From Plantibacter sp. ME-Dv--P-122b (lineage in GTDB: Bacteria > Actinomycetota > Actinomycetes > Actinomycetales > Microbacteriaceae), in contig NZ_JARVSC010000001.1 of NCBI RefSeq assembly GCF_030209375.1, positions 558,001 through 622,000 on the forward strand: a stretch of DNA of 64,000 nucleotides, in the 5' to 3' direction. The notes under the pieces were generated by a model. It was given only the letters and a program-made list of their open reading frames with translations. It ran no database searches and had not been told where the DNA came from. Every line of letters begins with the position of its first letter. Position 1 is the stretch's first letter. A program made the position numbers and the translations under genes. Positions 1-64,000 of the stretch are shown piece by piece.

Positions 1-703
1 TGACGTCGATCCCGATTTCGCCGCCTTCCTGTCGATGCCGCAGTTCGCGACGGCGGCCGTCGACGCCTCCTGCTGGACCCTCGACCGGACGGCGATCCAG
101 TCCGTCTCGGTGATCGGTGCGCACGCCCTGGCGCTGCTGCGGACGCAGCGGGTCGACCACTCGGACGCGTCCGTCGCCGAGCACGGCGCGGCGGCGCGCG
201 ACGAGGACGCCGTCGAGATCCGCGCCTTCGACACCGCCGGCCTGGCGCAGCAACTCCTGCGCCCCCTCTCCGCGCTCCATGACGTCCCCGACTCACGGGG
301 CCGTTCCACGGACGTCGTCGTCCTCCCGCTCGCCGATGCCGAGGCGCTCGTCCTGGCGCTCCGCCAGGACCGACCGGACGTCGTCGGCGCGGTCGTCGAG
401 CAGCTCCACAGCCCGCGGGCCGCAGTGTTGCTCGGCGGCGTCGCCCAGCGGATCGACGGCGGCTTCCGGCTCGACGCGCTGTCCCGGACCGGTGAGCCCC
501 TGCGGCGGTGGACGGACACCTGGCTCCGCGGCGCGGACGGCTGGGTCGCCGTGTCGGTCGACGCGCCGGACCTCGATGCGACGGGCATGGACGCGTCCAC
601 CGTCGCCGAGGGGACCCGGGTCTCGCTTCGAGCCGTCCGTCGAGCGGACATCGTCGCTGAAGTGCTGGCGATCGCCGCGACCATCCAGGGAGCACGGTCG
701 TGA
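1..703 (+). CDS. Conserved hypothetical protein, 5' end cut by window (secretion-associated candidate)
   Basis: The frame is open from base 2 to the TGA at 701-703, so the true start lies outside the window. The visible 233 residues are soluble, without a signal peptide or membrane segment, and rich in Val/Ala/Asp. The ending has an alternating beta/alpha pattern: a Trp-rich stretch around the TDTWLRGADGWVAV motif, then a final helix. I recognise no family motif. The 4-base overlap (GTGA) with the hydrolase gene downstream implies translational coupling. Size and position beside a long hydrophobic esterase-like protein resemble type VII secretion-associated (EspG-like) proteins, but this is inference only. 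Confidence 0.6.
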   Translation, partial: DVDPDFAAFLSMPQFATAAVDASCWTLDRTAIQSVSVIGAHALALLRTQRVDHSDASVAEHGAAARDEDAVEIRAFDTAGLAQQLLRPLSALHDVPDSRGRSTDVVVLPLADAEALVLALRQDRPDVVGAVVEQLHSPRAAVLLGGVAQRIDGGFRLDALSRTGEPLRRWTDTWLRGADGWVAVSVDAPDLDATGMDASTVAEGTRVSLRAVRRADIVAEVLAIAATIQGARS

Positions 704-2349
704 GCGGGATCACGGTCTCCGGCGGAGCCGGGGGTGTCGGCGCGAAGCTCGACGACATGCGGCTGCAGGCCCAGCAACTCGCCACGTTGTCGACCGAGCT
801 GATCGGGCGTTCGGGTACGGCCGCTGCGAAGGCGGTCGACGGCGACCTGCTCGAATCCATGATCCTGTCGCCGGTGACCGGGGCGGCTGCGGAAGGCGCC
901 ATCGTCCTCGCCTCCGGTTCCCTCCTCCTCGTGGCGACCGAGACCGGCGTCTCCGCCGTCTTCCTCGAGGGCGCCGTCGTCGCCTACGAGACCGCCGACC
1001 AGCTGATCGCCGCGGCGACGGTCGCCCTCCACAACGGGGTCGCCTTCGTCATCGGCGTGCTCGCGGTGCCGGTCGGCCTCGTCGCAGCGGCGGGCGTGGC
1101 GGTGGTGGGCGGGGCGTGGATGCTCACCGTCGCCGGCGTCAACATCGTGGTCGAGGGCGTCGACTCGCTGGTCGAGGGTGCCGAGCAGACGCTGGACCAG
1201 ATCGGCGACAACCCCTGGCTGCTGCTGTCACCGGCCGGTGTCGCAGGACTCTTCACCGCCAACTCGATCGCCGCCTACTCGCCGCAGGAGGTCATCGACC
1301 GGACCGCCGCGACGTATGCGGATGCACTCGCGAGACTGCAGGAGCTCGCCCCGGTCGCGGCCCAGGCGGCCAACGAGTGGCTGGGCGACAACGCGTGGAT
1401 CGAGGACATCCTCACCGACGGTGCCCCAGGCCTGCTGGCCGGCCTCACCTTCCTCCCCGGGCTGTTGCCCGGCTTCAACGGACTCATGTCGGTCGTCACC
1501 GGGCAGGGCTGGCCGCCGCTCACCTATGAGCAGGCGATCGACGCCATCGCCACCGGTGGCGGCCGGTTCGGCCTCTTCGACGATGGGCAGGGCGGCCTCG
1601 CCATGGATCCCGACGACCCCTCACAACCGCTCGCCGTGCCTCGAGACCGAACCGTCACCGACCTCGGCGACCTCCTGCAGGGTTCGGCGGACATCGACAA
1701 GGGTGAGGACGAGCTCAGCAACATCCGCGTGATCCAGTCGGCCGGACCGCCGCCGAGCTGGATCGTGCAGATCCCGAGCACGCAGGTCTGGGATCCGCAC
1801 GGTGGCGCGATCTCGAACGACCTCACCTCGGACATCGCTGCCATGCAGGGTGAACAGGCGGCGCTCGGCCAGGCGGTGAAGGACGCGATGGCCGCCGCCG
1901 GCATCGCTCCGACGGATCCGGTGATGCTCGAGGGCTTCAGCCTCGGCGGGATCACGGCCGGGTCGCTGGCCTCGGACCCGGACTTCGGATACAACGTCAC
2001 GCACGTCGTCACGGCGGGTTCGCCGATCGCACGGTTCGACATCCCCGACGACGTGCAGGTCCTCTCGATGGAGTTCAACGAGGATCCGGTCGCCCGGCTC
2101 GACGGACAGGGGAACCCGGACTCGGCCAACTGGACGACGGTCCAGGGTGACGCCCCGAGACTGGGCGGCGTCAACCCGGAACAGCAGGACCCGGGGATCG
2201 CGGGTGCCCACAACGCGCAGCGGTACGAGATGATGGCCGACCAGACGTCGTCGTCGGGAGACCCGAGCGTCGACGCCTACCTGGACTCGGCGAGTGGCTT
2301 CTTCAGCGGTGATCAACAGGTGACCGACTACAGTCCTACGCGGAGATGA
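700..2349 (+). CDS. Large alpha/beta-hydrolase-like protein with hydrophobic N-terminal region
   Basis: GTG start overlaps the previous stop. The 549-residue protein begins with a helical, WXG100-like stretch (about residues 10-55, KLDDMRLQAQQLATLSTELI). Hydrophobic segments follow at roughly 60-160 (one very long, about 110-160). The C-terminal half carries the nucleophile elbow GFSLGG near residue 411, followed by VTAGSPIARF, as in serine esterases and PE-PPE/cutinase-like hydrolases. Candidate acid (NEDPVARLDG) and His (GAHNAQRY) residues lie in the expected order. Likely a secreted or membrane-associated lipase/esterase. The architecture suggests a type VII secretion substrate, which is inference. 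The substrate cannot be read from sequence. Confidence 0.75.
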   Translation: MSGITVSGGAGGVGAKLDDMRLQAQQLATLSTELIGRSGTAAAKAVDGDLLESMILSPVTGAAAEGAIVLASGSLLLVATETGVSAVFLEGAVVAYETADQLIAAATVALHNGVAFVIGVLAVPVGLVAAAGVAVVGGAWMLTVAGVNIVVEGVDSLVEGAEQTLDQIGDNPWLLLSPAGVAGLFTANSIAAYSPQEVIDRTAATYADALARLQELAPVAAQAANEWLGDNAWIEDILTDGAPGLLAGLTFLPGLLPGFNGLMSVVTGQGWPPLTYEQAIDAIATGGGRFGLFDDGQGGLAMDPDDPSQPLAVPRDRTVTDLGDLLQGSADIDKGEDELSNIRVIQSAGPPPSWIVQIPSTQVWDPHGGAISNDLTSDIAAMQGEQAALGQAVKDAMAAAGIAPTDPVMLEGFSLGGITAGSLASDPDFGYNVTHVVTAGSPIARFDIPDDVQVLSMEFNEDPVARLDGQGNPDSANWTTVQGDAPRLGGVNPEQQDPGIAGAHNAQRYEMMADQTSSSGDPSVDAYLDSASGFFSGDQQVTDYSPTRR

Positions 2350-2410
2350 TCGATCGCGGCCCGGGACCGGGCCGTCCGTCCACAGACCGTTCCCGACCGT
2401 GAGGCCTTCC

Positions 2411-2923
2411 ATGCGCATCAGCACCATCGTCCGATCCGGCGCCGTGTCGGTCGTCCTGTTGGGGCTCCTGACCGCCTGCGGGACCGGAGCGCCGGCGGCG
2501 CAACGCACCCCGGCTCGTAGCCCGGACCGGCCACTGGCGGCCGTCGAGGAAGCGGTCGCCGAGATCCCCGGTGCCGACTTCAGAGCCGCCCGCGCCTGGG
2601 ACGGCACGACCGCGTACGTCACCGCGACGCTCTCGGCGACCGACGCCTTCACCGGCGATCCCGGCGCCCTGGTCGACTACTCCCTGGCACAGCTCGCTTC
2701 CCAGGACGAGATCGACCGCGGACGCTTCGTGCGATTCGCCTTCGACGCGCCCGGACAGACCGTCGAGTCGACGATCGCCATCCTCGCCACGTTGGACATC
2801 GCGTCCGAGCAGTACGCCGGCGGCGATTCCGTGGAGCTCTCGAGCTCCGACCTCGACGCGCGGTACGGAAGCTGGCCCGGCGAGGTGCCGACCCTCCCCG
2901 CCGCGTTGGGCGGTGCGGGATGA
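2411..2923 (+). CDS. Small putative lipoprotein
   Basis: 170 residues. ATG 2411 is preferred over GTG 2399 because GAGG at 2401-2404 sits six bases before it. The N-terminus is a type II signal peptide: MRIS basic start, hydrophobic VVLLGLL, lipobox L-T-A-C with Cys23 as lipidation site. The mature part is a compact alpha/beta domain without motifs I recognise. It overlaps the PP2C gene by ATGA, so it belongs to the same operon as the phosphatase, FHA and kinase genes and may be the extracytoplasmic member of that signalling set (inference). Confidence 0.75.
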   Translation: MRISTIVRSGAVSVVLLGLLTACGTGAPAAQRTPARSPDRPLAAVEEAVAEIPGADFRAARAWDGTTAYVTATLSATDAFTGDPGALVDYSLAQLASQDEIDRGRFVRFAFDAPGQTVESTIAILATLDIASEQYAGGDSVELSSSDLDARYGSWPGEVPTLPAALGGAG

Positions 2924-3741
2924 CGACGATCGAGACCGCGCGGTCCACCCACACCCTGCGGAGCGAGGGCCGGACCGACACCGGACTGGTCCGACGCCTG
3001 AACGAGGACGCGTTCTATGCCGGCGCGCCCGCCTTCGTGGTCGCGGACGGCATGGGCGGGCACGAACGCGGCGAGGTCGCGAGCCGCGAGGTCGCGGCGG
3101 CGCTCGAACGCGGCATCCCGATCGGCATGCCGACGACGACCGAGGCGGTCGTGACCACGATCGTCGCCGCCAACGCGGTCATCCGCAGCATCCCCACGCC
3201 GAACGGGGTCATCGGCACGACCGTCGCGGGCCTCGCGCTCGTGGCGCTGTCGCCGCAGACCGACCTCCACTGGATGGTGTTCAACGTGGGGGACTCCCGG
3301 GTCTACACCTGGGCCGACGGCGCACTCCGCCGGATCACCGTCGACCACTCGGCCGTCCAGGAGCTCATCGACGCCGGCTCCATCACGGAGGCGGAGGCGC
3401 GCGAACACCCCGACCGCAACATCGTGACGAAGGCGATCGGCGTCGAGGCAGGCATCGACCCGGACGTCTGGCTCCTGCCCGTCGCCGGGCGGCAGCGGTT
3501 CCTGCTGTGTTCGGACGGGCTCACCGGCGAGCTGTCCGACGAGCGGATCGCCGAGGTCCTGTCGCAGGGCTTCGAGGGCGCCGCCGACCGCCTCGTGGAG
3601 CTCGCGCTCGCCGCCGGTGGACGGGACAACGTGACCGCGCTCGTCGTCGACGTCGTGTCGACCTCGCTGATGTCCAGCGGCCCCGGCTACGATGACGCGG
3701 GTGGTCTCGGGTATCTTGAAGAGACGATGCCGCGAGGCTAG
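2920..3741 (+). CDS. PP2C-family protein serine/threonine phosphatase
   Basis: 273 residues, soluble. PPM/PP2C motifs appear in order: NEDAFY near residue 27, VVADGMGGHERGE near 40 (metal-binding Asp and the DGMGGH signature), NVGDSRVYTW near 120, LCSDGLTGEL near 190, and GGRDNVTALVVDV near 230. This is the Stp/PstP group, which dephosphorylates Ser/Thr sites set by the neighbouring eukaryotic-type kinase using two Mn/Mg ions. Unlike mycobacterial PstP it has no C-terminal transmembrane and extracellular part. The start overlaps the lipoprotein stop. The FHA gene begins 10 bases after its stop. Confidence 0.93.
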   Translation: MTTIETARSTHTLRSEGRTDTGLVRRLNEDAFYAGAPAFVVADGMGGHERGEVASREVAAALERGIPIGMPTTTEAVVTTIVAANAVIRSIPTPNGVIGTTVAGLALVALSPQTDLHWMVFNVGDSRVYTWADGALRRITVDHSAVQELIDAGSITEAEAREHPDRNIVTKAIGVEAGIDPDVWLLPVAGRQRFLLCSDGLTGELSDERIAEVLSQGFEGAADRLVELALAAGGRDNVTALVVDVVSTSLMSSGPGYDDAGGLGYLEETMPRG

Positions 3742-3751
3742 AGGAGTGGCC

Positions 3752-5098
3752 GTGTACTCGTACGAAATGGAACCGGCCGAGGTCCGCCGTTGGCTCGCTG
3801 TGGCGGGTCCCGGAAGACTGGTGCTGGTCGACGCCCAGGGCGACGACACCGCAGCTGCCGCATTCGCCGCAGACCTCCCGGGCGACGCGTCGCTGTCGTT
3901 GATCGTCGACCGCCTCGCGGCCGGCGGCCTCTCGAACACGCCCGCGTTCGCCGCGGCCGTCTGGGACGAATCGGGTGCGACGGTCATCGTGCGCGGGCTC
4001 GCCGCCGCCGTCGTGACGAGCGCCGCCGGGACCGAGACGGTCCTGGGTGCCCGCGCGACCACCTGGGTCGAGGAACACCACGCGGATGCGGTGAGCGTCA
4101 CGCTCCGGAGCGACCAGCCGAACCCGTCCGGCGTGCGCCTCCCGCTCGGGTCGGGAGCCGTCTGGACGACCTCCATCACGGCGACCCTCGACGAGGATGC
4201 CACGGCTTCCCTCGCCGGTCCGGCCACCGACGAGCGCCGGTCGACCGAATCGTCCACCAGTGCGCCGACCGCGGCGGAACAGCTCGCGGCTCCGCCCGTG
4301 CCGGCCCCCGCCGAGCCCGCTGCATCCGCGGCGACCTCCGACGACGAGACGGACGACGAGGGGACCCCGGTTGCGCACGTCGAGCCCGTTCAGCCGCTCC
4401 ACGTCGTGCCGTCCGTCTCCGACACCCAGTTCTTCCACGACGAGGACGACCCGGACGAGACCCCGACGACCCCGGAGGAGCCCGTCGACGAGGGCTACGA
4501 CTTCCTGTTCGGCCAGACCGTGCTCCGTCCGGTCGGTGCGGCGGCGGTCGACGAGGCCGGCGACGCCGAACGCGCCGCGGCCGAGGCGTCGACGCACCAG
4601 CAGGCGGCCGCCACCGCCGTCGCAGCGCCGGAACCCGCAGCAGCCGGACCAGCGGACCTCGGCGACCACGACGGCCACACGATCCTCGCCGAGGATCTCG
4701 CCGCGTTGCGTGCGCGTCGCGCGGCCGAGACCCCGCCCGCTCGATCGACCACCCCGTCGGCCACGCCGCTCACCTACCTCGAGCTCCCCGGCGGTACTCG
4801 CCAATCGCTCGCCTCGCCCGTCGTGCTCGGCCGGGCGCCGAGCGTGTCGCAGGTCCCGGCGTCCGTCGTCCCGACGCTCGTCACGCTCACGGGTGACGAC
4901 ATCTCGCGGAGCCACGTGCGCGTCGCCGTCGAGGGCGGCACCGTCGTCGTCACCGACCTCCACTCGCGGAACGGCACGCAGGTCGTCCTGCCGGGTCAGG
5001 CGCCCCAGTCCCTCCGTCCGGGGGAGCCGACGCCGGTGATCGTCGGGACCGTCATCGACCTCGGCGGCGGCGTCGCGCTGCGCGTCCGAGAGGGCTGA
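3752..5098 (+). CDS. FHA-domain protein with long disordered linker
   Basis: 448 residues from GTG 3752, chosen because AGAGGAG at 3740-3746 lies five bases before it. An in-frame upstream extension would run through the PP2C gene. An N-terminal alpha/beta domain of about 150 residues is followed by an acidic Pro/Ala/Glu-rich linker (about 165-350). The C-terminal FHA domain carries VVLGRAPSV, DDISRSHVRV and DLHSRNGTQVV, which are the phosphothreonine-binding Gly-Arg, Ser-Arg-x-His and Asn-Gly signatures. It should read phosphorylation by the kinase encoded one base downstream. The N-terminal domain has no recognised family. Confidence 0.88.
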   Translation: MYSYEMEPAEVRRWLAVAGPGRLVLVDAQGDDTAAAAFAADLPGDASLSLIVDRLAAGGLSNTPAFAAAVWDESGATVIVRGLAAAVVTSAAGTETVLGARATTWVEEHHADAVSVTLRSDQPNPSGVRLPLGSGAVWTTSITATLDEDATASLAGPATDERRSTESSTSAPTAAEQLAAPPVPAPAEPAASAATSDDETDDEGTPVAHVEPVQPLHVVPSVSDTQFFHDEDDPDETPTTPEEPVDEGYDFLFGQTVLRPVGAAAVDEAGDAERAAAEASTHQQAAATAVAAPEPAAAGPADLGDHDGHTILAEDLAALRARRAAETPPARSTTPSATPLTYLELPGGTRQSLASPVVLGRAPSVSQVPASVVPTLVTLTGDDISRSHVRVAVEGGTVVVTDLHSRNGTQVVLPGQAPQSLRPGEPTPVIVGTVIDLGGGVALRVREG

Positions 5099-5099
5099 C

Positions 5100-6749
5100 G
5101 TGCGCCGTTCACCCTCGCAACCGCCGGCCATCCCCGGGCTGCGGTTCGAACGACAGCTCGGAGCCGGCGGGTTCTCCGACGTCTTCCTGTACGAGCAGCA
5201 GCTGCCGCGGCGCCAGGTCGCCGTCAAGGTCCTCCTCGCCGAGCACCTGAGCGAGCAGACCCGCGAGGCCTTCGTCGCCGAGGCGAACCTCATGGCGCAG
5301 CTCTCCGCGCACCCGTACATCGTCACGATCTACACGGCCGACGTCGCCCCGGACGGCCGCCCGTACCTCGCGATGGAGTACTGCGCGGGGCCGAGCCTCG
5401 CCGAACAGGCGAAGCTGCGGCGGTTCGCCGTCGCCGACGCACTGCGGACCGGCGTCCGCCTGGCCAGTGCGGTGGCGACCGCGCACGCCGCCGGCATCCT
5501 CCACCGCGACATCAAGCCGGCCAACGTGCTCACGAACGCGTACGGCTGGCCGGCGCTCACCGACTTCGGCATCTCGCAGGCCGTCGAACTCGAGGTGCCG
5601 TCGAGCGCCGGCCCCGGGCGACCGGGCGACGTCGGATCGACGGGGGCCTCGGGCACGCAGACGGTGGGGCTCTCCATCCCCTGGTCGCCGCCCGAGATGT
5701 TCGAGGACGAGCCGCATCCCGACGTCCGATCCGACGTCTTCTCCCTGGCCGCGACGGTCTACACGCTGCTCGCCGGACGCACACCGTTCGAGATCCCCGG
5801 GCAGTCCAACGGCGCAGCGGACCTCATCAGCCGGATCGAACGCGGCACCGTCACCCCGCTCGGGCGCGACGACGCACCGGCGTCCCTCGTCGCCACGCTG
5901 CAGAAGGGCCTCGCGAAGGACCGCGCCAACCGTTTCGAGAGCGCCGTCGACTTCGCACGCGCCCTGCAGCGGGTCGAGATGGAGCTGGCCTACGCGCCGA
6001 CGCCCATCGACATCCCGAACCTCGTGCAACCGCTGTCGCAGGCTCCCCGACCGGACACGTCCACCAGTGCGTCGGACGAGACGCGGGTCCGGCAGGTCCC
6101 GACGGTCGAAGCCCAGCCCCGACCCGGCATGCCGAGCGTGCAGCCGTCGATCGGAGACGAGACGGTCGTGCGCTCGGCCGGGCCGCTCGTCCAACCGATC
6201 CAGCCGTCTGCACCGATCACCGTCGGAGCCGCAGCAGTGCCCTCCGAGACGATCCGGCGCGACCGTCTCGAGACCGCGGAGCCCTCGCCCGATCCGGCGC
6301 AGGACTCCGCCGCCGACGACGCCCGACGTGCCAAGAGCCGCAGACTGACCCGCCTCCTCGTCGCGGGTGGCGTCGCGGTGCTCGCGATCGGTGGGATCGC
6401 GGCGGGGATCATCTGGCAGGGGGCCGCCGCCGACCCGAAGCCGACGGCCGCCGCGACCGGGGCGCCGATCCAACTGAGCGATGTCCCCTCGCCGAAGCCG
6501 TTCGGCGTGAACATCAGCGAGGACGGCAGCGTCGTCACGTTCATCTGGGACAACCCTGACCCGCAGGACGGCGACTCGTACATCTACCAGGTGACGAGCA
6601 GCGGCAAGGATTCGCCGAAGGTTCCGACCTCGACATATGCGGTCGACCTGAAGCCGAGCGCTCCGGGCGCGCAACTGTGCATCGAGGTGGTGATCGTCCG
6701 AGGCGGCGTCACCTCACCCGATCCACTTGAGATGTGCTCGCAGCAGTAG
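5100..6749 (+). CDS. Membrane-anchored eukaryotic-type Ser/Thr protein kinase
   Basis: 549 residues, GTG start. Kinase domain about 12-300: Gly-rich loop LGAGGFSDVF, ATP lysine in VAVKVL, catalytic loop HRDIKPANVL, DFG as TDFGIS, and a PPEMF in place of APE. A Pro/Ser-rich juxtamembrane region follows, then one transmembrane helix near 420-440. The extracellular domain of about 90 residues looks like fibronectin type III with two Cys near the end. It lacks the PASTA repeats of PknB-type kinases, so it probably senses a different extracellular cue (inference). Together with the PP2C and FHA genes upstream it makes a writer-eraser-reader set. Confidence 0.93.
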   Translation: MRRSPSQPPAIPGLRFERQLGAGGFSDVFLYEQQLPRRQVAVKVLLAEHLSEQTREAFVAEANLMAQLSAHPYIVTIYTADVAPDGRPYLAMEYCAGPSLAEQAKLRRFAVADALRTGVRLASAVATAHAAGILHRDIKPANVLTNAYGWPALTDFGISQAVELEVPSSAGPGRPGDVGSTGASGTQTVGLSIPWSPPEMFEDEPHPDVRSDVFSLAATVYTLLAGRTPFEIPGQSNGAADLISRIERGTVTPLGRDDAPASLVATLQKGLAKDRANRFESAVDFARALQRVEMELAYAPTPIDIPNLVQPLSQAPRPDTSTSASDETRVRQVPTVEAQPRPGMPSVQPSIGDETVVRSAGPLVQPIQPSAPITVGAAAVPSETIRRDRLETAEPSPDPAQDSAADDARRAKSRRLTRLLVAGGVAVLAIGGIAAGIIWQGAAADPKPTAAATGAPIQLSDVPSPKPFGVNISEDGSVVTFIWDNPDPQDGDSYIYQVTSSGKDSPKVPTSTYAVDLKPSAPGAQLCIEVVIVRGGVTSPDPLEMCSQQ

Positions 6750-6815
6750 CGGGAGCGACGCGTCGGACGGACGCATGGGGAGCGAAACGATGACCGACCA
6801 CAGGGGGACCACACG

Positions 6816-7577
6816 ATGACCATGGACGAGGCGACGGACACGGCGACGACGAAGGCGGCGGTGCGCGTCGAGTTCTGCGGCGAGGAGTACGCCGTGGACG
6901 CACGCAAGCCGTTCCTGATCGGGCGCGAGGGCGACCTCGTCGTCGACGAGAACCCCTTCCTGCACCGCACGTTCCTCAGCGTCACCTTCGATGCCGGGCT
7001 GTGGTGGCTCACGAACATCGGGAACACGCTCTCCGCGACGGTGACGGACACGACCGGCAATGTACAGGCCTGGCTCGCCCCGGGTGCACGCCTCCCGATC
7101 GTGTTCCCCGAACTCCAGGTGCTGTTCAGTGCCGGGACGACGACCTACGACTTCACGATCACCTCGGACCTCGAGTACTTCAGTCCGTCGCAGCTCTCGA
7201 CGACGACGGCCGGGACGACGACGGTCGGGCCGATCCACCTGACGAGCAGCCAGCGCCTCCTCATCGTCGCCCTGGCCGAGGACGTCCTGCGCCAGGCGTC
7301 GCCCGGTCGCGGCGAGATCCCGGCGTCCGCCGCCGCTGCCGCCCGCCTCGGTTGGAGCCAGACCACCTTCAACCGCAAGCTCGACAACGTCTGCGACAAG
7401 CTCGACAAGTTCGGTGTCCAGGGGCTCCGCGGCGGGCCGGGGAAGCTCGCGACCGGCCGTCGCGCACGGCTGGTCGAGTACGCGGTCTCGACCCGACTCG
7501 TGGACGCCAGCGACCTCCCACTCCTCGACCACGCCGATCAGGCGGACGTCGGCGGGGGACATCCGGCTCGCAGTTGA
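6816..7577 (+). CDS. Degenerate FHA-like protein with C-terminal helix-turn-helix
   Basis: 253 residues. AGGGGGA at 6802-6808 supports the ATG. The N-terminal 130 residues have the beta-rich FHA layout (PFLIGREGDLVV then a LTNIGNTL strand turn), but the SRxH phospho-binding motif is replaced by LHRTF, so phosphothreonine binding may be lost. The C-terminal part (about 140-230) is helical, with an AAARLGWSQTTFNRKLDNV segment that reads as a winged-helix/HTH recognition region. It could be a transcription factor linking the kinase to the giant surface protein gene that follows. That is inference from position. Confidence 0.7.
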   Translation: MTMDEATDTATTKAAVRVEFCGEEYAVDARKPFLIGREGDLVVDENPFLHRTFLSVTFDAGLWWLTNIGNTLSATVTDTTGNVQAWLAPGARLPIVFPELQVLFSAGTTTYDFTITSDLEYFSPSQLSTTTAGTTTVGPIHLTSSQRLLIVALAEDVLRQASPGRGEIPASAAAAARLGWSQTTFNRKLDNVCDKLDKFGVQGLRGGPGKLATGRRARLVEYAVSTRLVDASDLPLLDHADQADVGGGHPARS

Positions 7578-7590
7578 CCCTCGCAACCGT

Positions 7591-7618
7591 TTTCCATGAC
7601 TGACTTCTTTGTTAGAGT
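7591..7618 (+). promoter_or_regulatory. Possible promoter for the giant surface-protein gene
   Basis: TTTCCA (7591-7596) and TAGAGT (7613-7618) are separated by 16 bases, in a locally AT-richer stretch of the 102-base gap. The -35 match is poor, so this is tentative. Confidence 0.3.
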
Positions 7619-7679
7619 GACTCCGCGTTTGCAGCGTGGCGCATCGACCGATGCCTGACCGAACATCACCTGGGGGACC

Positions 7680-10600
7680 GTGAGCAACTGGAGCGCCTGG
7701 CTGCGCAAGCGCAAGACGGCGGCGTCCATCACGGCCCTGTCGGTCCTCGTCGCCGTACCGGTGACCGCCGCGCTCATCCACCAGGGTTTTCCCGTCACGG
7801 AGGTCGACCTCGAGTCCCGCGACGTCTGGGTCACCAACGGCGAGTCGCTCCTCGCAGGACGGCTCAATGATCAGATCTCCGAACTCGACGGAGCGGTGTC
7901 GACGGCGTCCAACAACGCCGACGTGCTGCAGGACGGCGACGACGTCTTCCTGCAGGACAAGGCGCTGTCCTCGCTCGAACGGATCGACCCGGCCTTCACG
8001 AGCCTCATCCAGCGCGTCTCGCTGCCGACCGGCGCGACGGTGCACTACGGCGGCGACCGACTCTCGGTCGTGGCGGGGGAGACCGGCAAGCTCTGGTCCG
8101 TCGACGCCGCGGGGGAACTCCGGTTCGACCCGACGGAGACGAAGCCGATCGTCTCCATCGGCAAAGCCGGTCAAGCGGTCGTCACCTCGACGGGCACCAT
8201 CCTCGCGGTCGCACCCGCGAAGGGGATCCTGTACCGCATCCTGCCCGACGGCACGAAGACCGAGTCGAAGCTCCCGAAGCTCGACGACTACCAGTTGAGT
8301 GCTGCCGGTGAGCAGGCGGTCATCCTCGACCTGAAGTCCGGCGACCTCGTGCAGCAGGACGGCTCCGTCGTCGAGCTGCCGGGCAAGCCGCTGAAGATTC
8401 AAGAGCCGTCGGCATCGGACGACGCCGCCGTCATCGCGACCGGCGACTCGCTCGTCCGCGTCCCACTCGGCGGCGGCGACCCGGAGGTGCTCGACGCGGA
8501 CGTCACGACGGCGGCGACGAGTGCGGCCGAGGTCACGGCACCGGTCAACCTCGACGGCTGCATGCACGGTGCCTGGGCCTCCTCCAGCCGGTACGCGGCC
8601 GAGTGCGCCGACAAGAAGCCCGTCATCGAGGACATCAACCCGGAGACCATCGGCCAGCAGCTCGTCTTCCGGGTCAACCGCTCGGTCATCGCCCTGAACA
8701 ACATCCAGACCGGCAACTCCTGGCTCGTGCAGGCGAACATGCGCCTCGTCGACAACTGGGACGAGGTGACGCCTCCGCAGGAGGAGGACGGCGAGGACGG
8801 CGATGAGAAGGCGTCCGAGCAGTCCTTCGAGGACACCCTCGCGGAGCGCACCGAGGAGAACCGTCCGCCGATCGCGCGCGACGACGCGTTCGGCGTCCGT
8901 CCGGGCCGCGCGACGGTCCTGCCGCTGCTCGACAACGACTCCGACGCGGACGGCGACGTCCTGACGATCCAGAACACCAGCGACGTCGCCGCGGAGACCG
9001 GCAAGCTGGAGTACATCGACGGCGGGCGTGCGCTCCAGTTCACCCCGGCCGAGGGCTTCGTGGCCGGGACGACCTCGTTCCGCTACTCCGTCAACGACGG
9101 ACGACCGGGCGGCGTGGCCGAAGCGAACGTGAGCATCGCCATCAAACCGCCCGAGGTCAACGAGCCGCCGACGTCCCACCGCGAGGCCGCCGTCTCGGTC
9201 GAGGCCGGCCAGACGGTCACCTACAACGTGCTCGCCGACTGGCGCGATCCCGACGGTGACGACATCTTCCTCCAGTCGGCCTCGCCGGCGTCCAGCGACC
9301 TCGTCCGGTTCACCCCGGACGGCTTCGTCACGTTCACGCACGCGTCGCCCGAGATGGGTCCGCGCGACGTCAAGTTCGTCGTGTCCGACGGCGTCAACTC
9401 GGCGGAGGGCACCCTCAAGGTCGACGTGCAGCCCGCTGGAGCCCTGAGCCCGATCGGCACACCCGACTTCGTCTCGACGTTCGTCGGCGAGTCGGCGCTC
9501 GTCCAGCCACTCGCGAACGACCAGTCGCCGAGCGGCGCCCCGCTCGGTCTCATCGGCGTCGAAGCGTTGCAGGGTGGGCTCGTGTCCTCGCCGAGCCTCG
9601 AGAAGCAGTCCGTCACCGTGTCCTCGAACGAGCCCGGCACCTACTACCTGAAGTACACGCTCGGCGCCGGCATCGCCTCGAGCATCGGGCTCATCCGCGT
9701 CGATGTCCTCGAGAAGCCCACCGACGTGCGGCCGCCGGTCGCCGTCAAGGACGAAGGCTATCTGCGTCCGAACGAGACGATCACGATCCCGGTCCTCGCC
9801 AACGACGAGTCGCCGGGCGGGCAGGTGCTCGCCGTGCAGTCCGTCTCCGTTCCCGACGAGTCGACCTCGTTGTCCGTCGAGGTCCTCGACAGCGCGGTCA
9901 TCCGCGTCTCCTCCTCAGCGCCGATCGAGCAGCAGCTCCAGTTCACCTACGTCGTGTCCGACGGCACCTCGTCGGCGACGGCGGCCGTGACGGTCGTCCC
10001 GGTGCCACCCCTGCCGAAGCATCAGGCACCGGTCGCGACCGACGATGCGGTCGTCGTCCGCGCGGGCGACATCGCCAACGTCGCAGTGCTCGAGAACGAC
10101 TACCACCCGGACGCGGCGGTCATGCTCGTCGACCGCGAGCTCGTCGACGCCCCGACCGCGGGCCTCGCCTTCGTCGACGACGACGAGGTCCGCTTCCAGG
10201 CGCCGAGCGAACCGGGGACCTACACGACGACGTACCGCGTGTTCGACACCTTCGGTGAGGCCGACACGGCGACGGTCACCTTCAACGTGGTCGGTGAGGA
10301 CAAGAAGAACAACCAGCCGCCCGTCCCGCAGTTGCTCACCTCGCGCGTGTTCGCGGGTGCGACGGTCCGCGTGGACGTCCCCCTCGACGGCCTCGACCCG
10401 AACGGCGACTCGGTCGTCGTCGACGACATCGCCTCGGCACCGCTGCTCGGCCGGGTCATCGAGCAGGGGAGCACCTGGTTCGTCTACGAGGCGGCTCCGG
10501 ACTCCTCCGGCACCGACACCTTCCAGTACCGGGTCAAGGACACCTACGGTGCGGTCGCCGTCGGCACGATCAAGATCGGGGTCATCGGACGCCCGGAGGT

Positions 10601-12926
10601 CGACGGCCAGCCGAACGCGGTCGACGACTACATCGAGGTCCTCCCGGGCAAGGTCGCCTCGGTGCCGGTGCTCTCCAACGACTCCGATCCGAACGGCTAC
10701 AAGCTGAAGCTCGAACCGAAGCTGCTCTCCGTCGACGACGGCCTCACCGCCGAGGTCAGCAAGAGCCGTGTCGTCATCGAAGTGCCGGAGGAGGAGGCGT
10801 TCTTCACGGTCCGGTACCAGATCACCAACGGCAAGGGGGGCATCGACAGCGCCTACATCCAGGTCAAGGTCACGAAGGACGCGAAGCCGCAGTTCCCCGA
10901 GGCTGACGACCACGTCCTCGAGGACGCCGACATCGTCGGCAAGAAGACCATCGACATCGACGTGCTCGACGGTGCGCAGAACCCCGGCGGGTTGATCGAC
11001 GACCTGCAGCCGAGCCTCGAGGGCGCGAACGCCGCCTCGGGCGAGGTCCGCGACGGTGGCACCATCCGGGTGACCCTCACCGACCGACGTCAGGCGATCG
11101 CCTACCGGCTGACGGACCCGGTCACGCAGCTGAGCGGTGCAGCGTTCATCATCGTGCCGGCCGCGACCGACGGTGAGCCGCCACGGATGAAGAGTCCGTT
11201 GCCGGAGCAGATCGTCAAGGTCAACGAGACGCGCACCTGGAAGCTCTCCGACATCACCGAGGCGCCGTCCGGCAAGCCGGTCACGATCGCCTCCGAGGGT
11301 AGCGTCGTCAACTTCCGCGGGAACGGCACCTCGAGCTACGTCGACGACGCCACGATCACCTTCACGCCTGCCAAGGACTACCGCGGACCGGCCTCGGTGA
11401 GCTTCGAGGCCACGGACGGCCGCGAGAGCAAGCTGCTGACGCTGCCGATCACGGTCGGCGACCCGAACCTCGAGGACGTACCGCCGACGTTCACCCCGGT
11501 GACGATCCCCGTCGAAGCGGGTGAACCGGCGATCGTCGTGGACCTTCGCGCCTCGAGCGACCACCCGAACCCGAAGATCCTCGCTGCGCTGTCCTACCAG
11601 GGCCTCACCGGGACGACGGCCGGCGTCCAGGGCAGTCTGTCCGGGTCGCAGCTCACGGTGTCCGCGCCACAGGGTACCCAGCCGGGCACGTCCGCCACGC
11701 TGAACTTCACGGTGAGCTACAAGGAGTACTCGATCCCGGGAACCGTGACGGTCCAGGTCGTCTCGTCGTCCAGGCCGCTCCCGCGTGCCATCGACGACCG
11801 CGTCGAAGAGGGCCGCAAGAACAAGGCCGAGTCGATCAGCGTGCTTGCCAACGACTACAACCCGTTCCCCGACACCCCGCTCAAGATCGTCGACGCCACC
11901 GTGGAGAGCGCGCCGGCCGGTGGAGCGACGGCGACCTTCTCCGGGAGCACGGTGACGGTGACCCCAGGCTCGTCCAAGAGCGGGACCGTCAGCGTCATCT
12001 ACACGATCCAGGACGCGACGAACGACCCCAACCGGAAGGTCCAGGGTCGCATCACTGTCATCGTGAAGGACGTCCCCGATCCGCCGACGATCGCGGTCAA
12101 GAGCGCGAAGAGCGGCAAGATCGTCGTCGTGGTCGGTGGATCGCCGGCCAGCAACGGTTCGCCGATCCAGTCGCACTCGGTGAAGTGGTCCGGCGGCGGC
12201 GACCGACAGTGCACTCCCGGCAACGACTGCTCCTTCGACGTGACGAACGGTCAGAATTACACCTTCAGCGCCTACGCAACCAACGCGGTCGGCAACAGCG
12301 CGAACTCGGAGACGGTCTCCGCCACCGCCTACGGCGTCCCGAGTGCCCCGCAGAATCTGTCGATGAGTGCTGGTGGCGACGCGCCGACGAGCCTGTCGAT
12401 GCGCTGGTCGCAGCCGGCGGACACCGGCGGCGACGTCTCCAGCTACAGCTGGCGGCTCGTCAAGGGCTCGAGTCAGGTCTACAGCGGCACGACCGGAGGG
12501 ACGAGTGCCTCGCAGGATGGTGTGTCGGCCGGCACCTACCAGCTGTACGTCTCCGCGACAGGAAAGGGTGGGACCGGGCCTGAGGCGGGGCCGGTCGAAG
12601 TCACCGTGAAAGACCCGCCGCCGAAGAACCCGAGCGGCTCGATCAGCCGCGGAGACGGGCCTGTCACCTGCCCGAGCGACAACCGTCCCGGCTGCTATCG
12701 CGTCGTCATCAACTGGAACGACTTCGAACCCGGCGCGTACAACATCCATCTCTATGAGAACGGCTCGGTCGTCAGCAGACTCGACGGCCAGAACATCGGC
12801 GCGAGTGGAAGCGCGCAGTTCACTCGGCTGTACGGCAAGACCAACTTCTCCCTGTACGTCAAGTTCACCCGTCTGTCGGACGGCAAGACCTGGGATGTCG
12901 CACAGACCAACGGCACCGACTGGTGA
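7680..12926 (+). CDS. Giant Ig/cadherin-like and FN3 repeat cell-surface protein
   Basis: 1748 residues. GTG start with GGGGGA just upstream. A basic N-terminus and one hydrophobic segment (about 17-35) act as signal anchor. Residues 40-340 look like a beta-propeller-type sensor domain, followed by an acidic linker near 365-390. Tandem bacterial cadherin-like/Ig repeats begin near 393, 490, 590, 685, 780, 878, 975, 1075 and 1365. Many open with a PPxAxDD motif and carry VLxND and DPDGD-like turns that suggest calcium binding. Two FN3 domains lie near 1460-1650, and a final domain has paired Cys. There is no LPXTG sorting signal, so anchoring is by the N-terminal helix. Likely an adhesin or wall-spanning sensor. 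Confidence 0.85.
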   Translation: MSNWSAWLRKRKTAASITALSVLVAVPVTAALIHQGFPVTEVDLESRDVWVTNGESLLAGRLNDQISELDGAVSTASNNADVLQDGDDVFLQDKALSSLERIDPAFTSLIQRVSLPTGATVHYGGDRLSVVAGETGKLWSVDAAGELRFDPTETKPIVSIGKAGQAVVTSTGTILAVAPAKGILYRILPDGTKTESKLPKLDDYQLSAAGEQAVILDLKSGDLVQQDGSVVELPGKPLKIQEPSASDDAAVIATGDSLVRVPLGGGDPEVLDADVTTAATSAAEVTAPVNLDGCMHGAWASSSRYAAECADKKPVIEDINPETIGQQLVFRVNRSVIALNNIQTGNSWLVQANMRLVDNWDEVTPPQEEDGEDGDEKASEQSFEDTLAERTEENRPPIARDDAFGVRPGRATVLPLLDNDSDADGDVLTIQNTSDVAAETGKLEYIDGGRALQFTPAEGFVAGTTSFRYSVNDGRPGGVAEANVSIAIKPPEVNEPPTSHREAAVSVEAGQTVTYNVLADWRDPDGDDIFLQSASPASSDLVRFTPDGFVTFTHASPEMGPRDVKFVVSDGVNSAEGTLKVDVQPAGALSPIGTPDFVSTFVGESALVQPLANDQSPSGAPLGLIGVEALQGGLVSSPSLEKQSVTVSSNEPGTYYLKYTLGAGIASSIGLIRVDVLEKPTDVRPPVAVKDEGYLRPNETITIPVLANDESPGGQVLAVQSVSVPDESTSLSVEVLDSAVIRVSSSAPIEQQLQFTYVVSDGTSSATAAVTVVPVPPLPKHQAPVATDDAVVVRAGDIANVAVLENDYHPDAAVMLVDRELVDAPTAGLAFVDDDEVRFQAPSEPGTYTTTYRVFDTFGEADTATVTFNVVGEDKKNNQPPVPQLLTSRVFAGATVRVDVPLDGLDPNGDSVVVDDIASAPLLGRVIEQGSTWFVYEAAPDSSGTDTFQYRVKDTYGAVAVGTIKIGVIGRPEVDGQPNAVDDYIEVLPGKVASVPVLSNDSDPNGYKLKLEPKLLSVDDGLTAEVSKSRVVIEVPEEEAFFTVRYQITNGKGGIDSAYIQVKVTKDAKPQFPEADDHVLEDADIVGKKTIDIDVLDGAQNPGGLIDDLQPSLEGANAASGEVRDGGTIRVTLTDRRQAIAYRLTDPVTQLSGAAFIIVPAATDGEPPRMKSPLPEQIVKVNETRTWKLSDITEAPSGKPVTIASEGSVVNFRGNGTSSYVDDATITFTPAKDYRGPASVSFEATDGRESKLLTLPITVGDPNLEDVPPTFTPVTIPVEAGEPAIVVDLRASSDHPNPKILAALSYQGLTGTTAGVQGSLSGSQLTVSAPQGTQPGTSATLNFTVSYKEYSIPGTVTVQVVSSSRPLPRAIDDRVEEGRKNKAESISVLANDYNPFPDTPLKIVDATVESAPAGGATATFSGSTVTVTPGSSKSGTVSVIYTIQDATNDPNRKVQGRITVIVKDVPDPPTIAVKSAKSGKIVVVVGGSPASNGSPIQSHSVKWSGGGDRQCTPGNDCSFDVTNGQNYTFSAYATNAVGNSANSETVSATAYGVPSAPQNLSMSAGGDAPTSLSMRWSQPADTGGDVSSYSWRLVKGSSQVYSGTTGGTSASQDGVSAGTYQLYVSATGKGGTGPEAGPVEVTVKDPPPKNPSGSISRGDGPVTCPSDNRPGCYRVVINWNDFEPGAYNIHLYENGSVVSRLDGQNIGASGSAQFTRLYGKTNFSLYVKFTRLSDGKTWDVAQTNGTDW

Positions 12927-12971
12927 CCTCCGTTCCGAATCCCACCCGATGAGAAAGCACCCCACACACCC

Positions 12972-13940
12972 ATGACTGTCACGCAGGAACAGGCCACCTG
13001 GTTCGCCGATGCCTTCGGCAAGCTCGTCGGCAACGTCGAGCAGGCCATCCTCGGCAAGGAGCACGTCATCAAGCTCGTCGTCACGGCCATGCTCTCGGAG
13101 GGACACGTGCTCCTCGAGGACTACCCGGGCACCGGCAAGACCGTGCTCGCGAAGGCGCTCGCGAACACGCTCGACGGCACGAGCTCGCGCATCCAGTTCA
13201 CGCCGGACCTCCTGCCGTCCGACGTCACCGGTGTGACGATCTACGACCAGGGCAAGGGGATCTTCGAGTTCCACAAGGGACCGATCTTCGCCTCCATCGT
13301 GCTGGCGGACGAGATCAACCGTGCCTCGCCGAAGACGCAGTCGGCGCTCCTCGAGGTGATGGAGGAGGGGATCGTCACGATCGACGGCACGAGCTACGAG
13401 GCCGGCCAGCCCTTCATGGTCATCGCGACGCAGAACCCGATCGAGCAGGCCGGAACCTACAAGCTGCCCGAGGCGCAGCTCGACCGCTTCCTCATCAAGA
13501 CGACGCTCGGCTACCCCGACCGCCAGACCTCGGTGAACCTGCTGCTCGACGCCTCGAACCGAGCGCGCGCGACGAAGGTGCAGCCGATCATCGCCTCCAG
13601 CGCGGTCGTCACCATGGCGCAGCTCGCCACCGAGGTGCACGTCGACGCCAGCATCCTCGAGTACGTCGCCGACGTCGTCGCGGCCACCCGCGACGACCAG
13701 GACGTGGCGCTCGGTGTCAGCATGCGTGGTGCGCTCGCCCTCGTGCGCGCGGTCAAGACCTGGGCGATCTCGCAGGGACGCACCTACGTCACCCCCGACG
13801 ACGTCAACGACCTCGCGCAGGCCGTCCTCGCGCACCGCATCATCATCGACCCCGAGTCCGACTTCGCCGGCGTGACCGCGCAGGACGTCGTCGCCCGGGT
13901 CCTCGTCAGCATCGCTCCGCCGGCGTACCGCGCAGCATGA
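12972..13940 (+). CDS. MoxR-family AAA+ ATPase
   Basis: 322 residues. Walker A is DYPGTGKTVLAKAL (about 54-67), Walker B plus sensor is VLADEINRASPKTQSALLEVMEE, and sensor 1 is ATQNPIEQAGTYKLPEAQLDRF, all typical of MoxR/RavA chaperone-like ATPases. In this family the usual partners are a DUF58 protein and a transglutaminase-like membrane protein, exactly the two genes that follow with ATGA and GTGA overlaps. The role is probably maturation or assembly of a cell-envelope complex, plausibly the giant repeat protein encoded immediately upstream. Confidence 0.93.
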   Translation: MTVTQEQATWFADAFGKLVGNVEQAILGKEHVIKLVVTAMLSEGHVLLEDYPGTGKTVLAKALANTLDGTSSRIQFTPDLLPSDVTGVTIYDQGKGIFEFHKGPIFASIVLADEINRASPKTQSALLEVMEEGIVTIDGTSYEAGQPFMVIATQNPIEQAGTYKLPEAQLDRFLIKTTLGYPDRQTSVNLLLDASNRARATKVQPIIASSAVVTMAQLATEVHVDASILEYVADVVAATRDDQDVALGVSMRGALALVRAVKTWAISQGRTYVTPDDVNDLAQAVLAHRIIIDPESDFAGVTAQDVVARVLVSIAPPAYRAA

Positions 13941-15316
13941 GCGAGACCCTCGAGCAGCGCGCCGCCGCCGCGCCGGACGGATCCGATCCGGTCCACCCGG
14001 CGTCGGTCGGCGCGCCTGCCGAGGCGGGCCCGGACGGCCCCGATGCGCACGCCGACGGTGCGCCGGCCCCCGCTCGACGGCCGAACCCGTTCCGCAGCGC
14101 GCTCGACGGCGTCGGTGCCGTCGTCGTGCCCTGGGCCAGGGTCGTCTGGTCCGCCGCGCAGCCCGTGCTCGCTGTGGTCAGCGGCCTCGGCTGGGTGGTG
14201 CTCGCGATCGGCGTCATCGCGACCGTCGCCGGCTTCATCCTGGGGTGGGCTGAGCTCGTCTTCCTCGGCTTCGTGCCGCTGGCCGCGTTGCTGGCCTCCG
14301 TCGCCTACCTCTTCGGGCGGTCGACCTTCCGCATCTCCATCCATCTGAACCCCAGCCGGGTCACCGTCGGGGAGCGCGCGATCGGGCAGGTCCTCATCGC
14401 CAACCCCGGTCACCGCGCCACGACGCCCACGCGCCTCGAGGTCCCCGTGGGCTACGGCCTCGCGGAGTTCGCGATCCCGGCGATCCCGAAGGACGGCGAG
14501 CACGAGGAACTGTTCGCCGTCCCGACGAACCGGCGAGCCGTCATCCCGGCCGGGCCCGCCGTGTCGGTCCGTGGCGACCAGCTCGGTCTGTTGCGCCGCG
14601 AGGTGCGCTGGACGGAACCGGTCGAGCTCTTCGTGCATCCCGAGACCACACGCCTCCACCCGACGGCCGCCGGTCTCATCCGCGACCTCGAGGGCCTCGT
14701 CACGAAGACCATCACGAACAACGACATCTCCTTCCACGCCCTCCGCGGGTACGTCCCCGGTGACGACCGCCGCTACATCCACTGGAAGTCCTCCGCGAAG
14801 ACGGGCCAGCTCATGGTGCGGCAGTTCGAGGAGACGCGGCGGTCCCAGCTCACCATGGTGATGACGACCGACTCCCGCTACTACGCCGACGACGAGGACG
14901 AGTTCGAGTTGGCGGTGTCGCTCACCGCGTCGATCGCGACCCAGGTGATCCTCGACCAGGTGCCGATCAGCGTCGTGACCGACCGGCTCGCGCTGCGGAC
15001 CCACACCGTGACCTCCTTCCTCGACGACAGTTGCCGGCTGCAGCTCGCCGAGGGCACCTTCGACACCCCGCGCACCTTCGCCCGGGAGACCACGAAGCGC
15101 CTCCCGGCACCGAGCGTCGTCATCATCGTCGCCGGTTCGCGACTCGAGGCACAGGAGTACCGGGGGATCCAACGCCTCTTCGGTCCCGACGTCAACGTGT
15201 TCGGCATCCGCGTCGAACGCGGTGCACGGGCCGGCATCAAGGATGTCGCCGGGATGAACGTCATGACGGTCGGGGCGTTGAGCGACCTCGCCAAGGTCAT
15301 GTCGAGGGCCCTGTGA
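13937..15316 (+). CDS. DUF58-domain membrane protein
   Basis: 459 residues. A disordered Ala/Pro-rich N-terminus of about 55 residues precedes two transmembrane helices near 75-140. The DUF58 signature (LRGYVPGDDRRYIHWK, then a QLMVRQFEETR stretch) lies near residues 265-300, followed by a vWA-like alpha/beta fold. The start overlaps the MoxR stop (ATGA) and the stop overlaps the next gene (GTGA), so all three are translationally coupled. Family members act with MoxR ATPases, and their exact biochemistry is unknown. Confidence 0.9.
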   Translation: MSETLEQRAAAAPDGSDPVHPASVGAPAEAGPDGPDAHADGAPAPARRPNPFRSALDGVGAVVVPWARVVWSAAQPVLAVVSGLGWVVLAIGVIATVAGFILGWAELVFLGFVPLAALLASVAYLFGRSTFRISIHLNPSRVTVGERAIGQVLIANPGHRATTPTRLEVPVGYGLAEFAIPAIPKDGEHEELFAVPTNRRAVIPAGPAVSVRGDQLGLLRREVRWTEPVELFVHPETTRLHPTAAGLIRDLEGLVTKTITNNDISFHALRGYVPGDDRRYIHWKSSAKTGQLMVRQFEETRRSQLTMVMTTDSRYYADDEDEFELAVSLTASIATQVILDQVPISVVTDRLALRTHTVTSFLDDSCRLQLAEGTFDTPRTFARETTKRLPAPSVVIIVAGSRLEAQEYRGIQRLFGPDVNVFGIRVERGARAGIKDVAGMNVMTVGALSDLAKVMSRAL

Positions 15317-17766
15317 GCGGGGTCGACGAGCGCACGACCGTGCGCCCCGGACGTGTTCCCGCCGGCTCGGCCGCGGACGTCGACGTCCAGGGCATCATCC
15401 CGACCTTCGTCGCGCCGTGGCCGTTGCCCGGCCGCTCCTGGATCGACCTCACGGTCGTCTTCGTCCTCGCGGCCCTCGGTCTGCTCGGCTTCGGTGCGGC
15501 CCTCAGCGGCACCGGGTTCCTCCTCGCCGGCCTCGGCGGTCTCGCGCTCGGCATGGCCGTCGGTGTCGCCTCGCACGCCCTCCGGTTGAACGCCCTCCTG
15601 ACCGGCCTCTCGACGGTGCTCGTCTTCTACCTCTTCGGCAGTGCCCTGGCGATGCCGTCCGTGGCGACGTTCGCGGTCCTCCCGAACCTGCGGACCCTCG
15701 GTGGGATCAGCATCGGCGCGGTGTTCGGGTGGAAGGACTTCGTCACCCTGCAGACCCCGCTGAGCGCGCCCGCCTACATCATGACCCTGCCCTACGTCGC
15801 GGGGATACTCGTCGGGGTCGTCTCCGCCGTGCTCGCCGTCCGGTGGCTCCCGCGCCGTCCGCAGGTCGCCGTACGCTGTGCCATCCTGCTCGTCGGCCCG
15901 ACCGTGCTGTACGCCCTCGGCGTCCTCCTCGGCACGCAGACACCGTTCCTGGCGGCCGTCCGCGGGATCGCGTTCGCGCTCATCGCCCTCCTCTGGCTCG
16001 GATGGCGTCCGGGCGCCGGTCGTGGCGAGAACGCTGCAGCGTCGACCACCGCCGTCCTCCGGCGCAAGAAGATCATCGGTACGGCCGTCCTCGCCGCCGT
16101 CGCGGTCGTCGTCGGCGGCGGTGCGGCCGTGGTCGCCTCGCCGTCCACGGACTCCCGGTTCGTCCTCCGCGAGGTCGTCACCCCGCCGTTCGACCCGCTG
16201 GAGTACCCGAGCCCGCTCGCCGGGTTCCGCGAGTACACGAAGGACCTCGCCGAGACCAAGCTCTTCACCGCCACCGGCCTCGAGCCGGGGGATCGCATCC
16301 GTCTGGCGGCCATGGACAGCTACGACGGACGCCTGTGGACCGTCTCGGGACCGTCCACGGCGACCGACGGCTCCGGTGCCTTCGAACTCGTCGGCGACCA
16401 CCTTCCCGGACCGAAGCTCATCACCGCCGGTAGCGACCGTCGGGTGTCGATCGACATCACCGGCTACGACGACATCTGGGTGCCCAGTGTCGGGTACCCG
16501 AGCGCGCTCACCCTCGACGGCAAGGCTTCCGAGCGATCCGAGGACATCCGCTACAACGCCGAGAGCGGCGCGGCCGTCATCACCTCGGGCATCGGCAAGG
16601 GTGACGACTACGAGGAGCGGACCACGACGCAGGCGGTCCCGAGCGATACGGCCCTCGCGACGACCCCGACCGCGCCGGTCGAGCTGCCGCCCGTCACGAA
16701 CATCCCCGACATCGTCGTCGCGAAGGCCTCGGAGTTCGTCGGCACCGAGACGACGCCGATGGGGCAGCTGCGCGCGATCGAGCAGACGCTCCGCACCACC
16801 GGGTTCCTCAGCCACGGGCTCGCTTCGGACAGCTCTCCGTCACGCGCCGGCCACGGCGCCGACCGCATGTCGGAGCTGTTCACCCGCACACCGATGGTCG
16901 GCGACGAGGAGCAGTACGCCTCGGCGTTCGCCCTCATGGCACGATCGCTCGGCTACCCCGCGCGGGTCGTCATGGGCTTCGCGCCCGAGGTGACCGAGGG
17001 CCAGGGTTCCGTGCAGGTCGTCGGGGACGACGTGACGGCGTGGGTCGAGGTGCCCTTCGAAGGGTACGGCTGGGTCGCGTTCTCGCCGACCCCCGATGAG
17101 ACCGAGATCCCGCAGGACCAGGATCCCAAGCCCAAGACCGAGCCGCAGCCGCAGGTGCGTCAGCCGCCACGCAGCGACAACCTCGACGACAGCCTCCTCA
17201 CCGAGGCCTCGATCGACGACGGGGACGACAAGGACAAGGACGACGGACTCGTGATCCCGGAATGGGTGTGGTGGCTCGCGCTGATCGTGGGTGTCCCGGT
17301 GTCGCTGTACGTCATCCCGCTCCTCGCCATCTCCGGTGCGAAGCGTCGGCGGACGAAGCGTCGCCGCGCGGCCAGTGGTGACCGCAGCGCCGCCGGTGCG
17401 TGGGACGAGCTGATCGACCGCTACGCCGAACTCGGGTACACGGTGCCCGAGGCCGCCACGCGGTCGACCACGGCATCCGCGCTCGGAGCCCAGGAACCGG
17501 AGGGCGCTACGACGCTCACCGCGCTCGCGGGGACGACCGACGATGTCGTCTTCTCCGGTCGTGACGTGGACGACACGACGGCCGACGAGCTGTGGCAGCG
17601 GTCGGAGGCCGAGGCGTCCCGGGCACAGGGAGCGCTCGGCTGGTTCGCCCGCCAGCGGAGCCGGTTCCGCTACCGGGCGAAGCGCAGTCTCGTGAGCCGG
17701 CTGCAGCCGTCCGGTGCGCTCGCCCGTCGAGCAGCACGCGACCAGCGCGCCGCCGGAGGCCGCTGA
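15313..17766 (+). CDS. Transglutaminase-fold membrane protein lacking the catalytic triad
   Basis: 817 residues from GTG 15313, which overlaps the DUF58 stop. An in-frame run upstream of it is read through the DUF58 gene and is rejected. At least six transmembrane helices lie within about 35-280. A large extracellular region contains the transglutaminase core near 475-600, and a final helix near 650 precedes a cytoplasmic tail. Where papain-like transglutaminases have Cys in a (C)EQ[FY]A motif this protein has EEQYASAF (Glu532). Where they have HAWVE it has TAWVE (Thr575). Where they have FDPTP it has FSPTP (Ser591). All three catalytic residues are gone, so it is most likely a non-enzymatic partner of MoxR/DUF58. 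Confidence 0.88.
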   Translation: MSGVDERTTVRPGRVPAGSAADVDVQGIIPTFVAPWPLPGRSWIDLTVVFVLAALGLLGFGAALSGTGFLLAGLGGLALGMAVGVASHALRLNALLTGLSTVLVFYLFGSALAMPSVATFAVLPNLRTLGGISIGAVFGWKDFVTLQTPLSAPAYIMTLPYVAGILVGVVSAVLAVRWLPRRPQVAVRCAILLVGPTVLYALGVLLGTQTPFLAAVRGIAFALIALLWLGWRPGAGRGENAAASTTAVLRRKKIIGTAVLAAVAVVVGGGAAVVASPSTDSRFVLREVVTPPFDPLEYPSPLAGFREYTKDLAETKLFTATGLEPGDRIRLAAMDSYDGRLWTVSGPSTATDGSGAFELVGDHLPGPKLITAGSDRRVSIDITGYDDIWVPSVGYPSALTLDGKASERSEDIRYNAESGAAVITSGIGKGDDYEERTTTQAVPSDTALATTPTAPVELPPVTNIPDIVVAKASEFVGTETTPMGQLRAIEQTLRTTGFLSHGLASDSSPSRAGHGADRMSELFTRTPMVGDEEQYASAFALMARSLGYPARVVMGFAPEVTEGQGSVQVVGDDVTAWVEVPFEGYGWVAFSPTPDETEIPQDQDPKPKTEPQPQVRQPPRSDNLDDSLLTEASIDDGDDKDKDDGLVIPEWVWWLALIVGVPVSLYVIPLLAISGAKRRRTKRRRAASGDRSAAGAWDELIDRYAELGYTVPEAATRSTTASALGAQEPEGATTLTALAGTTDDVVFSGRDVDDTTADELWQRSEAEASRAQGALGWFARQRSRFRYRAKRSLVSRLQPSGALARRAARDQRAAGGR

Positions 17767-17803
17767 GGCCGATGCGGCCGCCGAGGCGCTACCCTCGGTG
17801 AGT

Positions 17804-18445
17804 ATGGAGCGCTCGCTCGAGACCAGTGTGAGTCAGGCCGTCGACGCCTGGTTCCGGTGGCTGCCGCGCTGGCACCCCGCCGCCCACCGTGGACGCACCC
17901 GGATCTGCCGCCGGTGCATCGGGTCCCCGATCCTCCGCGCAGCGGGCCTCGTCGACGACGTCCCGCACCAGGTGCAGCACGGCCTCGCCACCCGGATGAA
18001 GGCCATCGTCGACCACGCGGTGGCCGAGTACACCGAGCGGAACCTCCCCGTCCTGCGCGCCGAACTACGCGCGGCGGACCTGCGCGAGGCGCAGCGCTCC
18101 TACCGCCCGGGGGAGGGGCTCGACCCGGAGTTCGACGGGCTGCAGCTCGACCCCGATCCGGATCCCGAGCAGCCCTACCTCTTCACCCTCGCGGAGCTCG
18201 GCGAGTCCCAGGCGAGGGCCGTCCCGCCACCCCCGCCGCTGTCGGACGACGCGAAGGAGGCGCTGCGCACCGAGATCGCCCTCGCCGACCAGTGCGCGAA
18301 CGAGACGGGGCGCCGCATCTGCGAACTCCTCGTCGGGCACCGACTCGCCATCCACGACGCCGTCGAGCGGTACGTCGAACCGCAGGTCACCGCGCTCCTC
18401 GACGACCTCGCGCTGGAGCTGGATTCCCCCACCTCGCCCTGGTAG
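17804..18445 (+). CDS. Conserved hypothetical protein
   Basis: 213 residues from ATG 17804. GTG 17798 is an alternative. A TACCCT box at 17790-17795, eight bases before the ATG, would give a nearly leaderless message. The protein is soluble, with a basic N-terminal part containing RTRICRRCIGSP (a CxxC pair without a second pair) and a long helical, acidic C-terminal half with a Pro-rich loop. I do not recognise it. It starts within 40 bases of the transglutaminase-fold gene end and may be transcribed with it. Confidence 0.75.
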   Translation: MERSLETSVSQAVDAWFRWLPRWHPAAHRGRTRICRRCIGSPILRAAGLVDDVPHQVQHGLATRMKAIVDHAVAEYTERNLPVLRAELRAADLREAQRSYRPGEGLDPEFDGLQLDPDPDPEQPYLFTLAELGESQARAVPPPPPLSDDAKEALRTEIALADQCANETGRRICELLVGHRLAIHDAVERYVEPQVTALLDDLALELDSPTSPW

Positions 18446-18509
18446 CCGTCGGGGTTCACCCGGACGCAGGAGGGGAGATCTCCCCATCGTGCTGTCCGAC
18501 ACCCGTCAC

Positions 18510-18515
18510 TATACT
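18510..18515 (+). promoter_or_regulatory. Possible -10 box for the Gln-rich membrane protein gene
   Basis: TATACT sits 50 bases before the ATG in an AT-richer patch. No convincing -35 hexamer stands 16-18 bases upstream, so confidence is limited. Confidence 0.35.
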
Positions 18516-18565
18516 TTCGAGCACTTGTCATCAGCACGATCCATGCTCATTGGGGGCGCAACACC

Positions 18566-19996
18566 ATGACCGATCCCGGAGATCAGAACCCGCAGCAGCC
18601 CCAGTGGCAGCGACCACCCGCTCAGCCCGACCCGCAGCAGGGATGGCAGGGCAACGGCCCGCAGCAGTCGGGCTCAGGCCAGCAGCAGACGGGCCAGTAC
18701 GGACAGCAGTCGCCGTACGGGCAGTCGCCGACGCAGTCGTCCGGCCAGCACAGCCAGCAGACGGGCCAGTACGGACAGCAGTCCGGTCAGTACAGCCAGC
18801 AGACGGGACAGTACGGCCAGACGGCGCAGTACGGGCAGCAGCCGACCGAACAGTTCGGTCAGCAGGGTGCCGGTCAGTACGGGCAGCAGCCCACGGGACA
18901 GTACGGCCAGCAGCCCACCGAGCAGTACGGCCAGGCGCCCTACGCGCAGGGCGCCGGCGGGTACGGCGGCGGCCAGCAGCCGCCCAAGAAGAAGCTCTCG
19001 AAGAAGGGGCTCACCGGCATCATCGCAGGCGGGAGCGCCCTCCTCCTCATCATCGTCGGTGGCATCGTCGGTGTCAGCGTCGGCAACGCCCTCCACGCCC
19101 CGGAGGTGACGGTCAAGAGCTACCTCGACGCCCTCAAGTCGGGCGACGCCGAACAGGCGCTCAAGCTCTCCGGTACCGAGGTGTCGGCGGCCGACGTGCT
19201 GCTGACCGACGACGCGTACAAGGCTGCGTCCGGCAAGGTCTCCGGCTACACGATCGGGAAGACGACGACCAGCGGGAACACCGCGACCGTCGAGGCCCGT
19301 CTCACCCAGGGGGGCGAGAGTGTCGACCAGGAGTTCACGCTCACCAAGGTCGGCAAGGACGCGGTGCTCTTCGACAAGTGGAAGCTCGAGGCTCCCGAAC
19401 TCAGCACGGTCCAGGTCGACGTGGTCGCCCCTGAGGACGCGGTCGCGACGGTCGGCGGCGTCGACCTCACCGACGTCGAACCGATCGCCGAGGGGTCGTA
19501 CCAGCTGCGCGCCCTCCCCGGTACGTACGACGTCGCCCTCAGCGAGAGCGACTGGTACACCGCCGAGGCGACGACCACGACGGCCGTGGGCTTCGGTCAG
19601 GCCGCGGAACCCGCGACGCTCGCCGTCGCCCTCACCGACGCCGGGACGACCGCCGTCGAGGAGGCCGTCAACGCGTACATCGACGGCTGCGGTGCGGCGA
19701 CGGAGCTCGCCCCGGAGGGGTGCCCCTTCGAGATCCGCAACGACACCGGCTTCACGCCGTCCGGCGTGACATGGAAGTTCGACACGCGCCCGACCTTCAC
19801 GGTCGGCGAGTTCTCGGGCGGCGGCTGGGCCGTCGACTCCGAGACCGTCGGACGCATGTCGATGACCTGCACGCTGACCGACCCCGCCACCGGCCAGACC
19901 GGCCCGGGCTACAGCATCAACCCCGTCGACTTCATCGTCGGCGGCACGGTCGAGGGCTTCACCGACGAGGGCGCGACCTTCGTCCCCTTCCCGTAG
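18566..19996 (+). CDS. Gln/Gly-rich membrane protein with DUF4878-like extracellular domain
   Basis: 476 residues. The first ~135 are low complexity, with repeated QTGQYGQQ-type units, then a KKKLSKKG basic patch and one transmembrane helix near 148-170 (type II topology, C-terminus outside). Directly after the membrane comes PEVTVKSYLDALKSGDAEQALK, the opening helix typical of DUF4878/NTF2-like lipoprotein domains, followed by two further beta-rich segments containing two Cys pairs. A terminator follows. Function unknown. The disordered N-terminus may scaffold cytoplasmic partners (inference). Confidence 0.82.
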   Translation: MTDPGDQNPQQPQWQRPPAQPDPQQGWQGNGPQQSGSGQQQTGQYGQQSPYGQSPTQSSGQHSQQTGQYGQQSGQYSQQTGQYGQTAQYGQQPTEQFGQQGAGQYGQQPTGQYGQQPTEQYGQAPYAQGAGGYGGGQQPPKKKLSKKGLTGIIAGGSALLLIIVGGIVGVSVGNALHAPEVTVKSYLDALKSGDAEQALKLSGTEVSAADVLLTDDAYKAASGKVSGYTIGKTTTSGNTATVEARLTQGGESVDQEFTLTKVGKDAVLFDKWKLEAPELSTVQVDVVAPEDAVATVGGVDLTDVEPIAEGSYQLRALPGTYDVALSESDWYTAEATTTTAVGFGQAAEPATLAVALTDAGTTAVEEAVNAYIDGCGAATELAPEGCPFEIRNDTGFTPSGVTWKFDTRPTFTVGEFSGGGWAVDSETVGRMSMTCTLTDPATGQTGPGYSINPVDFIVGGTVEGFTDEGATFVPFP

Positions 19997-20008
19997 ACCG
20001 ACACCTGG

Positions 20009-20041
20009 ACGACCCCTGGGAGCACTGCTCCCGGGGGTCGT
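20009..20041 (+). terminator. Intrinsic terminator after the Gln-rich membrane protein gene
   Basis: ACGACCCC and GGGGTCGT arms enclose a second GGGAGCA/TGCTCCC pairing, giving one long GC-rich stem. There is only a weak T-tail (TCATCGTTTG). It separates this gene from the str operon promoter. Confidence 0.7.
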
Positions 20042-20047
20042 CATCGT

Positions 20048-20076
20048 TTGACCACAGGTCGTCCGCGGGCTAGTCT
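20048..20076 (+). promoter_or_regulatory. Strong promoter of the str (rpsL) operon
   Basis: TTGACC (20048-20053) and TAGTCT (20071-20076) are separated by exactly 17 bases, close to the actinobacterial housekeeping sigma consensus. Transcription should begin near 20083, leaving a leader of about 260 bases before rpsL. Confidence 0.8.
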
Positions 20077-20082
20077 TGGTTG

Positions 20083-20343
20083 GGTGTGCGCGCTGTCGTG
20101 CGCTCTCGTGCTGTCCACGTTCTCCGGAGCCTGGCTCGGGGGAGCGGACAGCAGTCTTGCACCATCGGGTTGATCCCCGCCGGGCTGGTCCCGGTTGCAG
20201 ATCGCCCCCACGGCATACCCACCATGAAAGCGACGCGCACTCGCGCGGCGCCGGTGGGTCCATACGACCTCGTGGTCCGGGAGACCGGTCCACGAATGCT
20301 GCAGTACCACTGTCACCGTGCAGTCATCATCAAGGAGCAAGTA
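20083..20343 (+). promoter_or_regulatory. Structured 5' leader of the str operon
   Basis: No gene here. Two foldable elements stand out. At 20109-20153 an 8-bp TGCTGTCC/GGACAGCA stem encloses CTCC/GGAG and GAGC/GCTC inner helices. At 20217-20259 ACCCACC pairs with GGTGGGT. The length and nested pairing suggest ribosomal-protein feedback or attenuation. I cannot match it to a named leader family. Confidence 0.5.
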
Positions 20344-20718
20344 GTGCCAACCATTCAGCAGTTGGTTCGGAAGGGCCGCAGCCCCAAGGTCGTCAAGACC
20401 AAGGCGCCCGCCCTGAAGAGCAACCCCCAGCAGGCCGGCGTGTGCACCCGCGTGTACACCACCACCCCGAAGAAGCCGAACTCGGCGATGCGCAAGGTCG
20501 CCCGCGTGAAGCTGCGCAACGGCACCGAGGTCACCGCGTACATCCCCGGTGAGGGCCACAACCTCCAGGAGCACTCGCTGGTCCTGGTCCGTGGTGGTCG
20601 CGTGAAGGACCTCCCGGGTGTCCGTTACAAGATCGTCCGTGGCGCCCTCGACACGCAGGCCGTCAAGAACCGCAAGCAGGCTCGCAGCCGCTACGGCGCG
20701 AAGATGGAGAAGAAGTAA
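20344..20718 (+). CDS. rpsL: 30S ribosomal protein S12 (uS12)
   Basis: 124 residues from GTG 20344, with AAGGAG at 20332-20337. The frame stays open upstream through the leader, but S12 begins [11 protein letters not shown]. The decoding-site loop [16 protein letters not shown] (Lys43 region of streptomycin resistance) and the [11 protein letters not shown] / [15 protein letters not shown] motif are intact with wild-type lysines, so no streptomycin-resistance substitution is seen at the two usual positions. First gene of the str operon. Its stop overlaps the rpsG start by one base. Confidence 0.98.
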
Positions 20719-21188
20719 TGCCTCGCAAGGGTCCAGCTCCGAAGCGCCCCGTCGTCGCCGATCCCGTTTACGGCGCCCCCATCGTCAGCCAGCTCGTCAA
20801 CAAGATCCTGCTGGACGGCAAGAAGGGCCTCGCTGAGCGCATCGTCTACGACGCACTCGAAGGCGTCACCGCCAAGAACCAGCAGGATGCCGTCGTCACG
20901 CTCAAGAAGGCGCTCGACAACGTCCGTCCGACCCTCGAGGTGCGTTCGCGCCGCGTCGGTGGTTCCACCTACCAGGTGCCGGTCGAGGTCAAGCCTCACC
21001 GCGCCAACACCCTCGCCCTGCGCTGGCTCGTGAGCTACGCGAAGGGCCGCCGCGAGAAGACGATGACCGAGCGTCTCCAGAACGAGATCCTCGACGCATC
21101 GAACGGTCTCGGTGCAGCCGTCAAGCGTCGTGAAGACACGCACAAGATGGCCGAGTCGAACAAGGCGTTCGCGCACTACCGCTGGTAG
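20718..21188 (+). CDS. rpsG: 30S ribosomal protein S7 (uS7)
   Basis: 156 residues, the usual bacterial length. Starts [12 protein letters not shown] and contains the conserved [16 protein letters not shown] and ALRWLV helices of the 16S 3'-domain binding protein. The ATG shares a base with the rpsL stop (TAATG), so the pair is translationally coupled. A strong hairpin follows before fusA. Confidence 0.98.
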
Positions 21189-21197
21189 TCGCCGCCC

Positions 21198-21232
21198 GAT
21201 GCGAGGGCGGGCGACCCGCCCGCCCTCGCATC
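21198..21232 (+). terminator. Strong hairpin between rpsG and fusA (attenuator candidate)
   Basis: A perfect 15-bp stem (GATGCGAGGGCGGGC with its complement) closes a 5-base loop. No T-tract follows. Because it lies inside the operon it may attenuate, process or protect the message rather than end it completely. Confidence 0.6.
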
Positions 21233-21275
21233 ACCGAGTGAATCAGCTCACCCCTACCTATCCCCGGAGGACCCC

Positions 21276-23390
21276 GTGGCACAAGACGTGCTCACCGACC
21301 TGAACAAGGTCCGCAACATCGGCATCATGGCCCACATCGATGCCGGCAAGACCACCACCACCGAGCGCATCCTGTTCTACACGGGCGTCAACCACAAGAT
21401 CGGCGAGACCCACGACGGTGCGTCGACGATGGACTGGATGGCGCAGGAGCAGGAGCGCGGCATCACCATCACGTCCGCCGCGACGACCTGCTTCTGGAAC
21501 AAGAACCAGATCAACATCATCGACACCCCCGGCCACGTCGACTTCACGGTCGAGGTCGAGCGTTCGCTCCGCGTCCTCGACGGCGCGGTCGCGGTGTTCG
21601 ACGGCAAGGAGGGCGTCGAGCCCCAGTCCGAGACCGTCTGGCGTCAGGCCGACAAGTACGACGTCCCGCGCATCTGCTTCGTCAACAAGATGGACAAGCT
21701 CGGCGCCGACTTCTACTTCACCGTCGACACGATCATCAGCCGCCTCGGCGCGAAGCCGCTGGTCATCCAGCTGCCGATCGGTGCCGAGTCCAACTTCGAG
21801 GGCGTCGTCGACCTCGTCGAGATGCGTGCGCTCACCTGGCGCGGAGACGCCAAGGGTGACGTCGAGATGGGCGCCAAGTACGCCATCGAGGAGATCCCGG
21901 AAGACCTCAAGGAGAAGGCGGCCGAGTACCGCACCGCGCTCCTCGAGGCCGTCGCCGAGACCGATGACGCACTCATGGAGAAGTACTTCGGTGGCGAGGA
22001 GCTGACCGTCGCGGAGATCAAGGCCGCGATCCGTCACCTCACCATCACGAGCACGATGTACCCGGTCCTCTGTGGCTCCGCGTTCAAGAACCGCGGCGTC
22101 CAGCCGATGCTCGACGCCGTCATCGACTACCTCCCCTCCCCGCTCGACGTCCCGGCCATCGAGGCCCACGACGCACGCGACGAGGAGAAGGTCGTGGAGC
22201 GTCACCCCGACTCGACCGAGCCCTTCACCGCGCTCGCGTTCAAGGTCGCGGTGCACCCGTTCTTCGGTCGCCTGACGTACGTCCGCGTCTACTCGGGTCG
22301 TCTCGACTCCGGTGCGCAGATCATCAACTCGACCAAGGGCAAGAAGGAGCGCATCGGGAAGATCTTCCAGATGCACGCCAACAAGGAGAACCCGGTCGAC
22401 TTCGTCACCGCCGGTCACATCTACGCGGTCATCGGCCTGAAGGACACCACCACCGGTGACACCCTGTCCGACCCGCAGCACCAGGTCGTCCTCGAGTCGA
22501 TGAGCTTCCCGGAGCCCGTCATCGAGGTCGCGATCGAGCCGAAGACCAAGGCCGACCAGGAGAAGCTGGGCACCGCGATCCAGAAGCTGGCCGAAGAGGA
22601 CCCGACGTTCCGCACCGAGCAGAACACCGAGACCGGCCAGACGGTCATCAAGGGCATGGGCGAGCTCCACCTCGACATCCTCGTCGACCGCATGAAGCGC
22701 GAGTTCAACGTCGAGGCCAACGTCGGCAAGCCGCAGGTCGCGTACCGCGAGACCATCAAGCGCAAGGTCGAGAAGTACGGCTACACGCACAAGAAGCAGA
22801 CCGGTGGTTCGGGTCAGTTCGCGAAGATCCAGTTCGATCTGGAGCCGATGGACGTCACTCCGGAGACGACCTACGAGTTCGTGAACGCTGTGACCGGTGG
22901 TCGCATCCCGCGCGAGTACATCCCGTCGATCGACGCCGGTTTCCAGGACGCCCTGCAGGTCGGTGGCCTCGCCGGCTACCCGGTCGTGGGTGTCAAGGCG
23001 ATCATCACCGATGGTGCGGCGCACGACGTCGACTCCTCGGAGATGGCGTTCAAGATCGCCGGCTCGATGGGTCTCAAGGAGGCCTACTCGCGTGCCAACC
23101 CCGTCCTCCTCGAGCCGCTCATGGCGGTCGAGGTGCGTACTCCTGAGGAGTACATGGGCGACGTCATCGGAGACCTCAACTCGCGCCGTGGACAGATCCA
23201 GTCCATGGACGACGCCACCGGCGTCAAGGTCATCCGTGCCAACGTGCCGCTCTCCGAGATGTTCGGCTACATCGGCGACCTCCGGTCGAAGACCTCTGGT
23301 CGTGCCGTGTACTCGATGACGTTCGAGAGCTACGCGGAGGTCCCGAAGGCAGTCGCCGACGAGATCATCCAGAAGAACAAGGGCGAGTAG
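21276..23390 (+). CDS. fusA: Translation elongation factor G
   Basis: 704 residues. GTG start with GGAGG just upstream. GTPase motifs: [15 protein letters not shown] (P-loop), [11 protein letters not shown] (switch I), DTPGHVDF, and NKMDKLGAD (guanine specificity). Domains II-V follow in normal order and full length ([25 protein letters not shown], then ending in [10 protein letters not shown]). It drives translocation on the ribosome. Conserved sequence, no odd insertions. Confidence 0.98.
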
Positions 23391-23426
23391 TCACTCACTC
23401 TCTCTTCACCGCGGTCCGGTCGGGTG

Positions 23427-23455
23427 TGCGAACACCCGGGCGGATCGCGTAACAT
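23427..23455 (+). promoter_or_regulatory. Probable internal promoter for tuf
   Basis: TGCGAA (23427-23432) and TAACAT (23450-23455) with a 17-base spacer, in the 141-base fusA-tuf gap. A CGGGTGT/ACACCCG hairpin at 23421-23438 overlaps the -35. A separate tuf promoter is common in actinobacteria. Confidence 0.5.
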
Positions 23456-23531
23456 GAATACACATCCCTGCAGTGCGTCGGGCATCGAATGGTGCCCGGC
23501 GTCCCGCACAACGTCCTGAGGAGGACTCACA

Positions 23532-24722
23532 GTGGCAAAGGCCAAGTTCGAGCGGACCAAGCCGCACGTCAACATCGGTACGATCGGTCACGTCGACCAC
23601 GGCAAGACCACGCTCACCGCGGCGATCTCGAAGGTCCTGGCGGACAAGTTCCCGTCCGCGACCAACGTGCAGCGCGACTTCGCGTCGATCGACTCCGCGC
23701 CGGAAGAGCGTCAGCGTGGTATCACGATCAACATCTCGCACGTCGAGTACGAGACCCCGAAGCGCCACTACGCGCACGTCGACGCCCCCGGTCACGCTGA
23801 CTACATCAAGAACATGATCACCGGTGCTGCGCAGATGGACGGCGCGATCCTGGTCGTCGCCGCCACTGACGGCCCGATGGCTCAGACGCGTGAGCACGTG
23901 CTGCTCGCCAAGCAGGTCGGCGTCCCCTACCTGCTCGTCGCGCTGAACAAGTCCGACATGGTCGACGACGAGGAGATCCTGGAGCTCGTCGAGCTCGAGG
24001 TCTCCGAGCTCCTCGCCTCGCAGGGCTTCGCTGAGGACGCACCGGTCGTCCGCGTCTCGGGCCTCAAGGCGCTCGAGGGCGACGAGAAGTGGGTGCAGAG
24101 CATCCTCGACCTCATGGACGCCGTGGACGCCAACGTCCCCGACCCCGTGCGCGACAAGGACAAGCCCTTCCTCATGCCGATCGAGGACGTCTTCACGATC
24201 ACCGGTCGTGGAACCGTCGTCACGGGCCGCGCCGAGCGTGGCACGCTCGCGATCAACTCCGAGGTCGAGATCGTCGGCATCCGCCCGACGCAGAAGACGA
24301 TCGTCACGGGTATCGAGATGTTCCACAAGCAGCTCGACGAGGCATGGGCCGGCGAGAACTGTGGTCTCCTGCTCCGTGGCACGAAGCGTGAAGACGTCGA
24401 GCGCGGCCAGGTCGTCGTGAAGCCGGGTTCGGTCACGCCGCACACGAACTTCGAGGGCACCGCGTACATCCTGTCCAAGGATGAGGGTGGGCGTCACAAC
24501 CCGTTCTACGCGAACTACCGTCCGCAGTTCTACTTCCGCACCACCGACGTCACCGGCGTCATCACGCTGCCCGAGGGCACCGAGATGGTCATGCCCGGCG
24601 ACACCACCGACATGACCGTTGAGCTGATCCAGCCCATCGCCATGGAGGTCGGCCTCGGCTACGCCATCCGCGAGGGTGGCCGCACCGTCGGCGCCGGCAC
24701 CGTCACCAAGGTGCTCGCGTAA
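23532..24722 (+). CDS. tuf: Translation elongation factor Tu
   Basis: 396 residues, GTG start with a GGAGG ribosome site. [14 protein letters not shown]-loop, [14 protein letters not shown] switch [27 protein letters not shown], and NKSDMVDD guanine-binding motif. All three domains are present and it ends [11 protein letters not shown]. Delivers aminoacyl-tRNA to the ribosome. Last gene of the str operon, followed by a strong terminator. Confidence 0.98.
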
Positions 24723-24773
24723 GCATCCGCTGACGCGAACCCCTGGTCGACCTCAGGGTCGACACGGTTCCAC

Positions 24774-24810
24774 ACGAAGGGCCCGGAGCATCACGCTCCG
24801 GGCCCTTCGT
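24774..24810 (+). terminator. Terminator of the str operon
   Basis: A perfect 16-bp stem (ACGAAGGGCCCGGAGC with its complement) and ATCAC loop, 50 bases after the tuf stop. No T-tract, as is usual in this genome. Confidence 0.85.
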
Positions 24811-24898
24811 CGTGCGCGCCGTCGGCCGGTCGGCGACCCGGTGACTCATATGTAAGATATCGGGCGACCCATTCCGTATCGAGCCGCCCGAGGTGACC

Positions 24899-26713
24899 GT
24901 GTCCCGTTCGTCCAGCCGTCCGCGTCGTCTGCCACGCCCACGTGTCCTGATCCCGAGCGTCGTCGCACTATCCGTTCTGCTCGGCATCGCCGGCGCCACC
25001 GTGTCGGCGGCTGCGGAGGCCATGTCCGTCCGGGATGAACTCGAGTCGGTCCTGCCGGAGCTCGAGACGATCCGGGCGGGCGTCGATGGCGGCGCCACCG
25101 ATGGGATCGACCCTGCCGCCGTGCAGCGCGCCGGCGACGCAGTCGAGCGGGCACTGGCGTCGACGCGGCGGCCTGACTGGTGGCTCGCCGAACGGGTGCC
25201 CGTCTCCGGGGCGAACTTCGAGGCGGTGCGCACGGCGGTCGAAGCCGCCCACGTGGTCGTCGACGAGGTCGTCGAGCCGGTCCTCGACCTGTCGCTCGAC
25301 GGACTGGCGATCGACGGGCGATTGGACACCGAGCGGGTGGGGAGACTGGCCCGGACCTCGGCGCGCGCGCTCGAGCGACTCGAGGAGCAGGTGGCGCGCC
25401 TCGACCGCCTGGACCGTACGGTGCTCCTGCCGCAGGTGGCGTCGGCGCTGGGCGGACTTGACGGACCGCTGCGCGAGGCGTCGTCGCTCGCCGCGCGGCT
25501 CGCCCCGGTGCTGCGGGCGCTACCCGGGTTCCTGGGGGAGGAGGGACCGCGAGACGTGGTCGTGCTCTTCCAGAACTCCGCGGAGAGTCGAGCCCTCGGT
25601 GGCATCGCAGGAGCGTCGGTGCTCGTGCACGTCGAGGACGGAGTGCTCGGCGTGACCAGGACCCTCGGCGGCGCGGACTTCGTGTCGCACGCCGATCCGG
25701 TGGTACCGCTTCCGGCCGATGCCGACGCGCTCTACCGGACCGAGGGCTACGCTGCCGCCGGCACCTCCATCCATGAAGTGACGGCGCGACCGCACTTCCC
25801 CTACGGCGCGCAGGTGGCCTCGCGGCTCTGGCAGGAGAGCCAGGGTGTCACGCCGGACCTGGTGCTGGCCGTGGATCCAGTCGCGTTGTCCCGTCTGCTG
25901 TGGGCGACCGGCCCCGTGGTGCTGGCCGACGGCACGGAGGTGTCGAGCGACACGGTCGTCGACGAGCTCCTGAATCGTGTGTACCGAGACCACCCCGGTC
26001 TCAGCGACGAGGCGAACCGCGCGCAGGACGCGACCTTCACCGCCGTCGTACAGGCGCTCACATCGCAGCTGCAGGCGGGGTCCATGGTGGTGCCCAGGGC
26101 GATCGACGGTTGGGTCCAAGCGGTCGACGAGCGGCGTCTGCTCGCGTGGAGTCCAGACCGTGTCGAGGAGCGGGCACTGGTGCTCGCCGGGGTCGGCGGC
26201 ACCCTGCCCGAGCGTTCGTCGCGCTCGGTGCCGTTCGGGCTCTACCTCTCGGACGCGGTCGGGTCCAAGCTCGAGTTCTACCTTCGGCAGCAGGTACGTG
26301 TCCGTGCGGGGTCGTGCGACGTCGACGGGACGCGCACGGTCATGGTCGCGTCGGAGCTCTCCAACACGATCGACACGGAGCCGGAGCTCGACACGGAGGC
26401 GTTCGACTACATCGCGGGGTTCCACGAGCGCGAAGGGCTCCCACGCGGTTGGATGCGCCTGCGGGTCATGGCCTACGTGCCCGACGGAGCCGACGTCCGC
26501 TCGGTTCGCGTGGATGGCGTCGAGGTCCCGTACACGGCCGGATCGGACGACGGACACCCGGTCGCCTACGTGGTGGTGACGATCGCTCCGGGCGCGACGG
26601 TGGCGCTCGACGTCGATGCGGACGTGTCCGGTGCCACGGTCGACGCAGTGCGGTTCACGGGTACCCCGGGGGTGCGTCCGGTCGAGGTCGACAACGTCGT
26701 CGAGCCCTGCTGA
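24899..26713 (+). CDS. DUF4012-domain membrane protein
   Basis: 604 residues. GTG 24899 is preferred over 24893 because GAGG at 24890-24893 precedes it correctly. A basic N-terminus and a transmembrane helix at about 15-35 are followed by a long helical region. The DUF4012 core (VVVLFQNSAESRALGGIAG, then GYAAAGTSIHEVTARPHFPYGAQVASRLW) spans about 210-420. The family is extracytoplasmic and often lies near polysaccharide or wall genes, with unknown activity. Stands alone between the str and S10 operons, followed by a hairpin terminator. Confidence 0.88.
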   Translation: MSRSSSRPRRLPRPRVLIPSVVALSVLLGIAGATVSAAAEAMSVRDELESVLPELETIRAGVDGGATDGIDPAAVQRAGDAVERALASTRRPDWWLAERVPVSGANFEAVRTAVEAAHVVVDEVVEPVLDLSLDGLAIDGRLDTERVGRLARTSARALERLEEQVARLDRLDRTVLLPQVASALGGLDGPLREASSLAARLAPVLRALPGFLGEEGPRDVVVLFQNSAESRALGGIAGASVLVHVEDGVLGVTRTLGGADFVSHADPVVPLPADADALYRTEGYAAAGTSIHEVTARPHFPYGAQVASRLWQESQGVTPDLVLAVDPVALSRLLWATGPVVLADGTEVSSDTVVDELLNRVYRDHPGLSDEANRAQDATFTAVVQALTSQLQAGSMVVPRAIDGWVQAVDERRLLAWSPDRVEERALVLAGVGGTLPERSSRSVPFGLYLSDAVGSKLEFYLRQQVRVRAGSCDVDGTRTVMVASELSNTIDTEPELDTEAFDYIAGFHEREGLPRGWMRLRVMAYVPDGADVRSVRVDGVEVPYTAGSDDGHPVAYVVVTIAPGATVALDVDADVSGATVDAVRFTGTPGVRPVEVDNVVEPC

Positions 26714-26749
26714 GCAGTGGTGCATCGGTGCCGGTGGCGCCCGAGACTG

Positions 26750-26770
26750 GGCGGATCCTGACCATCCGCC
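26750..26770 (+). terminator. Terminator after the DUF4012 gene
   Basis: GGCGGAT and ATCCGCC pair over a 7-base loop 37 bases after the stop, just before the S10 operon promoter. Confidence 0.5.
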
Positions 26771-26788
26771 GCCCGCGACACGCCCGGG

Positions 26789-26817
26789 TTGCACGCATGG
26801 TGGATCCGTGGCAAACT
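26789..26817 (+). promoter_or_regulatory. Probable promoter of the S10 ribosomal operon
   Basis: TTGCAC (26789-26794) with CAAACT (26812-26817) after 17 bases. A consensus TTGACA at 27056-27061 lacks a good -10 at the right distance. TTGCAA (27114-27119) with CAATAC (27137-27142) is a possible second start site. Confidence 0.5.
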
Positions 26818-26823
26818 AGTCCA

Positions 26824-27182
26824 GTTCAGTATTTCGGACGAGCGTGCCTGTGCGCGCTCCGGCGGATCACTGCCAGGTAGTGCATAGGAGCTCCCAGACG
26901 CGGCAACGCGACAGGGATCGAGCCTAGGCCGCGGGTAGCAGAACACCAATCACTTCATCGCAATCCAGGTCGCAGCAGTGCTGCGCCCAGCGCCGACCAC
27001 GAGTCGGGGTGGAATCCGGTGGATGACCACGAGGGTCGCAAGACACGAGTGGTCGTTGACAGCAGAACAGTGGTGCGACACCAGTAGTGCCAATGGCGCG
27101 GAGCAACCGAACGTTGCAAAGCGCACGATATGCGTCCAATACGGAGCGATCCGCACGACGCGAGACAGAGAGTGAGTCACAC
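26824..27182 (+). promoter_or_regulatory. Long 5' leader of the S10 operon
   Basis: About 360 bases with no gene. Small hairpins are visible (for example GAGCGTGC with GCGCGCTC near 26839-26861, CACT/AGTG near 26870-26882). In other bacteria this leader is where L4 controls S10 operon expression. No named structure could be matched here. Confidence 0.4.
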
Positions 27183-27491
27183 ATGGCGGGACAGAAGATC
27201 CGCATCCGACTGAAGTCGTATGACCATGAGGTCATCGATACTTCGGCGCGCAAGATCGTCGACACGGTCACCCGTGCAGGCGCAACCGTCGTCGGCCCCG
27301 TGCCGCTTCCGACGGAGAAGAACGTGGTCTGCGTGATCCGTTCGCCGCACAAGTACAAGGACAGCCGGGAGCACTTCGAAATGCGCACCCACAAGCGTCT
27401 GATCGACATCATCGACCCGACCCCGAAGGCCGTCGACTCGCTCATGCGTCTCGACCTGCCGGCGGACGTCAACATCGAGATCAAGCTCTGA
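27183..27491 (+). CDS. rpsJ: 30S ribosomal protein S10 (uS10)
   Basis: 102 residues from ATG 27183. An in-frame ATG upstream is rejected because S10 begins [16 protein letters not shown]. Contains TGPVPLPT-like [36 protein letters not shown] in the usual form, ending with NIEIKL. Assembles in the 30S head and also serves as NusE in antitermination. First gene of the superoperon. Confidence 0.98.
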
Positions 27492-27515
27492 GCTCGGTAG
27501 AGACGGAAGGAAGAC

Positions 27516-28169
27516 ATGTCTAACACGAAGACCAGCAAGGGTCTGCTCGGCACCAAGCTCGGCATGACCCAGGTGTGGGACGAGAACAACAAGCTCGTTC
27601 CCGTCACCGTCATCGAGATCACGCCCAACGTGGTCACGCAGGTTCGCACCCCCGAGGTCGACGGCTACGACGCCGTGCAGATCGCGTACGGCCAGATCGA
27701 TCCCCGCAAGGTCAGCAAGCCTGACGCGGGTCACTTCGACAAGGCCGGCGTGACGCCGCGTCGCCACCTCACCGAGGTCCGCACCGCCGACGCATCCGAG
27801 TACTCGCTCGGCCAGGAGCTCACCGTCGACGGTGTCTTCGAGGCCGGCCAGAAGGTCGACGTCGTCGGCACTTCGAAGGGTAAGGGTTTCGCCGGTGTCA
27901 TGAAGCGTCACAACTTCAAGGGCATGGGCGCATCTCACGGTGCTCACCGCAACCACCGCAAGCCGGGCTCCATCGGCGCCTCCTCGACCCCGAGCCGTGT
28001 CTTCAAGGGCATGCGCATGGCCGGTCGTATGGGTGGCGAGCGCGTCACCGTGCTGAACCTCCGGGTTCACGCCGTTGACGCCGAGAAGGGCCTGCTGCTC
28101 GTCAAGGGTGCCGTTCCCGGCGCTCGTGGCCGTATCGTATTCGTCCGCACCGCAGTGAAGGGAGCGTAG
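27516..28169 (+). CDS. rplC: 50S ribosomal protein L3 (uL3)
   Basis: 217 residues, ATG with a GGAAGGAAG ribosome site. Starts [16 protein letters not shown]. The extended loop [20 protein letters not shown] reaches the peptidyl-transferase centre and carries the Gln/His region. Normal length for actinobacteria. An early 50S assembly protein. Confidence 0.98.
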
Positions 28170-28173
28170 TTCC

Positions 28174-28839
28174 ATGGCTATCGCTACTCTCGACGTGCTC
28201 GACACCAAGCTCAAGAAGGCCGGCACCGTCGACCTTCCTGCCGAGGTGTTCGACGTTCAGACCAACATCCCGCTCATCCACCAGGTGGTCGTCGCGCAGC
28301 TCGCTGCCGCCCGCCAGGGGACGCACAAGACCAAGCGCCGCGGCGAAGTGTCCGGTGCCGGCCGCAAGCCGTTCAAGCAGAAGGGTACGGGTAACGCTCG
28401 TCAGGGCTCCATCCGTGCACCTCAGATGACCGGCGGTGGCATCGTCCACGGTCCAGTGCCCCGCAACTACGCGCAGCGCACCCCCAAGAAGATGATCGCC
28501 GCGGCTCTCCTCGGTGCCATCTCCGACCGCGCACGCGGCAGCCGCCTGCACGTCGTCGACTCCCTCTCGATCGGTGAGAAGCCGTCGACGAAGGCCGTGT
28601 CCGAGTACCTGACGAACGTCGCTTCCTCGAAGCACGTCCTGATCGTCCTCCAGCGCGACGACGAGCTCAGCCTCCGCAGCGTCCGCAACCTGCAGAACGT
28701 GCACGTGCTGTCGTACGACCAGCTGAACGCATACGACGTGCTCGTCTCCGACGACATCGTCTTCACCAAGGCCGCCTTCGAGGCATTCGTCGCCAGCAAG
28801 ACCGGCAACACGGCCGCAACCGAGGAGGTCTCGGCATGA
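28174..28839 (+). CDS. rplD: 50S ribosomal protein L4 (uL4)
   Basis: 221 residues. The tunnel-loop motif [25 protein letters not shown] is intact, with no macrolide-resistance change evident in the KPFKQKGTG core. Ends with a short Glu-rich tail. L4 is the S10 operon autoregulator in proteobacteria. Its stop overlaps rplW by ATGA. Confidence 0.98.
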
Positions 28840-29135
28840 CCGCGATCAACAAGGACCCGCGCGACGTCATCTTCGCGCCGGTCGTCTCCGAGAAGAGCTA
28901 CAGCCTGATCGACGAAGGCAAGTACACCTTCCTCGTCGACCCGCGCTCGAACAAGACCGAGATCAAGCTCGCCATCGAGAAGATCTTCGGTGTCGAGGTC
29001 GCTTCGATCAACACCCTCACCCGTCAGGGCAAGACCCGTCGCACCAAGTTCGGCACCGGCAAGCGCAAGGACACCAAGCGCGCCATCGTGTCGCTCAAGT
29101 CGGGTTCCATCGACATCTTCACGGCTGTTGGCTAA
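28836..29135 (+). CDS. rplW: 50S ribosomal protein L23 (uL23)
   Basis: 99 residues. Carries the family core [22 protein letters not shown] and [17 protein letters not shown]. Sits at the tunnel exit and is the docking site for trigger factor and SRP. Overlaps the rplD stop by four bases. Confidence 0.98.
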
Positions 29136-29163
29136 GACGGCCGGGAACGAAGAGGAATAAGAA

Positions 29164-30003
29164 ATGGCTATTCGTAAGTACAAGCCCACGACTCCTGGTC
29201 GTCGCGGTTCGTCTGTCGCGGACTTCGCGGAGATCACCCGCACCACGCCGGAGAAGTCGCTGCTTCGTCCGTTGTCGAAGACCGGTGGTCGCAACAACCA
29301 GGGCCGCATCACGACGCGTCACATCGGTGGTGGCCACAAGCGCCAGTACCGTCTGATCGACTTCCGTCGCAACGACAAGGACGGCGTCAACGCCAAGGTC
29401 GCTCACATCGAGTACGACCCCAACCGCACCGCGCGTATCGCGCTGCTCCACTTCGTGGACGGCACCAAGCGGTACATCCTGGCTCCGAACAAGCTCAGCC
29501 AGGGCGACGTGGTCGAGTCGGGTGCCGGCGCGGACATCAAGCCCGGTAACAACCTGCCGCTGAAGAACATCCCCACCGGTACGGTCATCCACGCGATCGA
29601 GCTCCGTCCCGGCGGCGGCGCGAAGATGGCCCGCTCCGCGGGTGCATCGGTGCGTCTCGTCGCGAAGGACGGCCCGTACGCGCAGCTCCGTCTGCCGTCC
29701 GGTGAGATCCGCAACGTCGACCTGCGCTGCCGCGCCACCATCGGTGAGGTCGGCAACGCCGAGCAGTCGAACATCAACTGGGGTAAGGCCGGCCGGAAGC
29801 GCTGGCTGGGCGTCCGCCCGACCGTCCGTGGTGTCGCGATGAACCCGATCGACCACCCGCACGGTGGTGGTGAGGGCAAGACCTCCGGTGGACGTCACCC
29901 GGTCAGCCCGTGGGGCCAGAAGGAAGGCCGCACGCGCCACCCCAACAAGGAAAGCGACAAGCTCATCGTTCGTCGTCGTACCGCCGGCAAGAAGCGTAAG
30001 TAG
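29164..30003 (+). CDS. rplB: 50S ribosomal protein L2 (uL2)
   Basis: 279 residues. Begins [15 protein letters not shown]. The C-terminal [13 protein letters not shown] motif holds the conserved His close to the peptidyl-transferase centre, and it ends in a basic [10 protein letters not shown] tail. Full length. Links 23S domains and supports subunit association. Confidence 0.98.
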
Positions 30004-30015
30004 GAGTAAGAGAAG

Positions 30016-30297
30016 ATGCCACGCAGTCTCAAGAAGGGCCCCTTCGTCGACGACCACCTGCTCCGCAAGGTCGTCACGGCGAACGAGGCCAACAACAAGA
30101 ACGTGATCAAGACCTGGTCGCGTCGATCGATGATCATCCCGGCGATGCTGGGTCACACCATCGCCGTCCACGACGGTCGCAAGCACATCCCGGTGTTCGT
30201 CACCGAGACGATGGTCGGGCACAAGCTCGGCGAGTTCGCGCCCACCCGCACCTTCCGTGGACACGTGAAGGACGACAAGAAGGGCCGTCGCCGCTAA
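30016..30297 (+). CDS. rpsS: 30S ribosomal protein S19 (uS19)
   Basis: 93 residues, [18 protein letters not shown] start and [25 protein letters not shown] core. Lies in the 30S head near the A-site finger. Starts 12 bases after rplB. Confidence 0.98.
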
Positions 30298-30323
30298 CGC
30301 GGTGACGTGAAGGAGGAAGAGAA

Positions 30324-30716
30324 ATGGTGGAGTCGATCGCCCGCGTGCGACACATCCGCGTCACCCCCCAGAAGGCCCGTCGTGTCGTCGCGCTCATCCG
30401 TGGCAAGCAGGCTCAGGAGGCCTTGGCCATCCTGAAGTTCGCACCACAGAGCGCCAGCGAGCCCATCTACAAGCTCGTTGCCTCGGCCATCGCGAACGCT
30501 CGCGTCACGGCCGACAAGGACAACGTGTTCCTTGACGAGCAGGACCTGTACATCGCGAAGGCGTACGTCGATGAGGGTGCAACCCTCAAGCGTTTCCGTC
30601 CCCGCGCACAGGGCCGCGCGTTCCGCATCCTCAAGCGCACCAGCCACATCACCGTCGAGCTCTCGACGCCTGATGAGACTGCCGGCGCTGCCAAGGCCAA
30701 GAAGGTGAGCAAGTAA
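30324..30716 (+). CDS. rplV: 50S ribosomal protein L22 (uL22)
   Basis: 130 residues. GGAGG ribosome site. Core [20 protein letters not shown] and the beta-hairpin [18 protein letters not shown] that lines the exit tunnel, plus a short Lys/Ala tail. One-base overlap (TAATG) with rpsC. Confidence 0.98.
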
Positions 30717-31504
30717 TGGGTCAGAAAGTCAATCCATACGGCTTCCGTCTGGGAATCACGACCGACCACGTGTCGCGTTGGTTCTCCGACAGCACGAAGA
30801 AGGGTCAGCGTTACAGCGACTTCGTCGCGGAAGACGTCAAGATCCGCCGTCTGCTGGCGACCTCGCTCGACCGCGCTGGTGTCAGCCGCATCGAGATCGA
30901 GCGCACCCGTGACCGCGTCCGCGTCGACATCCACACCGCCCGTCCGGGCATCGTGATCGGTCGCCGTGGCGCCGAGGCCGAGCGCATCCGCGCAGACCTC
31001 GAGAAGCTCACGAAGAAGCAGATCCAGCTGAACATCCTCGAGGTCAAGAACCCCGAGGCCGACGCTCAGCTCGTCGCGCAGGGCATCGCCGAGCAGCTCT
31101 CCGCACGTGTGGCATTCCGCCGCGCGATGCGTAAGGGCCTGCAGGGTGCTCAGCGCACGTCCACCGTCAAGGGTGTCCGCATCCAGGTGTCCGGCCGCCT
31201 CGGCGGCGCCGAGATGAGCCGTTCCGAGTTCTACCGCGAAGGCCGTGTGCCGCTGCACACGCTCCGCGCGAACATCGACTACGGCTTCTACGAGGCGAAG
31301 ACCACGTTCGGCCGCATCGGCGTGAAGGTCTGGATCTACAAGGGCGACATCACCAACAAGGAGCTTGCTCGCGAGCAGGCCAACCAGAAGTCGACGCGTC
31401 CGGAACGTCGCGACGGTGGCGACCGCCCCCGTCGGAACGCCGGTCCGAGCAGCGCCCCCAAGGCAGCTGCTGAGGCGCCCGCCGCCGCAGGAGTTGAGGC
31501 ATAA
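30716..31504 (+). CDS. rpsC: 30S ribosomal protein S3 (uS3)
   Basis: 262 residues. [14 protein letters not shown] start, KH domain with [19 protein letters not shown], and the C-terminal domain [39 protein letters not shown] disordered Arg/Ala/Pro-rich tail of about 45 residues follows the usual end. Part of the mRNA entry helicase site. Confidence 0.98.
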
Positions 31505-31506
31505 CC

Positions 31507-31926
31507 ATGTTGATCCCACGCAAAGTCAAGCACCGGAAGCAGCACCACCCCGGCCGTTCCGGCCAGGCGACCGGTGGCACCAAGGTGTCGTTCGGTGAGT
31601 TCGGTATCCAGGCCCTGACGCCCGCTTACGTGACCAACCGTCAGATCGAGTCCGCTCGTATCGCCATGACGCGTCACATCAAGCGTGGCGGAAAGGTGTG
31701 GATCAACATCTACCCCGACCGTCCGCTGACCAAGAAGCCCGCCGAAACCCGCATGGGTTCCGGTAAGGGTTCGCCCGAGTGGTGGGTCGCGAACGTCAAG
31801 CCGGGTCGTGTGCTGTTCGAGGTCGCCGGAGTCGATGAGACCCTGGCCCGCGAGGCGCTGACCCGTGCAATCCACAAGCTGCCCCTCAAGGCACGCATCA
31901 TCAAGCGCGAGGAGGGCGACGCATAA
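31507..31926 (+). CDS. rplP: 50S ribosomal protein L16 (uL16)
   Basis: 139 residues. [21 protein letters not shown] start, [27 protein letters not shown] core. Binds near the A-site tRNA elbow. Two bases after rpsC, and its stop overlaps the rpmC ATG by one base. Confidence 0.98.
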
Positions 31927-32261
31927 TGGCGATCGGATCCAAGGAGCTCACCCCCGTCGAGCTCGACACCTTTGAAGACCAGCGCCTCATCGAGGAGCTC
32001 CGCAAGGCCAAGGAAGAGCTGTTCAACCTGCGCTTCCAGTCGGCCACGGGGCAGCTCGAGAACCACGGCCGCCTGCGCGCCGTGAAGCGCGACATCGCTC
32101 GCATCTACACGGTCATCCGTGAGCGCGAGCTCGGCATCCGGGCCACGCCGACCGTCGAGGTCGTCGAGGCCAAGGCTGAGAAGAAGACCAAGAAGGCCAA
32201 GGCCGCACCGAAGTCCGAGGACACCGCTGCAGTCGACGCCGAGACCACGAAGGAGGCCTAG
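31926..32261 (+). CDS. rpmC: 50S ribosomal protein L29 (uL29), C-terminally extended
   Basis: 111 residues against about 65 in most bacteria. The two-helix core ([46 protein letters not shown]) occupies about 19-70. The rest is a Lys/Ala/Glu-rich low-complexity tail ([16 protein letters not shown]). Located at the tunnel exit, so the tail could reach nascent-chain factors (inference). Confidence 0.97.
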
Positions 32262-32263
32262 AC

Positions 32264-32584
32264 ATGGCTACCGCTACTGACAAGGCCCCCGAGGGTCACG
32301 AGTCGGCCGAGCACGACGTCAAGGACGCCGCTGCTCGTGGCTACCGCAAGACCCGCCGTGGTCTGGTGACCAGCGACAAGATGGAGAAGACCATCGTCGT
32401 CGAGGTCGAGGACCGCGTGAAGCACCCGCTCTACGGCAAGGTCATCCGCCGCACCTCCAAGGTCAAGGCTCACGACGAGGCGAACTCCGCCGGCATCGGC
32501 GACCTCGTCCTGATCAGCGAGACCCGCCCCACCAGCGCCACCAAGCGCTGGCGTCTGGTCGAGATTCTCGAGAAGGCCAAGTAG
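32264..32584 (+). CDS. rpsQ: 30S ribosomal protein S17 (uS17), N-terminally extended
   Basis: 106 residues. An acidic/Ala extension of about 25 residues precedes the usual [36 protein letters not shown]-fold. Primary 16S binding protein. Two bases after rpmC. The extension start is not separable from an internal start, but no internal Met lies before the core. Confidence 0.97.
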
Positions 32585-32615
32585 GCCTCGCGGCTTACTG
32601 AGAGGAAAGCGAACA

Positions 32616-32984
32616 ATGCTTCAGCAAGAATCACGAGTCAAGGTCGCCGACAACACCGGCGCCAAGGAGCTCCTGACCATTCGCGTGCTCGGTGGCTCCG
32701 GCCGCCGCTACGCGGGCCTCGGTGACACCATCGTCGCGACCGTCAAGGACGCGATCCCCGGTGGCAACGTCAAGAAGGGCGACGTCGTCAAGGCGGTCAT
32801 CGTCCGCACCCGCAAGCAGACCCGTCGTTCCGACGGTTCATACATCAAGTTCGACGAGAACGCCGCTGTCATCCTGAAGGCTGACGGGGACCCCCGTGGT
32901 ACCCGCATCTTCGGACCGGTCGGTCGCGAGCTTCGTGACAAGAAGTTCATGAAGATCGTCTCGTTGGCGCCGGAGGTTATCTAA
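32616..32984 (+). CDS. rplN: 50S ribosomal protein L14 (uL14)
   Basis: 122 residues, exactly the common length. [20 protein letters not shown] start, [23 protein letters not shown] core. Contacts the 30S subunit and the silencing factor RsfS. AGAGGAAAG ribosome site. Confidence 0.98.
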
Positions 32985-32987
32985 GTC

Positions 32988-33347
32988 ATGGCAAAGATCA
33001 AGAAGGGCGACCTGGTTCAGGTCGTCTCCGGCCCGAAGCAGGACCGCGGTGGTTACCGCGGCAAGCAGGGTCGCGTCATCGAGGTCCTGGCGGACAAGAA
33101 CCGGGTGATCGTGGAGGGCGTCAACTACGTCACGAAGCACTCCCGTGTCGGCCAGACCCAGCGTGGAACGAAGACCGGCGGCATCGAGACCGTCGAGGCT
33201 TCGATCCACATCTCCAACGTCGCGCTCGTCGACCCGGAGACCAAGGGCCCGACCAAGGTCGGCCACCGCAACGAGGAAGTCACGAAGGACGGCGTCACCA
33301 AGACGGTCCGCGTTCGTTACGCCAAGAAGTCAGGTAAGGACCTGTAA
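32988..33347 (+). CDS. rplX: 50S ribosomal protein L24 (uL24)
   Basis: 119 residues. KOW motif near the N-terminus ([29 protein letters not shown]) and the [24 protein letters not shown] core. Assembly-initiator protein. Stop overlaps rplE start by one base. Confidence 0.98.
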
Positions 33348-33931
33348 TGACCGACACAGAAGTGGCGACTGGCAAAATCCAGCCCCGTCTCAAGCAGAAG
33401 TACCGCGCTGAGATCCTTCCGCAGCTGCAGAAGGACTTCGGCTTCACGAACGTGCACCAGGTGCCCGGACTCGTGAAGGTCGTCGTCAACACCGGTGTGG
33501 GCGAGGCCGCTCGCGACAGCAAGGTCATCGACGGCGCTGTTTCGGACCTCACCAAGATCACCGGCCAGAAGCCGCAGGTCACCAAGGCACGCAAGTCCAT
33601 CGCGCAGTTCAAGCTGCGCGAGGGTCAGCCCATCGGCGCCCACGTCACGCTTCGTGGCGACCGCGCCTGGGAGTTCCTCGACCGCCTGCTGAGCCTCGCT
33701 CTTCCGCGTATCCGCGACTTCCGCGGTCTCTCGGACAAGCAGTTCGACGGCAACGGCAACTACACCTTCGGTCTCCAGGAGCAGTCCATGTTCCACGAGA
33801 TCGACCAGGACAAGATCGATCGTGTCCGCGGCTTCGACATCACCGTCGTGACCACGGCCAAGAACGACGACGAGGGTCGCGCGCTGCTCAAGGCGCTCGG
33901 CTTCCCGTTCAAGGCGGCTGAGTCCAAGTAG
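33347..33931 (+). CDS. rplE: 50S ribosomal protein L5 (uL5)
   Basis: 194 residues. [31 protein letters not shown] and [26 protein letters not shown] motifs. Binds 5S rRNA and the P-site tRNA. In most actinobacteria rpsN follows. Here a hairpin-rich spacer does. Confidence 0.98.
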
Positions 33932-33942
33932 GCTGAGCTTCT

Positions 33943-34008
33943 GCCCGGTCCTCGGTGTATGTCGAGGACCGGGCTTCCGCCCGTTCGGGGCACTCCTGCC
34001 CAGAACGG
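33943..34008 (+). promoter_or_regulatory. Double hairpin in the rplE-rpsH spacer (site where rpsN usually lies)
   Basis: Hairpin 1 at 33943-33974: GCCCGGTCCTCG pairs fully with its complement over an 8-base loop. Hairpin 2 at 33981-34008: CCGTTC/GAACGG with inner GGGCA/TGCCC and a CTCC loop. No reading frame for S14 is present. Could be attenuator, processing site or an S8-responsive element. Confidence 0.6.
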
Positions 34009-34076
34009 TTCAACCACCACAGGTCGGCACCCTTGCACAGGATGTCGAAACCTGGTGAACAAAGGAAACACTCGAT

Positions 34077-34475
34077 ATGACCATGACAGATCCGGTCGCA
34101 GACATGCTGACCAGACTGCGCAATGCGAACTCGGCGCACCACGACACCGTGTCGATGCCGCACTCCAAGCTCAAGGTGAACATCGCCGAGATCCTCAAGT
34201 CCGAGGGCTACATCTCCGGCTGGGAGGTCGCTGACGCGGCCGTCGGACAGACGCTCTCGCTGAGCCTCAAGTTCGGCCCGAACCGCGAGCGCTCCATCGC
34301 CGGCATCAAGCGCGTCTCGAAGCCCGGCCTCCGCGTCTACGCGAAGTCGAACGAGATCCCCAAGGTCCTCGGCGGCCTCGGCGTCGTCATCCTGTCCACC
34401 TCCAGCGGCCTCCTCACGGACCGCCAGGCCGAGAAGAAGGGCGTGGGTGGGGAAGTCCTCGCCTACGTGTGGTAG
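34077..34475 (+). CDS. rpsH: 30S ribosomal protein S8 (uS8)
   Basis: 132 residues. [32 protein letters not shown] start and the [26 protein letters not shown] ending. A second ATG two codons in is possible, but AAGGA at 34062-34066 fits the first. Primary 16S binder and, in proteobacteria, the spc operon repressor. Confidence 0.98.
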
Positions 34476-34481
34476 CCAGTC

Positions 34482-35018
34482 ATGTCTCGTATTGGAAGAC
34501 TCCCCATCGACATCCCGGCAGGCGTCACCATCGACGTCGCCGGTCAGAACGTCACCGTCAAGGGCCCGAAGGGTGAGCTCCAGCTCACCGTCGCGAGCCC
34601 CATCGAGGTCAAGCTCGAAGACGCACAGCTGCTGGTCACGCGTCCCGACGACGAGCGCAACTCGCGCTCGCTCCACGGCCTGACCCGCACGCTCATAGCG
34701 AACCAGATCATCGGCGTCACCCAGGGCTACACCAAGGGCCTCGAGGTCGTCGGAACCGGTTACCGCGTCGCTCAGAAGGGCAGCGCCGTCGAGTTCGCGC
34801 TCGGCTTCTCGCACCCCGTCACCGTCGAGCCGCCGGTCGGCATCACGCTGACCGTCGAGGGCAACAACAAGCTCACGGTCGCCGGTATCGACAAGCAGGC
34901 CGTCGGCGAGGTCGCCGCCAACATCCGTAAGATCCGCAAGCCCGAGCCGTACAAGGGCAAGGGTGTGCGCTACGCCGGCGAGATCGTGCGTCGCAAGGCC
35001 GGAAAGGCTGGTAAGTAA
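34482..35018 (+). CDS. rplF: 50S ribosomal protein L6 (uL6)
   Basis: 178 residues. [32 protein letters not shown] start and [25 protein letters not shown] end. Two duplicated domains. Sits at the base of the stalk near the GTPase centre. Confidence 0.98.
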
Positions 35019-35020
35019 CC

Positions 35021-35380
35021 ATGGCTCGTCCAACGAAGACTGCCGCACGTGGCCGTCGCCACACGCGTCTGCGCAAGAAGGTCGAGGGCACCGCGGTCCG
35101 TCCGCGCCTCGTCGTCAACCGTTCAGCCCGTCACGTGTTCGTGCAGGTTGTCGATGACACGAAGGGTCACACCCTCGTCTCCGCCTCGACCATGGAGGAC
35201 ACCCTCCGGACGTTCGACGGCGACAAGACCGCCAAGTCGCGCAAGGTCGGCGAACTCATCGCCGAGCGTGCCAAGGCAGCCGGCATCGACGATGTCGTAT
35301 TTGACCGTGGAGGCAACCGCTACGCAGGTCGCGTGGCAGCAATTGCCGATGGTGCTCGAGAGGGCGGATTGAACCTGTGA
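35021..35380 (+). CDS. rplR: 50S ribosomal protein L18 (uL18)
   Basis: 119 residues. [34 protein letters not shown] and the [24 protein letters not shown] ending. Binds 5S rRNA with L5. Its stop overlaps the rpsE GTG start by four bases. Confidence 0.98.
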
Positions 35381-36087
35381 GCGAAGACAACAAGCAGCAG
35401 CAAGAGCCTGTGGCGACCGTGGCCGAGGCCCCGGTCGAGACCGCGGCATCGACGGCGCCCACCGGCGACCGCGAGCCGCGCGAGGCGCGCCGCGGAGGCC
35501 GCGAGCGCAACCCCAACCGCGACCGCGGTAGCCGCGACAGCGACAAGAGCCAGTTCCTGGAGCGCGTCGTGACCATCAACCGTGTCTCGAAGGTCGTGAA
35601 GGGTGGTCGTCGCTTCAGCTTCACCGCCCTCGTGGTCGTCGGTGACGGCAACGGCATGGTCGGCGTCGGCTACGGCAAGGCTCGCGAAGTCCCGCTCGCG
35701 ATCGCGAAGGGCGTCGAAGAGGCGAAGAAGAACTTCTTCCGCGTCCCGCGCGTCGGCTCGACCATCCCGCACCCCACCCAGGGTGAGGCAGCAGCCGGTG
35801 TGGTGCTCCTGCGCCCCGCCGCCGCTGGTACCGGTGTCATCGCCGGTGGTCCCGTCCGCGCCGTCCTCGAGTGCGCCGGCATCCACGACGTGCTGAGCAA
35901 GTCGCTCGGTTCGTCCAACACGATCAACATCGTCCACGCGACCGTCACGGCGCTGAAGCAGCTCGAGGAACCTCGTGCCGTCGCAGCCCGTCGTGGTCTC
36001 GAGTTCGACCAGGTCGCTCCGGCCCGCCTGCTCCGTGCAGAGGCAGAGGCCGTTCAGGCGGCCGCTGCTGCGAAGGTAGGTGCCTGA
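35377..36087 (+). CDS. rpsE: 30S ribosomal protein S5 (uS5), N-terminally extended
   Basis: 236 residues. About 60 disordered Arg/Glu/Ala-rich residues precede the dsRBD-like core [46 protein letters not shown]. The VKGGRRF loop, site of spectinomycin resistance, looks wild type. A short Ala-rich tail ends the protein. The stop overlaps the rpmD ATG. Confidence 0.98.
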
Positions 36088-36269
36088 TGGCCCAGCTGAG
36101 GATCACCCAGATCAAGGGCAGAATTAGTGAGAAGCAGAACCAGCGCGACACGCTTCGCAGCCTGGGTCTCCGTCGCATCGGTGCTGTCGTCGTCCGCCCG
36201 GACAACGCACAGAACCGCGGCTACGTGAACACTGTTGCTCACCTCGTACAGGTTGAGGAGATCGACTAA
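36087..36269 (+). CDS. rpmD: 50S ribosomal protein L30 (uL30)
   Basis: 60 residues from ATG 36087. An upstream in-frame run inside rpsE is a shadow. [32 protein letters not shown] is the family signature. Stop TAA shares its last base with the rplO ATG, and the start overlaps the rpsE TGA. Confidence 0.97.
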
Positions 36270-36865
36270 TGGCTGAGAAGAACGAAACCACTGAGGAGAA
36301 GGCCCCCAAGGCCGCTGCCAAGGCAGCTCCGAAGACGGCTGCCGCGAAGGCCGAGCCCAAGGCGAAGGCGGCTCCCAAGGCTGCTGCAGCCAAGAAGCCC
36401 GCGAAGGACGAGCCCGCTGAGAAGCGCGAGCAGGTCCTGAAGGTGCACCACCTCCGTCCCGCCGCCGGTGCCAAGAAGTCCCGGATGCGCGTGGGTCGTG
36501 GTGAGGCGTCCAAGGGTAAGACCGCTGGTCGCGGTACCAAGGGTACGAAGGCGCGTTACAACGTCAAGGTCGGCTTCGAGGGTGGGCAGATGCCGCTGCA
36601 CATGCGCACCCCGAAGCTCCGTGGCTTCAAGAACCCCTTCCGCGTCGAGTACCAGGTCGTGAACCTGGAGAAGCTCGCCGAGCTGTACCCGAAGGGTGGC
36701 GACGTCACCACGGTGGACCTCGTCGCCAAGGGTGCCGTCCGGAAGAACGAGAAGGTCAAGGTTCTCGGAAACGGTGACATCTCGGTTAAGCTGAATGTCG
36801 CGGTCGACAAGGTCTCCGGCTCAGCTGAGCAGAAGATCGTGGCAGCCGGGGGCAGCGTCAAGTAG
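36269..36865 (+). CDS. rplO: 50S ribosomal protein L15 (uL15), N-terminally extended
   Basis: 198 residues. The normal start of L15 ([37 protein letters not shown]) begins near residue 55. Before it lies an Ala/Lys/Pro/Glu low-complexity extension built from KAAPK-like units. No start codon with a ribosome site lies at the core boundary, so the extension is probably translated. Followed by a hairpin and secY. Confidence 0.97.
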
Positions 36866-36895
36866 CCCTCGGCCGGCTCCGCACAGGAGCTCACT

Positions 36896-36924
36896 CGGGT
36901 GGCCGGCATCATGCCGGTCACCCG
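36896..36924 (+). promoter_or_regulatory. Hairpin between rplO and secY
   Basis: CGGGTGGCCGGC pairs with GCCGGTCACCCG (one G-U pair) over ATCAT: a 12-bp stem ending 22 bases before the secY ribosome site. No T-tract. Attenuation or mRNA processing is possible. Confidence 0.55.
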
Positions 36925-36958
36925 GGCCGACCCCGCAACATCTCACAGGAGGCCCCTT

Positions 36959-38283
<1,325 letters not shown>

Positions 38284-38287
<4 letters not shown>

Positions 38288-38892
38288 GCGCGGCGTCCGG
38301 CAAGCCCCGTCTCCTCATCGTCGGTCCTCCGGGATCCGGCAAGGGCACCCAGGCGGCCTTCCTCGCGGAGCACTTCGACATCCCCGCGATCTCGACGGGC
38401 GACATCTTCCGCGCGAACATCAAGGAGGGTACGGCGCTCGGCAAGCAGGTCCAGGCGATCGTGAGCGAGGGCGGGTACGTCCCCGACTCCCTGACGAACG
38501 AGATCGTCCGCGACCGGCTCCACCAGCCCGACGCCGTCGAAGGGTTCCTGCTCGACGGGTACCCGCGGACCACCGACCAGGTCGTCGCTCTGGACGCACT
38601 GCTCGCTGAGAGCGACGCGAGCCTCGACGCCGTCGTGCAGCTGCAGGCCGACACGGAAGAGGTCGTCGCACGACTCCTCAAGCGTGCCGCCGAGCAGGGT
38701 CGCACCGACGACACGGAAGACGTCATCCGTCACCGGCTCGAGCTCTACGCGCACGAGACGGCTCCGCTGATCGAGGTCTTCACCGCCCGCGGGCTCGTCG
38801 TGGCCGTCGACGGTCTCGGCGAGGTGGACGAGGTCACCGCTCGGATCGACGCGGCCCTCGCTGCTCGAGGCATCGTCGTCCCGGCCGTCTGA
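38284..38892 (+). CDS. adk: Adenylate kinase
   Basis: 202 residues, TTG start overlapping the secY stop, with GAAGGG at 38271-38276. P-loop [13 protein letters not shown]-binding [13 protein letters not shown]-binding [10 protein letters not shown], and a short LID with [14 protein letters not shown]. All catalytic arginines and the P-loop Thr are present. Interconverts 2 ADP with ATP and AMP. Short-LID form as in actinobacteria. A diverged tandem copy follows. Confidence 0.96.
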
Positions 38893-38913
38893 CCCTCGGG
38901 CACGTCCATCACG

Positions 38914-39612
38914 GTGTTCCGGGAGTCGATCGACAGGACGCCTGAGCCCGTCCGTGTGATGACGGCGGGGGAGCCGGTCGCGGCGGGTCCCGTCAATAGG
39001 TCGCGCGCTGCGGCGGACAGGCCCCGCCTGCTCATCGTCGGTTCCCCGGGAACAGGGAAGGGCGCGACGGCAGCGCTCCTTGCCGAGCGCTTCGGTATCC
39101 CGGCGATCTCCTCGAGCGACATGTTCCGCGCGAGCGTCACGCGTGGCACCGACCTCGGGAAGCAGCTGCAGGCCATCGTCAACGAGGGCGGCGAGGTCCC
39201 GGGCCCGCTCACGGACGAGATCGTGCGCGAGCGGCTCCACCAGCCCGATGCCTCGGACGGTTTCGTCCTCGACGGGTACCCGCGGACGGCCGACCAGGTC
39301 GCCGTGCTCGACGCGCTACTGGCCGAGAGCGGTGCACGCCTCGACGCCGTCGTGCAGCTGCAGGCCGACACCGAGGCGGTCGTCGAGCGACTGCTCGAGC
39401 GTGCTCCCGTGAAGGCGCGCGCCGACGCCGCGGCCGCTGAGGTGATCCGCCTCCGGCTGACCCGATACGAGCAGGAGACCGCCCCGCTCATCGAGGCGTT
39501 CGCGGTTCGTGGGCTCCTGGTGACCGTCGACGGTCTCGGCGACGTCGCCGAGGTGACCGCGCAGATCGATGCCGCCCTCGCCGAGCGCGGCCTGAACGTC
39601 CTCACGGACTGA
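38914..39612 (+). CDS. Second adenylate kinase paralogue with map-derived N-terminus
   Basis: 232 residues from GTG 38914. ATG 38959 is an alternative and neither has a good ribosome site. Residues from about 37 on match the upstream adk: LLIVGSPGTGKGA, ISSSDMFRAS, DGYPRTADQV, and a final GDVAEVTAQIDAALAERG. Changes at key places: P-loop Thr to Ala, TGD to SSD, and the LID GRTDD to ARADA. The first ~20 residues (FRESIDRTPEPVRVM) instead resemble the start of the next gene, map (FRKSIYKTPDQIRAM), and the DNA before both starts is similar. It may be a weak or specialised nucleotide kinase. Confidence 0.9.
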   Translation: MFRESIDRTPEPVRVMTAGEPVAAGPVNRSRAAADRPRLLIVGSPGTGKGATAALLAERFGIPAISSSDMFRASVTRGTDLGKQLQAIVNEGGEVPGPLTDEIVRERLHQPDASDGFVLDGYPRTADQVAVLDALLAESGARLDAVVQLQADTEAVVERLLERAPVKARADAAAAEVIRLRLTRYEQETAPLIEAFAVRGLLVTVDGLGDVAEVTAQIDAALAERGLNVLTD

Positions 39613-39632
39613 CCGGACGGGAGTCCACCACA

Positions 39633-40472
39633 GTGTTCCGAAAGTCCATCTACAAGACGCCTGACCAGATCCGCGCCATGATCGCGCCGGGGCTGGCCAC
39701 GGCGGCATCGCTCGATGCGGTGCGCGCCCTGGTCGCCCCCGGGGTGACGACGCTCCAGCTCGACGCGGCTGCCGAGGCCGCCATCGTCGCCGCAGGCGGG
39801 CACTCCAACTTCAAGCTCGTCCCCGGCTATCGCCACACGGTGTGCACCTCGGTCAACGAGGACGTCGTGCACGGCATCCCCGGATCCCGCGTGCTGCAGG
39901 CGGGCGACATCGTGTCGATCGACAGCGGCGCCGAGATCGACGGTTGGAACGGCGACTCGGCGATGACCATCGTGCTGCCCGACCCCGCGCACCCGGAGCT
40001 CGTCAGCGAACGCGAACGACTCTCGGCGGTGACGGAGGGGTCGTTGTGGGCCGGGATCGCCGAGCTCGCGACCGCCCGGCACCTCAATCAGGTCGGTGCG
40101 GCGATCGAGGAGTACGTCGAGGACCACTCGCCCGAGGGGAAGCCCTACGGGATCCTCACCGACTACGTCGGGCACGGCATCGGACGCACGATGCACGAGG
40201 CACCGCCGGTGTTCAACTACCGGGTCCGCCAGCGTGGTCCGGAAGTGAAGCCCGGACTCGTGGTGGCCATCGAGCCCATGGTGGTGGCCGGGAGCCCCGA
40301 CACCTTCGTCCGCGACGACGAGTGGACCGTGGCCACGCTCGACGGTGGCTCGGCGGCGCACTGGGAACACAGCGTCGCCGTGCACCGCGACGGCATCTGG
40401 GTCCTGACCGCCCACGATGGCGGTGCCGCGGCCCTCGCCGCGTTCGGCGTCACCCCGGTTCGTCCCGCCTGA
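39633..40472 (+). CDS. map: Type I methionine aminopeptidase
   Basis: 279 residues, GTG start with GGGAG upstream. Metal ligands sit in SIDSGAEIDGWNGDSA (two Asp), GHGIGRTMHEAP (His), AIEPMV (Glu) and WEHSVAV (Glu). Removes the initiator Met from new proteins. Placement after adk in the spc operon is standard. The first codons and the preceding spacer were duplicated in front of the second adk. Confidence 0.97.
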   Translation: MFRKSIYKTPDQIRAMIAPGLATAASLDAVRALVAPGVTTLQLDAAAEAAIVAAGGHSNFKLVPGYRHTVCTSVNEDVVHGIPGSRVLQAGDIVSIDSGAEIDGWNGDSAMTIVLPDPAHPELVSERERLSAVTEGSLWAGIAELATARHLNQVGAAIEEYVEDHSPEGKPYGILTDYVGHGIGRTMHEAPPVFNYRVRQRGPEVKPGLVVAIEPMVVAGSPDTFVRDDEWTVATLDGGSAAHWEHSVAVHRDGIWVLTAHDGGAAALAAFGVTPVRPA

Positions 40473-40515
40473 GCGAGCGGCCGTCGAGTCGCCATCCGGG
40501 TTCCACCCGTCCCGG

Positions 40516-40521
40516 TAGAGT
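40516..40521 (+). promoter_or_regulatory. -10 box for the class IV aminotransferase gene (leaderless type)
   Basis: TAGAGT eight bases before ATG 40530. No ribosome site lies between. Suggests transcription starting at or near the start codon. Confidence 0.5.
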
Positions 40522-40529
40522 TGCTCGGC

Positions 40530-41414
40530 ATGAGCGTGCCGATCGTGTTCCTTCTCGACGTCCTCCCCGCAGACACCGTCATCGACGGCGCCGACCTCGC
40601 GGCCTCGATCACGTCGGCCGGCGACGGGTCCGGCGTCCTGAGCGTCTTCGACCTCGGCCCCGCGCGGGGGGACGGGATCTTCGAGACGATCGGCGTCGTC
40701 GGTCGACACCCGCAGTCGGTCGAGGCGCACCTCGATCGCCTCACCGAGTCGGCGGCGATCCTCGATCTGCCCGCGCCGAACCACGCGCAGTGGCGGCTCG
40801 CCATCGCTCGCGCGGTCGCGGGACTCCCCGACGTCGATCAGAGCGCCGTCCGACTGGTCCTGACGCGGGGGAGTGGCGGACGCCCGACCGCGTGGATCTC
40901 CGCGACGCCGGCTGACGGCTTCCCCGAGCGCGAGACCGGCATCGAGGTCGTCCTGCTCGACCGAGGCCTCCCGAGCGACGTGCAGGAGCATTCGCCGTGG
41001 CTGCTCGCCGGAGCCAAGACGCTGTCGTACGCGGTCAACATGGCCGCGCTCCGTGAGGCGCACCGACGTGGAGCGGACGACGTGCTCTTCGTCAGCAGCG
41101 ACGGCTTCGTCCTCGAGGGCCCCACCTCCACCGTGGTCGTGCGGATCGACGGGATCTTCGTGACACCGCCGCCCTCGAGCGGCATCCTGCCCGGCACGAC
41201 GCAGCTCGCCCTGTGGGCGTATCTCGACGAGCAGGGGATCGCCCACGAATACCGGATGCTGACGCCTGCGGACGTGCTCGACGCGGAAGCGGCGTGGCTG
41301 CTCTCCAGCGTCCGACTGGCCGCGCCGGTGCGTGGCGTGGACGGACGTCCGCTGCCGATGGACGCCGGTCTCACGGCACAGATCAACGACGCGCTGCGCT
41401 CCCGCACCGACTGA
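40530..41414 (+). CDS. Class IV PLP-dependent aminotransferase / aminodeoxychorismate lyase-like
   Basis: 294 residues from ATG 40530 (TTG 40521 overlaps a -10 box and is rejected). Fold type IV signatures: GDGIFETIGV near residue 50, the PLP lysine in LAGAKTLSYAVNMAALREAHRRGADDVLFV, then EGPTSTVVVRIDG and TPPPSSGILPGTT. Either 4-amino-4-deoxychorismate lyase (PabC, folate) or a branched-chain/D-amino acid transaminase. The length and FETI motif favour PabC. It interrupts the usual map-infA order. Confidence 0.85.
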   Translation: MSVPIVFLLDVLPADTVIDGADLAASITSAGDGSGVLSVFDLGPARGDGIFETIGVVGRHPQSVEAHLDRLTESAAILDLPAPNHAQWRLAIARAVAGLPDVDQSAVRLVLTRGSGGRPTAWISATPADGFPERETGIEVVLLDRGLPSDVQEHSPWLLAGAKTLSYAVNMAALREAHRRGADDVLFVSSDGFVLEGPTSTVVVRIDGIFVTPPPSSGILPGTTQLALWAYLDEQGIAHEYRMLTPADVLDAEAAWLLSSVRLAAPVRGVDGRPLPMDAGLTAQINDALRSRTD

Positions 41415-41435
41415 CGGGCCCTGGCCGACGTTGAG

Positions 41436-41465
41436 TTGGCGAAACCCGGAAACATAGCATAGAAT
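41436..41465 (+). promoter_or_regulatory. Promoter of infA and the alpha operon
   Basis: TTGGCG (41436-41441) and TAGAAT (41460-41465) with an 18-base spacer, in a clearly AT-richer stretch. The leader to infA is about 90 bases. Confidence 0.7.
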
Positions 41466-41563
41466 CGATCTTTGGTGCTTTCTGCATGCCTTCGGCGAGC
41501 CGACATCCGCACCGCAATCCATCCGCACGACCAGTGCGACTCAACCTGAGCGACAGTGAGGCT

Positions 41564-41785
41564 ATGGCCAAAAAAGACGGCGTCATCGAGATCGAGGGCC
41601 AAGTGGTCGAGGCTCTGCCCAACGCGATGTTCCGCGTTGAGCTGACCAACGGACACAAGGTACTTGCCCACATTTCGGGCAAAATGCGTCAGCACTACAT
41701 CCGCATCCTCCCAGAGGACCGCGTGATCGTGGAACTGACCCCCTACGACCTGACCCGTGGTCGGATCGTCTACCGCTACAAGTAG
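41564..41785 (+). CDS. infA: Translation initiation factor IF-1
   Basis: 73 residues from ATG 41564. An in-frame start further up adds an unconserved leader and is rejected. [48 protein letters not shown] is the S1/OB fold typical of IF-1, ending [10 protein letters not shown]. Blocks the A site during initiation. Opens the infA-rpmJ-rpsM-rpsK-rpoA-rplQ group. Confidence 0.98.
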
Positions 41786-41865
41786 GTCGCGCTGTAAGTA
41801 ACGGCCGGTCGCGCCGCCACCATCCGGTGGTGGGCCCGGCACGATGACAGCGAAAAGAGAGAACT

Positions 41866-41979
41866 ATGAAGGTCAAGCCCAGCGTCAAGAAGATCTGCGA
41901 CAAGTGCAAGGTCATCCGTCGCAACGGCCGCGTCATGGTCATCTGCGAGAACCCGCGCCACAAGCAGCGCCAGGGTTGA
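41866..41979 (+). CDS. rpmJ: 50S ribosomal protein L36 (bL36)
   Basis: 37 residues, [20 protein letters not shown] and so on, ending HKQRQG. Zinc ribbon intact: Cys11, Cys14, Cys27, His32, so this is the zinc-containing (C+) form. Ribosome site AAAAGAGAG just upstream. Too short for routine gene callers with a length cut-off. Confidence 0.97.
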
Positions 41980-42034
41980 TCTCAGAGGACCTGCAGCACG
42001 CAGCCCTGAGCACCACAGCACCACCCCTCTAACG

Positions 42035-42108
42035 GCAGTTCCAGATCCCGCAGCACATCGTGCATCGCGGGTGACACCTCGGGTCGGAGGCCCGAGCACC
42101 GGAACTGC
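42035..42108 (+). promoter_or_regulatory. Three-way-junction RNA structure before rpsM
   Basis: Outer stem GCAGTTCC (42035-42042) with GGAACTGC (42101-42108). Inside it are CCCGC/GCGGG (42047-42051 with 42067-42071, plus GCA/TGC above it) and CTCGGG/CCCGAG (42078-42083 with 42091-42096, 7-base loop). All arms are perfect Watson-Crick. Likely a regulatory leader. I cannot assign a named family. Confidence 0.6.
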
Positions 42109-42141
42109 TCCACACCTCCACAACTCCTAGGAGAAGCCACC

Positions 42142-42516
42142 ATGGCACGTCTCGCCGGCGTAGACATCCCACGCGACAAGCGCGTGGAAGTTGCACTGAC
42201 GTACATCTACGGTGTTGGCCGCACGCGGTCACTCAAGACCCTCGCCGACACCGGCATCAGCGGAGACATCCGCGTGAAGGATCTCACCGATGACCAGCTG
42301 ATCGCCCTGCGCGATTACATCGAGGGCACCTTCAAGGTCGAGGGTGACCTCCGCCGTGAGGTCGCCGCCGACATCCGCCGCAAGGTGGAGATCGGGTCCT
42401 ACCAGGGCATCCGTCACCGTCGTGGACTTCCGGTCCGCGGCCAGCGCACCAAGACCAACGCGCGCACCCGCAAGGGCCCGAAGCGCACCGTCGCCGGCAA
42501 GAAGAAGGCTCGCTAG
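42142..42516 (+). CDS. rpsM: 30S ribosomal protein S13 (uS13)
   Basis: 124 residues. [26 protein letters not shown] start and the [31 protein letters not shown] core with basic tail. AGGAG ribosome site at 42129-42133. Forms intersubunit bridge B1. Confidence 0.98.
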
Positions 42517-42557
42517 GCCCCGCCTAGTCGCCTCGTCATAGGACTCAGGAGATATTC

Positions 42558-42956
42558 ATGGCAGCACCAAAGTCGGCCGTTCGGAAGCCGCGTAAGAAGG
42601 AAAAGAAGAACATCGCCGTGGGCCAGGCCCACATCAAGTCGACGTTCAACAACACGATCGTCTCGATCACCGACCCCTCGGGCGCGGTCATCAGCTGGGC
42701 TTCGTCCGGTGGCGTCGGCTTCAAGGGTTCGCGCAAGTCGACCCCGTTCGCCGCACAGCTCGCCGCCGAGTCGGCTGCGCGTCAGGCGCAGGAGCACGGC
42801 ATGAAGAAGGTCGACGTCTTCGTCAAGGGACCCGGCTCCGGCCGCGAGACCGCGATCCGTTCCCTCCAGGCCGCAGGCCTCGAGGTCGGTTCGATCAACG
42901 ACGTCACGCCTCAGGCACACAACGGCTGCCGCCCCCCGAAGCGTCGCCGCGTCTAA
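42558..42956 (+). CDS. rpsK: 30S ribosomal protein S11 (uS11)
   Basis: 132 residues. [49 protein letters not shown] core and the [18 protein letters not shown] ending, which in this family carries the Asn-Gly isoaspartate site. Lies on the 30S platform. In many actinobacteria rpsD follows. Here a hairpin region does. Confidence 0.98.
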
Positions 42957-42972
42957 TTCCTTCGGTTCACCG

Positions 42973-43044
42973 GCCGTGATCCGTCCGTAGCGATCGTCTG
43001 ATCGCCGCGGACGGATCACGGCATGGTCCTGGTGACCAGGGCCA
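42973..43044 (+). promoter_or_regulatory. Very stable double hairpin between rpsK and rpoA (site where rpsD usually lies)
   Basis: GCCGTGATCCGTCCG (42973-42987) pairs with all 15 bases of 43008-43022. A 2x2 internal loop leads to a 6-bp GCGATC/GATCGC stem with GTCT loop. A second stem CCTGG/CCAGG follows at 43027-43039. A further inverted repeat AAGTGTC/GACACTT spans 43074-43095 just before the rpoA ribosome site. No T-tract. Attenuator or partial terminator. Confidence 0.6.
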
Positions 43045-43113
43045 GCGAACACCATTCACTACCTCGCCAACGCAAGTGTCATATAGCGGACACTTAGCCG
43101 AAAGGAATCCATA

Positions 43114-44106
43114 GTGCTCATCGCACAGCGCCCTACGCTCACCGAAGAATCCATCTCGGAGTTCCGCAGCCGGTTCATCATCGAGCCGCTCGAGCCAGGC
43201 TTCGGGTACACCCTCGGGAACTCGCTCCGTCGCACCCTGCTGTCGTCCATCCCGGGTGCAGCCGTCACCAGCATCCGCATCGACGGCGTGCTGCACGAGT
43301 TCAGCACGATCCCCGGTGTCAAGGAAGACGTCACCGAGATCATCCTGAACATCAAGGGCCTCGTCGTCTCCAGCGAGCACGACGAGCCGATCACGGCGTA
43401 CCTCCGCAAGACCGGCGCAGGCCAAGTCACCGCGGCCGACATCTCGGCTCCGGCCGGCGTCGAGGTCCACAACCCGGACCTCGTCATCGCGACCCTCAAC
43501 GACAAGGCGAAGTTCGAGCTCGAGCTCACCATCGAGCGTGGCCGCGGCTACGTGTCGGCCACGCAGAACCGCAACGAGTTCAGCGAAGCCGGTCAGATCC
43601 CCGTCGACTCGATCTACTCGCCGGTCCTCAAGGTGACCTACCGCGTCGAGGCGACTCGTGCCGGTGAGCGCACCGACTTCGACCGCCTGGTCGTCGACGT
43701 CGAGTCGAAGCCGGCCATCACGCCGCGCGACGCCATCGCGTCGGCCGGTCGCACGCTGACCGAGCTGTTCGGCCTGGCTCGCGAGCTCAACACCGCCGCA
43801 GAGGGCATCGAGATCGGCCCCGCGCCGGTCGACGCCGTGCTGCCGGGCGAGCTCTCGATCCCGATCGAGGACCTCGACCTCTCCGTGCGCTCCTACAACT
43901 GCCTCAAGCGCGAGGGCATCAACAACGTCAGCGAGCTCGTCGCGCTGTCGGAGACGCAGCTCATGAACATCCGCAACTTCGGACAGAAGTCGGTGGATGA
44001 AGTTCGCGACAAGCTCACCGAAATGGGCCTCTCCCTGAAGGACTCGGTTCCCGGGTTCGACGGCGCCCACTTCTACAGCGGCTACGACGACGAGACCGTC
44101 TCCTAG
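43114..44106 (+). CDS. rpoA: DNA-directed RNA polymerase subunit alpha
   Basis: 330 residues, GTG start with AAAGGAA upstream. N-terminal dimerisation domain with [31 protein letters not shown], and C-terminal domain near 245-310 with [44 protein letters not shown], which binds UP elements and activators. Normal length for actinobacteria. Confidence 0.98.
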
Positions 44107-44150
44107 CACGCGATCCACCTGACGACTTTCCAACCTGAAGAGAGACAAGA

Positions 44151-44708
44151 ATGCCTACTCCCACCAAGGGACCCCGCCTCGGAGGCGGACCTGCCCACGA
44201 GCGTCTCCTGCTCGCCAACCTCGCTGCTGCGCTGTTCACCCACAAGCGCATCCAGACCACCGAGACCAAGGCGAAGCGCCTGCGTCCGCTCGCTGAGCGC
44301 CTGATCACCTTCGCGAAGCGCGGCGATCTGCACGCCCGCCGTCGGGTGCTCGCGACCATCACCGACAAGAGCGTCGTCCACGAGCTCTTCACGGAGATCG
44401 CGCCCCTCGTCGCCGACCGTCAGGGTGGCTACACGCGCATCATCAAGACCGGTTACCGCAAGGGCGACAACGCTCCGATGGCCGTGATCGAGCTCGTCCT
44501 CGAGCCCGTCACGCCGAAGGCGAAGCCGGCCAAGCAGTCCGCGAAGCACGCCGCTGCGCCGGTCGACGAGGCTGCGGCCGAGGAGACCCCCGCCGAGACC
44601 TCGGCCGACGTCGAGGCGACGGAAGCCGTCGAGGCGACCGAGACCGACGGCGAGTCCGTCGACGCCGGCGAGACCACCGACGAGGCTCCCGCGAAGGACG
44701 CCAAGTAG
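44151..44708 (+). CDS. rplQ: 50S ribosomal protein L17 (bL17), C-terminally extended
   Basis: 185 residues against about 120 usually. Core: [58 protein letters not shown] and [23 protein letters not shown]. From about residue 120 a Glu/Ala/Thr-rich acidic tail ([19 protein letters not shown]) follows. Last gene of the alpha operon, ended by a strong hairpin. Confidence 0.97.
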
Positions 44709-44721
44709 GTTCAGCGACACA

Positions 44722-44766
44722 CGAACGGGACCCCGCTCTCCATCTGGAGGGCGGGGTTCCGTCGTT
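44722..44766 (+). terminator. Terminator of the ribosomal superoperon
   Basis: CGAACG and CGTTC flank a GGACCCCGC/GCGGGGTTCC stem with inner CTCC/GGAG and an ATCT loop, right after rplQ. Confidence 0.8.
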
Positions 44767-44802
44767 CCTGGCGGCGCCGCGACGGTGTCCTAGGCTGGAG
44801 AC

Positions 44803-45816
44803 ATGCCTACCACTCCCGCCGAACCGGTCGGCCCGCCGGCCCTGCCACAGCACCCCGACGTCGACCAGTGGCGTCCGGCGGTCCGCGCGGACATCGACGA
44901 CATCGTGGCGCTGTGCCGCGCCATGGATCCGTTCGACAACCCCCACCGGGTGACGAGTCGCGACGAGATCGCGGACCAGTTCGACCACGCGTGGATCGAC
45001 ATGGACTCGGACAGCCTGCTCGCGATCGCCGCCGACGGCACGCTGGTCGCCTATGCGATGGTGATCCTGTCGCCCTCACGAGACGTGTCCGTGTATTCGT
45101 ACGTCTTCGGCGGCGTGCATCCCGCATGGCGTGAGCGGGGGATCGGCCGAGCGCTGCTCGCGTGGTCGCTGGAACGGTCCGAGCAGCAGCTGGCCTCCGT
45201 CGAGACGGATGCGCCGGCTTCCTCGCGTGCCTACGTCGACGAACGGAACCCGGGGGCGGCCCGCCTGTTGGAGCGGTTCGGCTTCGCCGTGGCGCGCTAC
45301 TTCACGATCATGGAACGCGATCTCTCCGCGCCCGTCGACGAGATCGACGTGCCCGACGGTGTCCGACTCGAGGCATACCACCCGGACGTGGCCGAACGTA
45401 CGAGGGAGGCTCGGAACGACTCGTTCCGGGATCACTGGGGCAGCCTGGAGACGGTCCCGGCGATGTGGGCGCAGTTCGTCGGCGGATCCCACTTCCGTGA
45501 CGACCTCTCGGTGGTCGCGATCGACGACGACGGACGGGTCGTCGGCTTCACGCTGGCCGAGGTGGACGAGGACAGCTGGTCCGCGCAGGGGTTCACCAGC
45601 GCGTACATCGCCCTCGTCGGAACCGTGCGCGACTGGCGTGGCCGACGACTCGCGCCGGCTCTGCTGGCCACAGCGCTCCGTCGGATCCAGGCGGCCGGCC
45701 TCGAGCGGGCGACGCTGGAGGTCGACACGGCCAGTCCCACCGGTGCACTCGGGCTGTACGAACGACAGGGCTTCGTCGCGACGACGCGTGATCTGGCGTA
45801 CGTCCGTGAGCGCTGA
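44803..45816 (+). CDS. Tandem GNAT-domain acetyltransferase
   Basis: 337 residues. Two GNAT repeats. The first has an acetyl-CoA loop VHPAWRERGIGRALLAWSLERS near residue 107. The second has VRDWRGRRLAPALLATALRRIQAAGL near 280 and ASPTGALGLYERQGF. The two-domain layout recalls mycothiol synthase (MshD), but the sequence is not convincing enough to name it. TAGGCT six bases before the ATG suggests a leaderless message. Overlaps truA by 11 bases. Confidence 0.85.
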   Translation: MPTTPAEPVGPPALPQHPDVDQWRPAVRADIDDIVALCRAMDPFDNPHRVTSRDEIADQFDHAWIDMDSDSLLAIAADGTLVAYAMVILSPSRDVSVYSYVFGGVHPAWRERGIGRALLAWSLERSEQQLASVETDAPASSRAYVDERNPGAARLLERFGFAVARYFTIMERDLSAPVDEIDVPDGVRLEAYHPDVAERTREARNDSFRDHWGSLETVPAMWAQFVGGSHFRDDLSVVAIDDDGRVVGFTLAEVDEDSWSAQGFTSAYIALVGTVRDWRGRRLAPALLATALRRIQAAGLERATLEVDTASPTGALGLYERQGFVATTRDLAYVRER

Positions 45817-46750
45817 CCAGGTCGCGGTAGCGGACGTCCTCCCGACGCAGCGGTTCCGGCTCGCCATCGCCTACGACGGCACGGACTTCGCCGGATGGGC
45901 GAAGCAGCCGGGGCTCCGGACGGTCGAGGGGGTCCTGGAGGAGGCGCTCTACCGCGTGCTCGGGAAGACCGTGCCGCCGATGCCGCGGTTCGTGGTCGCC
46001 GGACGGACGGACGCCGGGGTGCACGCGGCCGGTCAGGTGGCCCACCTCGACCTCACCGAGCCACAGCTCGCGAAGATCACGCGATTGCAGGGGCGCCACG
46101 CTGAGTTCCACGACGGTACGCCGCGGAACGAGACCGCGAGCTCCCTCCTGGCTCGTCGACTGAACGGCGTCCTCGGGATGGACCGCGATGTCGTGATCCA
46201 CGCGGCGGAACCGGCGGCGGAGGGGTTCGACGCGCGCTTCTCAGCGGTCTGGCGTCACTACCGCTACCGCCTCGCGGACGCCGACGTCCGCAAGGATCCG
46301 ATCCTCCGGCGGACGACGAGCTGGACGACGGCGTCGCTCGACGTCGAGCTGCTCCACCGGGCGGCCACCTCGCTCGTCGGGCTCCACGACTTCCAGGCGT
46401 ACTGCAAACCGAGACCGCGCGCGACGACCATCCGGACCCTGCAGTCCTTCAGCTGGGAGCGGGACGAAGCGGGCGTGCTCGTGGCGAGCCTCACCGCCGA
46501 CGCGTTCTGCCACAGCATGGTGCGGGCTCTCGTCGGTGCCTGCGTCGCCGTGGGGGAGGGGCGCATGTCGCTCGAGGAGGTCGTGCGGCTCCGCGACGGC
46601 GGACGGCGCGAGATCGACTTCCGGGTGATGCCGGCGCGCGGGCTCACCCTGATCGCGGTCGGGTACCCCGAGCCGGGACTGCTGCACGCGCGTGCCGCCG
46701 AGACCCGACAGCGGCGGAGTCGCGAGCACGTGGAAGCGAGCGTCGAGTGA
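45806..46750 (+). CDS. truA: tRNA pseudouridine(38-40) synthase
   Basis: 314 residues from GTG 45806. Longer in-frame reading upstream is inside the GNAT gene. AIAYDGTDFAGWAKQPGLRTVEGVLEEAL start, catalytic Asp in GRTDAGVHAAGQVAH, and the DAFCHSMVRALVGACVAVGEGRM motif. Modifies the anticodon arm. In many actinobacteria truA lies beside rplQ or rplM, as here. Confidence 0.95.
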   Translation: MSADQVAVADVLPTQRFRLAIAYDGTDFAGWAKQPGLRTVEGVLEEALYRVLGKTVPPMPRFVVAGRTDAGVHAAGQVAHLDLTEPQLAKITRLQGRHAEFHDGTPRNETASSLLARRLNGVLGMDRDVVIHAAEPAAEGFDARFSAVWRHYRYRLADADVRKDPILRRTTSWTTASLDVELLHRAATSLVGLHDFQAYCKPRPRATTIRTLQSFSWERDEAGVLVASLTADAFCHSMVRALVGACVAVGEGRMSLEEVVRLRDGGRREIDFRVMPARGLTLIAVGYPEPGLLHARAAETRQRRSREHVEASVE

Positions 46751-46765
46751 CGTTCCCGGTCGGAA

Positions 46766-46794
46766 TTGACCGCCGGGACGTCGTCGCGTAGACT
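46766..46794 (+). promoter_or_regulatory. Strong promoter of rplM-rpsI
   Basis: TTGACC (46766-46771) and TAGACT (46789-46794) with a 17-base spacer, nearly the same as the rpsL promoter. Confidence 0.82.
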
Positions 46795-46809
46795 CTCCCG
46801 TTGGTGCCT

Positions 46810-46874
46810 GCGCCTTCTGCGGCGCGGTACCCGAAGTTGAGCCCTCCACCTCGGGCGTTCCGTTCGGAACACCC
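46810..46874 (+). promoter_or_regulatory. Structured leader of rplM
   Basis: Two hairpins in the ~125-base leader: GCGCC/GGCGC at 46810-46825, and GGGCGTTCC with GGAACACCC at 46853-46874 (one C-A mismatch, GTTC-type loop). Candidate L13 autoregulatory element, by analogy with other L13 leaders. Confidence 0.45.
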
Positions 46875-46926
46875 AACAGGAGCGGGATTCACGAACGACC
46901 AACTCCGACCAGAAAGCAGCACTATT

Positions 46927-47373
46927 GTGACGCGCACGTATTCCCCGAAGGCCAGTGAGATCACGCACGACTGGGTCGTCATCGACGCCACCGACGTGGT
47001 CCTCGGCCGCCTGGCCAGCCACGCTGCAGCGCTCCTGCGCGGCAAGCACAAGGCGACCTTCTCCCCCCACATGGACGGTGGCGACTTCGTCATCATCATC
47101 AACGCCGACAAGGTGGCCCTCACCGGCGCCAAGCTCCTGCAGAAGAAGGCCTACCGCCACTCCGGTTACCCGGGCGGGCTCTCGGCCGTCACCTACGCCG
47201 AGCTCCTCGAGAAGAACCCGATCCGCGCCGTCGAGAAGGCGATCCGCGGCATGCTGCCGAAGAACACGCTCGGCCGCGACCAGCTGAAGAAGCTCAAGGT
47301 CTACACGGGCAGCGAGCACCCGCACGCCGCTCAGCAGCCCAAGCCGTTCACGCTCGACCAGGTCGCCCAGTAA
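46927..47373 (+). CDS. rplM: 50S ribosomal protein L13 (uL13)
   Basis: 148 residues from GTG 46927. TTG/GTG codons further up lie in the leader and are rejected. [34 protein letters not shown] start and [28 protein letters not shown] core. Early 50S assembly protein, transcribed with rpsI. Confidence 0.98.
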
Positions 47374-47401
47374 GCACCGGACAAGAAAAAAGGATTACAC
47401 A

Positions 47402-47887
47402 GTGGCGAACATCGCAGATTCCATCGAAGAGACCCCGCAGAGCTACTCCACCGAGTCGGCTCCTGAAGCAGCAGTCACCGCGCCTCGCGCCGTGCTGAGC
47501 GTCCCCGGCGCAGCCGTCGGCCGTCGCAAGCAGGCCATCGCCCGCGTGCGCCTCGTCCCCGGCAGCGGCACCATCACGGTCAACGGCCGCACGCTCGAGG
47601 ACTACTTCCCGAACAAGCTGCACCAGCAGCTCATCAACGACCCGTTCACCGTCCTCGACCTGGCCGGCGGCTACGACGTCATCGCACGCATCTCCGGCGG
47701 TGGCCCCTCGGGCCAGGCCGGTGCGCTGCGCCTCGGCATCGCTCGCTCGCTGAACCAGATCGACGAGGAGAACAACCGCGCCACCCTGAAGAAGGCCGGC
47801 TTCCTCTCCCGCGACGCTCGCGTCAAGGAGCGCAAGAAGGCCGGACTCAAGAAGGCCCGTAAGGCTCCGCAGTTCTCGAAGCGCTAA
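47402..47887 (+). CDS. rpsI: 30S ribosomal protein S9 (uS9)
   Basis: 161 residues, GTG start. An N-terminal extension of about 35 residues precedes [32 protein letters not shown]. It ends in the conserved SKR tail that reaches the P-site tRNA. glmM begins 23 bases downstream and may be co-transcribed. Confidence 0.98.
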
Positions 47888-47910
47888 GCGCTCAAGACAA
47901 GCGAAGCTCG

Positions 47911-49272
47911 ATGCCTCAGCTGTTTGGTACCGACGGCGTACGCGGACTCGCGAACGCCGACCTGACGGCAGACCTCGCTCTCGGCCTTGCCCAAGCCACC
48001 GCAGTGGTGCTTGGGCAAGGCCGTAGTGCTGAGGCCCGCCGTGCCGCCGGGAAGCGCCCGGTCGCCGTGCTCGCACGCGACCCCCGCATCTCCGGCGAGT
48101 TCCTGTCCGCCGCGGTCGCGGCGGGCCTGGCGTCCTCGGGCGTCGACGTGCTCGAGGCCGGCGTGCTGCCCACGCCCGCGACGGCGTTCCTCATCGCCGA
48201 CATCGACGCCGACTTCGGCGTGATGATCTCCGCCTCGCACAACCCCGCGCCGGACAACGGCATCAAGATCTTCGCCCGTGGCGGCACGAAGCTGCCCGAC
48301 GCCGTGGAACGCCGGATCGAGGAATACCTCGACCGCCCCAAGCTCAGCCCGACCGGCGCAGACGTCGGCCGGATCATCCGCTTCGCCGACGCCGAGGACC
48401 GTTACGTCCTCCACCTGCTCGGCAGCCTCCCGAACCGTCTCGACGGCATCCATGTCGTCCTCGACTGCGCGCATGGCGCGGCTGCGGGTGTATCGCCGGA
48501 GACCTTCCGCGATGCCGGGGCCAAGGTCACGATCATCGGCAACGACCCCGACGGCATGAACATCAACGACGGCGTCGGCTCCACGCACCTCGACCTCCTG
48601 TCCAAGGCGGTCCTCGAGCACGGCGCCGACCTCGGCATCGCTCACGACGGCGACGCCGACCGCTGCCTCGCCGTGGACGCCGCGGGCAAGGTCGTCGACG
48701 GCGACCAGATCATGGCCATCCTCGCGGTCTCGATGCAGGAGCGCGGCAAGCTCAAGGACGACACGCTCGTCGCAACGGTGATGAGCAACCTCGGCCTGCA
48801 CGTCGCGATGCGCGAACACGGCATCACCGTCGTCCAGACCGGGGTCGGCGACCGTTATGTCCTCGAAGCGATGAACGCGAACGCCTATTCGCTCGGGGGC
48901 GAGCAGTCGGGTCACGTCATCATGGCCGACTACGCGACCACCGGCGACGGCATCCTCACCGGCCTGCACATCGTGGCCGAGATGGCGCGCACCGGGAAGA
49001 CGCTCGCGGAGCTCGCCGCAGTGATGCAGGTGTACCCGCAGATCCTCGTCAACGTCACGGGTGTCGACCGCACCCGCCTCGTCGGCGACGAGGTCGTCGA
49101 CGCCGCCGTACAAGCTGCCGAAGCCGAGCTCGGAGACGACGGACGCGTGCTGTTGCGGCCGTCCGGCACCGAGCAGCTCGTCCGCGTCATGGTCGAGGCG
49201 GCCGACCAGCCGACCGCAGATCGTCTGGCGCACCGCCTCGCCGACGTCGTCCGCGAGCGACTCGCCATCTGA
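47911..49272 (+). CDS. glmM: Phosphoglucosamine mutase
   Basis: 453 residues. [11 protein letters not shown] start, phosphoserine loop [15 protein letters not shown] near residue 100, metal loop [13 protein letters not shown] near 245, substrate loop GGEQSGH near 325, and phosphate-binding [15 protein letters not shown] at the end. Converts glucosamine-6-P to glucosamine-1-P for UDP-GlcNAc. Bears a perfect 13-bp inverted repeat in its 5' coding part (47983-48022). Confidence 0.97.
47983..48022 (+). repeat. Inverted repeat inside glmM
   Basis: GGCCTTGCCCAAG (47983-47995) and CTTGGGCAAGGCC (48010-48022) are perfect complements, with a partly paired 14-base centre. Starts 72 bases after the glmM ATG, so the mRNA should fold strongly there. 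Confidence 0.75.
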
Positions 49273-49318
49273 GTCGTCCGGCGGCTGGTCGGCACCGCAG
49301 CTGTGGAAGAGTGATCGC

Positions 49319-50272
49319 ATGACTTCGACGACGACGGGCGCTGCCTCCGGGCAGCCGACGCCCTACGTGGAGATCGACCGTGCCGAATGGGCGCGACTCG
49401 CTCCGGAGACGGCCACACCGCTCAGCGAGACCGAGGTCGTGCAGATCCGCGGCCTCGGGGACCGTCTCGACATGCGTGAGGTCGAGGAGGTCTACGTGCC
49501 GCTCAGCCGGCTGCTGAGCCTCTATGCGAAGGGCACCCAGGACCTCGGGCGCGCGACGAGCCGCTTCCTGGGCGACCAGGCGCTCCGGACGCCGTTCGTG
49601 ATCGGTGTGGCGGGTTCCGTGGCCGTCGGCAAGTCGACGATCGCGCGGCTGCTGCGCGAACTGCTGTCGCGCTGGCCGGACACCCCGCACGTCGAACTCG
49701 TGACGACCGACGGCTTCCTCTACCCGAACGAGGAGCTCCAGCGGCGCGGCATCATGGATCGGAAGGGCTTCCCGGAGTCCTACGACCGCCGTGCGCTCCT
49801 GCGGTTCATCACCGCGGTGAAGAGCGGCGCCGCCGAGGTGCGGGCACCGTTCTACTCGCACCTGCGCTACGACATCATCCCGACGGCGCAGGTCGTCGTC
49901 CGGCGCCCCGACGTCCTGATCGTCGAGGGCTTGAACGTGCTGCAGCCGGCTGCGACGGCGAGCGGACTCGCGATCAGCGACCTGTTCGACTTCAGCATCT
50001 ACGTCGACGCACGGACGCGCGACATCGAGTCCTGGTACGTCGACCGCTTCATGGCGCTCAAGCGGGGCGCGTTCTCGAACCCGAACTCGTTCTTCAACGT
50101 GTTCGCCGAGCTCTCCGACGAGGAGGCGGCCGATCAGGCGCGCGGGTTCTGGCGCTCGATCAACGAACCGAACCTCATCGACAACATCCGCCCGACCCGC
50201 TCACGGGCGAAGCTCGTGCTGCGGAAGGACTCGGATCACACGGTGTCCTCGGTGCTGCTCCGCAAGCTCTGA
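49319..50272 (+). CDS. coaA: Type I pantothenate kinase
   Basis: 317 residues from ATG 49319 (GGAAGAG six bases before it). Reading further upstream is antisense-like shadow within glmM. P-loop GVAGSVAVGKSTIARLL, TTDGFLYPNEEL, GFPESYDRRALL, and substrate region FSIYVDA then WYVDRFMALKRGAFSNPNSFF. First step of CoA synthesis, feedback-controlled by CoA in this type. Confidence 0.96.
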   Translation: MTSTTTGAASGQPTPYVEIDRAEWARLAPETATPLSETEVVQIRGLGDRLDMREVEEVYVPLSRLLSLYAKGTQDLGRATSRFLGDQALRTPFVIGVAGSVAVGKSTIARLLRELLSRWPDTPHVELVTTDGFLYPNEELQRRGIMDRKGFPESYDRRALLRFITAVKSGAAEVRAPFYSHLRYDIIPTAQVVVRRPDVLIVEGLNVLQPAATASGLAISDLFDFSIYVDARTRDIESWYVDRFMALKRGAFSNPNSFFNVFAELSDEEAADQARGFWRSINEPNLIDNIRPTRSRAKLVLRKDSDHTVSSVLLRKL

Positions 50273-50385
50273 CCTGCGGCAGGGGAAGGGCCCGGGAACC
50301 GGTGGATCTCGGCAAGACCGTCCTGCTCCGAGGCTGAGCGCCGGCGCCTCGAGGTTGGTGCAGGATCCTCGCAAACTCGCGCGAT

Positions 50386-50391
50386 TATGCT
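50386..50391 (+). promoter_or_regulatory. -10 box for glmS (leaderless type)
   Basis: TATGCT, seven bases before ATG 50399. No Shine-Dalgarno sequence in between. An ATG two codons into the box (50387) would add residues before the essential N-terminal Cys and is rejected. Confidence 0.5.
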
Positions 50392-50398
50392 GCTCTAC

Positions 50399-52246
50399 AT
50401 GTGTGGAATCGTAGGATACGTCGGGAACGACAAGACGGTGGACGTCCTCATGGGCGGACTCAAGCGGCTCGAGTACCGGGGGTACGACTCCGCCGGGATC
50501 GCCGTGCTCGACGCGACGGGTTCGCTGAACACCCGGAAGCGCGCCGGGAAGCTGGCCGTCCTCACCGAGGACCTCGCCGCGAACCCCATCGCGCCGGGCT
50601 CGACCGGCATCGGTCACACCCGTTGGGCGACCCACGGTGGACCGACGGACCGCAACGCGCACCCGCACCTCGGTGACGAAGGGCGCCTCGCGCTCATCCA
50701 CAACGGCATCATCGAGAACTTCGCCGAACTGCGCGCGGAGCTCCTCGCGGACGGCTTCACCTTCGAGAGCGACACCGACACCGAGATCGCCGCCGTGCTC
50801 ATCGGCCGCGAGTACCGTTCCACCGGCGACCTCACTGAAGCCTTCCGTCGCGTCGTCGCTCGCCTGGACGGCGCCTTCACGCTGCTCGCCATGCACCAGG
50901 ACCTGCCCGGTGTCGTCATCGGTGCGCGTCGGAACTCGCCGCTCGTCATCGGGCTCGGCGACGGCGAGAACTTCCTCGGGTCGGACGTCGCCGCGTTCGT
51001 GCAGTACACCCAGCGCGCGGTCGCGATCGGCCAGGACCAGATGGTCGTCATCACGCCCGACGACGTGACGGTCACCGACTTCTCCGGCAACCACGTCGTG
51101 ACCGAGCCGTTCGAGATCCAGTGGGACGCCTCGGCGGCCGACAAGGGCGGTTGGTCGAGCTTCATGGCGAAGGAGATCAGCGAGGAGCCCGACGCGGTCG
51201 CGAACACGATCCGCGGGCGGGTCGAGGGCGGCCAGGTCGTCATCCCCGAACTCGCCGGTCTCGACGAGCTCTTCCTCGACATCGACCGCATCGTGATCAT
51301 CGCCTGCGGCACCGCCGCCTATGCGGGCACGGTCGGCACCTACGCGATCGAGCGCTGGGCCGGGATCCCGGTCACCGTCGAGCTGAGCCACGAGTTCCGC
51401 TACCGCGACCCGGTCATCGACGCGCGCACGCTCGTCATCTCGGTGAGCCAGTCGGGCGAGACCATGGACACGCTCATGGCGGTGCGTTTCGCGAGCGAGT
51501 CCGGCGCGAAGACCCTGTCGATCTGCAACACCCAGGGCGCCACGATCGCGCGCGAGTCGGACGCCGTGGTGTACACCCACGCGGGGCCCGAGGTCGCGGT
51601 CGCGTCCACGAAGGCGTTCACCGCCCAGATCACGGCGCTGTACCTGTTCGGGTTGCACCTCGCGCGGGTCCGCGGCACCCAGACGCCGGCGTTCCTGGCG
51701 TCGCAGGTCGAGGAGCTGCAGGCCGTGCCCGACAAGATCGCCAGCATCCTCGGGGCGTCCGAGAAGATCGCGCAGCTCGCCCACTGGATGGCCGACTCCC
51801 GCGCGGTGCTCTTCCTCGGTCGCCACGTCGGATACCCGATCGCGCTCGAGGGCGCGCTGAAGCTCAAGGAGCTCGCGTACATCCACGCCGAAGGCTTCGC
51901 CGGCGGTGAGCTCAAGCACGGCCCGATCGCCCTGATCGAGCCGGGTCAGCCCGTCTTCGTCGTCGTCCCGAGCCCGCGCGGCTCGGCGATCCTGCACCCG
52001 AAGGTCATCTCGACCATCGAGGAGATCCGCGCACGCGGTGCCCGGGTCATCGCGATCGCTGAGCAGGGCGACGCCGCCGTCCTGCCATCGGCCGACGAGG
52101 TCATCCCGATCCCGCTCGCCGGTCCGCTGTTCGAGCCCCTGCTCGCCGTCATCCCGCTGCACATCTTCGCGATGGAGCTCGCGACGGCGAAGGGCCTCGA
52201 CGTCGACCAGCCGCGCAACCTCGCGAAGTCCGTCACGGTCGAGTAG
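50399..52246 (+). CDS. glmS: Glutamine-fructose-6-phosphate aminotransferase (isomerizing)
   Basis: 615 residues from ATG 50399, which places the nucleophile Cys directly after Met (CGIVGYVGND). Glutaminase domain about 1-240 with GHTRWATHGGPTDRNAHPH and FESDTDTE. Two SIS sugar-isomerase domains follow (ACGTAAYAG, SQSGETMDT, then LGRHVGYPIALEGALKLKELAYIHAEGFAGGELKHGP). It ends KSVTVE as usual. Makes glucosamine-6-P, the substrate of GlmM. Confidence 0.97.
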   Translation: MCGIVGYVGNDKTVDVLMGGLKRLEYRGYDSAGIAVLDATGSLNTRKRAGKLAVLTEDLAANPIAPGSTGIGHTRWATHGGPTDRNAHPHLGDEGRLALIHNGIIENFAELRAELLADGFTFESDTDTEIAAVLIGREYRSTGDLTEAFRRVVARLDGAFTLLAMHQDLPGVVIGARRNSPLVIGLGDGENFLGSDVAAFVQYTQRAVAIGQDQMVVITPDDVTVTDFSGNHVVTEPFEIQWDASAADKGGWSSFMAKEISEEPDAVANTIRGRVEGGQVVIPELAGLDELFLDIDRIVIIACGTAAYAGTVGTYAIERWAGIPVTVELSHEFRYRDPVIDARTLVISVSQSGETMDTLMAVRFASESGAKTLSICNTQGATIARESDAVVYTHAGPEVAVASTKAFTAQITALYLFGLHLARVRGTQTPAFLASQVEELQAVPDKIASILGASEKIAQLAHWMADSRAVLFLGRHVGYPIALEGALKLKELAYIHAEGFAGGELKHGPIALIEPGQPVFVVVPSPRGSAILHPKVISTIEEIRARGARVIAIAEQGDAAVLPSADEVIPIPLAGPLFEPLLAVIPLHIFAMELATAKGLDVDQPRNLAKSVTVE

Positions 52247-52257
52247 GGACGGTCCGC

Positions 52258-52288
52258 GAGGCCCGAGGTGGCCCGTCGTGCGGGCCTC
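52258..52288 (+). terminator. Possible terminator after glmS
   Basis: GAGGCCCG (52258-52265) pairs with CGGGCCTC (52281-52288). The alternative GGCCCG/CGGGCC stem with loop TCGTG uses the same right arm. GC-rich, no T-tract. Confidence 0.45.
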
Positions 52289-52308
52289 CGGGCCGCACAC
52301 GACGGCCG

Positions 52309-52314
52309 TAGAGT
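52309..52314 (+). promoter_or_regulatory. -10 box for acpS (leaderless type)
   Basis: TAGAGT six bases before ATG 52321. Confidence 0.45.
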
Positions 52315-52320
52315 AGAGGG

Positions 52321-52677
52321 ATGATCATCGGCATCGGGGTGGACCTGGTCGACCTCGCACGGTTCGAACGGGCGATCACCCGCACCCCGAACCTGCTGGC
52401 CAGGCTCTTCGTCCCGTCGGAACGCGACCTCCCGCTGCGCTCCCTCGCCGGCCGGTTCGCCGCCAAGGAGGCGCTCATCAAGGCACTCGGCTCCTCGGAC
52501 GGCATCCGGTGGCAGGAGATGGCGATCGTGAACGGCCCCGAGGGGAAGCCCGACTTCGCGCTGTCCGGCGTCACGGCGGGTGTCGTGGCCGAGCGGGGGA
52601 TCACCAGCATGCACCTGACCATGACGCACGACGCCGGGGTCGCCGTCGCCTTCGTCGTCGCTGAGCGGGAGGGATGA
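52321..52677 (+). CDS. acpS: Holo-[acyl-carrier-protein] synthase
   Basis: 118 residues. MIIGIGVDLVDLARFERA with the metal-binding Asp, and RFAAKEALIKALG with the catalytic Glu/Lys, both standard for AcpS. Transfers phosphopantetheine from CoA to ACP, which fits the nearby coaA. The stop overlaps alr by ATGA. Confidence 0.95.
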   Translation: MIIGIGVDLVDLARFERAITRTPNLLARLFVPSERDLPLRSLAGRFAAKEALIKALGSSDGIRWQEMAIVNGPEGKPDFALSGVTAGVVAERGITSMHLTMTHDAGVAVAFVVAEREG

Positions 52678-53834
52678 CGCCTGTGCCCGAGCACGACCCG
52701 CGCCCGACCCGCGAGGCGATCATCGACCTCGACGCCCTGCGCCACAACGTCCGTCGCCTCCGCGAGGTGACCGGCGTCGGCGAACTGATCGTCGTCGTCA
52801 AGGCCGACGCCTACGGGCACGGTGCCGAGGCCATCGCCCGCGCGGCGGTCGAGGCGGGGGCCGATCGTCTGGGTGTCGCCGACATCACGGAGGGCGTCGC
52901 GCTCCGCGCTGCGGGAGTCACTGCGCCGATCCTCGCGTGGCTGCATGGCCCGCAGGCCGCCTTCGGCGCCGCACTCGACGCCGGGATCGACCTCGGTCTG
53001 TCGTCGGTGGCGCAGCTCGACCGCGTGATCGAGGCCGCTCGGGATCGGCCGTCCGTCGTGCCGGCCGTCCAGTTCAAACTCGAGACCGGCCTCAGCCGGA
53101 ACGGTGCGGCGGAAGCCGACTGGCCGGAACTCTTCCGGGCCGCCGCAGCCGCCGAGACCGCTGGGCTCATCCGGGTCGACGGGCTGTTCTCGCACGTCTC
53201 CAACACCTCCACCGCCGACGACCGGGCCGCCGCTGCCCGCTTCGAACGCGGTGTCACCCTCGCCAGGGAGGCCGGTCTCGCACCGCGGAGTCTGCACCTC
53301 GCCGCGTCGGCGGCAGCGCTCGGTGAGCCGGCCCTCCGGTACGACGCCGTCCGCCTCGGACTCGCCGTGTACGGCCTGTCGCCCTTCGAACCCACCGAGG
53401 ACGTCGACCGCTCGGCCGACGCCTTCGGCCTCCGCCCCGTCATGACCCTCCGGGCGTCGGTCGCCGCGGTGCGTCGGGTCGAACCTGGTGCCGGGGTGTC
53501 CTACGACTACAGCTACCGGACCAGCACGGCGACGACGCTCGCCCTCATCCCGCTCGGATACGCCGACGGCGTGCCGCGGAGCGCCTCGAACGCCGGCCCG
53601 GTCGTGATCAACGGACGCCGCTACCGGGTGTGCGGGCGGATCGCGATGGACCAGTTCGTCGTCGACGTCGGCGACGACGCGGTCGCGGTGGGCGACGACG
53701 CCGTGCTGTTCGGCGATCCGGCGTCCGGCGCGCCGCGTGTCGAGGAGTGGGCGGAGGCCGCCGGCACCATCAACTACGAACTCGTCACCCGCATCGGGCC
53801 GCGCGTGGTCCGGACGACCAGGGAGCGGTCATGA
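52674..53834 (+). CDS. alr: Alanine racemase
   Basis: 386 residues. PLP lysine in VVVKADAYGHGA near residue 43, FKLETGLSRNG, FSHVSNTST, catalytic Tyr in GAGVSYDYSYRT near 275, and IAMDQFVVDVG. Supplies D-Ala for peptidoglycan. Overlaps acpS at its start and tsaE at its stop, each by four bases. Confidence 0.96.
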   Translation: MTPVPEHDPRPTREAIIDLDALRHNVRRLREVTGVGELIVVVKADAYGHGAEAIARAAVEAGADRLGVADITEGVALRAAGVTAPILAWLHGPQAAFGAALDAGIDLGLSSVAQLDRVIEAARDRPSVVPAVQFKLETGLSRNGAAEADWPELFRAAAAAETAGLIRVDGLFSHVSNTSTADDRAAAARFERGVTLAREAGLAPRSLHLAASAAALGEPALRYDAVRLGLAVYGLSPFEPTEDVDRSADAFGLRPVMTLRASVAAVRRVEPGAGVSYDYSYRTSTATTLALIPLGYADGVPRSASNAGPVVINGRRYRVCGRIAMDQFVVDVGDDAVAVGDDAVLFGDPASGAPRVEEWAEAAGTINYELVTRIGPRVVRTTRERS

Positions 53835-54331
53835 CCGATCACGTCCTCACCCCGGGTACCGTCGAGGTGGCCACGCCCGAAGCGATGCACGCGTACGGCG
53901 TCCGACTCGGCACGGAACTGCGTGCAGGGCAGCTCCTGGTCCTGACCGGGCCGCTCGGAGCAGGCAAGACGACCCTCACGCGTGGGATCGGCGAGGGCCT
54001 CGGGGTCCGTGGCCCCGTCACCAGCCCCACCTTCGTGCTCGCCAGGACACACCCGAGCCTCGTCGGCGGCCCGCCGCTCGTCCACGTGGACGCCTACCGG
54101 CTCGGCTCGGCGCTCGAACTCGACGATCTCGACATCGACTTCGCCCGATCCGTCGTCGTGGTGGAATGGGGAGCCGGATTGCTCGACGGCGTGGTCCCCA
54201 CCTGGTTCGAGCTCGTCATCGAGCGTCCGACCGGAGCCGGCGACGAGCCCGTGACGGACGATGCCGGCGAGGAACCGATCGAGCGCCGGACGCTCACGCT
54301 CTCGCGGTACCCCGCGACCGACGCCGGGTAG
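53831..54331 (+). CDS. tsaE: tRNA threonylcarbamoyladenosine biosynthesis ATPase TsaE
   Basis: 166 residues from ATG 53831. In-frame sequence upstream lies inside alr. Walker A GPLGAGKTTLTRGIGEGLGV, switch VTSPTFVLARTHPS, HVDAYRLGS, and VVVVEWGAGLLDG. Regulates the TsaB-TsaD complex that makes t6A37 in ANN-decoding tRNAs. Coupled to alr by ATGA. Confidence 0.95.
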   Translation: MTDHVLTPGTVEVATPEAMHAYGVRLGTELRAGQLLVLTGPLGAGKTTLTRGIGEGLGVRGPVTSPTFVLARTHPSLVGGPPLVHVDAYRLGSALELDDLDIDFARSVVVVEWGAGLLDGVVPTWFELVIERPTGAGDEPVTDDAGEEPIERRTLTLSRYPATDAG

Positions 54332-54334
54332 GCT
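54329..54334 (+). promoter_or_regulatory. -10-like box before tsaB
   Basis: TAGGCT, seven bases before GTG 54342, overlapping the tsaE stop codon. The same hexamer precedes the GNAT gene at 44791. Confidence 0.4.
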
Positions 54335-54341
54335 GGACGAC

Positions 54342-54971
54342 GTGCTGTTGGCGATCGATACATCCGCGGGTTCGAGTGTCGCCGTCGTCACTCTGGGTGG
54401 CGAGGTGCTGGCCGAACGGTCCTCCGACGACCCGATGCGGCACGCCGAGGTCATCGGGACGCTCGTCGCCGGATGCCTCGACGACGCCGGGATCGAGGTC
54501 GCCGCGCTCACCGGGCTGGTCGCGGGCATGGGGCCAGGGCCGTTCACCGGTCTCCGGATCGGGATCGCCGCGGCCCGCAGCTTCGGGATCGGCGCAGGCC
54601 TCCCGGTGCACCCCGTGGTGAGCCACGACGCGATCGCGCTCGACGCCTACCGGTCCGGTTCCGCCGCACCCGACGCCACGCTCCTCGTGGTCACCGACGC
54701 CCGCCGTCGCGAACGCTACTGGACGAGCTACGCCGGACTCGACGCAGCCGGCCTCCCGGTCCGCGTCGAGGGGCCGGCCCTTGCGAAACCCGACGACCTG
54801 CCGACCTCCGAGTCCGTGCGCCTCGACGCGCTGGTCGTCCCCGCCGGGGCGTTGGGACAGGTCGCCGCCGCACTCCTCGCCACCGACGGCGAGTTCGCGG
54901 GGGAGGAGCCGTTGTACCTCCGCTCGCCCGACGTCACGATGTCCGCGGGCACCAAGCGGGTGACGGCGTGA
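54342..54971 (+). CDS. tsaB: tRNA threonylcarbamoyladenosine biosynthesis protein TsaB
   Basis: 209 residues from GTG 54342. Upstream in-frame residues come from tsaE sequence. [15 protein letters not shown] start, [21 protein letters not shown] core, and a final [16 protein letters not shown]-fold scaffold that binds TsaD and TsaE. The stop overlaps rimI by GTGA. Confidence 0.94.
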
Positions 54972-55504
54972 GCTGGTCGCTGCGCCGCGCCGGTGTCGCC
55001 GACCTCGACGCGATCATGCAGCTCGAGCACACCGTCTTCGTGAACGACGCCTGGTCGGCGGACATGATGCGCGCCGAACTGTCGTCGCCGCACGGGTACT
55101 ACCTCGTCGCGACGGAGGTCGACGCCGACGACGCGACGCTCGCGGGCTACGGCGGGCTGTTCGCACCGTCCCGGTCCGACGACGCCGACATCCAGACCAT
55201 CGCGGTCGCCGGGCACGCCAGAGGACGAGGCCTCGGACGACTCCTCATGCAGGCGCTCATCGAGCAGGCCAGGCAGCAGGACGTCGCCCAGGTCTTCCTC
55301 GAGGTCAGGGCCGACAACCCCGTGGCGATCGCGCTGTACCGGAGTCTCGGCTTCGAGGAACTCGGCGTCCGCCCTGGTTACTACCAGCCGGACGACGTCG
55401 ACGCCATCGTCATGCGACTCACGGTCCAGCCGAGGCCGCCCATGCCCACCCACGGGCAGTCCCCGCTCGACCAGACCGATCAGCACCCCGGGAGCATCGC
55501 GTGA
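54968..55504 (+). CDS. rimI: Ribosomal-protein-alanine N-acetyltransferase
   Basis: 178 residues from GTG 54968. GNAT fold: [27 protein letters not shown] acetyl-CoA loop and [30 protein letters not shown], the RimI signature. About 20 extra Pro-rich residues at the C-terminus. RimI acetylates the N-terminus of S18. Lies between tsaB and tsaD with four-base overlaps, a common arrangement. Confidence 0.92.
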
Positions 55505-56559
55505 ACCGTGCAGAACCGCTCGTCCTCGGCATCGAGACGAGTTGCGACGAGACCGGGATCGGCATCGTCCGCGGACACCACCTGCTGGCGAACACCATCG
55601 CCTCGAGCATGGACGAACACGCACGGTACGGTGGCGTCGTCCCGGAGGTCGCCGCGCGCGCCCACCTCGAGGCGCTCGAGCCCACGCTCACGGCGGCGCT
55701 CGCCGAGGCCGGCATCGCCCTGGCCGACCTCGACGCCGTCGCGGTGACGAGCGGCCCCGGTCTGTCCGGCGCGCTCATGGTCGGCGTCGGCGCAGCGAAG
55801 GCGCTCGCCGTGTCCCTCGGCAAACCGCTGTACGCCGTGAACCACCTCGTCGGGCACGTCGGCGCCGACGTGCTCGACTCCGAAGACGGGACGATCGAGT
55901 ACCCGACGATCGCCCTGCTGGTGTCCGGCGGGCACACCTCGCTGCTGCTCGTGCGGGACCTCGTGTCGGACGTCGAACTCCTCGGTGAGACCATCGACGA
56001 CGCGGCGGGAGAGGCCTTCGACAAGGTCGCGCGCATCCTCGGCCTGCCCTACCCGGGCGGGCCGCAGATCGACCGGGCGGCCGTCGGCGGCGACCCGAAG
56101 ACGATCCGGTTCCCCCGCGGACTCAGCCTGCCGAAGGACATGGAGCGGCATCGGTACGACTTCTCCTTCTCCGGCTTGAAGACGGCCGTGGCACGCTGGG
56201 TCGAGGCGAAGCAGGATGCCGGGGAGCCGGTCCCGGTCGCGGACGTCGCCGCCAGCTTCCGCGAGGCCGTCGTCGACGTGCTCGTCTCGAAGGCAGTCAA
56301 GGCGTGCACTGAGCTCGGCGTACCCCGCCTGCTGCTGGGGGGTGGCGTCATAGCGAACGCACGGCTCCGCGAGGTGGCCGCCGAACGCACCGCTGCGGCC
56401 GGGATCGAACTGCGCATCCCGCCGTTGCAGCTGTGCACCGACAACGGCGCGATGATCGCCGCGCTCGCCGCGCAGCTCATCTCCGCCGGACACGAGCCGT
56501 CCTCGCTGGGCTTCGGCGCCGACTCGACTCTGCCGGTCACCGAGATCCAGGTGCACTGA
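55501..56559 (+). CDS. tsaD: tRNA N6-adenosine threonylcarbamoyltransferase TsaD
   Basis: 352 residues. [16 protein letters not shown] start, [16 protein letters not shown], metal motif NHLVGH (His-x3-His) near residue 115, [32 protein letters not shown], and [15 protein letters not shown]. Transfers threonylcarbamoyl to A37 of tRNA. End of the alr-tsaE-tsaB-rimI-tsaD chain. Confidence 0.97.
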
Positions 56560-56653
56560 CCGCTCGACCAGCCGTCTCCCGACCGTCGACCGGATGCGCG
56601 GACGTCGGCGCATAGGATGGGCCGGTACCCGGTCACGGATCGAAGGAGCGGCG

Positions 56654-57403
56654 ATGGATCAGCACGAGCACCCCGACGGACGACCTCAGCACCAGGACGG
56701 TGCGGTGGACGGGCAGTCGCGCCCGCCGCAGGCCGAGCAGCCGAACGGGCAGCCGCAGCAGCCGTGGGGCCAGCAGCCTCCGCCCCAGGCTCAGCCCCAG
56801 CCTCAGCAGCCTTGGCCTTCGTACCAGCCGCCGCAGCCGTCTCAGCATGCAGGTGTCGCGCCGCAGGGCCAGCAGCAGCCGTACCAGCCCCAGCCGCACG
56901 GACCGCAGCAGCCGTACCAGCCCCAGGGCCAGGCCTTCCCGCCGCCGACGGACTGGCAGAACGGCTCCGGCTCGCCCGTCACACCGCAGGCGCGCCCCGC
57001 ACAGCAGGCTTCGTCCCCTTCGGCGCCTCCGTCGGGTTGGCAGGGCGACCACGCGACCTATCTGCAGACGGTGCCGACGGCGGTCTACCAGGCACCGAGC
57101 CAGGGAGGCTACGCCGCGTACCAGCAGTCGCAGACGCCGACCCCAGCCGCGTCGACCAGGACCTCGCGGAGCACCTGGTCGCTCATCACCGGTGTCGTCG
57201 GGCTCGTCGTCTCCGTCTTCGTCGGTTGGGGCTTCCCCCTGTCGATCGCCGCGATCGTGCTCGGGTTCGGAGCCAGACGCCGCGAGCCGCAGGGCCGAGG
57301 GCGCGCGCTCACCGGCCTCGTGACCGGGTTCGTCGGCCTCGCCTGCTCGGTCGGCTGGCTCGTCTACAGCGTCGTCGTGATCATCGGGTACGTCTCGACC
57401 TGA
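56654..57403 (+). CDS. Pro/Gln-rich DUF4190-like membrane protein
   Basis: 249 residues from ATG 56654 with AAGGAG five bases before it. About 165 residues of Pro/Gln/Gly low complexity (QPYQPQPHGPQQPYQPQ) precede two hydrophobic segments near 182-205 and 225-247, joined by a short GFGARRREPQGRG loop: the DUF4190 hairpin. Cytoplasmic disordered head, function unknown. Similar in style to the Gln-rich protein at 18.6 kb but not clearly related. Confidence 0.82.
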   Translation: MDQHEHPDGRPQHQDGAVDGQSRPPQAEQPNGQPQQPWGQQPPPQAQPQPQQPWPSYQPPQPSQHAGVAPQGQQQPYQPQPHGPQQPYQPQGQAFPPPTDWQNGSGSPVTPQARPAQQASSPSAPPSGWQGDHATYLQTVPTAVYQAPSQGGYAAYQQSQTPTPAASTRTSRSTWSLITGVVGLVVSVFVGWGFPLSIAAIVLGFGARRREPQGRGRALTGLVTGFVGLACSVGWLVYSVVVIIGYVST

Positions 57404-57423
57404 TCCTCCTCGGGGCGCTGCGG

Positions 57424-57442
57424 CCCGACGGACGCCGTCGGG
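57424..57442. terminator. Bidirectional terminator between convergent genes
   Basis: CCCGACG and CGTCGGG pair over GACGC, in the 40-base gap between the convergent DUF4190-like and methyltransferase genes. Confidence 0.6.
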
Positions 57443-57443
57443 G

Positions 57444-58649
57444 TCAGGCGTCGGCGGCCGGCGTCACCCGTTCGACGAGCAGCGCACTGTGCTTGCCGGC
57501 GATCCTCGTGAGGATGATCGTGGCCGAGCCGTCGCCCTTGAGCGCGAGTCGCTTCCGGAACGCCGCGGGGTCGACGTCGACGCCGCGCTTCTTGATCTCG
57601 AGGACGCCGATCCCGCGATCCCGCATCGTGCGCTTGAGGACCTTCTCGTCCATCGGCAGTCGCTCGAGCACGCGGAAGGTCGTGGCGAACGGCGAGTTCG
57701 TCGCCGTGTCGGAGGTCAGGTAGGCGATGCCCTGCCCGAGCATGCCGGCCTCCAACCGGATGGCGAGGTCGCCGATGAGTCGGGCCCGGATCACGGACCC
57801 GTCAGGTTCGTGCACGTAGTCGCCGAGCTCCCGCACCGGGGCGTCGTCGGCGTCGGCCTCGGCGTGCAGTTCGTGGTGGACGCCGTCTGCGATGAGGAGC
57901 GCTGACCGTCGGACATCCGGACGGGCCAGCGGGCCGAACCAGAGCGCCATCTCGACGAGTTGTCCGTCGACCGACACCCACTGCGCCTCGGCGTCGTCGG
58001 GGATGAGGGAGCGGTCGAATCCGGGCCCGAGCTTGACGCCGACGGGCAGGCGCGCCGCCGCACCGAAGACCAGGTCGAGGGACGGGGTGTAGTCGGCGGC
58101 ACTCGACAGCCGCGCGGTGTCGACATGTCCTGCGGTGCGGCGGGCGGGGTCGAACCAGACGGCGTCGAAGTCGTCGAGGGTGATGTCCTCGGCGGCGGCG
58201 TTCCGCACGCTCGCCATGGGGAAGGGGGCGAGGTTGTAGCTGGCGATGGCCGCGGTGACCTCGTCGATGTCGACCGCCGTGACCTCCAGGTCGAGCGAGG
58301 CCATGGCCATCGAGTCGGCGCCGATGCCGCTGCCGAGGTCGGCGATCCGCGTGAGGCCGGCCCGCGCGAACCGGCCGGCGTGCAGTGCGGCGACGGGAAG
58401 GCGCGTGGCCTGCTCGAGCCCGGCCTCGGTGAACAGCATGCGGCCGGCGAACGGGCCGAACTTGCCGACGGCCTTCTGCCTGAGCCGCGACTGCGTGAGG
58501 ACCGCGGCGACCAGCTCGGGGGAGTGCCCCTCCTTGCGCAGCCGCCCGACCAGGCGGACGGCCTCGTCCTTCGTCGGGTAGGGCGGAAGGGAGTCGAGGA
58601 GCCTGAGGCCGTCGGCAGTGAGGAGTTCGACGAGTTCCGAACGGTCCAT
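57444..58649 (-). CDS. Class I SAM-dependent methyltransferase with THUMP-like C-terminal domain
   Basis: 401 residues. ATG at 58649 is preferred (GAGG upstream on this strand). The longer TTG start at 58688 is not supported. N-terminal helical domain about 1-85. Rossmann core with [29 protein letters not shown] near 105-130 and [12 protein letters not shown] near 165 (the acidic-Pro region of nucleic-acid methyltransferases). The THUMP-like C-terminal part ends in [19 protein letters not shown]. Probably an RNA or small-molecule methyltransferase, substrate unknown. Confidence 0.85.
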
Positions 58650-58704
58650 GGTCAGCGGGCCTCGGGCGGAGCGGGATGCATCCGGCAACGGTAGCAGCCA
58701 CTGA

Positions 58705-58731
58705 TTGGCACTCGCATTGCATGAGTGCCAG
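58705..58731 (+). promoter_or_regulatory. CIRCE operator 1 (HrcA site)
   Basis: TTGGCACTC, nine bases, GAGTGCCAG: matches the TTAGCACTC-N9-GAGTGCTAA consensus with few changes. It contains the -35 of the groES promoter. Confidence 0.88.
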
Positions 58732-58745
58732 AAGATGCCTACACT
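58717..58745 (+). promoter_or_regulatory. groES promoter
   Basis: TTGCAT (58717-58722) and TACACT (58740-58745) with a 17-base spacer. The -35 is inside the first CIRCE and the start site falls within the second, so HrcA bound at either would block transcription. Confidence 0.7.
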
Positions 58746-58749
58746 GGAA

Positions 58750-58776
58750 TCAGCACTCTCGCAGTGTGAGTGCTAA
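58750..58776 (+). promoter_or_regulatory. CIRCE operator 2 (HrcA site)
   Basis: TCAGCACTC, nine bases, GAGTGCTAA: one mismatch to the consensus. Lies at the expected transcription start of groES. Confidence 0.92.
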
Positions 58777-58807
58777 CCACGTCTTCGTTTCAAGAAAGAG
58801 GTCAACC

Positions 58808-59104
58808 GTGTCGGTCTCCATCAAGCCGCTCGAGGATCGCATCGTCATCAAGCAGGTCGAGGCAGAGCAGACCACCGCTTCCGGTCTGGTCATCCCCGAC
58901 ACCGCCAAGGAGAAGCCCCAGGAGGGCGAGGTCGTGGCGGTCGGACCCGGTCGCATCGACGACAACGGCAACCGCGTCCCGCTCGACGTCGCCGTCGGCG
59001 ACAAGGTGATCTACTCCAAGTACGGTGGCACCGAGGTCAAGTACGCCGGTGAGGACTACCTCGTCCTGTCCGCGCGCGACGTCCTCGCCGTCGTCGTCCG
59101 CTAG
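58808..59104 (+). CDS. groES: Co-chaperonin GroES
   Basis: 98 residues from GTG 58808 with AAAGAGG six bases before it. In-frame sequence upstream crosses both CIRCE sites and is rejected. [45 protein letters not shown] is the mobile-loop-bearing N-terminal half, ending DVLAVVVR. Caps GroEL. No groEL follows: a terminator and a transporter gene do, so groES is transcribed alone. Confidence 0.97.
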
Positions 59105-59140
59105 TCACCAGCGCACGGATCCGGCGGCTCAGGCCGCTCA

Positions 59141-59172
59141 ACAGCCCGAATGGCATTCGCCGTTCGGGCTGT
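59141..59172 (+). terminator. Terminator of groES
   Basis: ACAGCCCGAA and TTCGGGCTGT pair perfectly, with an inner GGC/GCC pairing and ATTC loop. Followed by GTCCGTTTCC. Confidence 0.8.
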
Positions 59173-59209
59173 GTCCGTTTCCGGAGGGTGTCGCGGGGAG
59201 CAGCGGGTC

Positions 59210-59215
59210 TAGCCT
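59210..59215 (+). promoter_or_regulatory. -10 box for rarD (leaderless type)
   Basis: TAGCCT, six bases before GTG 59222, with no ribosome site between. Confidence 0.45.
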
Positions 59216-59221
59216 GGACCA

Positions 59222-60238
59222 GTGCAGAACCCCAGCGATCCAGCCGACGTCGACATCCACACCGTCACCGTCGACGGGGGAGGCGACCGCCGTGCGAGCG
59301 TGGCCGTACCTCAGCAGGGAAGCCGGTCCGGACTGCTCTCGGCGGTCGCGGCCTACTGCCTCTGGGGAGCGCTTCCGCTCTACTTCATCGCCCTCGCACC
59401 GGCCGGGGCCTTCGAGGTGGTGGCGTGGCGGATCCTGTTCTCCCTCGTCTTCTGCGCCGTCCTCATCCTGGCGACCCGTTCCTGGCGTCGACTGTCCGGC
59501 ATCCTCCGCCAGCGACGCATCGTCCTGACCATGGGTCTCGCCGGGGCGCTCATCTACGTCAACTGGCAGACGTACGTCTACGGTGCGCTCAACGGCCAAG
59601 TGGTCGAGGCGTCGCTCGGGTACTTCATCAACCCGATCGTGACCGTCTTCCTCGGCGTCTTCTTCCTCCGCGAGCGGTTGCGTCCAGCCCAATGGGCCGC
59701 GGTGGTCGTGAGCGTGATCGCGGTCCTGGTCCTCGCGATCGGGCACGGCAGCGTCCCCTGGATCGCCCTCATCCTGGCCTTCTCGTTCGGCCTCTACGGG
59801 TACATCAAGAAACTCGTGGGCGGCTCGGTCGACGCCGTGTCCGGGTTGACGCTCGAGACCGTGTGGCTCATGCCGGTCGCGACCGCCCAGCTCATCGCGG
59901 TCGGCGTGACCGGTGGGCTGACCATCGGCACCGCGGGCGTCGGGCACACCCTGCTGCTCGTCGGCGCCGGCGTCATCACCGCCGTCCCGCTCCTGCTGTT
60001 CGCGGCGGCGGCCCGCCGCCTCCCGCTCACCTGGATGGGTTTCATCCAGTACTTCGCACCGATCATCCAGTTCGTCGTCGGTGTCGCGGTCCTGCACGAG
60101 GCGATGCCGCCGGAGCGCTGGTTGGGCTTCGGTCTCGTGTGGCTGGCGCTCGCGATCCTCACCGTCGACATGCTCGTCGCCTCCACCCGGAGTCGTCGGG
60201 CCGCCGGGGCCGAACGGCGCCGCTCGATGAGGGTCTGA
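59222..60238 (+). CDS. rarD: RarD/EamA-family transporter
   Basis: 338 residues, GTG start. A disordered head of about 35 residues, then ten hydrophobic helices in two EamA halves. RarD features: GLLSAVAAYCLWGALPLYFIAL, VVAWRILFSLVF, NWQTYVYGALNGQVVEASLGYFINP, FGLYGYIKKLVG and TWMGFIQYFAPIIQFVVGV. Drug/metabolite superfamily exporter. The family is linked with chloramphenicol tolerance in Escherichia coli, but the substrate here is unknown. Confidence 0.88.
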   Translation: MQNPSDPADVDIHTVTVDGGGDRRASVAVPQQGSRSGLLSAVAAYCLWGALPLYFIALAPAGAFEVVAWRILFSLVFCAVLILATRSWRRLSGILRQRRIVLTMGLAGALIYVNWQTYVYGALNGQVVEASLGYFINPIVTVFLGVFFLRERLRPAQWAAVVVSVIAVLVLAIGHGSVPWIALILAFSFGLYGYIKKLVGGSVDAVSGLTLETVWLMPVATAQLIAVGVTGGLTIGTAGVGHTLLLVGAGVITAVPLLLFAAAARRLPLTWMGFIQYFAPIIQFVVGVAVLHEAMPPERWLGFGLVWLALAILTVDMLVASTRSRRAAGAERRRSMRV

Positions 60239-60302
60239 ACAGCGGATTCCAGCGCTGATCGCGCGACCACTGCAGGAAAAGCGCGAAACAGGCCCTCCTG
60301 AG

Positions 60303-60334
60303 GTAACGATTTGGTCGTGTTACACGCTTGTAAC
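60303..60334 (+). promoter_or_regulatory. GlnR-like operator before the amino-acid binding protein gene
   Basis: GTTAC (60319-60323), six bases, GTAAC (60330-60334) matches the actinobacterial GlnR layout gTnAC-N6-GaAAc with one change. The same bases form the palindrome GTTACA-CGCT-TGTAAC (60319-60334). Another GTAAC stands at 60303-60307. It lies 10 bases upstream of the -35. Confidence 0.45.
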
Positions 60335-60344
60335 GTCAACGACA

Positions 60345-60373
60345 TTGTCCAGCGCACGTGCAGCGGATAACTT
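60345..60373 (+). promoter_or_regulatory. Promoter of the branched-chain amino-acid binding protein gene
   Basis: TTGTCC (60345-60350) and TAACTT (60368-60373) with a 17-base spacer. Start site near 60380, leader about 45 bases. Confidence 0.7.
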
Positions 60374-60425
60374 GACTCAACGGCAGCCCCTGGAGCTGCC
60401 ACTCTTCTGACAAGCAAGGAGTACC

Positions 60426-61703
60426 ATGAGCGTCTTTTCGAAGGCCACGGCCGCTCGCTCCCGCCCACGTTCCATCGTTCTCGGTGGTATCGCACTGATC
60501 GGAGCCAGCGCGCTGGTTCTGAGCGGTTGCGCCTCGAGTGGTAGCGGCGACAGCGGCAGCAGCAGCAAGCCTGCTGGCGACCTGACCCTGAAGCTCGGCA
60601 CGGCGTTGCCGCAGACCGGTAACCTCGCGTTCCTCGGCCCGCCCGAGGAGGCCGGTGTCGGTCTCGCGGTCAAGGAGGTCAACGACGCCGACCTCGGCAT
60701 CAAGATCGACCTGACGCTCGGCGACTCGGGTGACTCCGACAACAAGGCGTACGCGACCGAGGTCCCCCGTCTGCTCTCCGAGGGCGTCACGGCCATCATC
60801 GGTGCAGCGTCCTCGGGTGTGTCGAAGCTCTTCATCGACGAAGTCACCGGCGCAGGCGTCATCCAGTTCTCCCCGGCGAACACCTCCGCGGACTTCACGA
60901 CGTGGGACGACAACGGTCTCTACTGGCGGACGGCGCCGTCCGACGTGCTGCAGGGCGAGGTCCTCGGGAACCTGATCGCGGAGGACGGCAACGCCACCCT
61001 CGGCATCATCTACCTGAACGACTCGTACGGCACCGGCCTCGCGAAGTTCACCAAGGAGGCGTTCGAGAGCGCCGGCGGTGAAGTGGTCGCCGAGCAGTCC
61101 TACAACACCGGTGACACCTCGTTCGACGCGCAGATCAGCGCGGTCAAGGCGGAGAACCCCGACGCGATCGCGATCATCGCGTTCGAGGAGACCAAGACGA
61201 TCGTCCCCGGTCTCGCCGGCTTCCCGTCGGACAAGCTCTACTTCGTCGACGGCAACCTCGCCGACTACAGCGCGGACTTCGCTCCGGGCACCCTGACGGG
61301 CGCCAAGGGCACGCTGCCCGGTCTCGACACCGCGAAGCTCGGTGACTTCACCGACCGCCTCCAGGCGTTCGTGAAGGACGAGGGTGGCGAGCCGCTGAAG
61401 GATTACAGCTACGCGGCTGAGTCGTACGACGCCGTCATCCTGCTCGCCCTCGCGGCGCTGCAGGCCGGTTCGACCGAGGGTGCCGACATGGCAGCCGAGC
61501 TCCAGTCCGTGTCCGGTGGCAAGGACAAGGGCGAGAAGGTGACCACCTTCGAAGAGGGTGCGAAGGCCATCGCCGACGGCAAGAAGATCGACTACGACGG
61601 CAACTCCGGTCCGATCACGTTCGATGAGAACGGTGACCCGACCGAGGCGACCATCGGTATCTACCAGTACGGTGACGACAACAAGTACACCCGCACCAAC
61701 TAG
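60426..61703 (+). CDS. Branched-chain amino-acid ABC transporter substrate-binding lipoprotein
   Basis: 425 residues, ATG with AAGGAG four bases before it. Signal peptide and lipobox LVLSGC (Cys about residue 35), then a Ser/Gly linker. Periplasmic-binding type 1 fold as in LivJ/LivK: LKLGTALPQTGNLAFLGPPEEAGVGLAVKEVND, VTAIIGAASSGVSKLF, VIQFSPANTSADFT, and IIYLNDSYGTGLAKF. The likely partner ATPase LivF is on the opposite strand 1.8 kb away. The ligand could be leucine-type or another amino acid or amide. Confidence 0.9.
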   Translation: MSVFSKATAARSRPRSIVLGGIALIGASALVLSGCASSGSGDSGSSSKPAGDLTLKLGTALPQTGNLAFLGPPEEAGVGLAVKEVNDADLGIKIDLTLGDSGDSDNKAYATEVPRLLSEGVTAIIGAASSGVSKLFIDEVTGAGVIQFSPANTSADFTTWDDNGLYWRTAPSDVLQGEVLGNLIAEDGNATLGIIYLNDSYGTGLAKFTKEAFESAGGEVVAEQSYNTGDTSFDAQISAVKAENPDAIAIIAFEETKTIVPGLAGFPSDKLYFVDGNLADYSADFAPGTLTGAKGTLPGLDTAKLGDFTDRLQAFVKDEGGEPLKDYSYAAESYDAVILLALAALQAGSTEGADMAAELQSVSGGKDKGEKVTTFEEGAKAIADGKKIDYDGNSGPITFDENGDPTEATIGIYQYGDDNKYTRTN

Positions 61704-61717
61704 TCGCCAGCGCGACT

Positions 61718-61750
61718 GACGAGGCCCCGGAGCGATCCGGGGCCTTCGTC
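61718..61750 (+). terminator. Terminator of the binding-protein gene
   Basis: GACGAGGCCCCGGA and TCCGGGGCCTTCGTC form a near-perfect GC-rich stem with a GCGA loop. Confidence 0.82.
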
Positions 61751-61798
61751 GTGCTCGCCCCCGACCCACCCCGAGTGTGGTGTGTCGTGTGTGGTGGT

Positions 61799-62061
61799 GC
61801 CAGCGCGGTGCGCTGACGCGAGCGCGGGTCCAGCGCGTGAGCGCGGGTCTCCGGAGACCCGCGCTCACGCGCCTGCCATGCGCTCACGCCGATTCCGACC
61901 CCATGCGGCTCAACGGGGCGCGCTCACGCCGGCGCACCGCGCTGACCATAGGGATGGGCTCCTGCCGGCGCACTGCGCTGACGGAGGGGGCGGTATGTTC
62001 CTGCCAGCGCACCGCGCTGACGGAGGGGGCGGCGTGTTCACGCCAGCGCACCGCGCTGGCA
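61799..62061. repeat. Left cluster of GC-rich palindromic repeats
   Basis: No gene fits this stretch. It holds five copies of a 19-base element like GCCAGCGCACCGCGCTGAC (one inverted at 61799-61817, then 61928, 61964, 62003, 62042), each with a CAGCGC/GCGCTG hairpin core. Several CGCTCACG boxes also occur, and a 40-base perfect palindrome at 61833-61872. The last three copies repeat every 39 bases with similar 20-base spacers, so it is a tandem array rather than a CRISPR. Confidence 0.8.
61833..61872. repeat. 40-base perfect palindrome
   Basis: GCGCGTGAGCGCGGGTCTCC (61833-61852) followed directly by its exact reverse complement (61853-61872). A two-mismatch twin lies at 63225-63264, on the other side of the nuclease gene. 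Confidence 0.9.
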
Positions 62062-62085
62062 GCAGCGACCAGTTGGGCGCCCGGG

Positions 62086-63030
62086 TCAGCGGAACGCGCG
62101 ATGCAGCCCTGCGCGTTCGAGTTTCGCAGCGAGCCGGCTCGGATGGACGAGGTCCTCCCAGGTGGCACGGACGACGGTGTACCCGAGCGCGCGCAGCCGG
62201 TCCTCCCGATGCTTCTCCGCCAGGACGATGTCGGCCACGTCCCGGCCCTGCGTGAACTCCTCTCGCACATATTTCTGGCGGCCGTCGAGTTCGAGGATGA
62301 TGCGTTCGTCCGGCCAGACCGCATCGACCACGCCGATCGGTCCTTCCGCGTCGGAGAACGCCTGCTGGAGCACCGGCAGGGCGAATCCGAGCTGCGCGAT
62401 CACGACCCGCATCTTCGATTCACCACCGTTCGCGGCGAGGGGGTCCGCGAATTCGATCGCGAAGCGCACCTGACGTCCTCCCCGTCTGCCCGGCAGGTCT
62501 CGGGCGAGCGAGCGGAGCGCCGTCTCGTCGGTGAGCTTGAGCCGGAGGGCTGCGTCAGCGACGGCCACGGCATCGTCGAGGCGGGCGATCCGCGCGAGAT
62601 CGACAACGGTCCGAGCCGGGTCCGTGACGGCGAGCCCGTACCGCATCCGTCGGGCGACCGAGCCCTGCGTCGTGTGGCGGATGATGCCGGGTGCCGAACG
62701 CCCTCCGCGATCACCGCTCGTCAGCGTGTGCACCTCGGGAGGCCACGGGCCAACGATCGGGAGTCCCCACAATCGCGCCGCCGAGTAGTGGCTGAACACT
62801 GCGTCCTTCCGCAGCGCGACGGCCGCCGCATCGATCCGGACGCGGTAGCGGTCATCGGGGGACAGGGAACTCCAGATCGGTTCAGGGACGTAGATGCCCT
62901 TCCGCAGACGCACCAGATCGCCGTCGCGGTGGGCGGCGCTCACCAGACGCTCGGCACCGACCCGACGTGCGTCGCGGACGAGCAGGAGTCCGTTCGGGCG
63001 GAGGAGCAGGTTCAGATCGAAGGATTCCAT
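62086..63030 (-). CDS. AbiEi-like HTH protein with DUF559/Vsr-type nuclease domain
   Basis: 314 residues from ATG 63030. Open frame continues upstream but without conserved sequence. N-terminal winged-HTH like AbiEi antitoxins (about 1-60, HRDGDLVRLRKGIYV), a middle domain with VFSHYSAARLWGLP and ARTVVDLAR, and a C-terminal restriction-endonuclease-like domain near 225-300. That domain carries VVDAVWPDERIILELDGRQK, with the D...ExDGxxK active-site pattern of DUF559/Vsr nucleases, then KHREDRLRALGYTVVRATWEDL. Such solitary proteins are common in actinobacteria with no proven role. Bracketed by palindromic repeats on both sides. Confidence 0.85.
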   Translation of the reverse strand: MESFDLNLLLRPNGLLLVRDARRVGAERLVSAAHRDGDLVRLRKGIYVPEPIWSSLSPDDRYRVRIDAAAVALRKDAVFSHYSAARLWGLPIVGPWPPEVHTLTSGDRGGRSAPGIIRHTTQGSVARRMRYGLAVTDPARTVVDLARIARLDDAVAVADAALRLKLTDETALRSLARDLPGRRGGRQVRFAIEFADPLAANGGESKMRVVIAQLGFALPVLQQAFSDAEGPIGVVDAVWPDERIILELDGRQKYVREEFTQGRDVADIVLAEKHREDRLRALGYTVVRATWEDLVHPSRLAAKLERAGLHRAFR

Positions 63031-63128
63031 CGACTCACCGTGCCCGTTCCCCTCGCCAGCACCTCGTGTCTTGGAAGAGATGTGGAGAACTCCTCCCGTC
63101 CGGCCTGCGGTGGAGCGAGGGTGAAATG

Positions 63129-63298
63129 GTGCCCAGCGCGGTGCGCTGACGCCAGCGCGGGTCGTCCCCCTCGGCGCGGGTCGCTGTGCCACGGGGGCGG
63201 TGATTCGGCGTGAGCGCGGCCCCAGCGCGTGAGCGCGCGCCTCCGGAGACCCGCGCTCACGCGCCAGGGCCGCGCTCACGTCAGCGCACCGCGCTGGC
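63129..63298. repeat. Right cluster of GC-rich palindromic repeats
   Basis: Contains the same units as the left cluster: CAGCGCGGTGCGCTGAC at 63134-63150 followed by CGCCAGCGCGGGTC (direct repeat of 61801-61830), a near-palindrome at 63225-63264, CGCTCACG boxes, and GTCAGCGCACCGCGCTGGC at 63280-63298 in the opposite orientation to the first copy. No coding sequence is convincing here. Confidence 0.8.
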
Positions 63299-63319
63299 GA
63301 ACACCGGAAGGGGGGAATG

Positions 63320-63392
63320 CACAACTCCTCCGTCCCCGTCTCAGGAGGCCGTCTTGGTACGACGGTGCCCCTCGGGGGAGGGAGGAGTTGTG
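63320..63392. repeat. 12-bp inverted repeat downstream of livF
   Basis: CACAACTCCTCC (63320-63331) and GGAGGAGTTGTG (63381-63392) are exact complements 49 bases apart, with further CCCC/GGGG pairing inside and a small CCGTC/GACGG hairpin in the centre. Could end transcription from livF or mark an element edge. The rest of 63299-63508 shows no gene. Confidence 0.6.
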
Positions 63393-63508
63393 GTTCGTTC
63401 ACCGGTCGGGATCCGGTGGCTTCTGGCCCGTCACTCGGCCCACGGCCGGGACAGGCATGTTCGAGGGTACCGAAGTACCCGCCGACCCGCGAGTGGGGAT
63501 CGCCCTGA

Positions 63509-64000
63509 TCAGTCCTCGTCCTGGCCGAGCGTGCCCAGGTAGAGGCCGATCACCTTGTCATCCGAGAGGAGCTCGCGGCCCGTCCCGGTGTAGGCGTCAC
63601 GACCCTGGTCGAGCACGTATCCGCGGTCGCAGATCTGCAGACAGCGACGCGCGTTCTGCTCCACCATGATCGTGGTGACGCCGGCTTTGTTGATGTCCGA
63701 GACGCGGATGAACGCGTCGTCCTGTCGGACCGGCGACAATCCCGCGGACGGCTCGTCGAGGAGCAGCACGTGCGGATCCATCATCAGGGCCCGCGACATC
63801 GCGACCATCTGGCGCTCACCACCCGACAACGAACCGGCGCGCTGCTTGAGCCGCTTCCCGAGTTCGCTGAAGATCCCGGTGACGAACTCGAGGCGCTCGT
63901 CGTACTGCTTCGGCTTCTGGAACAGCCCCATCTTGAGGTTGTCCTCGATGGTGAGGCTCGGGAACACGTTGTTGGTCTGCGGGACGAACCCGACGCCGCG
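63509..64000 (-). CDS. livF: Branched-chain amino-acid ABC transporter ATP-binding protein (LivF-type), 5' end cut
   Basis: The frame is open to the window edge. The visible 163 residues are the C-terminal two thirds. Q-loop VPQTNNVFPSLTIEDNL, ABC signature SLSGGERQMVAMSRALM, Walker B HVLLLDEPSAGLSP, switch His replaced by Gln in MVEQNARRCL as is usual for LivF, and YVLDQG. The Walker A lies outside. Probably works with the binding lipoprotein at 60.4 kb and with livHMG genes beyond the window. Confidence 0.9.
   Translation of the reverse strand, partial: RGVGFVPQTNNVFPSLTIEDNLKMGLFQKPKQYDERLEFVTGIFSELGKRLKQRAGSLSGGERQMVAMSRALMMDPHVLLLDEPSAGLSPVRQDDAFIRVSDINKAGVTTIMVEQNARRCLQICDRGYVLDQGRDAYTGTGRELLSDDKVIGLYLGTLGQDED

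Follow-up and report, generated by a model that had tools for sequence, protein, structure and literature searches.

The DNA analysed here, referred to as the window, is a stretch of 64,000 nucleotides from Plantibacter sp. ME-Dv--P-122b. Towards its right-hand end, a solitary nuclease gene sits between two liv genes, with palindromic elements on both sides (Table 1). The ORF list gives a longer frame of 438 aa for this gene, which takes an upstream start and crosses the right-hand repeats. The livF-like frame continues past the end of the window and is 258 aa long at locus L058. A hairpin-like stretch, read by eye, lies at about 61724-61745, between the livK-like gene and the left element. 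The original prediction had offered a solitary defence island as one reading. We saw nothing in support of it: the gene stands alone, and the neighbouring frames in the window's ORF list are the liv genes and overlapping ones, none of them AbiEii-like.

Table 1. Features of the nuclease locus, in window positions
Feature	Position	Strand	Basis or remark
Left neighbour, livK-like substrate-binding protein	60426-61703	+	Recognised by eye from translation
Left palindromic element cluster	61796-62064		Repeat comparison
28-nt perfect palindrome GAGCGCGGGTCTCCGGAGACCCGCGCTC at left axis	61839-61866		2-mismatch copy at 63231-63258; none in shuffles
Solitary nuclease gene, 314 aa	62086-63030	-	Translated frame
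Right palindromic element	63129-63300		Repeat comparison
Right neighbour, livF-like ATPase	63509-63967	-	Recognised by eye from translation

Against Pfam, the window protein matched only AbiEi_4 (E 0.012) and DUF559 (E 0.016), both below threshold; its DUF559 score of 15.5 bits does not reach the curated cut-off of 20.6 bits. A PADLOC AbiEi model covers residues 14-181 with E 2.8e-13. We aligned 61 homologues, made up of 60 loci from 97 extracted proteins and the window protein, which stands for L001. Left out of the alignment are frames that were wrong or incomplete, including L001, L002, L070, L072, L078, L084, L088, L112, L121, L123, L125, L132, L192 and L201; the other omissions are near-duplicates or loci that were not chosen. 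The two best PADLOC AbiEi models each hit 54 of the 61 homologues, and PADLOC mREase_II also matched three. At E<=0.01, Pfam AbiEi_4 matches 25 of the 61, the window protein not included, while DUF559 (PF04480) and MTES_1575 (PF18741) match five each. NCBIfam gave a single match, antiphage_ProA (E 0.0057). E204, D236 and E247 are invariant in the alignment, and D249, G250 and K253 are nearly invariant. E204, D236, E247, D249 and K253 are probably the active-site residues of a PD-(D/E)XK-type nuclease.

The predicted model of the C-terminal 120 residues has a pLDDT of 82. When it was compared with the PDB using Foldseek, the best match was the Vsr endonuclease 1vsr (E 0.03, probability 0.99, TM 0.49), and the catalytic domain of the homing endonuclease I-Bth0305I (3r3p) was among the next (E 0.076, probability 0.96). 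Further down the list is 3hrl (E 0.48), to which there is also a weak sequence-profile match (E 0.22). No PDB match of this model falls below E 0.001, and some mitochondrial ribosome proteins score alike and are among the first matches. The whole-protein model (pLDDT 45) was too poor for a structure search. Judged by profile matches and a predicted fold, the protein looks like an AbiEi-like winged helix-turn-helix (wHTH) joined to a C-terminal Vsr-like or DUF559-type (MTES_1575-type) domain, and it is by this resemblance that we call it a nuclease.

Both elements are built from similar boxes. In the left cluster, the outer 15-mer hairpin box is at 61801 on the plus strand, reverse boxes follow at 61930, 61966, 62005 and 62044, and the central palindrome (approximately 61817-61888) has CTCCGGAG as its axis. 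The right element has outer boxes at 63134 (plus) and 63282 (minus) and a central palindrome at 63197-63292 about the same axis. Exact copies of CAGCGCGGTGCGCTG are found at 61801, 62005, 62044, 63134 and 63282; the copies at 61930 and 61966 are weaker. Allowing up to two mismatches, CAGCGCGGTGCGCTG has nine sites in the window compared with a mean of 1.0 in shuffles; two of the nine are far off, at 14596 and 47714. CGTGAGCGCGG has five copies, spread over both sides of the nuclease gene. Aligned with each other, the two clusters match over 84 nt at 82% in direct orientation and over 146 nt at 77% in inverted orientation. The repeat counts against shuffles and the cluster-to-cluster alignment bear out the prediction that the gene lies between two clusters sharing repeat units: the repeats are real and beyond chance.

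We then looked for the window repeat, here called family A, in other places. Its 15-mer occurs in 75 exact copies in the same genome, where a reversed control has 0, and in all seven Plantibacter genomes, with 30-76 copies each. In 293 other Microbacteriaceae, the 16-mer formed by adding the final A occurs at most once per genome, and four genomes have one copy. The A repeat is therefore a genus-specific dispersed family. In 27 stretches of the same genome, chosen for holding the exact 15-mer, we counted 43 A clusters. The elements are head-on arrays of similar boxes about the CTCCGGAG axis. In these stretches and those of a second Plantibacter genome (G001), 71 of 76 outer-box distances are 89-90, 109-110, 129 or 148-150, in steps of about 19.5. 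Just one of the 27 stretches holds a DUF559/AbiEi homologue (E 1e-8, four query proteins), so the clusters are not peculiar to the window nuclease. The nine other sandwiches of A elements that we looked at hold one or a few ordinary genes. Taken alone, a nuclease in one of 27 stretches together with sandwiched ordinary genes would read as coincidence.

Both flanks of 37 of the 43 A clusters are present in a G001 stretch, and 35 of these 37 have an element there, often of changed length, a figure that overstates conservation because the G001 stretches were picked for elements. With that bias, A elements turn over slowly. Neither of the two element-free sites is a clean insertion: in one the element has been deleted except for part of its left arm, and the other aligned poorly. 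No empty site was found at the window locus among the seven Plantibacter genomes. The A repeat was rejected as a companion of the paralogues: its 15-mer, at 0-1 mismatch, is absent within about 1.5 kb on each side of L002-L004, L075 and L077-L089, and L081, L082 and L088 each have a single site with two mismatches. (L076 duplicates L074 in the locus list, and L065-L067 duplicate G003, G002 and G006.)

Several further observations concern the A elements. They are unevenly distributed on the G001 chromosome, where clusters leave a gap of 1.32 Mb (2.01-3.33 Mb) that is matched in 7 of 20000 uniform draws of 35 positions. In G001, a gene for a putative lipoprotein of 227 aa lies between two near-identical direct A elements (L095 3069-4061); G000, the genome of the window, has a single A element at the same place, without the lipoprotein gene (L048 4950-5110). 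At another site, small putative lipoprotein genes beside an A element are strongly diverged between sister species (L046 5240-6250 and L094 3420-4350). The window-type nuclease is internally deleted in G005 (L074; G005:C1:1253260-1253719), and elements persist on both sides.

Three homologues whose flanks we read each lay between matched palindromes, whose sequence differed from homologue to homologue. We then compared flanks at loci picked without regard to repeats. The upstream flank was aligned to the downstream flank by blastn, using up to 700 bases plus 100 bases of gene end (800-base flanks in the phylum sample, 700 in the family controls), with a threshold of 45 bits; palindromicity was not required in the counts. 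Among the top family homologues outside Plantibacter (L112-L135, which include several loci per genus and seven at one syntenic place), 21 of 24 reached 45 bits. In 20 further family homologues, one per genus, 12 reached 45 bits and 15 reached 38 bits; eight of these genera also occur in the first set. In a phylum sample of 296 genomes, 31 had a homologue, and we read 29 loci (L180-L208) in addition to the window gene. Matched flanks at 45 bits or more were found at 18 of the 29, including 17 of the 27 outside Microbacteriaceae, in ten other families. Plantibacter paralogue loci gave 11 of 17, but from few orthologous groups, and the groups L004/L083/L089 (not L088) and L081/L082/L084 score just 28-41 bits.

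Control genes seldom have matched flanks. Within the same family stretches, 3 of 145 reached 45 bits and 5 of 145 reached 38 bits. Elsewhere, 2 of 52 reached 45 bits, both from a tandem adk pair whose flanks match because the tandem copies match each other. Pooled, the two control sets, drawn from a rough, GC3-weighted ORF caller, give 5 of 197. (In the window, two adenylate-kinase-like frames stand in tandem at 38284-39612, an adk duplication recognised by eye.) Against the controls, Fisher P is about 1e-21 for 21/24, 9e-11 for 12/20 and 5e-15 for 18/29, from loci that are not fully independent. When flanks of different loci were paired, 12 of 200 mismatched pairs reached 45 bits; nine of these are long matches above 360 bits, eight of which join syntenic loci. 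Eight of the 20 and 11 of the 29 loci have no flank match at 45 bits; at least L141 and L201 are at contig ends, and some others are not. Self-complementarity of at least 30 nt is present in both copies in 52 of 57 rows, one of which (L201) is spurious. These data demonstrate a strong association between nuclease and repeats: about 35 genera have a bracketed member of this one nuclease family, and the repeats are mostly unrelated. The expectation that repeats should recur around other DUF559 homologues thus holds for the arrangement, since other nucleases have repeats of their own, and not for the A sequence, which is absent from them.

The extent to which repeats differ between nuclease lineages is clear from pairwise comparison. 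Element sequence is common, at 38 bits or more, to only 5 of 1596 pairs of loci with matched elements. (Of the 57 elements, 56 are real and one is the spurious contig-end L201; 56 of the 1596 pairs involve L201, none of them among the five.) In two of the five pairs the proteins are 95% and 70% identical; in the other three the frames were wrong and gave no identity. Seven loci from four genera occupy one place that is syntenic on both sides of the gene, with flanks aligning at 74-88%. By eye, a glycerol-3-phosphate dehydrogenase-like gene lies on one side and a TrkA-C/antiporter-like pair on the other. At this place the repeats differ between genera, indicating that the repeat sequence is replaced over time even as the gene remains in place.

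Repeats of other nucleases are also dispersed. The L002 repeat is found at 16 places in its own genome, two of which are the flanks of the L002 nuclease. Repeats of the L002 type give 21-26 strand-wise matches in each of G000-G004, all five of which have that nuclease; G005 and G006 both have 0 matches, and no L002-type homologue was found in either. For the L003-type repeat, each of G000-G004 has 19-30 strand-wise matches, and G005 and G006 have none. Its nuclease was seen in G000-G003; G004 keeps the repeats, and the nuclease was not found there. This co-occurrence rests on one split, G005/G006 versus the rest, and so perhaps on one event. In G190, from another genus, the nuclease's repeat occurs at about 40 places (92 strand-wise matches). 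We read 12 of these loci: two are the nuclease flanks, and ten, at nine places, have no nuclease within 1.5 kb. Among 12 family stretches, each 19 kb long, four hold an extra copy outside the nuclease locus; the G190 stretch is one of the four. For the L004-type repeat, no copy beyond its own locus was found in 0.44 Mb of own-genome stretches plus the window. Dispersed solo copies thus exist in four families, three in Plantibacter and one in another genus.

Comparison of the Plantibacter genomes also revealed presence and absence. At the L003 locus, G004 has one solo element where G000 has element, nuclease and element, and the flanks are continuous. The L002 locus in G005 and G006 is without element or nuclease and has a terminator-like hairpin between the neighbouring genes (L226 13310-13540, L229 7840-8075). 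At L002-type sites, the composite seems to have replaced or displaced this hairpin. An L002-family site that is occupied in G000 was found vacant in G001, and its flanks are changed. No clean target-site duplication was found at the element-free or empty sites that we compared. Elements and nuclease have been gained or lost over species time, a statement that implies neither direction nor mechanism. A tolerated insertion between convergent genes, as originally proposed, fits the L002-type locus, where two sister species have an empty site; at the window locus none of the seven genomes showed one.

In Microbacteriaceae, most elements have an internal pitch of 19 nt. Self-match at offset 19 has a mean z of 2.15, and other offsets from 8 to 35 lie between about -0.5 and 0.5. 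Of the 37 Microbacteriaceae loci, 23 have z>2 at 19 nt in the upstream element and 20 in the downstream element; a recount without L201 gave 23/37 and 21/37, since shuffles vary slightly. Outside this family the pitch is weak, at 3/18 and 5/18 with one spurious row, or 4/17 and 6/17 on recount. L135 and L121 were left out of the count as near-copies. Only 6 of 341 control palindromes have z>2. These came from whole stretches and are probably mostly coding, with a three-base rhythm; other offsets within the elements therefore control better for the pitch. When whole flanks were scanned (159 flanks, 80 loci), 19 was the commonest best offset (28.3/159), with only 19% above z 2. Examples that show the pitch have a repeated core of about 8-11 nt. 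The AbiEi protein of Streptococcus agalactiae binds to a pair of inverted 23-bp boxes with an 11-bp core, and it is through these paired boxes that it represses its promoter; the study predicts that each box takes one monomer (PMC3985639). By analogy with AbiEi, the box pitch fits a protein that would read one box per 19 bp.

We compared these features with known systems. RAYT/REP units (REPtrons) also have a solitary gene between palindromic repeats and many dispersed solo copies; their enzyme lineages have their own repeat, several pairs can occur in a genome and position is kept within a genus (PMC3116915, PMC3733652). Likewise, the flanking palindromes here are dispersed, with the exception of the L004 family in the part searched. 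The REP/RAYT-like arrangement that had been proposed was thus right in outline: many homologous nucleases across the phylum stand between matched repeats, most of them palindromic, and in the four families tested these repeats are dispersed. However, the enzyme here is a putative AbiEi-HTH plus Vsr-like nuclease, whereas RAYT is a Y1/HUH transposase. The elements here are mostly palindromes of 60-170 bp with a 19-nt pitch in Microbacteriaceae, unlike REPs, and no GTAG/GGAG tag at the hairpin foot was noticed on reading individual elements. Identity with RAYT was rejected: PF01797 (Y1_Tnp) is absent from the Plantibacter genome and present in 5 of 14 control genomes.

Two features resemble AbiE type IV toxin-antitoxin systems (PMC3985639): the N-terminal AbiEi-like wHTH, and the inverted boxes that lie in pairs next to the gene and have a core of about 11 bp. 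In contrast to AbiE, the protein here has a putative C-terminal nuclease domain and no AbiEii-like partner in the ORF list, and the boxes are on both sides of the gene and dispersed. The conserved D...ExDG..K pattern of the C-terminal domain recalls DUF559, MTES_1575, Vsr and I-Bth0305I, but the window protein is below the Pfam curated cut-offs and its Foldseek matches have E 0.03 and above. The family descriptions shown for DUF559 and MTES_1575 mention no repeat association. A search of the open-access literature, which covered few subscription journals and preprints, found no description of a DUF559/AbiEi nuclease joined to dispersed palindromes.

We think it somewhat probable that repeat and nuclease form a pair organised like REP and RAYT with an unrelated enzyme, and that the nuclease maintains or spreads the repeats. 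The AbiEi-like wHTH would bind the boxes, one monomer per roughly 19-bp box, and the nuclease domain would cut within or next to the palindrome or its cruciform. Repair may then copy the element into other sites, with or without the nuclease between two elements, as homing-like or copy-based spreading, and recombination between two flanking copies would leave a solo element. A wider reading is that this is widespread selfish DNA in Actinomycetota, in which a Vsr-like nuclease with an AbiEi-type DNA-reading domain coevolves with its own box palindromes and distributes solo copies over the genome, with its own gene positioned between two palindromes. That reading, taken as a whole, is in our judgement evenly poised between right and wrong.

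The main rival treats the elements as AbiEi-type operators. The nuclease would be a self-repressing toxin or restriction-like defence enzyme with the upstream copy as its operator; downstream and dispersed copies would titrate it or regulate other genes, and the repeats would multiply by ordinary recombination. This agrees with the frequent PADLOC AbiEi matches among homologues, with the paired-box repression of AbiEi (PMC3985639) and with the palindromic boxes just upstream of the nuclease gene. It leaves unexplained why most homologues have a matched copy downstream, why a genome holds tens of copies and why sequences differ at one syntenic locus. We consider it unlikely as the explanation, and it could be partly true as well. 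Alternatively, the nuclease is a passenger, and the elements are miniature mobile DNA moved by another enzyme, with sandwiched genes carried or lost by recombination. We regard this as improbable, since the same nuclease family is bracketed in so many genera, mostly by unrelated repeats, against so few control genes; it would nevertheless account for the other genes sandwiched between A elements, for the putative lipoprotein gene and one element copy that are present in G001 and absent from G000, and for the 26 of 27 A-cluster stretches without such a nuclease.

The palindromes could also be bidirectional terminators or nucleoid-binding sites whose two-sided match reflects composition or local duplication only. 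The rarity of matches between mismatched flanks, the rarity of a 19-nt pitch in control palindromes and the genus-specificity of family A make this very improbable, even though the three elements that we folded are very stable hairpins as RNA (-48 to -85 kcal/mol), the empty L002 site holds a terminator-like hairpin and A clusters are unevenly spread in G001. Chance, or a peculiarity of the window locus alone, has only the small size of some subgroups in its favour; three samples differ from the controls at a Fisher P of 1e-10 or lower, and we count it as refuted.

The preferred reading, a nuclease paired with its own palindromes, bears on a wider problem. Many bacterial genomes hold dispersed palindromes without a known enzyme, such as the CGTC-tagged REPs, which have no known RAYT (PMC3733652). 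The elements here resemble these in being dispersed palindromes lacking a RAYT, an open problem on which this system may bear, and the nuclease family is a candidate enzyme in actinobacteria. Bracketing in about 35 genera provides a large natural set of enzyme-site pairs, HTH against box sequence, from which recognition rules may be worked out. Solitary AbiEi/DUF559 genes, now listed as defence genes or as genes of unknown function, gain a testable function, with protein binding at a 19-bp pitch as a prediction. If the pairing is as we propose, the box pitch would be fixed by the protein while the box letters are free to change, and the REP/RAYT way of life would have arisen a second time, independently, from a restriction- or homing-type enzyme.
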